Shown here in pieces: positions 1-36,643 of a stretch of DNA of 36,643 bases. The DNA comes from Candidatus Omnitrophota bacterium (GTDB lineage: Bacteria; Omnitrophota; Gorgyraeia; B26-G9), in assembly GCA_018817585.1 (NCBI GenBank), contig JAHITE010000043.1, positions 1-36,643 on the forward strand. The letters run 5' to 3'. The stretch's first letter is position 1. Each line of letters starts with the position of its first letter. Position numbers and translations under genes: made by a program. The notes beneath the pieces were generated by a model. That model made no database searches, was not told the origin of the DNA, and saw only the letters and a list, made by a program, of their open reading frames with translations.

Positions 1-5
1 ATTGT

Positions 6-891
<886 letters not shown>

Positions 892-1287
892 GTTTAAAAG
901 GGGAGAGTATGAAGTTTTTGTTTTGGTTGCCATAGATTAGAACAAAATATATAATACGAGTATCATAATACAAATGTACCGTTTTCAAACCCGCATTGGA
1001 AAATTATCTTTAATGTGAAATTATTAAAAGACGGTATAATGCGTTTCGTTCTTTAATAGTAGTTTTACCACAGAGAACACAGATTGAAAAGCATAAATTA
1101 GAGAATTAGAGGGCAAATTAGAGGGTCTCTACTTGACTACAAGTGCGAAACTTGGGGACATAGCTTAAAGATTTAAAGTTACTCAAAAAGCCACAATCCA
1201 ATGCGGGTTTGAAAACGGCACAAGAACACTTATTCCTTTAGTAAAAATATACTGGCCAGCTTAAAGAATTATTCAAAGGAGAATATA
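892..1287. other. Non-coding trailer of the CRISPR array with inverted repeats
   Basis: No supportable gene lies here. The stretch directly after the last repeat (892-975) is AT-rich and has no further repeat. It then holds two of the three copies of the CCAATGCGGGTTTG motif (see 976-1221), short direct repeats of AATTAGAGGG around 1106-1128, and a TATAAT at 1035-1040 with no good -35. An ACCACAGAGAACACAG string near 1069 resembles intergenic debris common in many environmental genomes. Confidence 0.6.
976..1221. repeat. Inverted repeat pair, 22-bp perfect arms
   Basis: Positions 979-1000 and 1197-1218 are exact reverse complements over 22 bases. Allowing one mismatch the arms extend to 976-1000 and 1197-1221. 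Read on the right arm the core is CCAATGCGGGTTTGAAAAC. The arms enclose about 196 bases with no ORF. A third copy, sharing ATTTTCCAATGCGGGTTTG with the left arm, lies at about 1692-1710 in the same direction as the right arm. This could be a small non-autonomous mobile element, a regulatory site set, or degenerate CRISPR-repeat-like units; the sequence alone does not decide. Confidence 0.75.
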
Positions 1288-1635
1288 ATGTCTTTACAAA
1301 ATAAAGTTTCGGTTAATTGCCCGGAATGCGGCAGTGCTCAGGAAGTAAGAATTTGGCAATCGATAAATGTGGACTTGGATCCGGGACTAAAAGAGGAATT
1401 ATTTGCGGGGAAAGTTAATGTTTGTCAATGCCCAAAATGCGGCTATAGAGCATTTTTAACGGCACCTTTAATGTATCATGATATGTCGCGAAGATTTGTT
1501 GTTCAATATTATCCCCCTGAGATTTTAGACGAAGATGATTTTATCAGAGATTATATGAATCGGAAAAATGTTATGGGCGAGGCTTTACCTAAAGGTAGTG
1601 AATATGTCGGTGATCCGCATATTGTTTTTGTATGA
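1288..1635 (+). CDS. CpXC-domain zinc-binding protein
   Basis: A 115-residue protein with two Cys pairs: CPEC at about residues 11-14 and CPKCGYRAF at about 49-57. This arrangement is that of the CpXC family, small proteins or domains of unknown function that probably bind one zinc ion. The middle part (YHDMSRRFVVQYYPPE) matches the family's usual pattern of a region followed by a Tyr/Pro-rich strand. No signal peptide or membrane segment, so cytoplasmic. AGGAG about seven bases before the ATG supports the start. It is the first gene after the CRISPR array and lies between direct copies of a short repeat, so it may be accessory cargo. Family call is good; function is unknown. Confidence 0.8.
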   Translation: MSLQNKVSVNCPECGSAQEVRIWQSINVDLDPGLKEELFAGKVNVCQCPKCGYRAFLTAPLMYHDMSRRFVVQYYPPEILDEDDFIRDYMNRKNVMGEALPKGSEYVGDPHIVFV

Positions 1636-1691
1636 TATGTGCCATTGCATTTTATTTAATGAAAAAATTAGTGATTTTGCTAAGGAGTGAG

Positions 1692-1710
1692 ATTTTCCAA
1701 TGCGGGTTTG
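1692..1710 (+). repeat. Third copy of CCAATGCGGGTTTG motif
   Basis: The 19 bases match the reverse complement of the left arm near 986-1004 exactly and share TCCAATGCGGGTTTG with the right arm at 1197-1211. Together with the copy at 1197 it flanks the CpXC gene as a direct repeat about 495 bases apart. It lies in the gap between the CpXC gene and the next small gene. Confidence 0.7.
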
Positions 1711-1763
1711 GAAATATTGGAAATATACTAAGTGCTGACAATCATTGTGCTAAAGGAGAAAAT

Positions 1764-1898
1764 ATGAAGAATTATATAATGGTAGGTTTTTTTCTAATGA
1801 CGAGTTTAACGGTTAATAATGCCGCAGCTGACCAGATCAAGGATGGTTATGGAACTTTTTCCCTTCCGGACAGTTTGTTAGGTGATTGTTTATTATGA
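1764..1898 (+). CDS. Tiny exported peptide (44 residues)
   Basis: The frame is open from 1632, but AAAGGAGAAAAT directly before the ATG at 1764 makes that the likely start, giving 44 residues. The first ~22 residues (MKNYIMVGFFLMTSLTVNNAAA) form a signal peptide ending in AAA-D, leaving a mature tail of only about 22 residues. Its TGA overlaps the ATG of the next gene (ATGA at 1895-1898), which implies translational coupling. It may be a genuine leader-like small protein or the surviving N-terminus of a broken exported protein. No family is recognised. Confidence 0.5.
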   Translation: MKNYIMVGFFLMTSLTVNNAAADQIKDGYGTFSLPDSLLGDCLL

Positions 1899-2575
1899 AA
1901 TATTTTATTAGTTATGTGATTGTATTGATTTTGGCTTTATTGTTTTCTTGTGGAGTATGCTATGCCGATAATTGTGTTGATATTGGTATATCTGAAGAAG
2001 AAGTCATGGAGCTGATGGGTGAGCCATTAGGTAGAGCTGTTAGCGACAATACTACAATATTACAATATTCATCATTTAGAATAATTCTTAAAGATGATAA
2101 AGTGGTTGAGTCATTGGAGAATAAAGTTAAAGAGCCTGCTGCAATTATTGTAGAACAAAAATCTACCAAGATAGAACTAAATATTCCTGTTATAAAAAAA
2201 ACAACGTCTACATATGAGCCTTTAAAAAAGAAAGTTAAAAAATATAAGAAAATAAGAACTATTAATGAAAAAGGAAAAAGTGTTAAGCTTGATTCCCTAT
2301 TAGTTCCGGGAAAAGTAACAATAATAGACTTTTATGCTGATTGGTGTGGTCCTTGTAAAAAAATTAGTCCAAAGCTAGAGAAATTTGTTTGTAAATATAA
2401 GGATGTGTATCTGCGGAAAGTCAATATTGTTAATTGGAAAACTCCAGTTATTAAGCAATTTAAGATCGAATCAGTGCCGCATGTGCGCGTTTATGATAGA
2501 GATGGGAATATAGTAGGAGAACCCACTTCTAGTTATAAAAATGTTGAGTGGTATGTGGAAAAGATTATTAAATAG
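1895..2575 (+). CDS. Exported BamE-like / thioredoxin fusion protein
   Basis: A 226-residue exported protein. Residues 1-24 are a signal peptide (cleavage after CYA; C19 could instead be a lipid site, but Phe at -2 is atypical). Residues about 27-72 (ISEEEVMELMGEP...RIILKDDKVV) look like the SmpA/OmlA-BamE fold. A Lys-rich linker (about 101-122) leads to a thioredoxin domain at about 123-226 with the redox motif WCGPCK (C151, C154) and the cis-proline P195. Expected role is thiol-disulfide exchange in the periplasm. The ATG at 1895 overlaps the preceding stop as ATGA; a TTG at 1886 in frame is a less likely start. The fusion of the two folds is uncommon, and the substrate is unknown. Confidence 0.8.
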   Translation: MKYFISYVIVLILALLFSCGVCYADNCVDIGISEEEVMELMGEPLGRAVSDNTTILQYSSFRIILKDDKVVESLENKVKEPAAIIVEQKSTKIELNIPVIKKTTSTYEPLKKKVKKYKKIRTINEKGKSVKLDSLLVPGKVTIIDFYADWCGPCKKISPKLEKFVCKYKDVYLRKVNIVNWKTPVIKQFKIESVPHVRVYDRDGNIVGEPTSSYKNVEWYVEKIIK

Positions 2576-2675
2576 CAAATAAAATTATTGGTCAGGCGGT
2601 TATTTGTGAATATACGGTTTAGAAAGCCATTATGGTTCTAAATTTCCTAATTATTAAAATTTAAGGAGAAATCTT

Positions 2676-3398
2676 TTGAATATCTGCAATAAACATGCCC
2701 GAATGTCGCTGTTTTCAATTTTCTCGATAATTGCTTTGATTCTGATTTGCGTGACTGCCTGGAAGATGCTGGATTTAGGCTTAACGACTTATAAAAAAAT
2801 CGCTATAGGTAAACATCAATCAATTTCCAATCAGACTTATAAATCAAGCCGTCCAAGCAGCTCAGGACAATTAGCTAAACCAGAAAAAATGGCCATGCCA
2901 AGCTCAATAAAAACTCAAACTAATCCCATACTGCAAAAACTGGCTGTGGGTTATTATCTGTTTAAAGCCAAGATGGAAAATAGCAATAACCAGCAATTAA
3001 TCGCGGAAAATGAAAAAACCGCGATTAATATCCTAAACAAATATGCCCAAGCTCAGGATCAGTATTTTAAGTATTATGGCTATTATTGCGATAGCCCGGA
3101 TAATCTGATTATTGAAGGCGAAAACAAGTACACAATAATTGACCCGGATCTTGGGGTGTTAAACAGCGCTAATAGCCCTAAAACCGCGGATAATGGCTAT
3201 TATTACGTTCAAATTAATAATTCCGCAGCAAGGCCCGGCCAAAGCCAGGAATACGGATTAAATGCCATACCTGCTGAATATGGCCAATCAGGAATTAACT
3301 CTTTTTGGATTGATCAAAAGGGAATTATTATCCAGGAAAACAATGGCGGAAAGCTGATTTATCAGCCAATGCCTGCGGATTATCCCAGCCAAAATTAA
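2676..3398 (+). CDS. Membrane-anchored pseudopilin-like protein
   Basis: A 240-residue protein starting at a TTG, supported by AAGGAG eight bases upstream. Residues about 10-33 form one hydrophobic segment, followed by a Ser/Pro/Lys-rich linker to about residue 90. The rest (EKTAINILNKYAQAQDQYFKYYGYY..., ending FWIDQKGIIIQENNG) resembles the globular part of pseudopilin-like proteins, which have an AxxxLxxxxxAQxxY helix and a terminal 'F-x-x-D-x-x-G-x-I' strand. It lacks the GFTLxE prepilin cleavage signature, so it is probably a single-pass membrane protein with an external domain rather than a processed pilin. Function unknown; the family assignment is only by pattern. Confidence 0.55.
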   Translation: MNICNKHARMSLFSIFSIIALILICVTAWKMLDLGLTTYKKIAIGKHQSISNQTYKSSRPSSSGQLAKPEKMAMPSSIKTQTNPILQKLAVGYYLFKAKMENSNNQQLIAENEKTAINILNKYAQAQDQYFKYYGYYCDSPDNLIIEGENKYTIIDPDLGVLNSANSPKTADNGYYYVQINNSAARPGQSQEYGLNAIPAEYGQSGINSFWIDQKGIIIQENNGGKLIYQPMPADYPSQN

Positions 3399-3967
3399 TC
3401 CAGAATTAAACCAAAAACATTGCAGTCTACACAGCAGGCAATTTTACAAGCAAATTCAATTTTCCTGAACAAAGCCTAAAAACCCCAAGATATTGCTGTT
3501 GAGGGATGCCTCGTTATCTATACAAGTTAACATAAGATATATTATAGGAAGTGAATGATTTCTAGGGATTGCCTCCCAGATATGTCTATTTTTAGGGTTT
3601 TGATGTTTAGGTGAGTTATCCAGAAGTTATCCCCAGGCTTGTGCGGTGTTTAAAATTTTATACGTGTGGGTCTTTTTAAATCAACGCGGTGTTTATTTTT
3701 TTAAAACCACACATTCGGGAGTCGCGGCTTAGGAATCTTACTGATTAGCTGATATGGCAATTGGCAGGCTTTGTTAAACATCTTAAAGCGGCTTTGAAGC
3801 TTTAAAAATTCCAATGGCATTTAACTTGTCCTATATGAATTTTAGGAAAATATTCCAGATTGGTTTTAATTAATAAAGATGGCTTAAATAAAAGCCGCGG
3901 AAAGTTCAATAGTACTTATTGTAAATACTATAAATAACTTTTAGTGTTTTTAAAAACCGATTTAAAA
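3399..3967. other. Convergent non-coding gap
   Basis: Between the plus-strand genes on the left and the minus-strand block on the right. I see no gene and no clean terminator. It holds two DnaA-box-like 9-mers, TTATCCAGA (3616-3624) and TTATCCCCA (3627-3635), each one base off TTATCCACA, a repeated GCGGTGTTTA (near 3642 and 3685), and an imperfect palindrome near 3909-3931. Confidence 0.5.
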
Positions 3968-4387
3968 TTACTCGGCATTAATCGCTTCTTCAATTTCCTT
4001 AAATAAACGCGATGGCCGGGGAAACGGCTTTTCCAGAATCTTATAAATATTAAAATTTTTCATTTCATTTTCATTTAAGGTAAACTGGGTACCAGTGCCC
4101 ACCAAAAATCGCGGACTATTAGAACCCTGCTGTTCAATTACTAATTTAATCATATCAAAACCAGAAAGACCATCCATGCGAATATCAGTAATAACTAAAT
4201 CATATTTTTCGCTGTTTATCCGCTCTAAAGCCTTTTCCGCGGAATAAACAAAAAAAGCTCCATAACCTCTGCTCCGCAGAAGCCGCGCCAAAAGAAAAGC
4301 AAACATTCTTTCATCATCAACAATCAGAATTTTCTTTTTTTGGGCATCAATATTTTCAGTATTATCTTCTTCAATAAAACCTTCCAT
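3968..4387 (-). CDS. Single-domain response regulator (receiver)
   Basis: A 139-residue CheY-type receiver domain with a short acidic N-terminal extension of about 16 residues. The acidic pair is D24/D25, the phosphorylated Asp is D68 (DLVITDIRMDG), the switch Thr is T98 (VGTGT) and the conserved Lys-Pro is K120-P121. No DNA-binding or enzymatic output domain follows, so it must act by protein contact or as a phosphorelay step. No histidine kinase is adjacent. Start ATG at 4387 has AAAGG upstream; a TATAAT with TGC extension (4423-4428 on the minus strand) is a plausible -10. Confidence 0.92.
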   Translation of the reverse strand: MEGFIEEDNTENIDAQKKKILIVDDERMFAFLLARLLRSRGYGAFFVYSAEKALERINSEKYDLVITDIRMDGLSGFDMIKLVIEQQGSNSPRFLVGTGTQFTLNENEMKNFNIYKILEKPFPRPSRLFKEIEEAINAE

Positions 4388-4520
4388 AGATACCTTTCTG
4401 TGTTACTTATCTCTTAATGTTAATTATAGCACAAAAAACTCTTTTTTAAAAGCCATTCAAACTATAAAAACACTTAACTTATCCATTTTTATGCGCGAAA
4501 TAAAGCTACCGATCTATTGC

Positions 4521-4570
4521 TAAATAAAAAGCTCCTTAGTTTTGCAAATAACTAAGGAGCTTTTTATTTA
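4521..4570 (-). terminator. Intrinsic terminator of the exported ROK-like gene
   Basis: Perfect 21-bp inverted repeat (4521-4541 with 4550-4570) around an 8-base loop. The core stem is AAGCTCCTTAGTT and is followed by a T-rich run on both strands. It lies 22 bases past the stop of the minus-strand gene and could also stop plus-strand readthrough. Confidence 0.9.
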
Positions 4571-4592
4571 TATCTTAATAGGCTTTAAGAAA

Positions 4593-6161
4593 TTAAATCG
4601 CACTATTAACCAAGGCAATTGCTGCTTTGGATTCCGCGCTTTTCTGATGAACAGCTTCTGCTGAAGATTTGCTTAAAGCCGTATGCATAATATCCGCGTC
4701 TGTCGGCTTATATGAGATTAATTCCCGGTCATAAGTCATGTTTGAGCGAACCATGCCAGCGGCAATATCTTTTGCTTTTGACTTATCCATACCAAAAGAT
4801 ACCAACCCATTAGTCAGACTTTGCCTTATACTGTCAATATAGATATCCACTGTTTTACCCTGTTCATATACGCCTTTGCCTAAATTCTCGTTAACTCCGG
4901 AAATTAAGGCCCAGTGTTTGATGAATTCCTGATCAGGATAAGCAGCAAACAAAGCGGCATGCGCTTCTCCCACTTCCCTGCCTATGGCTTTTATCCAGGC
5001 AATTGCTTTTTCGTCGCCCTGAGCGGCTTTTTCCGTAAGATTTTCCACATTATAGCCATTTAATCTTGCTTCCGCTAATCTATTATTTATGCTTGGTCCG
5101 GAAGTCCGGTCTTCAAAATCTCTGTCCCCATCCGCCCAATTAAGCATTGGATAATCCGGATTATCCAGAACAAACTGGTTTGGATTTGCCAAATAAGCTT
5201 TTCCCTTATCTCCTGATTTTCTGATTATTTCATCAGGAGTATTGCCTGCTTCGATAGGATGATTGCCCAATGAACTGGATCCTACCCATTGATAATGATA
5301 TGCATTGTCAGCGCCTTTTTTCCGCACCAGATTATGGCCAAACTCTTTAAACTCGCCCTTTTCTCCAGCATAAAATTGATTATTTTTCTTTATAGCTGAA
5401 TTTATTCCCCCACCAATAATTGTTACCCCTCCGTCAGGATAATCATTTAAGGTTCCTTTGGGAGAATAGGTTTCTCCTTTTAAAGCGCCTTCGGCATCAT
5501 TAACCATTTCCACATACGCTGATATGCCATATACGGAAATTTTTTCCTGTAGTTTTGCTCTGAACGGATATTTATCGCCAATCGGCAAATTAGGCACTGG
5601 AAATTCTGAGCCAAAAATACCCTTTACTTTGTCTACCGGGCCGCAGAGATTGGAGCTTACTTTATTAATAGCTTCTGGAGAAACTTGATTTTTCTTCAGC
5701 AAAGTATTAATTGTTTCCGCAACCAGATTCATAATCGCATCTGCATCCGCGTTTTTAGCTCCGCCTTCAAAGACATCATTCCATTTTACTTCCAGGTAAT
5801 CAATAATATCATTGTTTCCGTTATTTAAGGATATTGCCACTTTATTGCCGCCCATGGAAATAGATACAAAGCGGTAGTTTTCTCTGGCAATATCCAAAAC
5901 ACTGTATTTAACCTGCGGCATTTGCTGATTATTTTCCGGATTTCTTAAAAGAGAAACAGCATTAGATTTAGTTATTCCTGAAATAATTCTTCCAAAATCA
6001 GCAGGATTAACCTGCTGCAAAGACGGTGCCAGGGTAGAACTATCCTGGGCTTTACTAGCGGTTATTCCTAGTGCAAAACAGAAATTAGTTAATAAAAATG
6101 ACTGGGTAATGATTACACAAATTATTTTATTGCACGTCGTGGGTCTAAAACGCTGAGACAT
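4593..6161 (-). CDS. Exported ROK-kinase-like protein
   Basis: The frame opens at a GTG (6167), but AAGG seven bases before the ATG at 6161 favours the latter: 522 residues. Residues about 10-38 form a signal peptide; the mature protein starts with SSTLAPSLQ. Residues about 95-500 follow the ROK-family plan in order: a degenerate phosphate loop (ISMGGNK at 101-107 in place of DxGGTK), GPVD at 174-177, PNLP at 190-193, the catalytic-type NDAEGALKGE (D222), a Gly-rich TIIGGGIN (248-254), GEFKEFGH (H275) and ED-x-TSGPSINNR (350-360). The Cys cluster CxCGxxGCxE that binds zinc in ROK kinases is absent. An exported protein would meet no ATP, so it is more likely a sugar- or glycan-binding or scaffold protein than a kinase. 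Own promoter and terminator, no operon partner. Confidence 0.75.
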   Translation of the reverse strand: MSQRFRPTTCNKIICVIITQSFLLTNFCFALGITASKAQDSSTLAPSLQQVNPADFGRIISGITKSNAVSLLRNPENNQQMPQVKYSVLDIARENYRFVSISMGGNKVAISLNNGNNDIIDYLEVKWNDVFEGGAKNADADAIMNLVAETINTLLKKNQVSPEAINKVSSNLCGPVDKVKGIFGSEFPVPNLPIGDKYPFRAKLQEKISVYGISAYVEMVNDAEGALKGETYSPKGTLNDYPDGGVTIIGGGINSAIKKNNQFYAGEKGEFKEFGHNLVRKKGADNAYHYQWVGSSSLGNHPIEAGNTPDEIIRKSGDKGKAYLANPNQFVLDNPDYPMLNWADGDRDFEDRTSGPSINNRLAEARLNGYNVENLTEKAAQGDEKAIAWIKAIGREVGEAHAALFAAYPDQEFIKHWALISGVNENLGKGVYEQGKTVDIYIDSIRQSLTNGLVSFGMDKSKAKDIAAGMVRSNMTYDRELISYKPTDADIMHTALSKSSAEAVHQKSAESKAAIALVNSAI

Positions 6162-6251
6162 AAACACACCTTCCTTATCTTAAAAGCCTTTATTAACTGC
6201 TTACCGCAACAGTTATTAAAAATGATTTAAAAAGTCCACCAAAGATGTAAA

Positions 6252-6280
6252 ATTCTACCACAACTTTTAGGTTTTCGCAA
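6252..6280 (-). promoter_or_regulatory. Sigma70-type promoter for the ROK-like gene
   Basis: On the minus strand, -35 TTGCGA (6275-6280), a 17-base spacer and -10 TAGAAT (6252-6257). The resulting leader of about 85 bases contains a TAACTG/CAGTTA hairpin. Confidence 0.6.
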
Positions 6281-6438
6281 GGGTTGGACTAAAATAAATT
6301 TTTAAGTAAATTTGCGATTTTAAACACTAGAATTAGAGCTTAGACAGAAGACTTAGTTGTCAATAAATAACGAGAAAAAGAACCACAAAAAAAGCAGCTT
6401 AATTAAAACAATTACCCAAATCAAAATGGTTTACAAGT

Positions 6439-7395
6439 TTATTCTTTGGTCCAAATTCGGGTATTTAGATTTAACTCTTCAACAATGCTCACAGCCATTT
6501 GAAGATCTTCAAAATATTCTTTTATCGGCGTAAAATCAAGCATTGTGCGAAATACTCGGGGTTCAAATAAATCTTTCAGGCAGGATACTGCAATATAAAT
6601 TTTTGAACCTACAAAAGACAAATAAATTGTTCTGCTCGTTCTTCTTTTAAAGTCAGTTATTCGCTTCATCAAGCTGGTAGACAGTATATATCTTGCTTCA
6701 ATCTGATCATCACCATAAACCGCGAACATTCTTTCAAATTCTGGATCTTCCAGCCTAATCAGCTGGCCTCTAAATTTATTCATCGACTGAAGCATTGTAC
6801 CCAATTGGCCAAAGATTCTTTCCGCGGTATCAGGGAGAATTATTGTCTTGCCATTAAATTTTTTATTAAAATCAGCAATAAAAAATAATCCTTTAAATAT
6901 TGTGTGCTCCTGCGTGCGGCCTTTGCTGTCCCGGGTAATATATTTGGCATGCAGTTCGGAGAACTCAAGATTAGTTTGTCCGATTTTTCCCTTTACATAA
7001 TCATCACCATTAAACCGATCAGGGTTATGATTAAATATTTTACTGTTCATAAATGCTGTTTGACTAATATGATTATTTCTGGAGTATTCAAGATTTTGAT
7101 CAATAAATTTAACCAGCTTTTCGATAATTCCGGTTTTAAAATTTTGGACATATTCTTTAGTCGCAAAATGATAGATCCCGCCTAGGACAAAAAAAACAAT
7201 CATTCCCACAAAGAATAGACTGTTTCCGCTGGCGTTTTTTGCGATATACATAAGCACAAACAATGCAACCGGAAGAATAATTGCCGCCGCGATTAAAATT
7301 TTATTTCTGGCTTTTATCCGATGGGCTTCCAGAACATTCAGTTCCGGATATAATATGGTGTCATAAAAATTCTTAAGCTCATCAAGCGAGCGCAT
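6439..7395 (-). CDS. DUF3137 membrane protein
   Basis: A 318-residue protein with two membrane segments close together at about residues 31-50 and 59-78, then a large soluble part. The motif pattern (FKGLFFIADFNKKFNGKTIILPD, EFERMFAVYGDDQIEARYILSTSLM) is that of DUF3137, a family usually encoded beside LemA. Last gene of a five-gene minus-strand cluster and 37 bases after lemA. Its role is unknown but is linked to the envelope by membrane location and by its constant partnership with LemA. Confidence 0.85.
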   Translation of the reverse strand: MRSLDELKNFYDTILYPELNVLEAHRIKARNKILIAAAIILPVALFVLMYIAKNASGNSLFFVGMIVFFVLGGIYHFATKEYVQNFKTGIIEKLVKFIDQNLEYSRNNHISQTAFMNSKIFNHNPDRFNGDDYVKGKIGQTNLEFSELHAKYITRDSKGRTQEHTIFKGLFFIADFNKKFNGKTIILPDTAERIFGQLGTMLQSMNKFRGQLIRLEDPEFERMFAVYGDDQIEARYILSTSLMKRITDFKRRTSRTIYLSFVGSKIYIAVSCLKDLFEPRVFRTMLDFTPIKEYFEDLQMAVSIVEELNLNTRIWTKE

Positions 7396-7432
7396 TAATT
7401 TTCTCCGTTAATCAGGATTGAACTAGCTGTTT

Positions 7433-7990
7433 TTATTTATTAAACAAGCTTTTTACATCAATATTTTGACGTTCTTTTTCCGCGGTTTCAAATACCTGCT
7501 TGCGTTTATAGGTCATCATCGAAGCCATAAAACTTGTCGGCAGCATTTCCACCGCATTATTATAATCAGTTACCGAGGCATTATAAGCGCGCCGAGCCGC
7601 GGAAATTTGTTCCTCAACTTCATTAAGCGTTCTCTGTAATTGAATAAAGTTCTGATTCGCTTTCAGATCAGGGTAATTTTCCACCGCTACCATTATCCCG
7701 CCCATCATTTTGCTGACTTTATTATCCAGATCAACTTTTTCGTCATCGCTTAAATTTCCTGACACTGCTTTTGCCCGCATTGCCGTAATTTCGGTTAATG
7801 TTCCTCTTTCATGCTGCATATAGGTCTGGACTGTTGAAACAAGATTCGGAATAAGATCATAGCGTTTTTTAAGTAAGGTATCAATACTGCCAAAAACATT
7901 TTCTACCTGATTTTTTTTACCAATCAGGCTATTATAAAGCATTATAATAAAAAAACCGATAACAGCTAAAACAATTAATCCCATACTCAT
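7433..7990 (-). CDS. lemA: LemA family protein
   Basis: A 185-residue protein with one N-terminal membrane helix (about residues 4-22) followed by the helical LemA domain. It shows the family blocks KKRYDLIPNLVSTVQTYMQHE (about 41-61), ALxNYPDLKANxNF-like VENYPDLKANQNFIQLQ and AARRAYNASVTDYN. LemA proteins are small membrane-anchored helical bundles of unclear function. The gene sits between a zinc-ribbon membrane protein and DUF3137, a common arrangement for stress- and envelope-related loci. An ATG two codons downstream is an equally possible start. Confidence 0.95.
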   Translation of the reverse strand: MSMGLIVLAVIGFFIIMLYNSLIGKKNQVENVFGSIDTLLKKRYDLIPNLVSTVQTYMQHERGTLTEITAMRAKAVSGNLSDDEKVDLDNKVSKMMGGIMVAVENYPDLKANQNFIQLQRTLNEVEEQISAARRAYNASVTDYNNAVEMLPTSFMASMMTYKRKQVFETAEKERQNIDVKSLFNK

Positions 7991-8041
7991 ATTTACCCCC
8001 TTAAATTTCAGTTAAAACCTAATAAGTTTTTAAGTGTTTGG

Positions 8042-8341
8042 TTAAAGACTAAACATGAAATTATAATATTCCATGAGATTTTTAACTGAATTAGAAACAA
8101 CTATTCCCACCAAATAAGACACTATCGCGACAATCGCGGTAATTATAATTTTTGTTTCTTTTTTTAAATCTGGATTAAGCCAGACCAAAGGCAAAGCAAA
8201 CGGACCAATCGCGATAAACATAAAAATCATGCCAAAGGGCTGATAATACCATTTCTTCATTTTCTTAATAAATTCGCCGCAGTGTTTACACTTGATCGCG
8301 TCTTCCAGAATTTCTTCAGCACAAAAAGGACATTTTTTCAT
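8042..8341 (-). CDS. Zinc-ribbon membrane protein
   Basis: A 99-residue protein. Residues 4-22 form a zinc ribbon with CPFC and CKHC knuckles; two hydrophobic segments follow at about 31-52 and 64-83. Short zinc-ribbon-plus-helix proteins of this type are frequent next to LemA. It is 51 bases ahead of lemA in the same direction and probably part of the same transcript. Specific function unknown. Confidence 0.75.
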   Translation of the reverse strand: MKKCPFCAEEILEDAIKCKHCGEFIKKMKKWYYQPFGMIFMFIAIGPFALPLVWLNPDLKKETKIIITAIVAIVSYLVGIVVSNSVKNLMEYYNFMFSL

Positions 8342-8370
8342 TACTTTTCCTAATCTAGTATTTTTTTAAT

Positions 8371-8763
8371 TTAGGTTTCCGGACTTTTTCTAAACTGCTC
8401 CCAAAGCCGATTAAATCTCGGCTCATAAATCAGCGCGTATTCATCCATTTTATCAGGGGAAAGCTGATCAATTAAAGCCTTGAGTTTTTGTTTTTGAATA
8501 TCAATATCAAGTTTGGTAGAGGTATTGTCAAATATAAGCGAAACTATTTTATCCGCCAGGTTGCGAATCTGATTGATCTTTTCTTCTTCGACTTTCAATT
8601 CATAATCTTTACAGATTTTCGCTAAATGAGAAAATATCTGTTCTGGTTCAAATAACACCTTTTGCCCGCAGGAACAGTAAAAATTTTTTCCCGGGATAAA
8701 CGCTTTTTCACCATAGTATTTAGAGCATTTTGGGCATTTAACAAGCATAGCCACTTTAGCCAC
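8371..8763 (-). CDS. Zinc-ribbon helical protein
   Basis: A 130-residue cytoplasmic protein. Residues 9-34 form a zinc ribbon (CPKC ... CSCGQKV), and the rest is predicted helical and charged (FSHLAKICKDYELKVEEEKINQIRNLADKIV), likely a coiled or helical-bundle domain. No family is recognised. It lies 29 bases before the zinc-ribbon membrane gene and 19 bases after the lipoprotein gene, inside the LemA cluster. Confidence 0.65.
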   Translation of the reverse strand: MAKVAMLVKCPKCSKYYGEKAFIPGKNFYCSCGQKVLFEPEQIFSHLAKICKDYELKVEEEKINQIRNLADKIVSLIFDNTSTKLDIDIQKQKLKALIDQLSPDKMDEYALIYEPRFNRLWEQFRKSPET

Positions 8764-8782
8764 TTATTTCTATCTGTATTGT

Positions 8783-9700
8783 TTACTGATTTACTTCAAG
8801 GATTTTTTCTACAGTTTCCTTATAACTTTTAAGCAGTTCCTCCTCAGTAGAGAAATATATCTTCTTCTTATCCGGAAATGTCATCCACCAGTATTTCGCT
8901 CCATAAGGAGCATTGCCATCCACGCGAGGATCAACTTCTCCATACCAGCTATAAGTCCCGATCAGATCTTCGACTTTATTTTTAAATTTATACTCCGGGA
9001 TTAAAATATTATCCAATTTCCAGACAACTTTATAACCGGTTATCCGAATATATTCATCCTCCAATAAATCAATTTCTGTTTCGGTTTTAAGGCTGGAAAA
9101 ATTCCCTTTTTCATCAGCAGTTTTGGCCATATCAGCCAATTTAACAGGAATAACTTTTACGGTTTCATTATTATTATCAAGTAATTTTATAATGAACCCA
9201 TGCCATTTGCGCTGGTAGTAGATGTCTTGTTCTTTTTTATCCAGCATTTTCTTTAATGACGAATAAGGCTGCGCTTCTACAATATAAAATAATCGATTAT
9301 TCTCCCAGTTGGATTGAAAGGAAATCTTAAGATTTTTCCCGCTAAGCGGCTCATCTTGCCATTGTTTTAGCTGACGGCTAGGCGTTACCACCAAAATATT
9401 TTTATCCGGTATTTCTTGGCCCGGCTGTACTGGATTTTGCTTATTTTCAACTAATGCGTTTGTTTGTGCCGGTTGTTCAGTGCTAGGTTTTTTGCGGCGT
9501 TCGACTTCCATGGGAATAATTTTATTTCCCTCTAGAACAACAATCTGACCAGTTTCTTTATTCAAGCGATAGAGCCGCCCATCATCTGACTGCATCAACT
9601 GATAAACATCAGTATTATTTTTTTTATTTTCACATCCTGAAAAACAAACAAAACTCAGTATGGCCATGCCAATAGGCAGGATTTTTTTTATGACTTTCAT
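8783..9700 (-). CDS. Lipoprotein of unknown function
   Basis: The ATG at 9700 (305 residues) is preferred to the upstream in-frame ATG because AGGG sits just before it. Residues 1-22 are a signal peptide with the lipobox FSGC (C23). A short segment (YRLNKETGQIVVLEGNKIIPM) and a Pro/Gln-rich linker to about residue 90 precede a mixed globular domain with the C-terminal YGAKYWWMTFPDKKKIYFSTEEELLKSY. No family is recognised. First gene of the LemA cluster, with a strong promoter at 9756-9784, so it probably leads a five-gene transcript. Confidence 0.75.
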   Translation of the reverse strand: MKVIKKILPIGMAILSFVCFSGCENKKNNTDVYQLMQSDDGRLYRLNKETGQIVVLEGNKIIPMEVERRKKPSTEQPAQTNALVENKQNPVQPGQEIPDKNILVVTPSRQLKQWQDEPLSGKNLKISFQSNWENNRLFYIVEAQPYSSLKKMLDKKEQDIYYQRKWHGFIIKLLDNNNETVKVIPVKLADMAKTADEKGNFSSLKTETEIDLLEDEYIRITGYKVVWKLDNILIPEYKFKNKVEDLIGTYSWYGEVDPRVDGNAPYGAKYWWMTFPDKKKIYFSTEEELLKSYKETVEKILEVNQ

Positions 9701-9755
9701 AATAAGCACCCTAAACATTACAAAGATTATCGCTAAAAGCTGAATTTATATGTAT

Positions 9756-9784
9756 ATTCTAATACTCTCAACGAGTTATGTCAA
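9756..9784 (-). promoter_or_regulatory. Promoter of the LemA cluster
   Basis: Minus-strand -35 TTGACA (9779-9784), 17-base spacer, -10 TAGAAT (9756-9761), about 50 bases before the lipoprotein ATG. Close to the sigma70 consensus. Confidence 0.7.
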
Positions 9785-9822
9785 TTTAAACATCTTAAAA
9801 TTATTTAATATCTTTATTAGTT

Positions 9823-9855
9823 AAAAAAAGCAATTCTTTTTAAAGGATTGCTTTT
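9823..9855 (-). terminator. Intrinsic terminator after the Cys-rich gene
   Basis: AAAAGCAAT (9826-9834) pairs with ATTGCTTTT (9847-9855), with further pairing inward (CTTT/AAAGG). On the minus strand the hairpin is followed by a run of seven T (9829-9823). Located 60 bases past the stop of the gene at 9916. Confidence 0.85.
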
Positions 9856-9915
9856 GCTCTAAAGCTATATTTTTAGCTATACTTATTTAAAAACCTGATT
9901 AGCGTTTTGCTGCAT

Positions 9916-10116
9916 TTAATACAAAAAGAATGACTTTCCATCTGGCCGCAGATTATCTGCTGGCAGTTTTTCATATTTTTTCTGATATTTTCTGCGCTCA
10001 CAATTATCCATTTCAGGACCTTTACAGTATATCGTTATTATCCCCGCGCATAAGATTCTGTCTAAATGTTCGTTTATTTCCAGAAAACTGCATTTAAAAT
10101 ATTCGCATTTTGACAT
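9916..10116 (-). CDS. Small Cys-rich, probably metal-binding protein
   Basis: AGGAGG (10122-10127, minus strand) five bases before the ATG at 10116 fixes the start: 66 residues. Cysteines are spaced as C-x5-C-x13-C ... YCKGPEMDNCERRKY. The 'YC-x-G-x(4)-C-x-R' ending matches small Cys-rich proteins seen in many anaerobes that probably bind a metal or Fe-S centre; this is from memory of the pattern, not a named family. No membrane segment. It has its own promoter, a leader of about 130 bases with two hairpins, and its own terminator, so it is regulated alone. Confidence 0.65.
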   Translation of the reverse strand: MSKCEYFKCSFLEINEHLDRILCAGIITIYCKGPEMDNCERRKYQKKYEKLPADNLRPDGKSFFLY

Positions 10117-10152
10117 TTCCACCTCCTGTATTTAAATATTAATCCATTAAAT

Positions 10153-10183
10153 AAAAAAACGACTTCCTTTGAGGCAAGTTGTT
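10153..10183 (-). terminator. Leader hairpin with T-run (possible attenuator)
   Basis: On the minus strand a stem made of AAC/GTT, ACTT/AAGT and CCT/AGG with one mismatch and one bulge, loop CAA, followed by TTTTTTTATTT. It lies between the promoter at 10255-10283 and the Cys-rich gene start at 10116, so it would stop transcription before the gene unless disrupted. It could also serve as terminator of the PilZ gene upstream. Confidence 0.55.
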
Positions 10184-10211
10184 TGTGTTTTTTTGGCAGT
10201 TTCTTTCATAA

Positions 10212-10230
10212 TGACAATCCCTTATTGTCA
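10212..10230. promoter_or_regulatory. Perfect palindrome in the leader
   Basis: TGACAAT-CCCTT-ATTGTCA, a perfect 7-base inverted repeat with 5-base loop. It lies about 25 bases downstream of the predicted -10, so it is either an operator or an RNA hairpin. Confidence 0.5.
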
Positions 10231-10254
10231 GGTTTAGCAACATTTTATGACTTA

Positions 10255-10283
10255 ATATTACCTTTATTTTGGCTTACAGTCAA
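10255..10283 (-). promoter_or_regulatory. Promoter of the Cys-rich gene
   Basis: Minus-strand -35 TTGACT (10278-10283), 17-base spacer, -10 TAATAT (10255-10260). The transcript would begin about 130 bases before the ATG. Confidence 0.6.
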
Positions 10284-10421
10284 TTAAATTTTAGAGAAAT
10301 TTCCGATCATTTCCCCAAGCGATTGCTTATGAAATCGAGAATTGTTTCCGGAGAGATACACATGCTCATAGGCATTAGTCATAAACTGTTTCCTCTGGTT
10401 AAGCAGCATCGGATGTGTTGA

Positions 10422-11102
10422 TTACCACTCAATTCCCAGGGTACTCTTAACATAGCGATTAATTTTAGTAATATATTTATTTTCAATGTCTATAAACTCT
10501 ATGCCTATTTCTGAGAATTTCTCATCACCGGCTTTTGCCCACATCACTCTTCCCTTAGCATAAATCACTTCCGGATCTTCAGGTAAAGAAAAAGATATTT
10601 CCAGATTTGTTTCCGCAGCCAGAACTTCTTTGGCGAAAACTTTTAGTCCCGAAGAGCTGATATCCACACTTATGCAGCGTTTTTCTTCACTATCAGGATT
10701 ATCCGAAAGTTTATACGCGATCATTGTGCTAAGATTACTGCGGACAAATTCCCGGCTTTCTTTAACCCGTCCCAAAGACTTGTTAATATACAAAGATAGA
10801 TTTTCTTTGGCGTCAGTATCAAAGCTAATAAAATCAATACCCGTATCATAAAATGATTCGGAAAACTTTTTTTGCCAGACAACTTTTCCTTTTGCCGATA
10901 AAGGACTCTTTAAATCCGGGATATTCATGACAAATTTCAATTCAGTATTTTCCGGTAAAATTTCATGCGAAATAAATCGTACTCCGGATAAACTAATATC
11001 CTGGACAAGCACAGTCTTGGCCGATGATTCAAAATCTTTTTGGCTATAAATTGCTTCAACTCCTACATATAATCTCGCGAAACTACGTCTTTCTTGTGAC
11101 AT
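10422..11102 (-). CDS. Double PilZ-domain protein
   Basis: A 226-residue cytoplasmic protein made of two PilZ domains. The first (about 1-108) has RRSFAR (R6-x3-R10) and DISLSG (D35, S37, G40). The second (about 115-226) has R117-x3-R121 and DISSSG (D147, S149, G152). These are the two motifs by which PilZ domains bind cyclic di-GMP, and both copies look intact. It has no effector domain, so it probably acts by contacting a partner. It follows the NTF2-like gene by 24 bases and is likely cotranscribed. A GGDEF cyclase and a second double PilZ protein are in the same window. Confidence 0.88.
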   Translation of the reverse strand: MSQERRSFARLYVGVEAIYSQKDFESSAKTVLVQDISLSGVRFISHEILPENTELKFVMNIPDLKSPLSAKGKVVWQKKFSESFYDTGIDFISFDTDAKENLSLYINKSLGRVKESREFVRSNLSTMIAYKLSDNPDSEEKRCISVDISSSGLKVFAKEVLAAETNLEISFSLPEDPEVIYAKGRVMWAKAGDEKFSEIGIEFIDIENKYITKINRYVKSTLGIEW

Positions 11103-11126
11103 ATATTCTCCTAATCAAGCAAGTGT

Positions 11127-11573
11127 TTAATTTAAAAATTCTATTTCCAGGATAATCTGAGACCAAAGTTTCCATTGGTTTTTTTCCTGCTTAAAGACGA
11201 CAATAAGATCAATTAAATTATTTCTAAACGCTGGACCAGTGACTTTTGAAGTTTTCTGTAAAACTCGGGCTATAGCGTAATCGCCATCAGTTAATAAATA
11301 GCGAAAATTCATTAATTCATACTTTAAATCATATACCGGAAAAATTTTATTAGCCGTATCTTTTATCGAACCGTATGTTGGAGATAATGAGTGAACAGTA
11401 GGCAACACCCGGGCTATTTCTTCTTTTTCATAAGCATCGAAATTTTCCAGTAATACTCTTTGCAATTCTGCGCGTGTCTTAAACTCCTGATCAGAGCCAT
11501 CCTGGGCAAAAACAATACTCGGCAAACAGAACAATGAAACAAAGATCAAAATTTTAGTAATTATTTTTTTCAT
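11127..11573 (-). CDS. Exported NTF2-like protein
   Basis: A 148-residue protein with a signal peptide (about 1-23, cleavage at VFA-Q). The mature part has the helix-then-curved-sheet pattern of the NTF2/SnoaL fold (TRAELQRVLLENFDAYEKEEIARVL ... DLKYELMNFRYLLTDGDYAIARVLQKTSKV ... DLIVVFKQEKNQWKLWSQI). Such exported NTF2-like domains usually bind small ligands or other proteins. First gene of a two-gene operon with the PilZ protein and preceded by a near-consensus promoter. Confidence 0.7.
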   Translation of the reverse strand: MKKIITKILIFVSLFCLPSIVFAQDGSDQEFKTRAELQRVLLENFDAYEKEEIARVLPTVHSLSPTYGSIKDTANKIFPVYDLKYELMNFRYLLTDGDYAIARVLQKTSKVTGPAFRNNLIDLIVVFKQEKNQWKLWSQIILEIEFLN

Positions 11574-11622
11574 CCCGGCAAGACCTCCTTTAACCCGATT
11601 ACTCCTAACTGTTTATTGTTTC

Positions 11623-11651
11623 ATAATACCTTCTTGAGCTAAAGTTGTCAA
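11623..11651 (-). promoter_or_regulatory. Promoter of the NTF2-like/PilZ operon
   Basis: Minus-strand -35 TTGACA (11646-11651), 17-base spacer, -10 TATTAT (11623-11628), about 50 bases before the ATG at 11573. Confidence 0.7.
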
Positions 11652-11665
11652 TTTTTTTCATTTAA

Positions 11666-11697
11666 CAAAAAGCCTCACGAATTAATTCTTGAGGCTT
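11666..11697 (-). terminator. Terminator of the coiled-coil gene
   Basis: AAGCCTCA (11670-11677) pairs with TGAGGCTT (11690-11697); the loop contains the palindrome GAATTAATTC. On the minus strand the stem is followed by TTTTTGTTAAA. It is 27 bases after the stop at 11724. Confidence 0.85.
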
Positions 11698-11723
11698 AAC
11701 TTCTTTATTTTCAAGCAGTTTTC

Positions 11724-13265
11724 TTATCTATTCGTCTTAATTGGTACTTCCTGCAATATTGCCCGGTAAAATAAACCAACTGCGTCATAGGCGCCATTTA
11801 CAAATTCCGTGCTTTTCCAGCGCCGGGTCTGAATCGATTCCAAAACAAAATTCTTTAAATCCGCTAATTTCTCCAAATCCAGCACATAATTAATCGGCTG
11901 AGTTAACTGCATGGTTTTAATTTTTTCAGAAAGCTTTTTATTCTCATTGTTCAAATCGATAATTTTAGCTTCATAGGTGTTTTCACTGCCTTTTTCAGCC
12001 GAAATAGTTTCTGACAGCTGCTGTATTTTATCTTGATCATTTTTGGTTTGAGCTTTTAATTCTATCTTTTTTTGTTCAAGTTGTATAATTTCTTTTCTTA
12101 ATTGCTCAAGATCTGGATTATCTTTCTGGTTTTCAGATATTTGAATATTCAGATTCTTAATTGTATTAGCGAGTTTACTGCATTGCTCTTCTAAATCTTT
12201 AATTCTTTTTTGCAACCTGCCTTTTTCCTGCTCAAGTTCAAGCCGGGACGCTCTTTTTTCCTTAAGCTGGATAATTTCTGTCTGCATATTTTTAGCATTT
12301 TTTAAAAATTCCGCTATTTGCTTTTTACTATTTGAATTTTCACTCTTTAATTCTTGGTTTTCCACCAGAAGCAGATCATTTTTTTCAACTAATTCCGGAG
12401 AAGCTTTTTTCGCTTCTTCCAGTTCTCCGACAATTTTAAATAAATGCAGTCTTTCTTGCTCTAATTCATCGACTCTTTCCAATAAACGCTGCTTTTGCGG
12501 ATCAATCTTTGTGTTTTTTTCTTTAACATTAATTGACTTCATTAATTCCTGATTTTCCGCTGTTAGCTTTTGAATATGCAGATATAATTCGCGTTTTTCC
12601 TGCATAACCACAGTGATTCTGGCTTCAAGCGCCTCACGTTCTTTAGATAAATAGATAATGTTTTTTTTATTTTCCAGCGAAGAAATAGTTTCGGAAAAAT
12701 CATTCATTTCTTTTTTAAGCTGATTTATTAAATTTTCTAAATCCTGTTTTTCCGTACTTAGGATAGTAACTTGCTGTTTAAGTTCATTTTTTTCAGCCTC
12801 AAGTTCCGTGGAAAATATAATTTGCGCTTCAAGACTGGTTATCTGTTCGAGTAAGGTCAAACGTTCCTGCTCGAGTTGGCTGATTTGCTCTTCAAATTTT
12901 TCATTATTTTTCTGGATTGATTCAATTTCAATGCTAACTTTACTGATATCCAGTGTTTTAACCAGCTGTTTATACATATCTTCTAAACCAGCTAAGCGTT
13001 CTAATATTTTTTTCTGGCTAGGATTTTTATCCGCTTTCCTCCGGTTCAGCGATGTTTTATTTTTTGCGGCAAACCCGGCTAATTTCTTAGTCAGCGGAGT
13101 TTTTATTTCTAAAACATTCTGCTTTTGTTCCCCTGGCTGAAAACCACTTGAGCCTTTGGAATTTAGTATCTGATCCCGCGCTGTTAAAGCATCTGTATTG
13201 TAATAATACATCTTTGCTTCTAAAAAATCGTTTTCATTCTGATTACTCTGGTTTTTATCAGTCAT
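11724..13265 (-). CDS. Long coiled-coil protein
   Basis: A 513-residue protein rich in Glu, Lys, Gln and Leu. Residues about 85-450 are heptad-like throughout (LEQERLTLLEQITSLEAQI, LEEQCSKLANTIKNLNIQI and similar), giving a long continuous coiled coil with one break near 235-265. The N-terminal ~80 residues are polar with Lys/Arg. The last ~60 residues (DLEKLADLKNFVLESIQTRRWKSTEFVNGAYDAVGLFYRAIL) are a non-repetitive helical tail that may bind a partner. No signal peptide or membrane helix. A cytoskeletal or scaffold role is possible but not shown. Monocistronic, with its own promoter and terminator. Confidence 0.75.
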   Translation of the reverse strand: MTDKNQSNQNENDFLEAKMYYYNTDALTARDQILNSKGSSGFQPGEQKQNVLEIKTPLTKKLAGFAAKNKTSLNRRKADKNPSQKKILERLAGLEDMYKQLVKTLDISKVSIEIESIQKNNEKFEEQISQLEQERLTLLEQITSLEAQIIFSTELEAEKNELKQQVTILSTEKQDLENLINQLKKEMNDFSETISSLENKKNIIYLSKEREALEARITVVMQEKRELYLHIQKLTAENQELMKSINVKEKNTKIDPQKQRLLERVDELEQERLHLFKIVGELEEAKKASPELVEKNDLLLVENQELKSENSNSKKQIAEFLKNAKNMQTEIIQLKEKRASRLELEQEKGRLQKRIKDLEEQCSKLANTIKNLNIQISENQKDNPDLEQLRKEIIQLEQKKIELKAQTKNDQDKIQQLSETISAEKGSENTYEAKIIDLNNENKKLSEKIKTMQLTQPINYVLDLEKLADLKNFVLESIQTRRWKSTEFVNGAYDAVGLFYRAILQEVPIKTNR

Positions 13266-13333
13266 TGTTTTATCCCTTTAATTCTAAATATTATTTTAGA
13301 AATTTCCTAAGTTAAAATAGCAAAAAGCGCTAA

Positions 13334-13362
13334 AGTATACCATATTATTTCATATGCCGCAA
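13334..13362 (-). promoter_or_regulatory. Promoter of the coiled-coil gene
   Basis: Minus-strand -35 TTGCGG (13357-13362), 17-base spacer, -10 TATACT (13334-13339), about 70 bases before the ATG. Confidence 0.65.
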
Positions 13363-13479
13363 GTTTTTTAGGGGCAAAAACCTAAACGCTATAACTACAT
13401 ACAATGAAATAGATTACAGCATTATTTTTCACTTTAATTTAACCAGTAAAATTCTTATAAAGATTTTTTTTGTTAATAT

Positions 13480-15426
13480 TTAAAGATTTTTTAACCGCCA
13501 GGAATCAAGCGGTTTCAGGTGATCGCTAAGCGTAAAATCAAAAACCCGGCTGTAAAAATAAAGCTCCCAGTCTAAAGCTTTCTTGATGTTTTTTGCTTGG
13601 CGAAAACCATGTGCCTCTTGCTCAAAAGTAATGTAGGCCACACCAATACCTTTTTTATCCAAGGCATCAACCATTTTTTTTGCCTGATCAGGCGGAACTA
13701 TTTTATCTTCAAGGCCCTGAAAAAAAATTACCGGACAATTGAGCTGGTCAATATGATTAATCGGCGAGCGCTGATTATATAGCTCCCGGGCCTGAGGATA
13801 TGGGCCAATTAATTTATCCAAATAATGCGCTTCAAATTTATGCGTTTCCTGGGTCAAAGCAATTAAATCACTCACTCCGTAATAGCTAGCCCCGGTTTTA
13901 AAGGTATTTGAAGATGTAAGCGCGGCCAATGTGGTAAAACCACCCGCACTACTGCCTCGGATAGCTAAGGCTTTTGGATCAACCAGCCCCTGCGCAACGA
14001 GAAATTCCGAGGCTTTCAGGCAGTCATTAACGTCAGCAATTCCCCATTGAGAATATAATTCTTGACGATATTTTCGGCCAAATCCAGTACTGCCGGTATA
14101 ATTTACATCAACAACAGCAAAGCCCCGGCTGGTCCAGTATTGAATTTTTAAATTCAGTCCAGGATTAGCAGCAGCTGTTGGCCCGCCATGACTTACAACC
14201 AAAAGCAACGGTTTATCGCCAACCTGAGCTAAAAAGTCCTTATTGCATGGGGGATAAAAAAAAGCATGACAAAGCGAATTCTCTCTGGCTTTAAAACTAA
14301 TACTTCGCGGCTGGGAAAAATAAGCTGAATCAATTTGCAGATCTGAACACTGCTTTAAGTGTGTAAACTGCTCTTTGACAATATCCAGACTGACAATCGC
14401 GGAAAATTGATTGTAGGCACTGGCAATAAATATTGCCTGATTTGACAAGCCCGCAACCGCTTCGATTAAGCAATAATCTGATGCAATAATTTTCAGCTGT
14501 TTAGTTTGAGGATTTAATTTTGCTATCTGCCAAGTCCCCTTTGTGTTTATAGCGCAAACAATATTTTCGCTGTCTATAACCGCATAGGTTGACATGCCAA
14601 AAACCCATTGCGCTAAGCCAAATTCTGCCGGCATTTCAAGAATCGGTTTTGTTTGTTTATCAGAATAACTATAGATGTTCCACCAATTATTTCGGTCAGA
14701 AACAAAATACAGCTCCTGATTATTCAGCCATTGCGGCTGGAATATTGATTCCGAATCAAGACCGGCAATAACTTGTATATTGCTCAGGCTTCCCTGCGCA
14801 TCAATATCAGCTATGGATAATTTTGTTTGATCCCAAGGCATATCCGGATGGTTCCAGCTAAGCCATACCAGTTTGTCGGCATCAGGACTTATCTGCACTG
14901 AGCTGTAAAAATCAGAGCCTTGGATTAATACTGATACCGCGTTGTTATCGAGATTTATCTTGATTAGATAATTTTCCACTTTATTTTTTAAATCTGTATG
15001 GTCTTCACAAACACAAATCAGCTGATTTCTTTTCCCATCAAAAATTAGATCAGCATAACGCTTGTTTATCGGCGCAGTTAGGGGGTGCGGATCCTGTCCG
15101 ATTATCTGCCGGTATACGCGCTGGTCAGAATAATTAACAAAAAAAACAATGCTATTAGCAACTGTAAAAGCTCCTCCGCCGTATTCATGAGCCTTGGAAC
15201 GCACATTAAACTCCTGCGGAGTAATATCCCATACTCTGGAGGTCGCTTGATCATATTGGACGATAACATTACGCCCTGCTTCCATCGGCCGAGACTCTAG
15301 CCAATAAATATTATTTTTTTGTTTATCAATAACGATCTGGCCAAACCCAATATTTCGGGAAACAATCATATCTGATGTTATCGGAGATTTCCAGGAGCCA
15401 TAAGCCGCGGTTTTAGGATTATTCAT
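13480..15426 (-). CDS. S9-family serine peptidase (acylaminoacyl-peptidase type)
   Basis: A 648-residue protein. Residues about 1-370 form a beta-propeller of the S9 type (repeated 'LVWLSW', 'ELYFVSD' blades), and about 385-648 form the alpha/beta-hydrolase domain. The catalytic Ser is S493 in RGSSAGG, the Asp is D574 in GLEDKIVPP and the His is H606 in EAHGFRQ. The oxyanion HGGP lies in VVSHGGPTAAANPG. It cleaves short peptides, possibly removing dipeptides or acylated residues; no signal peptide, so it acts in the cytoplasm. It follows the Smr gene by 28 bases on the minus strand and is probably cotranscribed. Confidence 0.93.
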   Translation of the reverse strand: MNNPKTAAYGSWKSPITSDMIVSRNIGFGQIVIDKQKNNIYWLESRPMEAGRNVIVQYDQATSRVWDITPQEFNVRSKAHEYGGGAFTVANSIVFFVNYSDQRVYRQIIGQDPHPLTAPINKRYADLIFDGKRNQLICVCEDHTDLKNKVENYLIKINLDNNAVSVLIQGSDFYSSVQISPDADKLVWLSWNHPDMPWDQTKLSIADIDAQGSLSNIQVIAGLDSESIFQPQWLNNQELYFVSDRNNWWNIYSYSDKQTKPILEMPAEFGLAQWVFGMSTYAVIDSENIVCAINTKGTWQIAKLNPQTKQLKIIASDYCLIEAVAGLSNQAIFIASAYNQFSAIVSLDIVKEQFTHLKQCSDLQIDSAYFSQPRSISFKARENSLCHAFFYPPCNKDFLAQVGDKPLLLVVSHGGPTAAANPGLNLKIQYWTSRGFAVVDVNYTGSTGFGRKYRQELYSQWGIADVNDCLKASEFLVAQGLVDPKALAIRGSSAGGFTTLAALTSSNTFKTGASYYGVSDLIALTQETHKFEAHYLDKLIGPYPQARELYNQRSPINHIDQLNCPVIFFQGLEDKIVPPDQAKKMVDALDKKGIGVAYITFEQEAHGFRQAKNIKKALDWELYFYSRVFDFTLSDHLKPLDSWRLKNL

Positions 15427-15454
15427 TTTTTTTAAATTAAGTGGTTATAAATAA

Positions 15455-15709
15455 TTAGAATTTAAAGTAAACGAAAATTCTGCCAAAATTCTTACTATCT
15501 TTATCAATTCGATGGTACAAGCACTTTATCTGTTTTTGATCAAGAAATCTCAGCACATGTTTTTTAAGCGCGCCCGAGCCTTTGCCCGGAATAATTTCCA
15601 AGGTTTTGATTTTTTTGGCAATCGCTTGCTCAACAGCATTTTTAAGCTCTTGATCAATGTTTTTGCCTTTATTGTATATAGGATGAAGGTCAAGTTTTAT
15701 TTTTGCCAT
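15455..15709 (-). CDS. Small Smr-domain protein
   Basis: The ATG at 15709 gives 84 residues, essentially a lone Smr domain; a TTG-initiated extension to 15736 is less likely. It has the LDLHPI motif at the start and the IIPGKGSGALKKHV loop in the middle, both typical of Smr domains (as at the C-terminus of MutS2), which bind or cut nucleic acids. The usual H-G-x-G-x-G is here PGKGSG. Divergent from the phosphofructokinase gene across about 146 bases and upstream of the S9 peptidase. Confidence 0.85.
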   Translation of the reverse strand: MAKIKLDLHPIYNKGKNIDQELKNAVEQAIAKKIKTLEIIPGKGSGALKKHVLRFLDQKQIKCLYHRIDKDSKNFGRIFVYFKF

Positions 15710-15759
15710 TTTCTTGATTTCAGTATACCAAAACAACTGGAAATGAGCAAACTTTTCTC

Positions 15760-15787
15760 TTGATTAACCAATTAATTATGTTAAAAT
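15760..15787 (+). promoter_or_regulatory. Promoter of the phosphofructokinase gene
   Basis: -35 TTGATT (15760-15765), 16-base spacer, extended -10 TGTTAAAAT ending at 15787. AAGGAGG before the ATG at 15856 gives strong translation. Confidence 0.5.
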
Positions 15788-15855
15788 AAAAGTTCGACTT
15801 TCAGATAGAACTAACCAATTTAATTCCATAATAAACAGATTTTTAAGGAGGAACT

Positions 15856-17061
15856 ATGAAAAAAATCGGAATTATTACTAGCGGCGGTGATTGCGGCGGT
15901 TTAAATGCAGTGGTTAAAGGTGCCGCGCAAATGGCCTATTCCCGGGGCATGAGCTGTTATGTTATTCCTAATGGTTATGCCGGATTATACAATTTGGTTG
16001 ATTTCGACACGCTGGTAGAACTCAAGCCAGAAAGAGTTGATGCGGTTCAGGCAAATCCCGCGGGTTCTGAAGCCGGACATTCCCGGGTAAAAATTAAGAA
16101 AATTGATGATCCAAATAAATATGAACGGATTAAAGCTGGTTTAAAAAAATTCGGAATTGACGGATTGGTAATCAGCGGCGGTGATGATACTGGCAGTGTT
16201 ATTGTTGACCTTACATCAAAAGGAATTGCCTGCGTTCACGCGCCGAAGACAATGGATTTGGATTTACAGCCTTATTCTGTTGGCGCTGATTCAACGATTA
16301 ACCGAATCGCCCAGTTTGGCCAGGATTTAAAAACAACTGGTAAAACCCATAATCGAATAATTGTGCTCGAAGTTTTCGGGCGTTATGCCGGACATACTGC
16401 GTTTAGAGGCGGTGTGGCCGCTGATGCGGATGCGATTCTTATTCCTGAAGTACCGTCTGATTTCGACATTCTTTATGAGCATGCTAGAAACCGTTTTACC
16501 AATAGAGTTATGCAAAGCGATGTAAAAGCCGGAACTTATTTGATTGTTGTTGCTGAAGGAATTAAAGATAAAAGCGGTAATGAGCTGGTTGATGAAAGCG
16601 CGGGAATTGATACTTTTGGACATAAGAAACTCGCTGGTGCCGGGAAATTTGTTTGTCAAGAGCTGACTAAACGGTTTAAAGCTGATGATACTATTAAAAG
16701 CTTTATGCAGCAGACTAAAATGTATGTTCCCGGTTTATACGAAGTGCCGGAAGTCCGCGAAGTCCGCCCGGGACATCTTGTCCGCTGCGGCAATTCTTCG
16801 GCTTTTGACGTCAACTTTGGTAAAGAAGCCGGTGCCTCGGCTGTATTGCTTTTAGAAAAAGGAATTGCCGGAGTTACTTTTGTACGTTTAAGCGGCAATG
16901 AAATTATTTATATGGATACTCCGGAAGCAATTACCCAAAGACATGTCTGCCTTGACAGCGTTATGATGTATGAATCAATGGGCATTTGCTTTGGCAGAAT
17001 GCCGGTTGACGTTAAATTAGGATTTAAAAAAGTAACTGGAAAAATTGACCGATATATCTAA
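15856..17061 (+). CDS. pfp: Phosphofructokinase, probably PPi-dependent
   Basis: A 401-residue PfkA-superfamily enzyme that phosphorylates fructose 6-phosphate. Motifs in order: GIITSGGDCGGLNA (5-18), ISGGDDTGS (106-114), APKTMDLD (129-136), FGRYAGH and GHLVRCGNSSAFD. In this family two positions separate donors: Gly/Gly for ATP, Asp/Lys for pyrophosphate. Here they are D111 (GGDD) and K131 (PKTMD), so PPi is predicted. The catalytic Asp corresponds to D134. The usual TIDND is TMDLD, which is divergent. PPi use would make the step reversible and save ATP, common in anaerobes. Single gene with AAGGAGG before the ATG, ending at a shared bidirectional terminator. Confidence 0.9.
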   Translation: MKKIGIITSGGDCGGLNAVVKGAAQMAYSRGMSCYVIPNGYAGLYNLVDFDTLVELKPERVDAVQANPAGSEAGHSRVKIKKIDDPNKYERIKAGLKKFGIDGLVISGGDDTGSVIVDLTSKGIACVHAPKTMDLDLQPYSVGADSTINRIAQFGQDLKTTGKTHNRIIVLEVFGRYAGHTAFRGGVAADADAILIPEVPSDFDILYEHARNRFTNRVMQSDVKAGTYLIVVAEGIKDKSGNELVDESAGIDTFGHKKLAGAGKFVCQELTKRFKADDTIKSFMQQTKMYVPGLYEVPEVREVRPGHLVRCGNSSAFDVNFGKEAGASAVLLLEKGIAGVTFVRLSGNEIIYMDTPEAITQRHVCLDSVMMYESMGICFGRMPVDVKLGFKKVTGKIDRYI

Positions 17062-17085
17062 GCAAAATATTGGTTAGTGTAATCA

Positions 17086-17136
17086 ATTAATAAAAAAACC
17101 CTGCGGGCCATAAACCTGCAGGGTTTTTTTATTAAT
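17086..17136. terminator. Bidirectional terminator between convergent genes
   Basis: Perfect 19-bp stem (17086-17104 with 17118-17136) whose core is AACCCTGC/GCAGGGTT, with A-runs and T-runs on both sides. It serves the phosphofructokinase gene on the plus strand and the small gene at 17143 on the minus strand. Confidence 0.93.
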
Positions 17137-17142
17137 TTAAAT

Positions 17143-17379
17143 TTATTCCATAAAAGAAACAGCTTCCTGGATAAACGGAAGAATTGCCTGAACTTCTGCC
17201 TTTGTCATCCGTCCGAGTTTAGCAAAACGATATTCCCCTTCTTTATCTCTGCTGTTGCGAGAAATCTGTAATTTCTTCTGTCCTTCATTGTAAGCATAAA
17301 CACTTACCGTAATCTTATCCATTTCATTTTCCCATTCTTTGGAAAATAATTTTTTATCTAATTCCGCATTATACGCCAT
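17143..17379 (-). CDS. Small conserved protein, PC4-like pattern
   Basis: The in-frame ORF reaches 17427, but AAAGGAGG directly upstream makes the ATG at 17379 the start: 78 residues. The body reads ITVSVYAYNEGQKKLQISRN ... YRFAKLGRMTKAEVQAILPFIQEAV: four strands then one helix, similar to PC4-like ssDNA-binding coactivators and to a small family I recall from other uncultured bacteria. The order 'strand, K-L-Q-I-S-R, basic turn, G-R-M-T-K, helix' is its hallmark. The PC4 link is an inference. The very strong ribosome binding site suggests high expression. Confidence 0.65.
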   Translation of the reverse strand: MAYNAELDKKLFSKEWENEMDKITVSVYAYNEGQKKLQISRNSRDKEGEYRFAKLGRMTKAEVQAILPFIQEAVSFME

Positions 17380-17484
17380 ATATTCCTCCTTTGTTTCTGC
17401 TGATTGATTCAGCAGGCCTTTACTCAAGTATTTTAACTTTGAAAAAACTATACCATTTACTTATCGCTAAATCAAGCATTTTTC

Positions 17485-18207
17485 TCAGATCTGCGACTTT
17501 AAATACTTAAGCCTTTTCTCCTCAGGGAATTTTTCTATCGCGTATCTGAGCATTGTTCGCGGCATATTTTTGTAATATTTCCCCAGGAATTCTTCCTCTT
17601 TTGCTAGGTTTATTTTGCCGGCTTCTCTGAGCATCCAGCCAACTGCTTTATGAATCAGATCATGCTTATCAGTTAAAAGGATTCTGGCGATTTTAAATGT
17701 ATCGGCAAAATCATTCTGCTTGATAAAATAATAGGTGGCAACAATCGCGATTCTTTTTTGCCAAAGCTGTGGCGATTTGGCGAATTTATACAAAATATCA
17801 CGCTGCGTATTAAATAAAAAACTTCCGATAATTTTCGGCGCGGATAAATCAACCAAATCCCAATTGTTTATGTATTTTGTATGCTTGATATAAAGCTGAT
17901 ATATTTGAGTTTTTATTTTCTGCTCAGCGCTGCTAAACTGTTCAACCCAGATTAAAAGCGCTAATAGCCTTTGCTCATGATATTTTGATTTAAGCAATTC
18001 CAGGATATCGTTATTTTCCAGGTCTGAAAACTGCTTAGCGATATGCCTGATTTTGGGTACTGTAATTCCTAAAAAAACATCGCCCCGCGCATACTGACCC
18101 TTTCCAGTTTTAAAAAAAGATTGAAGAATTTTCGCTTTTTTCTTGTCAGCCTGGGCTATCAGCTTTTGTTTGATTTGCTTAAGTTTTGATTTGTCTTGGT
18201 TTACCAT
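17485..18207 (-). CDS. alkD: AlkD-like DNA glycosylase
   Basis: A 240-residue all-helical HEAT-repeat protein of the AlkD family, which removes alkylated bases. The residues that in AlkD contact the lesion are present: NNWDLVD supplies W116 and D120 (W109/D113 in the Bacillus cereus enzyme), and HKAVGWMLRE supplies W191 (W187). Length and repeat spacing are typical. Its start overlaps the end of the YgjP-like gene by 7 bases, so the two are translationally coupled. Confidence 0.9.
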   Translation of the reverse strand: MVNQDKSKLKQIKQKLIAQADKKKAKILQSFFKTGKGQYARGDVFLGITVPKIRHIAKQFSDLENNDILELLKSKYHEQRLLALLIWVEQFSSAEQKIKTQIYQLYIKHTKYINNWDLVDLSAPKIIGSFLFNTQRDILYKFAKSPQLWQKRIAIVATYYFIKQNDFADTFKIARILLTDKHDLIHKAVGWMLREAGKINLAKEEEFLGKYYKNMPRTMLRYAIEKFPEEKRLKYLKSQI

Positions 18208-18890
18208 AAAAATGTATTTTCATTTATTTTTAGCCAGGCTTTAGCTTTTTTGTAATCAGGCATTACGGCTTCTACTGTTTTCCAAAACCGCGGTGAGTGA
18301 TTATGGTGAATCAAATGCGCCAATTCATGAACAACTACATAATCGATTATTTCCAATGGAGCCATCAGCAGTCGCCAGCTAAAGGTCACTATCCCGCGTG
18401 TTGAACAATTTGCCCAGGCGCGTTTTAGATTGCGAATCATTATTTCTTTAACCTTAACATTGAGAATTGGCTTATAGATATTAACTCTTTGAAAAATCAC
18501 TTCATAAGCCGAACATTTATACCAGCTGATTAATTTATTTTTTAGATATTCCGGGCTGTTTAAAAAACTCTCGGGAACCCCTGCATCCAAGCATTGTTCT
18601 TGTAAATTAATTTTTAGGCAAGTACTTTGACACACTGTCAAATTATATTGTTTGCCCAAAATTAGAAATTTTTCTCCAGAAACAAACTGTTTAGGGATAA
18701 AAGGGTTACGAACGCTCTGATTAAACTGTAAAGTTTTTTGAATCCAGGCCTGTTTGTCTCTAAGAAATGCTAAAATCTCTTTTTCCGATATGGAATTATT
18801 GGCTTTAATCCGCACCTGATTATCAGAGCTTATGCTTATGCACAAGGTTTTTCTGCGGGGTTTTCTTAAAATTTTGTACTCTATATTCAT
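18201..18890 (-). CDS. YgjP-like metallopeptidase (SprT/WLM group)
   Basis: A 229-residue protein of the YgjP (DUF45) family. The zinc motif is HELAH (H188, E189, H192) followed by the third ligand at H198 (HNHSPRFW), and the C-terminal block is 'DYKKAKAWL'. The upstream FSWRLLMAPLEIIDYVVVHE is the family's core sequence. Cytoplasmic; physiological substrate unknown. Second gene of a three-gene minus-strand operon and overlaps alkD. Confidence 0.92.
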   Translation of the reverse strand: MNIEYKILRKPRRKTLCISISSDNQVRIKANNSISEKEILAFLRDKQAWIQKTLQFNQSVRNPFIPKQFVSGEKFLILGKQYNLTVCQSTCLKINLQEQCLDAGVPESFLNSPEYLKNKLISWYKCSAYEVIFQRVNIYKPILNVKVKEIMIRNLKRAWANCSTRGIVTFSWRLLMAPLEIIDYVVVHELAHLIHHNHSPRFWKTVEAVMPDYKKAKAWLKINENTFLW

Positions 18891-18910
18891 AATCGCAAAT
18901 CAGTCTATTT

Positions 18911-19531
18911 TTAGATGTTAATTATTTCTTTTACAAAAGCTCGGTATTTCTGATAACTTTTTTTCGCGGCTGTAATATTACTATTCAATTCCGCGGAAAA
19001 TTTAGCGAATTTTTCTGAATTTTTCTCTTGTTCATTGCCGCCGCCGTCAATTTCCGGATTAGGATACATTAATTGAGCAGCGATATTACTTTTTTCCGCG
19101 CTACTGGGGAATAATATGAAATTATTATCCATGAACTGCCTTAGCTCATCAAAATTCTCCCTGCAGTTAAGCGATGCTTTTTTTAGTTTGGGAGTTAAAT
19201 ACTGCCGGGTTTGCTCTTTTAAAGAAGCTCTAAATTTATCAATAAATTGCAATGAATTAATTTCATAAGCAGTGTCTTTTTCCAGCTTTTCTAAAAGATC
19301 TAGTAATTTCCGCTCAGGCATCAGCAAATCTAAAAGCTGAAATAATTCTTTATCATGTTTTGTCCGAGAAGATTGCAAAAACCATAGTCTTATATTTTCT
19401 TTAAATAAAAAACCTAAAAATATTAAAAATAATAAACTAAAACTTAAAGTCCGCCAAAACAGCAAAGAACTCCAAGTAAGCTTTAAAAAAGGAATTATCT
19501 GTACCTCGAAAACTGTATTTAGTGTATTCAT
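18911..19531 (-). CDS. Membrane-anchored helical protein
   Basis: A 206-residue protein with one hydrophobic segment at about residues 20-42 and a helical, charged remainder (LLMPERKLLDLLEKLEKDTAYE ... FRASLKEQTRQYLTPKLKKA). A loop with a GGGNEQEKN turn separates it from a last helix. No family recognised. It lies 20 bases before the YgjP-like gene and is probably its operon leader. Confidence 0.55.
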   Translation of the reverse strand: MNTLNTVFEVQIIPFLKLTWSSLLFWRTLSFSLLFLIFLGFLFKENIRLWFLQSSRTKHDKELFQLLDLLMPERKLLDLLEKLEKDTAYEINSLQFIDKFRASLKEQTRQYLTPKLKKASLNCRENFDELRQFMDNNFILFPSSAEKSNIAAQLMYPNPEIDGGGNEQEKNSEKFAKFSAELNSNITAAKKSYQKYRAFVKEIINI

Positions 19532-19653
19532 TATTTTCTCCGTTTACTGATAGTGATCTATTAATTTTACGCAAAAAATTTATTTTAAGAAATTAACCTT
19601 ATTCACGGATATCCTGGGCTTTTCGGCTTTAGCGCTAAACCAGAAAATGAATG

Positions 19654-22068
19654 CTAAAAGCTGTTATCCGCTTCTTTTTTTTCTGAAATATCTCTGTCTA
19701 TACCGCGATATCCCCGCAATTTTCCTTGTTCGTTAAAATACGGACTACCGCTTGTTTCTCTGATAATTTCATGCCCGTCTTTATGTAAAACTATGTTTTT
19801 TAGCTGATGAAACGTTTCCTGTTTCTTAACAATCTCCTCCAATATAGTTTTTATTTTTTTGGCTTCGAGTTCCGGCATTATATCAAAAACACTCTTTCCC
19901 AGCAATTCAGTAACTTGATATCCCAGCATATCTATTACTTTTGGGCTAATATACGTATATTCTCCTTTAATATCAACTTCCCAGATTAGATCCGGAGTCA
20001 TTTCAACTAAAAGTCTGAATTTGTCCTTTGACATTTTAAGTTTTTTTTCATTATCTTTATTTTTGGTAATATCTGATGCTGTAAAAATTATGCCTTTTTC
20101 AGGATCAGCTGGGTCTATGGATGCTGAGCTCAGGAGAAATTGTTTAACTGTCTTATTTTTACAAACCCAGGTTGTTTCAATAGTGCCAGTGCCTTTTTCT
20201 TTAATTTCCTGATATTGAGCCTGCCCCACCCGGAGGAATTCCTCTTGAGAAGAATAAAGCATTCTGGAGCTTTGGTCAACTAATTCATCCTGCGAATATC
20301 CAGTTAATTCCAACATGCGGAAATTGATCCATTTAAAAATCCGATTTGATATCAGTCCGATTCCTACAGGTGCTGCTCTGAGTAGAGAATCTAGAGTTTC
20401 CTGCTTTTCCTTGAATTGGAGCTGAACTTTTTTCCGCTCATTTGTATCCCGAAAAAAACGAAGCAGGCAGTCTCTGCCCATAATAAATTTCTTAATCAAG
20501 GAAGCGGAAATATCGCAATAAATTATTGTGCCGTCTTTTTTTAAACAAGGAAGATCCGTGACCACAATATGCTGCTGTTTTGCTTGCGCTTCAAAATGCG
20601 CCAATACTTCTTCTAAGCGATCTTTAGGATGGATATCTGAAACTTTTAAATTCTCTAATTCTTTGATAGTATATCCCAGAAGATTGGATATTGCCGGATT
20701 AGCATAAACAAAATCTTTCGTTTCAATATCAGCGATTAAAATACCATCAACCGAAGATTCAAAGGCTCCCCGATAACGCGCCTCTGTATCAATTAAAAGT
20801 TTTTCGGCTTTTTTCCGTTCACTTATATCAGTCGCGATAATTACATAACCGCTTACCCCTTTTTCTACTTTTAAAGGCGAGATACTTATCTGTACCGGGA
20901 ATCGAGTATTATCTTTTTTTATAGCTTCTGTTTCCAGGCTATGACAATTGCCATCAGCAAGACAGTTAAAAAAATTCTGTTCAACTTTAAAAATCGCATT
21001 AAGTTCAAGCTCAAGCAATGCTTCTTTTTTATAGCCTAACTGCAGTGTAGTAGCCGGATTAGCATAAAAAACATTACCGTATAAATCCGCGGTAAGCACT
21101 ATTTCATTTATATTTTCCAGCATATGGGTAAAGAGGTTTACTTGCTGAGAAAGATGATGCCGATTTAAAGCTTCCTTAATGTCAAAACCTTGCTGAAAGC
21201 TATCAATGTTTTTATCAGTTATAATTAAATGTCCTGTATCAATATTTCCCGGTATATTGATTAATCCAGGTTTATATCCGGTATTAATTGAACCATGATT
21301 ATAAGCGTAGAGCATTTGAAAAGCCAGATATGTAGAGTATTGATGTTTTTGAGAAAATACAACATCAATAATCCCTTTTTTTAAATATTCTAATTGCAAC
21401 TTATTCGCATCAGTACAAATTAATTTTACGGTGCGTACTTTGAGAAATTTCTCCAAGGCCCGCGCAGCTCCTGGACCGCCATTATTATTTAAAACCACAA
21501 TTCCTGATAAATCAGGATATTGTTTAAGATAACGCGTAACTATATTTTCCGCTTTTTCAAAATCATTGCCTGAAGCATCTTCCGGTCCAAGCAACTGGAT
21601 ATCGGGATATTGACTTATCCTAGTGGAAAAGCCTCTGAACCCAGCTTCCACATTCATCAAGCCAGTAGTGCCGAAGATTAAGACTTTGCCCGGTCCATTG
21701 ATCATATTCGCTAAAGAATCAGCCATGTCCTGTCCCATTCTAAACCAGTTAGCGCCCACATACGCCAGCCGATCAATGCCAACTATATCGCATTCAACAG
21801 TAATAACCGGGATAGATGAGTGTATTGCTTGATTGACTGCCTCGATGATACTATTAGAGTGCAAACACCCCACCAGCATAATCCCGGAGACTTTACGCTT
21901 AATCGCATCATACACAGCATTGGTAAATTCTTCGTCCGAGGTATCATCAGCGCCGGCAATGGTCACTCTTATCGCATAGTCAGAAGCAACTCTATCCAGG
22001 ATAGGATGTACCTGCTCTTTATAAACAGGACTGTTTTTTAATTTTGAGATCCAAACATACTCTTCCAT
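19654..22068 (-). CDS. Sugar-binding-fold / four-PAS sensor without output domain
   Basis: An 804-residue protein. Residues about 1-305 have the periplasmic-binding/LacI-type sugar-binding fold (Peripla_BP_4: ASDYAIRVTIAGADDTSDEE, GTTGLMNVEAGFRGF, GLINIPGNIDTGH) but with no signal peptide or membrane helix, so it is cytoplasmic. Four PAS domains follow at about 311-418, 425-546, 553-669 and 679-799, three of them ending in a PAC-type 'DI(S/T)E(R/K)K' linker. The chain stops five residues after the last PAS (KKEADNSF), where a kinase or GGDEF domain would be expected; the next 120 bases hold no such remnant in any minus frame I checked. It may signal by contact. Third gene of the LpoB operon, 39 bases downstream of COG3014. 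Confidence 0.85.
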   Translation of the reverse strand: MEEYVWISKLKNSPVYKEQVHPILDRVASDYAIRVTIAGADDTSDEEFTNAVYDAIKRKVSGIMLVGCLHSNSIIEAVNQAIHSSIPVITVECDIVGIDRLAYVGANWFRMGQDMADSLANMINGPGKVLIFGTTGLMNVEAGFRGFSTRISQYPDIQLLGPEDASGNDFEKAENIVTRYLKQYPDLSGIVVLNNNGGPGAARALEKFLKVRTVKLICTDANKLQLEYLKKGIIDVVFSQKHQYSTYLAFQMLYAYNHGSINTGYKPGLINIPGNIDTGHLIITDKNIDSFQQGFDIKEALNRHHLSQQVNLFTHMLENINEIVLTADLYGNVFYANPATTLQLGYKKEALLELELNAIFKVEQNFFNCLADGNCHSLETEAIKKDNTRFPVQISISPLKVEKGVSGYVIIATDISERKKAEKLLIDTEARYRGAFESSVDGILIADIETKDFVYANPAISNLLGYTIKELENLKVSDIHPKDRLEEVLAHFEAQAKQQHIVVTDLPCLKKDGTIIYCDISASLIKKFIMGRDCLLRFFRDTNERKKVQLQFKEKQETLDSLLRAAPVGIGLISNRIFKWINFRMLELTGYSQDELVDQSSRMLYSSQEEFLRVGQAQYQEIKEKGTGTIETTWVCKNKTVKQFLLSSASIDPADPEKGIIFTASDITKNKDNEKKLKMSKDKFRLLVEMTPDLIWEVDIKGEYTYISPKVIDMLGYQVTELLGKSVFDIMPELEAKKIKTILEEIVKKQETFHQLKNIVLHKDGHEIIRETSGSPYFNEQGKLRGYRGIDRDISEKKEADNSF

Positions 22069-22107
22069 AAGTGACCTTTTTATATAGTTTGTTTTGTATT
22101 AATCGAA

Positions 22108-23487
22108 TTATTGCAATGTCCGGACTATTAAAAATATTTTTTGTCCTGCGACTAAGGACTTAGGTTCCAGTTTAATTTCACCAAGATATGAACCAGTATC
22201 ATTGAAATTTTCCAAGGTAAAACCATAATCACCGGGATCAAGGATTAATCGGGCAATGCGAATCTGATCAGGAAGACTTTGCCAGCAGCGCAGATCTGCC
22301 TGTTCTACAACCAGATTATACATATTACTAAGGAATCCAAACCATCCGGCAGCGACACTGCCTTGGCTTTTTTTTATATTTTCTTCTTGTTTTTTTTCAA
22401 ACAAATACCGTCCCGTTGCGCGCAACGCTGATTTAGCAATAAATCTAATTTTTCTTCTGTCTAAATTCTTTTGGGCAATCGCGCCAATATCCTGGACTAG
22501 TTCGCTGGGTGATTGAAATATATTATTCTTTGCATCTTTAGCCAGTAACCTTGAACTCGCAACCGAGTAAGGTCGTTTCTTATATTCAGGAAAAGCAACT
22601 TTTACAATATGGCCGTCAAAAAGCGGGACTGTTACAGCAGCTTCAGTTTTCAAACGGGAAAATCCATTATATTGGATAAGATAGACTTCGGCTTTTGCTC
22701 TTTTTTCTTTTTGGGTTAGAAATTCACTGGATTTGAATTTGTTTCTATATTTACTATATTCAATAAGCCCCATAAATCTGGCAGTGCTTAAAATATTTTC
22801 TTTTAAAATCCCGGGAGTATATACGCCATAATTGGGAGCATAGTCTGTTTGATAAATATCATCCGCCTTTGCGTAGGAGATAAAAGCATCATTTATGTTT
22901 TCACTAATCGGTTCTATTTCATAAATTATCCCCATCAACATGCGCGCAAAGGCATCTTCCTTATACACATTTTTTTGATCATCAGAGTATTGAAAATTAA
23001 TTGCGTTCAGTTTTGAATCAACATCTCTTGCTTCAACCAATGCGTCTGCATATTCCCCGAGCATAAGATAATTAAGTGCCTGAAAGATGTTAATAAAAAC
23101 ATGTTCAAAGTCTTCTCCATGATATGGCGCGGCATAATCATTAATTACCCAGGTAGCAGCTATTTTCCCCACTGATTCAGTATAAAGCTGATCAAACTGT
23201 TCCTGCGCTTTGGCAAAAGTTTCAATACTAGCCTTATAGTTTTTGTTTAAATGTTCAGCAAAACCTTTATCTAACAAATATAGTAATTCATTTTTCTTGC
23301 CGTATAAATTAGGATTATCTTGAAATAGTGTTATCGCTTGGGGATATTGCTGGGCAAGTAACATTGCATCAACCTGACTCTGGCCTTTGGGCAAAGTAGC
23401 GCATGAGCTGAGAAAAATAACGAGCGATAGAGTTCCTATCGCTCGCATAATGTTTATAAAGTATATCCGCAATCGGTTATTTTTCAT
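22108..23487 (-). CDS. COG3014-like lipoprotein
   Basis: A 459-residue lipoprotein: signal peptide with lipobox LSSC (C29). The N-terminal half is helical and resembles tetratricopeptide-type repeats (LLAQQYPQAITLFQ, YKASIETFAKAQEQF, YADALVEARDVDSKL), and the C-terminus is a beta-rich domain. The pattern matches COG3014, which is often encoded beside an LpoB-type lipoprotein. A possible alternative ATG lies 14 codons downstream. It is 23 bases after the LpoB gene. Confidence 0.8.
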   Translation of the reverse strand: MKNNRLRIYFINIMRAIGTLSLVIFLSSCATLPKGQSQVDAMLLAQQYPQAITLFQDNPNLYGKKNELLYLLDKGFAEHLNKNYKASIETFAKAQEQFDQLYTESVGKIAATWVINDYAAPYHGEDFEHVFINIFQALNYLMLGEYADALVEARDVDSKLNAINFQYSDDQKNVYKEDAFARMLMGIIYEIEPISENINDAFISYAKADDIYQTDYAPNYGVYTPGILKENILSTARFMGLIEYSKYRNKFKSSEFLTQKEKRAKAEVYLIQYNGFSRLKTEAAVTVPLFDGHIVKVAFPEYKKRPYSVASSRLLAKDAKNNIFQSPSELVQDIGAIAQKNLDRRKIRFIAKSALRATGRYLFEKKQEENIKKSQGSVAAGWFGFLSNMYNLVVEQADLRCWQSLPDQIRIARLILDPGDYGFTLENFNDTGSYLGEIKLEPKSLVAGQKIFLIVRTLQ

Positions 23488-23510
23488 TAAAAGCCTAACA
23501 ACCTTTCGAT

Positions 23511-24119
23511 TTATAATGAAAATTTACTTTTCTTTACTTGTTTTTTTATTTCTTTTTCGCCGATCCAGACTTTTTGATTTGTTGTAATATCAATTAGTTC
23601 AAGATTTACCTGATAAAGAATAACATATTTTCCTTTAATTTCATCTTTCACTGAATTGATTGTGCCCTGCAGGATTAAATCAGCACCGGTTTCTTCTTTA
23701 TTTGGTTTTATAGTTGCTTGATTTGTCATGCCGCCTTGCTGCTGATCCATCCGTTCATCCCGGATTTCCTGTCTTTCCTGATCTGAGGCAACAACATTTA
23801 CCATTGATGAATTGATGAATGCTTTTTCCAGATCTTTAGTGAAAAGCTGAGCGTTAATATGCTCATGACTTCTGTTTACTATTGTGCCAATAATAACAGT
23901 GGGATTGCGTTTATTTTTCTCATCAAATTTATTAAGCCAAGGACGATCCAGGCAATCTCTGATCATTTCTTCTGAGACAAAACGTGAGTCTGTATCATTC
24001 CATCTTCCGCTTAAATCAATAGCTTGATCGATTTCCGTTCTTTTAACTTTTGTACCACAACCACTGACTAAACTTAATGCACACACAAGAGTGATAACAG
24101 CAAAAATATTGTTTTTCAT
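23511..24119 (-). CDS. lpoB: LpoB-like penicillin-binding-protein activator
   Basis: A 202-residue outer-membrane-type lipoprotein with lipobox VSGC (C21). The domain (WNDTDSRFVSEEMIRDCLDRPWL ... PTVIIGTIVNRSHEHINAQLFTKDLEKAFINS ... ADLILQGTINSVKDEIKGKYVILYQVNLELIDITTNQKVW) follows COG3417/LpoB, whose Escherichia coli member activates PBP1b. Length and motif order are typical. First gene of a three-gene operon (LpoB, COG3014, PAS sensor); the ATG at 24119 has AGGAG upstream. Confidence 0.88.
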   Translation of the reverse strand: MKNNIFAVITLVCALSLVSGCGTKVKRTEIDQAIDLSGRWNDTDSRFVSEEMIRDCLDRPWLNKFDEKNKRNPTVIIGTIVNRSHEHINAQLFTKDLEKAFINSSMVNVVASDQERQEIRDERMDQQQGGMTNQATIKPNKEETGADLILQGTINSVKDEIKGKYVILYQVNLELIDITTNQKVWIGEKEIKKQVKKSKFSL

Positions 24120-24245
24120 ACTATTCTCCTATCATTATTTAAAATTCAGTTAATGATCATTACGATTGTTGTAAGCAAACCAATCAGTTTCTTGCATTTT
24201 TAGCATATTCGAGTCAGCTAAATTAATTCTCGCAAGTTTCTATTT

Positions 24246-24662
24246 TTATTCGCCAATTATTTTAACTAAAACTCTTTTTCTTCTTTTTCCGTCAAATTCT
24301 CCGTAGAATATCTGCTCCCATGGCCCAAAATGAAGTTTGCCATCAGTAATCGCAATTACAACTTCTCGGCCCATTACACTGCGCTTAAGATGAGCATCCG
24401 CATTATCTTCACCATTATTATGTCTGTACTGAGAAACTGGTTCATAAGGCGCGAGTTTTTCCAGCCATTTGTCAATATCCTGGTGCAACCCTGATTCATC
24501 ATCATTAATAAACACACTGGCGGTAATATGCATGGCATTAACCAAGCAGATTCCATCTTGAACTTTACTTTTGACAACTAATTGTTCTATCTCTGGTGTA
24601 ATATTAAGATATGCCCTACGCGTTTTGGTATTAAACCACAGCTCTTCAGTCTGTACTTTCAA
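24246..24662 (-). CDS. yjbQ: YjbQ family protein (UPF0047)
   Basis: A 138-residue protein of the YjbQ/UPF0047 family. Motifs: [34 protein letters not shown] (with the conserved His), [20 protein letters not shown] and [18 protein letters not shown]. Members form trimers and have been linked to thiamine-phosphate synthesis as a side activity. It starts at a TTG with AGGGGG upstream and lies 17 bases after citrate synthase, so it is probably its operon partner. Confidence 0.93.
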
Positions 24663-24679
24663 ACTTGCCCCCTAGTAGC

Positions 24680-26092
24680 TTACTTGGATTTTTTACTTAC
24701 TCCACGCTGATTAATTGGAGTAAATTCTTTGTCAAAAGGACCTGTATACATTGCTCTTGGTCTAAAAATTCTGTTATTGCACATATACTCCTGAACCCGA
24801 GATGTCCATCCGGCAACCCGGCTAACAGCAAAAATTGGTGTATAAAATTCAGCTGTAATACCCATTGCGGCATAAACAATCCCTGAATAAAAATCAACAT
24901 TCGGAAATATTCTTTTTTCCTTACCTAAAGTTGATATGACTTCTTTTTCTAAAGCTTGGGCGACCTTAAATAATTTTTTGCCGTTATTACTGTTTTTAGT
25001 CATAAATTTAGCTAATGGGCCAAGAACCATTGCTCTGGGATCATATGCTTTATATACGCGGTGACCAAAACCCATGATTTTTTCTTTTTTAGCCCGCTTC
25101 TTTTCAAACCAGGATTTAACATTATCTACTGAGCCAATCTCGTTTAGCATTTCAATAACGCGTTCATTAGCACCGCCATGCAAAGGCCCTTGCAAAGCAG
25201 CAATCCCAGCGCCTACTGATAAATAAACATCTGAAAGTGTTGAAGCAACAACCATTGAAGCAAATGTACTGGCATTCATACCATGATCAGCATGCAAAAT
25301 AAGCGATACATCCATTATTCTTTCTTCTGTGGGAGTTGGTCTTTTGCCGGTCATTGTATAAATAAGATTTCCCGCGAAACTAAGACTTTCATCATTTTCA
25401 ATAGGCATTGCTCCTTGGCGCAGCCTGCTAATTGCTCCGGTCAGGGTTGCCACACCAGCTAAAAGATGAAAACATGATTCAAATCCACTAGCTTGCTTAA
25501 GGTCATCAGCGATTATTTTTTCTCGCTGAGATTGCTTGAATTCATAAATCGCTTTTTCTTCACCCATTGGTTTTGTTTCCATGGGAATAGAATCTTCGTC
25601 AGCACTAATAATTTTAACTAAATTTGATGTATAGTTTTCTCTATCTACATCAGTAAATTCCTGACGCATCAGTGTGGTTCCTAAACGTAAACCAGCCATA
25701 GGATGCATTTTTTCAATAGGAAAGCTCATTAAAAGCCTCTTTGTATGATGCATCTGACGGTATTGAACAAGTTTTTTCTTAAATGATGATAATTGAGATT
25801 CGCTGGGCAAATAACCATACATTAATAAGTAACTTACTTCTTCAAATGTAGAATAAGCACATAGATCAAATATATTATAACCGCGGTAAATCAGCCAGCC
25901 TTTTGCCCCATTTACGTATCCGATTTTTGTTTCACAAGCAATAGCTCCTTCAAGTCCCGGACCTACTGTACAATTAATCGGCCAGCTCAAAGCTTTAGTA
26001 AGCTCTGGCTCCGGCTCATTTCCAGTTTCTTTTACAGCCCGTTCTTTAGCTTTTAAAATAATTTCTGTTATTTCTTGGGTTTGTTCATGCAT
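24680..26092 (-). CDS. gltA: Citrate synthase
   Basis: A 470-residue citrate synthase condensing acetyl-CoA and oxaloacetate. The triad is H305 (GPLHGGAN), H344 (FGHRVYK) and D400 (NVDFYSG); LHADHGMNAST and SRVAGWTSRVQEY are also present. It is longer than the usual ~370-430 residues. The excess is an N-terminal extension of about 45 residues and a charged insert at about 160-195 (AxEDSIPMETKPMGEEKAIYEF). No NADH-binding zinc domain is evident. Own promoter with a 100-base leader; yjbQ follows closely. Confidence 0.94.
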   Translation of the reverse strand: MHEQTQEITEIILKAKERAVKETGNEPEPELTKALSWPINCTVGPGLEGAIACETKIGYVNGAKGWLIYRGYNIFDLCAYSTFEEVSYLLMYGYLPSESQLSSFKKKLVQYRQMHHTKRLLMSFPIEKMHPMAGLRLGTTLMRQEFTDVDRENYTSNLVKIISADEDSIPMETKPMGEEKAIYEFKQSQREKIIADDLKQASGFESCFHLLAGVATLTGAISRLRQGAMPIENDESLSFAGNLIYTMTGKRPTPTEERIMDVSLILHADHGMNASTFASMVVASTLSDVYLSVGAGIAALQGPLHGGANERVIEMLNEIGSVDNVKSWFEKKRAKKEKIMGFGHRVYKAYDPRAMVLGPLAKFMTKNSNNGKKLFKVAQALEKEVISTLGKEKRIFPNVDFYSGIVYAAMGITAEFYTPIFAVSRVAGWTSRVQEYMCNNRIFRPRAMYTGPFDKEFTPINQRGVSKKSK

Positions 26093-26178
26093 GGTTAAAA
26101 CTCCTCTGAATATTGTTGTAATTACCTACAATAGTGTAATAGACAATATATTTATAATTCAATTATTATTTATAGGAT

Positions 26179-26208
26179 ATTATACCTCTTTTTTGTCTAA
26201 AAAGTCAA
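26179..26208 (-). promoter_or_regulatory. Promoter of gltA
   Basis: Minus-strand -35 TTGACT (26203-26208), 18-base spacer, -10 TATAAT (26179-26184). The leader to the ATG at 26092 is about 80 bases and contains a TTGTA/TACAA hairpin (26116-26131). Confidence 0.65.
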
Positions 26209-26281
26209 CTTTAACTGAATGCAGGCAGAGAATTTGGAGTTTTTTATTTTTTGCTAAATTTGCAGAATTCAAGGCTGGTTT

Positions 26282-26965
26282 TCAATCAGATTCGCCATCA
26301 GTAATTGTATAATTAATGTATCGAAGGATTCTTTGTTTATCGCGGTTTTCAATTTCAGTGAATTTTAAACCAATAGGATAAATATCCCCGGCCTGAGGCC
26401 CCTTCCAAACAACTGTACCCATAATCCTGATACTGCCTCTACCCCGAGGCAGATCAAATAATACATTTAGGTCAGTATTATTAGAAATATCCTGTTCAAC
26501 ATATACCTGCATACCAAGTATTCCAATATCAACTGCTTGGCCAATTGCTTCTTCAGATTGCTCTGCAACTTTAGAATAACGCACAACGGCTTCCATTGGA
26601 CAGCGAACATGACACCTCCCGGCTTTTATATGATCCGCTGAATGCGTAATAAAATTCAATAAACGACTTTCTTCTTTCGGACTAATTTCCGTAAACTCAA
26701 TTGTGGTATCAAGCAAAAACCTAGAAGCTCCGTGGCCTTGACATATAACTGTTCCCACCACGTTTATTGGATCAGAATCTTCTGTTACTTTTATCGCAAG
26801 GTCAAGCACTGTTTTCTCAGCCAAATTCTCAGTGGTCACAAATTTCAAACCATCATTTCTTAATTCACGCACCATAACCGATACTGGCGACATCACACTG
26901 CCCTGTATTTTATAGATCACTTCACCAGATATTTTAAGGATTTTCGACTTCTTTTCCTGACCCAT
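26282..26965 (-). CDS. Double PilZ-like protein
   Basis: AAGGAG before the ATG at 26965 fixes the start; 227 residues. The first domain (about 1-105) has the PilZ shape but lacks an RxxxR motif and has only RELRNDGLKF. The second (about 114-227) keeps R117-x3-R121 (RCHVR) and DIGILG (D146), where the usual Ser is replaced by Gly. It is therefore a weaker or lost c-di-GMP binder compared with the protein at 10422. Monocistronic, with a good promoter. Confidence 0.8.
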   Translation of the reverse strand: MGQEKKSKILKISGEVIYKIQGSVMSPVSVMVRELRNDGLKFVTTENLAEKTVLDLAIKVTEDSDPINVVGTVICQGHGASRFLLDTTIEFTEISPKEESRLLNFITHSADHIKAGRCHVRCPMEAVVRYSKVAEQSEEAIGQAVDIGILGMQVYVEQDISNNTDLNVLFDLPRGRGSIRIMGTVVWKGPQAGDIYPIGLKFTEIENRDKQRILRYINYTITDGESD

Positions 26966-26999
26966 TAGCACTCCTTAGCTTAATATATAATTACTGGGT

Positions 27000-27028
27000 A
27001 TTTTAACTTGATAGGACGCTTTGGTCAA
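27000..27028 (-). promoter_or_regulatory. Promoter of the second PilZ gene
   Basis: Minus-strand -35 TTGACC (27023-27028), 17-base spacer, -10 TAAAAT (27000-27005). Confidence 0.6.
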
Positions 27029-27119
27029 GCAATTAACTTCTTATCGTCTTAAGTAAAAATACTGCCCAAAGTAATATACTGTATATTTTTATCGAAAACT
27101 CTAGTAAATAGAGAAAAAC

Positions 27120-27503
27120 CTAGCGAACTAAAAGTAACCGATTAAATTCCTGTGCTGTAATTTTTTTTCTGCTTTTAATGCCTATATCCATGTTCTGCAT
27201 ATAATAATTTTCAGGCTTGCCAGGACTTTCAAATGCCGAGTAAACAAGATATCCAGAACTTGATGAAATAAAGGCACTATTTTCTTTGATTTGAGGAGTA
27301 AAGGTCAATCGGATATTATGAGAGCTATCAGGTTTCTGCAAATAAAGATCGTTATTTTTTCTAACAAGATCTAAATCTCCATAACGACTAAAAATCTTAT
27401 CATCAGCGCTTCTTAGTTCTTTTTTTGCCGCAGAACACCCTGCCACAAAAACAAGTAAAATAATTACCAATACACATTTAGTTAACTCTAATCTAATTTT
27501 CAT
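27120..27503 (-). CDS. Small lipoprotein
   Basis: GAGGGG before the ATG at 27503 favours this start over the upstream one; 127 residues. Signal peptide with lipobox VAGC (C23), then a polar domain of about 100 residues with strand-like patterns (LYLQKPDSSHNIRLTFTPQI, AFISSSSGYLVYSAFESP). No family recognised. Monocistronic by spacing. Confidence 0.65.
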   Translation of the reverse strand: MKIRLELTKCVLVIILLVFVAGCSAAKKELRSADDKIFSRYGDLDLVRKNNDLYLQKPDSSHNIRLTFTPQIKENSAFISSSSGYLVYSAFESPGKPENYYMQNMDIGIKSRKKITAQEFNRLLLVR

Positions 27504-27530
27504 AATAATCCCCTCTTTTTCAAGGTTCAC

Positions 27531-27783
27531 AGCAAGAACCTTAGATTATCTTACTTTTAATTAAATAAAATATGCCCGATTCAATTAATTTATTTTTTAT
27601 TGTGTTGTATGACAATTTGATTCCAACTCTCAATTTCATAAGCTAAATGCTTTTTATAATAGTCAGCATTTTCATAGCATTTTTCCTGTTAATAATAATA
27701 ATTATTATTATTATTCTAAGGTATTATAACACTTATACTTTCTCATGCAAAGCAATGATTATCTCATCGCACACTTTTTAAAA
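27531..27783. repeat. AT-rich gap with AAT/ATT simple repeat
   Basis: No gene. Positions 27690-27715 are a palindromic run of AAT then ATT triplets (AATAATAATAATTATTATT...). The remainder is AT-rich sequence with no promoter that I trust. Confidence 0.6.
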
Positions 27784-27817
27784 CAAAAGAGACTGCCAGT
27801 TATGCAGTCTCTTTTGT
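27783..27817 (-). terminator. Terminator of tRNA-Pro
   Basis: CAAAAGAGACTGC (27784-27796) pairs perfectly with GCAGTCTCTTTTG (27804-27816), extended by A-T pairs. On the minus strand it ends in TTTTGTTT and begins directly after the encoded CCA. Confidence 0.9.
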
Positions 27818-27895
27818 TGGTCGGGGCGAGTGGATTTGAACCACCGGCCTCTTCGTCCCGAACGAAGCGCTCTAGCCAAGCTGAGCCACGCCCCG
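27818..27895 (-). tRNA. tRNA-Pro(CGG)
   Basis: 78 bases with a full cloverleaf. Acceptor arm CGGGGCG/CGCCCCG, anticodon stem CTTCG/CGAAG with loop TTCGGGA (anticodon CGG at 27858-27860, reading CCG), T arm GGTGG-TTCAAAT-CCACT, discriminator A and encoded CCA. No integrase or attachment-site duplication is visible beside it. Confidence 0.97.
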
Positions 27896-28071
27896 AATAA
27901 TACTATTTTTTTATCTTGCACAGTTTACCACAAACAAATGTTGCTCGTCAATAAGCTATAATTTAGAATTTTTTCTTAACTCATAGCAAATACGATTAGC
28001 AGCGCATAAGTAATTCATAAAAATTAGCAAGCATAACTAAAAAAAGGATTATCTAAGACTCTTATAAAAAT

Positions 28072-28719
28072 TTAATCTTCTCCGAATCCCAAGTTGCGCA
28101 AATAATTTTCAGAAATTTTTGTGCCTGCTTTAATATTATTATCCATATAGCGAAAGACATATTTTGATAGTAAATCAACTTCAAGATTTACTTTATCATT
28201 AGTCTGTTTAATTCCAAGTGTCGTAGTCTTTAATGTTTGAGGTATTAATCCAATGCTAAAAGATGATGCCTTAACATCAACAATTGTTAAACTAATCCCA
28301 TCTATGCAAATAGAACCTTTGGGTACTAAATAAGCAATTAAATTTTTATCAGCCTCTATTTCCAGAACAAACTCACCTGAATTTGCTATTTTATTTTTAA
28401 TTTTTCCCGTTCCGTCAATATGTCCAGAGACTATATGACCATCAAATCTGGAGTTTGCTCCCATGGCTCTTTCCAGATTAATTTTATCACCATTTTTTAA
28501 TGTTTTTAAATTTGCTTTTTCCTGTGTTTCTTTCATAATTTCAAAGGTAACACTGTCTTTGCCTAATAGCACAACGGTTAAGCAAACACCATTAACGCTA
28601 ATGCTGTCGCCGATTTTTGTCTGTTCCATGACTTTTTGAGCCCGAACAGTAAGTTGCATGAGATTACCTTGTATTACTTTTTCTACTACGCCTATTTCTT
28701 CAACAATTCCGGTAAACAT
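28072..28719 (-). CDS. ribE: Riboflavin synthase alpha chain
   Basis: A 215-residue enzyme that dismutates two 6,7-dimethyl-8-ribityllumazine into riboflavin. It consists of two lumazine-binding halves: MFTGIVEEIG and SVNGVCLTV in the first, DGHIVSGHIDGTG and CIDGISLTIVDV in the second. The starting MFTGIV is diagnostic. Last gene of the riboflavin operon, 27 bases after ribD. Confidence 0.96.
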   Translation of the reverse strand: MFTGIVEEIGVVEKVIQGNLMQLTVRAQKVMEQTKIGDSISVNGVCLTVVLLGKDSVTFEIMKETQEKANLKTLKNGDKINLERAMGANSRFDGHIVSGHIDGTGKIKNKIANSGEFVLEIEADKNLIAYLVPKGSICIDGISLTIVDVKASSFSIGLIPQTLKTTTLGIKQTNDKVNLEVDLLSKYVFRYMDNNIKAGTKISENYLRNLGFGED

Positions 28720-28746
28720 AACCTTTCTCCGCAGAAAAACTGTGTT

Positions 28747-29859
28747 TTAGCTGTATTTCACATTTCCTTCAATTAAAAAATCTTCACCAAATCGCATGTA
28801 TTTGACATTTTCAAGGGTTATTGCTTTTGCCAGTTTAGAACATCCTGTTCCGGCAACAGATAAAACCGCATGTTCTCCTCCGATTATTTTAGGCGCAATA
28901 AAGAAATATGCTTTATCCACAAGTTTAGCATCAAAAAAAGATCCATTTAATTTACCGCCGCCTTCAACCAGAATACTAGTGATCTCATTTTTCGCCAATT
29001 CATTTATTAAGTATTTGAGGTCAACTGCATTATTTTTATCAACAGGACAAACTATAACATCAGCATCAAGATTATTAAATTGCTGAATTTTCTTTTTAGA
29101 GGCTCTTGTGGTTGTGGCCATTATTACTGGTGCCGGAGACAATCCACTGAAGATATTAGAATTTGCTGGAGTTTTTAATGTCGCATCCACAATTATCTTA
29201 ACCGGACTATCTAAAAGTAACTCGTCACCAAACCTACAGCTTAAATACGGATTATCTTTTAGGATAGTGTTAACTCCAACCATAATCGCATCATATTTTT
29301 TACGCAAACACTGTGAATAATCTCTGGAATGCTTACCGGTTATCCATTTTGATTGATAGGTCTTTGTAGCTATTTTACCATCAATACTCTGCGCTGCTTT
29401 TACCGCGATAAATGGTATTTTTTTAGTTATGTATTTATTGAAAATTTCATTTAATTGTTGAAATGGTTGGCTGTCTCGGCATAATTCGACTTTTATTCCA
29501 TTTTTTTTTAGGATACTTATCCCTTTTCCGCAGGTTAGGGGATTAGGATCCTTCATGCCGATAATAACACGCTTAATACCCGCGTTTATAATTGCATCTG
29601 TGCATGGACCTGTCCGTCCAAAATGAGAGCAGGGCTCAAGATTAACATAAAGATCAGCGCCTTTAGCTTTTTTACCAGCTTTATTTATTGCTTCAATTTC
29701 AGCATGCGCTTGTCCGCATTGACGATGAAAACCTTTAGCGATAATTCTATTTGATTTTACAAGCACAGCACCAACAATGGGATTCGGACTAGTACTGCCT
29801 TCGGCTTTTAAAGCCAAATCAATTGTCAGATTAATGTACTTTTTATCGCATGCATTCAT
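28747..29859 (-). CDS. ribD: Bifunctional RibD deaminase/reductase
   Basis: A 370-residue enzyme performing the second and third steps of pyrimidine-branch riboflavin synthesis. The N-terminal deaminase domain has zinc ligands H52 (HAEIEAI), C77 and C86 (PCSHFGRTGPC), with catalytic E54. The reductase domain occupies about 145-365 (KAAQSIDGKIAT, ILVEGGGKLNGSF). Length is typical of the fused enzyme. It is 18 bases after the PHP gene. Confidence 0.96.
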   Translation of the reverse strand: MNACDKKYINLTIDLALKAEGSTSPNPIVGAVLVKSNRIIAKGFHRQCGQAHAEIEAINKAGKKAKGADLYVNLEPCSHFGRTGPCTDAIINAGIKRVIIGMKDPNPLTCGKGISILKKNGIKVELCRDSQPFQQLNEIFNKYITKKIPFIAVKAAQSIDGKIATKTYQSKWITGKHSRDYSQCLRKKYDAIMVGVNTILKDNPYLSCRFGDELLLDSPVKIIVDATLKTPANSNIFSGLSPAPVIMATTTRASKKKIQQFNNLDADVIVCPVDKNNAVDLKYLINELAKNEITSILVEGGGKLNGSFFDAKLVDKAYFFIAPKIIGGEHAVLSVAGTGCSKLAKAITLENVKYMRFGEDFLIEGNVKYS

Positions 29860-29877
29860 AATTAATTCCTATTATTG

Positions 29878-30720
29878 CTAAAATTCAATGTTTTTTGTTT
29901 TTCTCATTTTTTCAAGTATTTTATATGGCACTTTCACTCTGCCCATCAAAGGAAAACCTTTTCCATCGCCATGACAGTCAGAACCACCGCTTAACAGTAA
30001 ATTGTATTTTTTAGCTAAGCTCGTATAATGCTGTGATTTTCTTTGGTTATGGTCAGTATGAAATGCTTCTAATGCCATTAAGCCATAACTTATAAGCTCT
30101 GGGATCGCTTCATCATGACGCATATTCCCCGGGTGAGCAAAAACTGGAATGCCGTTAAGGTTGCGAATCATTTCAATAACTTCTTTAGGAGACAATATAA
30201 ACCGCTTCACATAACACGGACCATTTGCTCCGATAAAGCGATCAAATGCCTCTCGTAACGAACTGGTAATTCCCTTATTAAATAAAGCTCTTGCTAAATG
30301 TAATCTGCCAATAGCCCCGTCATCTTTACACAGTACTTTAACTTCTTCAAGTTTGATATCAATACCCAGTTGATTGATTTTTTCAATCATTTTTTTCATT
30401 CTCTCGAGTCGAGCTAAACGTATTTCTTTTAATTTATTAATAAACCAATCTTGTTTGTAATCAATAAGCAGTCCAACAATATGTATCTCAAAATCATTAA
30501 TTTCCGCAGAGAGTTCCACTCCAGAAATAATCTCAAGATCAGTATTTTGCGCCGCTAATTCACACGGAACAATCCCATCAATACAATCATGATCTGTAAT
30601 CGCTATTGCCGAAAGCTTTGATTTAATCGCATAAGCAACTACTTCTTCGGGAGTAAATGTCCCATCTGAAAAATTTGTATGTACATGCAGATCTATATTT
30701 TTTTTACAAAATAAATTCAA
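29878..30720 (-). CDS. PHP-domain phosphoesterase
   Basis: A 280-residue PHP-family metal-dependent phosphoesterase. Metal motifs: DLHVHTNFSDGTFTPEE at about 11-27, TDHD at about 41-44, E68-type SGVELSAE, HPGN near 196 and SGGSDCHGDG near the end. The best known relatives act on nucleoside 3',5'-bisphosphates or on 5'-RNA ends. Placed between nusB and ribD in the riboflavin operon, where it could conceivably remove the phosphate from the RibD product, a step whose enzyme varies among bacteria; this is inference only. Confidence 0.85.
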   Translation of the reverse strand: MNLFCKKNIDLHVHTNFSDGTFTPEEVVAYAIKSKLSAIAITDHDCIDGIVPCELAAQNTDLEIISGVELSAEINDFEIHIVGLLIDYKQDWFINKLKEIRLARLERMKKMIEKINQLGIDIKLEEVKVLCKDDGAIGRLHLARALFNKGITSSLREAFDRFIGANGPCYVKRFILSPKEVIEMIRNLNGIPVFAHPGNMRHDEAIPELISYGLMALEAFHTDHNQRKSQHYTSLAKKYNLLLSGGSDCHGDGKGFPLMGRVKVPYKILEKMRKTKNIEF

Positions 30721-30762
30721 ATTTACCTCTTATCCTTAAAAAATATACTTTAAATTTCAGAT

Positions 30763-31185
30763 TTATTCAGTATCAAGATTGTCACGTTCAATTTTATTTA
30801 TTTTATCCAGAACCCCATTAACAAAACTACCTGATTCATCATCACCAAATTTTTTTGCAAGTTCCACGGCTTCATTAATTGCCACTTTTGGCGGAATATC
30901 ACTGGCATACAATAATTCATATATTGCCATTCTGATGATGTTTCTATCTATTACTGCCATTCGTTCAATCCGCCAATTATCAGCATATTTGGTAATAAGC
31001 TTATCGATTTCGCTCATTTTTACCAAAGTGCCTTCAATTAACCCTTGAGAAAAAATTTTTATTTCCTGATCTTCAGTGTTTTCCTCCCAATAACTTTCCG
31101 AAACCTCATGTTTTGATCCTTTTCTAATGTCCATGGCATAAAGAACTTGCAAAGCACATTCTCTAGCTTTTGTTCTTTTTCTCAT
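30763..31185 (-). CDS. nusB: Transcription antitermination factor NusB
   Basis: A 140-residue all-helical NusB. N-terminal [16 protein letters not shown] and C-terminal blocks ([54 protein letters not shown]) are diagnostic. NusB with NusE binds boxA RNA during rRNA transcription. The ribH-nusB pairing with a 5-base gap is common in bacteria. Confidence 0.96.
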
Positions 31186-31190
31186 TTAAT

Positions 31191-31655
31191 TTATCCTATC
31201 ATTTCTATTAGGTTAGCCATCTCTGTTGCAACGCGTGCCGCATCTTCACCTTTGTTCCCGCTTTTCAATCCCGCTCTGTCAATCGCCTGCTCAAGATTTT
31301 CAGATGTAATTACTCCGAATATCACGGGGATACCGGTATTCATAGAAACATTCGCAATACCTTTTGCAGCTTCACTAGCAACATAATCAAAATGTGGTGT
31401 TTCGCCCCTAATGATTGCAGCCAGACAAATTACTGCGTCATATTTTTTTGATTTTGCTAATTTTTGAGCAAGACAAGGCATTTCAAAAGCGCCGGGAACC
31501 CAAATCACTTCTAAATTTTCCTCATCACCTCCGAGTCGTTTAAATTCATTTATCGCGCCGTCTAATAATCTTTTTGTAATAAAGTTGTTAAAGCGTGAAA
31601 CTAATATTCCGAATTTTTTACCCTGCGCATTTAATTTTGCTTCTACTATTTTCAT
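31191..31655 (-). CDS. ribH: Lumazine synthase
   Basis: A 154-residue 6,7-dimethyl-8-ribityllumazine synthase, usually forming a 60-subunit or pentameric shell. It has SRFN (20-23), VPGAFEMP (53-60) and the catalytic His H88 in [10 protein letters not shown]. The ATG at 31655 has AGGAGG upstream. It is separated from ribBA by 139 bases containing three hairpins. Confidence 0.97.
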
Positions 31656-31675
31656 ATTACTCCTCCTTTAAATGA

Positions 31676-31785
31676 GCGCTTGACTTACGGAGCATTTTTA
31701 GCGACGTAAAGTCAACCTGCGCGAATTTATCCCGCCTTGGCGGGATTTAGTCCGAAATGTCTGCGACCTAGCAGGCAATTTCGGA
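31676..31785 (-). repeat. Cluster of three hairpins between ribBA and ribH
   Basis: Three successive inverted repeats: TTGACTTACG (31680-31689) with CGTAAAGTCAA (31705-31715), extended by GCGC arms; ATCCCGCC-TT-GGCGGGAT (31729-31746); and TCCGAAAT (31751-31758) with ATTTCGGA (31778-31785), extended inward by GTCTGC/GCAGGC. No T-run follows, so they are not ordinary terminators. They resemble intercistronic REP-like elements that protect or process mRNA. Confidence 0.7.
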
Positions 31786-31794
31786 ATCATTAAC

Positions 31795-32994
31795 TTATTC
31801 TATCATAGAAAGCATATGACCTAATTTATCTTTTTTTGTTTTAAGATAGCGTTTATTTGTTTTTGATGGGACTATTTCTAAAGGAACTCTTTCGACTATT
31901 TGCAAGCCATAACCTTCAAGTCCTATTATTTTACTAGGATTATTGGTTAATAGTTTTATTTTTTTTATTCCCAAATCAGAAATAATTTGAGCACCAATCC
32001 CATAATCACGCAAATCAGCTTTAAATCCCAACTTTTCGTTTGCCTCAACCGTATCCAATCCTGCGTCTTGCAAGGCATAAGCTTTAATTTTATTTGTAAG
32101 GCCAACACCTCTTCCTTCCTGACGCATATAAAGAATAACACCTGAACCATTTTTCTGAATCATTCGCATTGATTTATGCAGCTGATTGCCACAATCACAA
32201 CGACTTGACATAAACACATCACCTGTCAGACATTCTGAATGCACACGCAAAAGACAGGGGTTTTGAATTTTTCCGTATACAAGAGCAAGGTGAGGATTAA
32301 TATCTACTTCAGAATGGTAAACCATTAATTTAAATGTACCAAAATCAGTGGGTAAGGTTGTTGTCGCGACTTTACGAACAAGTTTATCATTGCGATGCCT
32401 AAATTTTATTAGATCGGCAATAGTCCCAATTTTTAGTTTATATTTTTTGGCAAATTTCATTAACTGTGGAGTCCTTGCCATGGTTCCATCATCATTTAGT
32501 ATCTCACAAATTATTCCTGCTGGCTCAAGTTTAGCTAAGCGCATAAAATCAGTGCAAGCCTCGGTATGTCCCGCCCGCACTAAAACACCACCCTCAACTG
32601 CCTGTAAGGGAAATATATGTCCTGGTCTAACTACGTCTGTTGCTTTTGCTTTTGGATTAGCTAGTATCTTTATTGTTTTTGCCCGATCAGATGCGGATAT
32701 CCCAGTAGTAATACCTAAGTGAGCATCAACTGAAACCGTAAAAGCAGTTCCCATTGAAGCTTCATTTTTACCAACCATTGGATGCAAATCCATTTTATCA
32801 AGTCTTGTTTTTTCCATACCAACACAGATTAGGCCTCTGCCAAATTTAGCCATAAAGTTAATGTGCTGCGCTGTTACATGTTCCGCAGCCATAACTAAAT
32901 CGCCTTCATTTTCCCTATTGGCATCATCTAAGATTACAACCATTTTCCCTTTTTTAAGATCATTTAGAATTTCAGGAATTGTATTAAATTTCAT
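31795..32994 (-). CDS. ribBA: Bifunctional RibBA (DHBP synthase / GTP cyclohydrolase II)
   Basis: A 399-residue fusion catalysing the first step of both riboflavin branches. The DHBP-synthase half (about 1-203) has [11 protein letters not shown] (23-33) and VRPGHIFPL. The GTP cyclohydrolase II half (about 205-399) has zinc ligands C255, C266 and C268 ([16 protein letters not shown]), then YMRQEGRG and [17 protein letters not shown]. Directly downstream of an FMN riboswitch and its terminator; first gene of the operon. Confidence 0.97.
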
Positions 32995-33021
32995 TTTTCA
33001 AATACTCCATTAAATTGTGTT

Positions 33022-33052
33022 AAAAAAAATCCCGGAAATAAATGCTCCGGGA
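33022..33052 (-). terminator. Riboswitch expression-platform terminator
   Basis: TCCCGGA (33046-33052) pairs with TCCGGGA (33030-33036) on the minus strand, loop of 9, followed by eight T (33029-33022). It is 28 bases before the ribBA ATG, so it forms the switch controlled by the aptamer upstream. Confidence 0.9.
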
Positions 33053-33084
33053 ATAGAGTAATACACTAAATTTAAAAAAATCAA

Positions 33085-33230
33085 ATCTTCTCTCATCTAG
33101 ACTAAGTTCATTAAACATTAAACATTGAACAACACTATTGGCGAAGGAATCACACCTTCTCTGCCAGGCTTTTTCAGCAAGGCTCGCAGGCTTTAACTGC
33201 CAGCAGGGATTTTCACCCTATCCCGAAGAT
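33085..33230 (-). ncRNA. FMN riboswitch (RFN element)
   Basis: The minus strand shows the RFN consensus in order: ATCTTCGGG, AGGGTGAAAATCCC, GCCTGCGAGCC, GAAGGTGTGATTCCTTCGCC, AATAGTG and finally AGATGAGAGAAGAT. ATCTTC at the 5' end (33225-33230) pairs perfectly with GAAGAT at the 3' end (33085-33090), closing P1. It binds FMN and, through the terminator at 33022-33052, should switch off the riboflavin operon when flavin is plentiful. Confidence 0.96.
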
Positions 33231-33236
33231 GTAGAT

Positions 33237-33265
33237 AAATTAGCATAACTAAATTTTAATGTCAA
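33237..33265 (-). promoter_or_regulatory. Promoter of the riboflavin operon
   Basis: Minus-strand perfect -35 TTGACA (33260-33265), 17-base spacer and extended -10 TGCTAATTT (hexamer at 33237-33242). The predicted start is a few bases from the first base of the riboswitch. Confidence 0.85.
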
Positions 33266-33369
33266 GCTATAAAAATAAGGTTTTCATCCTATGATTACTA
33301 TTCTTATTATATCAATACTCTATAAAAAATGTTTATTATTACAAAAATCAGGCTGATTTTTATGAGTTT

Positions 33370-33774
33370 TTATCCATTAATCACATTAATTGCTTTTTTA
33401 TTATCATTACAATCAAAAACAATCAGGCTGGGTACATTAGGCCCAGCTGGAGCAGAACCATAAATATATTCTATATCAATATCTTCACTTTTTAATTTTT
33501 TCGCCAGGTCTTTAAGCATACCTACCTTATCTTGCATTTCAACAATTACAATTTCATCTTCAGTTGCCGTAATTTCTTTAGCACGCAATATTTCCATGGC
33601 CTTTTTATTATCAGATGTAACAAATAAAAAATGCGCTTTAGCCCCATCGATATAAGCACAAACAGCCTTAACATTAATCGCCTTATCTGCCAACCATTGG
33701 CTAATATCAGATAATGTGCCAATTTTATTCTCCGCGATAGCATGAACCTCTTTTCCCGCTCTTGCTTTTGACAT
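33370..33774 (-). CDS. Tandem ACT-domain protein
   Basis: A 134-residue protein of two ACT domains (about 8-68 and 73-132). The first has ENKIGTLSDISQWLADKAINVKAV and the second MQDKVGMLKDLAKKLKSEDIDIEYIYG, the standard glycine-turn and helix-strand pattern that binds amino acids between subunits. No catalytic domain is attached, so it is probably a free regulatory or amino-acid sensor subunit. Monocistronic with a consensus promoter that carries an operator-like palindrome. Confidence 0.88.
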   Translation of the reverse strand: MSKARAGKEVHAIAENKIGTLSDISQWLADKAINVKAVCAYIDGAKAHFLFVTSDNKKAMEILRAKEITATEDEIVIVEMQDKVGMLKDLAKKLKSEDIDIEYIYGSAPAGPNVPSLIVFDCNDNKKAINVING

Positions 33775-33857
33775 ACATCCTCCAATTATACGCGCTTAAT
33801 GCAAGATAGCACCCACTAGTTGCAATTTAAAACGCTGGCTAAGATTGATTAACTTTA

Positions 33858-33899
33858 ATTATACCCATTAGCAACACTCAATGTCAAATATTTTGACAT
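33858..33899 (-). promoter_or_regulatory. Consensus promoter with overlapping palindrome
   Basis: Minus-strand -35 TTGACA (33882-33887), 18-base spacer, -10 TATAAT (33858-33863), both perfect. The -35 lies inside ATGTCAAA-TAT-TTTGACAT (33881-33899), a perfect 8-base inverted repeat with a 3-base spacer, positioned as a repressor site. Confidence 0.7.
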
Positions 33900-34029
33900 A
33901 AATTTAAACATCACCAAGAACTAATTGCTGCTTATGATGAAAAATAGCAGCATGCAAAAAATACAGGATTACAGAAAGCAAAATAAATACTAAAACATCG
34001 CGAGTTCTCTTCTTATTTTTCCATAGTTA

Positions 34030-35352
34030 TCACAAGTCTTTGTTTATTAATTTTACCTTTGATGCAATTGATAATAAGTCTAAAATCACCTTATCTCGGC
34101 CTTCTTGCTTAGCTTTATAAAGTGCCTTATCCGCACTATTAATCAAATCATTCACAGTATTTTTATCATCTGCCACAACAGATAATCCTGCGCTAAAAGT
34201 CAAGGTGAACGATTTTTCATTAATTAAAAATTTTGATATTATCTTCGTGTTCGATATTTCTTTTTTTATTCTATTCAAACTCGCAAGCCCCTGATCGCTA
34301 GTAGACTCAGGAAATACTAAAATAAATTCATCTCCACCATATCTTCCCGCTATGTCCATTTCTCTTAAGTTTGATTTTATGACTTTAGAAAAAGTTTTCA
34401 GAGCGTCATTACCAACAAGATGACCATAGGTATCATTTATAGTTTTAAAATGATCAATATCGATTATCGCAATAGTAAGATTTTTCTTATATCTTTTACT
34501 TCGTTCTAATTCTTTTCTCATGAGTTCAACTGTGAATCTATAATTTAAAAAACCAGTAAGTTCATCATATGCTGCCAAAAATTCAAGCTTTTCTCTAAGC
34601 CTTTTCTCAACTCGAGATTGGTGTCCCAAAACAATACCACTAATAAAATATATTATAAACCTAAGAAGCATAGTTTTAAAAACAACATCTCTAGCTATCC
34701 AGGAACTGAAAGAGTTAACTTCAACAACAAATATAATAGACGATATTGTTGCAGCAATAACACCACCCGGAATTCCAAACCAGAATCCAGATAATGCAAT
34801 AAGAGTTATGTATAGATAACCCAAAGACACTCCAAAAGCATGAAATATTTGTCTCAGGATTAAAAGTGAAAAAAAGCCAACAATTAAGATAAAAAATCTA
34901 AAATTATTATGAACTGCTAAAGTAACTGCTTTAATTTTTAAAATTTTAATAATCGTAAATATTTTATCTTTTAATGTAATACTTGTGCTCATATTCACAT
35001 AAAATCTTGCTTCCTCTAAAGATTCATAAGTATAAATTTTAACACTTTTGGAGTAATGAAAAATTGACATTATGTTGAATCCAATATCTTTGTCCTTATT
35101 AGGAACTACTCGGAATATTTTTGAAACACCATGATCATTACAGATCTTCATCATTTTTTGGATATACTTACTAGCTGCATCATCAAAACAATCCATTTTT
35201 GAAAGGTCAGAGAGTACAATAAAACCATGCTTAGATTTTCCCAGCTCTTTTTCAAGTCGAGAACATAAAATTTCTCCTTGTTGCTCATCAAAATTACTGT
35301 GAAATTCTAGTGTTAATAAATTATTTCTGCTATCGAATTTTATAGAAAACAT
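34030..35352 (-). CDS. Membrane diguanylate cyclase with N-terminal STAS-like domain
   Basis: A 440-residue protein. Residues 1-122 look like a SpoIIAA/STAS-type fold (NLLTLEFHSNFDEQQGEILCSRLEKEL, GFIVLSDLSKMD). Three to four membrane helices follow at about 152-168, 175-195, 197-214 and 229-243. The GGDEF domain covers about 255-425 with the intact signature GGDEF (339-343) and an RxxD inhibitory site (R330-E-M-D333) five residues ahead, so it should make c-di-GMP and be inhibited by it. AGGAG precedes the ATG. The combination of STAS-like and MASE-like parts in one cyclase is unusual. Confidence 0.9.
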   Translation of the reverse strand: MFSIKFDSRNNLLTLEFHSNFDEQQGEILCSRLEKELGKSKHGFIVLSDLSKMDCFDDAASKYIQKMMKICNDHGVSKIFRVVPNKDKDIGFNIMSIFHYSKSVKIYTYESLEEARFYVNMSTSITLKDKIFTIIKILKIKAVTLAVHNNFRFFILIVGFFSLLILRQIFHAFGVSLGYLYITLIALSGFWFGIPGGVIAATISSIIFVVEVNSFSSWIARDVVFKTMLLRFIIYFISGIVLGHQSRVEKRLREKLEFLAAYDELTGFLNYRFTVELMRKELERSKRYKKNLTIAIIDIDHFKTINDTYGHLVGNDALKTFSKVIKSNLREMDIAGRYGGDEFILVFPESTSDQGLASLNRIKKEISNTKIISKFLINEKSFTLTFSAGLSVVADDKNTVNDLINSADKALYKAKQEGRDKVILDLLSIASKVKLINKDL

Positions 35353-35566
35353 CGTACTCCTTTTACAATTATATATATGAGTAATTTGAAATTTTTAATA
35401 ACTCAGTTTTAGATAAAAAAATATTATTTTTCACACTTAATGGTATAATAAAATAGTTTTAAAAACAACTCCTAAAAAATGACCAGAAATGTTTTATAAG
35501 TTATTGACATTAGGGTTGTTATTCTTTTTTCATACTAGCAACATTAAGTTTAGAAAATTAAATACT

Positions 35567-36469
35567 TTAAAACTTAAAGAATTGTTTAAATATGGTCATT
35601 CTTTCATGAACCTTAGATAAACTAAGATTCTTCGTTTTTTCCATTCCAAATCCCTGTACATTAAAACTTGAAAATATAGTTCCATATAAAACTGCTTTAA
35701 TCAGGGTTTTAGCGTTAATTTTTTTTGATTTTACCAGATACCCCATTACTCCACCAGCAAAGGTATCGCCAGCACCTGTTGGGTCAATAACTTCCTCCAA
35801 AGGATACGCGGGTAAAGCAAATAGGTGATTTTTAGAATATAAAAGCCCACCATGCTCTCCTTTTTTAATAATAACAATTTGGGGGCCCAAAGAGATTAAT
35901 AATTTAGCTGCTTTTAACATATTTTTTTGCCCCGTAAAGTCTCTGGCTTCAGCATCATTTAGTAATAGAAGATTAACTTTTTTCATTAACTTAGCAATAG
36001 ATTTTTTTTTCGTATAAATCCAAAGATTCATCGTATCCATTCCTACAAAATTAGGCTTATTTAAGGTGTTTAGGAAATCAAGCTGTATATCAGGATCATA
36101 ATTAGCAAGAAAAACATTGTTTACATTTTTCTGTTTTTCGTTGACTGTCGGAGCAATATCTAAAAGAACCCCCAGAGTTGTATCTAAAGTAACTGCGGTA
36201 TTAAGGTCTTCTGCTTTATATTCACCAGTCCATCGAAATGTCTTGCCTTTTTTAACTAGCAATGAATCAATATTGATACCCTTATTTTTAAACATAGTAA
36301 TTTGCTTCTTCGGAAAGTCAGAGCCTACTACTGCCGAAAGATTTACCAATGTGAAATGTCTAGCACTCATTGAAAAATGTGCAGCTGATCCTCCTAGTAA
36401 ATCTTTTTTTATTCCATTTGGAGTTTTAAGTGAATCAAGAGCAACCGTACCTAATACAATAATTGACAT
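35567..36469 (-). CDS. PfkB-family sugar/nucleoside kinase
   Basis: The frame extends upstream to 36562, but those residues are encoded by tandem repeats; AAAGG before the ATG at 36469 fixes the start: 300 residues. It has the PfkB N-terminal GGSAAHFS (26-33) and C-terminal DPTGAGDTFAGG (229-240) with catalytic Asp D235. The substrate cannot be told from sequence; relatives include ribokinase, adenosine kinase and fructokinase. It is 214 bases upstream of the GGDEF gene in the same direction. Confidence 0.88.
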   Translation of the reverse strand: MSIIVLGTVALDSLKTPNGIKKDLLGGSAAHFSMSARHFTLVNLSAVVGSDFPKKQITMFKNKGINIDSLLVKKGKTFRWTGEYKAEDLNTAVTLDTTLGVLLDIAPTVNEKQKNVNNVFLANYDPDIQLDFLNTLNKPNFVGMDTMNLWIYTKKKSIAKLMKKVNLLLLNDAEARDFTGQKNMLKAAKLLISLGPQIVIIKKGEHGGLLYSKNHLFALPAYPLEEVIDPTGAGDTFAGGVMGYLVKSKKINAKTLIKAVLYGTIFSSFNVQGFGMEKTKNLSLSKVHERMTIFKQFFKF

Positions 36470-36518
36470 GCTATAACCTTTCTTTTTATAAATATTCCGA
36501 TTATTATTAAAAACTGCG

Positions 36519-36590
36519 TATTCCGGTAACTTCGGCCGGTCATTCCGGCTGACTTCGGCCACCTATTCCGGTCAACTTCGGCCGGCCTAA
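36519..36590. repeat. Three tandem ~22-bp GC-rich repeats
   Basis: Units start at 36521, 36543 and 36566 (period 22 and 23) with the form TTCCGG...ACTTCGGCC; the third ends GGCCGGCC. Each unit carries CCGG and GGCC palindromes in otherwise AT-rich DNA. They lie just upstream of the PfkB-family gene and at the right edge of the window, so the array may continue. Confidence 0.8.
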
Positions 36591-36643
36591 ATCGGAGCGA
36601 AGCGACGATAAAAAGATTCTACTATTAAAAGAACAATATAGTC

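What the first reader, a model, noticed from the sequence alone, without database searches (positions are those of the whole stretch)
4593..6161. Exported protein with the ROK kinase fold but lost zinc and phosphate motifs
A signal peptide precedes a domain that follows the ROK plan from start to finish and keeps D222 of the NDA motif, yet the phosphate loop is SMGGNK and the zinc cluster is gone. A kinase fold outside the cytoplasm, without ATP, suggests reuse as a glycan-binding or structural protein.
Basis: partly seen in the sequence, partly recalled or inferred. Interest (0 to 1): 0.65.

Follow-up and report, generated by a model that had tools for sequence, protein, structure and literature searches.

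The report
Exported sugar-kinase relative without ATP site
An uncultured bacterium makes a protein with the fold of a glucose kinase but an altered ATP site and a probable export signal; its closest relatives are domains inside giant proteins that also carry sugar-phosphate enzymes, so it is probably a sugar-binding piece of a little-known exported enzyme system.

Summary
ORF 4593-6161 (-), 522 aa, has a signal-like N-terminus and a ROK domain (Pfam 43.7 bits, cut-off 22.9). Its predicted structure (pLDDT 88) matches E. faecalis glucokinase at Z 28.3. The residue aligned to the metal Asp is Ser102, the phosphate Thr is Asn106, GTG is GGG, and the zinc cysteines are gone. Asn221, Asp222, Glu273 and His276 remain.

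These losses are not drift: Ser replaces Asp in 16 of 23 aligned domains, 20 such domains form one clade against 20 other ROKs (100/99), and rough dN/dS is 0.08-0.14.

The genome is an Omnitrophota MAG. Nearly all relatives are domains of 1,000-35,000-aa ORFs, some beside phosphoglucomutase, phosphoglucose isomerase, 4-alpha-glucanotransferase, phosphorylase or starch-synthase-like domains. The N-terminus belongs to a conserved class (signal helix plus LSP/LAP tag) with 29-41 members per genome in four genomes of this family.

Best reading: an exported sugar-binding ROK domain without ATP-kinase activity. Location and ligand are untested. Other tagged proteins keep nucleotide motifs, so an ATP-free compartment is not supported.

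The parts
4593..6161 (-). whole gene, 522 aa, ATG start (ORF opens at GTG 6167)
   Evidence: RBS-like AAGGAAGG before the ATG
6069..6161 (-). signal-peptide-like segment, residues 1-31 (hydrophobic 13-31)
   Evidence: hydropathy; N-terminal profiles A5/A6/A7; no SignalP available
6024..6041 (-). SSTLAP tag, residues 41-46, the L[SA]P motif of the N-terminal class
4593..5894 (-). ROK-fold domain as modelled (433 aa plus stop)
5841..5858 (-). SMGGNK (102-107) in place of DxGGTK
5493..5501 (-). NDA (221-223), catalytic-base position D222
5331..5348 (-). KEFGHN (272-277), sugar-contact motif ExGH kept
4521..4570 (-). perfect 21-bp hairpin just past the stop codon, probable terminator
   Evidence: (-25.3 kcal/mol, z -7.46)

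Best explanation
It is a probably exported (or N-terminally anchored) single-domain member of a distinct ROK clade, here called S-ROK, found almost entirely in Omnitrophota. The domain has kept the ROK hexose pocket and lost the metal and phosphate contacts needed for ATP phosphoryl transfer, so it most likely binds a hexose or hexose phosphate outside the cytoplasm without phosphorylating it, as a sugar-capturing, sensing or scaffold module, in the way ROK repressors use the same fold to sense sugars. Its sisters sit inside giant proteins, some next to phosphoglucomutase, phosphoglucose isomerase, 4-alpha-glucanotransferase, phosphorylase or starch-synthase-like domains; the window copy is a stand-alone version carrying the shared N-terminal signal plus LAP tag. 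Shown: fold, residue pattern, clade, fusions, shared N-terminus. Inferred: export, loss of kinase activity, sugar binding, role.
For: Fold: model, Z 28.3 to glucokinase 2qm1 and 27.2 to the ROK repressor Lmo0178. Motifs: S102/N106/G251 align with PsNagK D6/T10/T132; in PsNagK D6N/A lost at least 1000-fold activity and T10V and T132V lost activity (PMC10031466, passages). Kept: N221, D222, E273, H276, matching PsNagK N104, D105, E154, H157; all four invariant in the 9-row A4. Clade: 20 against 20, support 100/99. Constraint: dN/dS 0.08-0.14. Fusions. N-terminal class.
Against: No ligand, activity or location was tested. Residue equivalences come from sequence alignment, not from superposed coordinates. 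Deeper S-ROK branches keep GTG and the Thr, so some phosphate binding may persist. Enzymes with Asn or Ser in this loop use ATP (acetate kinase, recalled), so ATP binding is not excluded. G001 of the same genus has no match at 1e-3, so the gene is patchy. No glucan or sugar-phosphate enzyme was recognised in 10 of the 17 other S-ROK ORFs scanned.
Confidence: 0.55

Rival explanations
1. An active phosphotransferase with another donor or a rebuilt site: D222 deprotonates the sugar, and the S-x-G-G-N/D-K loop plus the conserved HYxWVG/HPIExG insert handle a phosphate donor other than Mg-ATP (polyphosphate, pyrophosphate, a sugar phosphate).
For: Catalytic Asp kept in 22 of 23 domains; Ser and Lys of the loop invariant in 9 of 9 rows, as are H200, Y201, W203, H212, P213 and E215 of the insert (A4 numbering); a polyphosphate/ATP glucomannokinase (1woq) is a fold relative at Z 21.6.
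Against: The ROK repressor-like 1z05 keeps the N-D and E..GH pattern (alignment), so these residues do not need catalysis. In PsNagK the Asp replaced here is essential. No donor is indicated by the genome data.
Confidence: 0.2
2. The N-terminus is an uncleaved membrane anchor, or is processed so that the domain acts in or at the cytoplasm; the function is regulatory, near the membrane.
For: Other proteins with the same tag carry cytoplasm-type domains with intact motifs: GGDEF, HATPase, HD-GYP, SecA-like, and weak NadD- and guanylate-kinase-like matches.
Against: Basic residues, then a hydrophobic stretch, often ending in AWA or AFA; such a signal is expected to leave the C-terminus outside. 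M23 peptidase and GH76-like domains, normally extracytoplasmic, carry the same tag.
Confidence: 0.17
3. A decaying by-product of domain shuffling with no present function.
For: Patchy: no match in G001, same genus; no close homologue is stand-alone.
Against: dN/dS 0.08-0.14 against three homologues, though dS is near saturation; invariant motifs across 43-77% identity; intact ORF with RBS-like site and terminator-like hairpin.
Confidence: 0.08

Closest known systems
ROK glucokinases/hexokinases (2qm1, 3vov) and NagK
   Same: fold over the whole domain (Z 28.3, rmsd 3.0 over 303 residues to 2qm1); N-D and ExGH sugar residues
   Different: DxGGT to SMGGN, GTG to GGG, no CxCGxxGC, an insert with HYxWVG and HPIExG in its place, signal-like N-terminus
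ROK repressors (Lmo0178 5f7p/5f7r, Mlc 1z6r, 1z05)
   Same: near-equal fold score (Z 27.2 to 5f7p); best NCBIfam match is NagC (1e-6, 28.2 bits, far under its cut-off of 650); sugar pocket kept
   Different: Pfam at E<=1 finds no helix-turn-helix; signal-like N-terminus instead
Zinc-less NanK of Fusobacterium nucleatum (PMC5458393)
   Same: lacks the cysteine-rich zinc motif with the active site otherwise retained (passages)
   Different: FnNanK keeps the DxGxT motif; the window protein does not
Omnitrophota giant ORFs (PMC10066038; up to 85,800 aa cited in PMC12057145)
   Same: relatives of the window domain lie in such long ORFs
   Different: the window gene is short (522 aa); the shared N-terminal tag and the sugar-phosphate enzyme domains are not mentioned in the passages I read
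Secreted glycogen enzymes of Chlamydia trachomatis (PMC4829429, PMC9251005)
   Same: housekeeping glucan enzymes (GlgA, GlgP, MalQ, PGM) given a secretion signal
   Different: type III signals on separate enzymes there; signal-peptide-like starts on fused domains here; TIGR00881 sugar-phosphate transporter over cut-off in 0 of 4 genomes

Membership tests
ROK family (PF00480 superfamily) | ROK fold | tested here: met
ROK family (PF00480 superfamily) | catalytic Asp in the active-site loop (NDA) | tested here: met
   D222
ROK family (PF00480 superfamily) | ExGH motif | tested here: met
   E273-H276
ROK sugar kinase (active, ATP) | N-terminal DxGxT nucleotide motif (feature list from PMC5458393, passages) | tested here: not met
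   S102-M-G-G-N106
ROK sugar kinase (active, ATP) | CxCGxxGCx(E/D) zinc motif | tested here: not met
   only 4 Cys, three of them in the signal region
ROK sugar kinase (active, ATP) | ATP-dependent sugar phosphorylation | not testable with these tools
   needs an enzyme assay
ROK repressor | N-terminal DNA-binding helix-turn-helix | tested here: not met
   Pfam at E<=1 finds only ROK; the N-terminus is signal-like
Omnitrophota tagged class (defined here) | signal helix with I-x-x-x-F-L core plus L[SA]P soon after | tested here: met
Omnitrophota tagged class (defined here) | actual export | not testable with these tools
   no SignalP or experiment

The most novel reading that the evidence does not exclude
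Omnitrophota of this family run a dedicated export class: a sequence-conserved signal peptide (compare the Gram-positive YSIRK class, recalled) followed by an L[SA]P sorting tag (comparable in layout to PEXEL of malaria parasites, recalled) that sends some 30-40 proteins per genome, many of them polyenzymes and among them glucan and hexose-phosphate enzymes, to an extracytoplasmic compartment or into a host or prey cell. The S-ROK domain would be a former hexokinase converted there to an ATP-independent sugar-binding module, giving an independent counterpart of Chlamydia's secreted glycogen metabolism.
Probability: 0.3. Interest if true: 0.85.

Novelty: new variant of a known kind. Interest (0 to 1): 0.6.

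Why it matters
Giant Omnitrophota proteins are known but described as having few recognisable domains. A shared N-terminal tag, recognisable sugar-phosphate enzyme domains and a ROK clade with a converted active site give concrete handles: a reporter can test the tag, and one domain (433 aa) can be expressed to ask what it binds. It is also a clean case of an ATP-dependent sugar-kinase fold keeping its sugar pocket while its phosphate site is replaced, apparently in steps (Asp to Ser first, then Thr and GTG).

Tried and rejected
Single-protein scan of genome contigs found nothing; the alignment scan then gave 8 loci. Viral contigs: none. An ATP-free compartment as the cause of the motif loss: rejected as a general rule, because tagged proteins of the same genome keep nucleotide-type motifs and another long ORF of the same genome carries a ROK with GIDLGGT (contig C53). 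The starch-synthase-like domain fused to S-ROK in G316 has lost the KxGG Lys (PYAGLGDV), but the tagged one in the window genome keeps KSGG, so there is no common trend. Exported PGM-PGI in the window genome: only a 488-aa PGM frame on C19 and a 460-aa one on C62, neither in a giant ORF. Host-use evidence: no ADP/ATP translocase found (but its control rang nowhere, so inconclusive); TIGR00881 over cut-off in 0 of 4 genomes, with weak matches in 2 of 4. The terminator scan missed the hairpin; fold and repeat search show it. NCBIfam on six tagged proteins: four without any match, two with weak ones. Literature: no held paper has both words Omnitrophota and ROK; the search for periplasmic or pseudokinase ROK proteins gave nothing apt in the 8 listed of 128. 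The library lacks bioRxiv, so West-Roberts 2023 was seen only as a citation. Passages of PMC11573180 and PMC8542988 were read and gave nothing on this protein.

Full report
What is there. The gene at 4593-6161 (-) encodes 522 aa from an ATG preceded by AAGGAAGG; the ORF finder opens it at GTG 6167. Past the stop lies a perfect 21-bp hairpin (4521-4570; -25.3 kcal/mol, z -7.46). Upstream on the same strand are DUF3137 and LemA genes, downstream a response regulator. The only strongly hydrophobic stretch is residues 13-31. Pfam gives ROK at 43.7 bits (cut-off 22.9), with the best stretch over the first half of the domain only.

Fold. An AlphaFold model of the 433-aa domain, built with eight homologous rows from the search for related loci, has mean pLDDT 88.2 and pTM 0.84. 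Foldseek's top matches are ROK hexokinase 3vov, glucokinase 2qm1 and ROK repressor 5f7q; VIA-align gives Z 28.3 to 2qm1 (rmsd 3.0, 303 aligned), 27.2 to repressor Lmo0178 (5f7p) and 26.6 to 3vov. The scores are close, so the fold does not choose between kinase and repressor.

Active site. Numbered from the ATG, SMGGNK is 102-107, NDA 221-223, GGGINS 250-255, KEFGHN 272-277. In P. shigelloides NagK, D6 binds the metal (D6N/A at least 1000-fold down), T10 and T132 hold phosphate, D105 is the base, and N104, D105, E154 and H157 are among the sugar contacts (PMC10031466, passages read). By sequence alignment the window has S102, N106 and G251 for D6, T10 and T132, but N221, D222, E273 and H276 for the sugar side. 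So the sugar side is kept and the donor side is replaced. Zinc loss alone leaves the site intact in FnNanK (PMC5458393, passages). The repressor-like 1z05 also keeps the N-D and E..GH pattern, which shows that these residues can serve binding only.

Relatives. In 58 related genomes 13 had a match at 1e-3; the close ones (57-74% identity) are G006 (two copies) and G009. A profile over 384 genomes of the phylum gave 226 with a match at 1e-10, most of them ordinary ROKs of about 300-350 aa matching only the first 190 positions; a separate group matches more of the domain and lies in open frames of 935 to 35,009 aa, G027 (392 aa) being the exception beside the window. Named records: seven loci from Candidatus Omnitrophota MAGs and one from an Endomicrobiales MAG. 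In 23 aligned domains the Asp position is Ser 16, Arg 3, Lys 1, His 1, Asp 1, gap 1; the catalytic Asp is kept in 22 of 23, and E with H of ExGH in 15 of the 22 with letters. Thr at the phosphate position and GTG survive in many deeper members but not in the six nearest the window, which suggests stepwise loss. Twenty S-ROKs are one side of a branch (100/99) against 20 others that include an ordinary ROK, a ROK repressor and a GIDLGGT ROK from a long ORF, all of the same genome (seven rows were dropped beforehand, listed in Tried and rejected; the tool warns of long branches). dN/dS to three homologues is 0.083, 0.106 and 0.140 with dS 1.8-2.6, near saturation.

Fusions. Seventeen S-ROK ORFs other than the window were scanned with Pfam, four of those also with NCBIfam. 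Sugar-phosphate or glucan enzymes were recognised in 7: PGM (G006 twice, G009), a PGI-like domain (G009; NCBIfam match to a transaldolase/PGI fusion at 1.6e-50), GH77 (G047), phosphorylase (G330), starch-synthase type (G316), and a glucosamine-6-phosphate isomerase type with PIG-L and 2-hydroxyacid dehydrogenase (G099). Three had others (RmlD in G235, acyl-CoA dehydrogenase in G081, a weak RamC_N in G121); seven had nothing besides ROK or nothing at all (G112, G350, G296, G290, L079, L080, own C98), though in L079 the neighbouring ORF has PGM domains. The G006/G009 PGM and G009 PGI stretches keep TASHN or TASHS, DxDxDR, EESGG, RPSGTEP and SKSGTTGET (sequence; motif meanings recalled). Outside this count of 17: the 35,009-, 12,589- and 5,334-aa ORFs, the 3,793-aa ORF of G148, two long G027 ORFs (L025, L073), all unscanned, and the stand-alone G027 protein (ROK only).

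N-terminal class. A profile of three N-termini (window, G006, G009) found 31 places in the window genome at E<=10, 19 of them under 1e-3; the 16-row profile found 32 under 1e-3 in G000 and 41, 29 and 37 in G001, G006 and G009. The consensus is FKxISxxLIQAFLxxDxAWA...LAPxLxIN. To test the LAP part apart, I used the signal half alone (A7): of 13 matches not used for the profile with E<=0.1, 10 have L[SA]P within the next 40 residues (9, one read), against 12 of 956 interior 40-residue stretches. That control comes from fetched open frames of the same genome, antisense frames included, not from the whole proteome. Outside G000, 25 of the other 116 genomes drawn from the phylum had matches, mostly to the signal half; by my transcription the 89 matches outside G000 have a median open frame of 1,732 aa, 70 of them 1,000 aa or more. 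All 30 matches whose DNA I read (14 in this family, 16 in others) lie within 52 residues of the upstream stop; [LF][SA]P follows in 14 of 14 of this family and 9 of 16 others. Long ORFs offer more chance matches, but chance matches would not sit at ORF starts.

What else carries the tag in this genome: a 9,619-aa ORF with SecA-like, M23, GH76-like and starch-synthase-like domains; others with GGDEF, PPDK_N, HATPase, HD plus deaminase domains, or weak guanylate-kinase- and NadD-like matches. Several keep textbook motifs (read by eye). That weakens the idea of an ATP-free site as the reason for the ROK change, and leaves open export into another cell, anchoring, or a role other than catalysis.

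Known context. Giant ORFs are common in Omnitrophota with few annotated domains (PMC10066038, passages), and giants of up to 85,800 aa are cited (PMC12057145, passages). Chlamydia secretes GlgA, GlgB, GlgX, GlgP and MalQ by type III signals (PMC4829429, abstract and one section) and a PGM (PMC9251005, abstract). I found no held paper with both Omnitrophota and ROK. The set of glucan and hexose-phosphate domains fused to S-ROK resembles Chlamydia's list, but the window genome shows no exported PGM-PGI and no TIGR00881 transporter, so a shared physiology is only a proposal.

Verdict. Observation confirmed, interpretation partly supported. It is a ROK-fold protein, not fileable as a ROK kinase because DxGxT and the zinc motif were tested and not met; it works most like a ROK sugar-sensing domain and is probably exported.

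Noticed in passing
L112/L113 (window genome contig C31, ORF 1687-30543): 9,619-aa tagged ORF with SecA DEAD/cross-linking, M23, GH76-like and GT5 starch-synthase domains in one chain.
   Followed up: partly
L028 8678-11482 (-), contig C98: 935-aa ORF with a signal-like start in which the C-terminal half of an S-ROK precedes an N-terminal half: a circular permutation or two broken copies.
   Followed up: no
L137, contig C53: ORF of at least 1,850 aa spanning the whole contig, with a ROK that keeps GIDLGGT between a HAD-like and a PHP-like stretch (last two by eye).
   Followed up: partly
G034:C1 near 1156745, G140:C9: Open frames of 45,379 and 35,009 aa in Omnitrophota relatives; the first holds a match to the signal half of the tag, the second an S-ROK.
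   Followed up: no
L080 5964-13703: An Endomicrobiales MAG has a 2,580-aa S-ROK ORF with a signal-like start, 43% identical over the domain: transfer or common ancestry outside Omnitrophota.
   Followed up: partly
L021, L023: The PGM-ROK giants of G006 (C111) and G009 share neighbours (HemB-like, radical SAM and Trk-like transport ORFs, by eye); the window gene lies elsewhere.
   Followed up: no
window 2676-3398 (+): 240-aa protein with a hydrophobic start and a DUF2950 match (5.7e-8).
   Followed up: no
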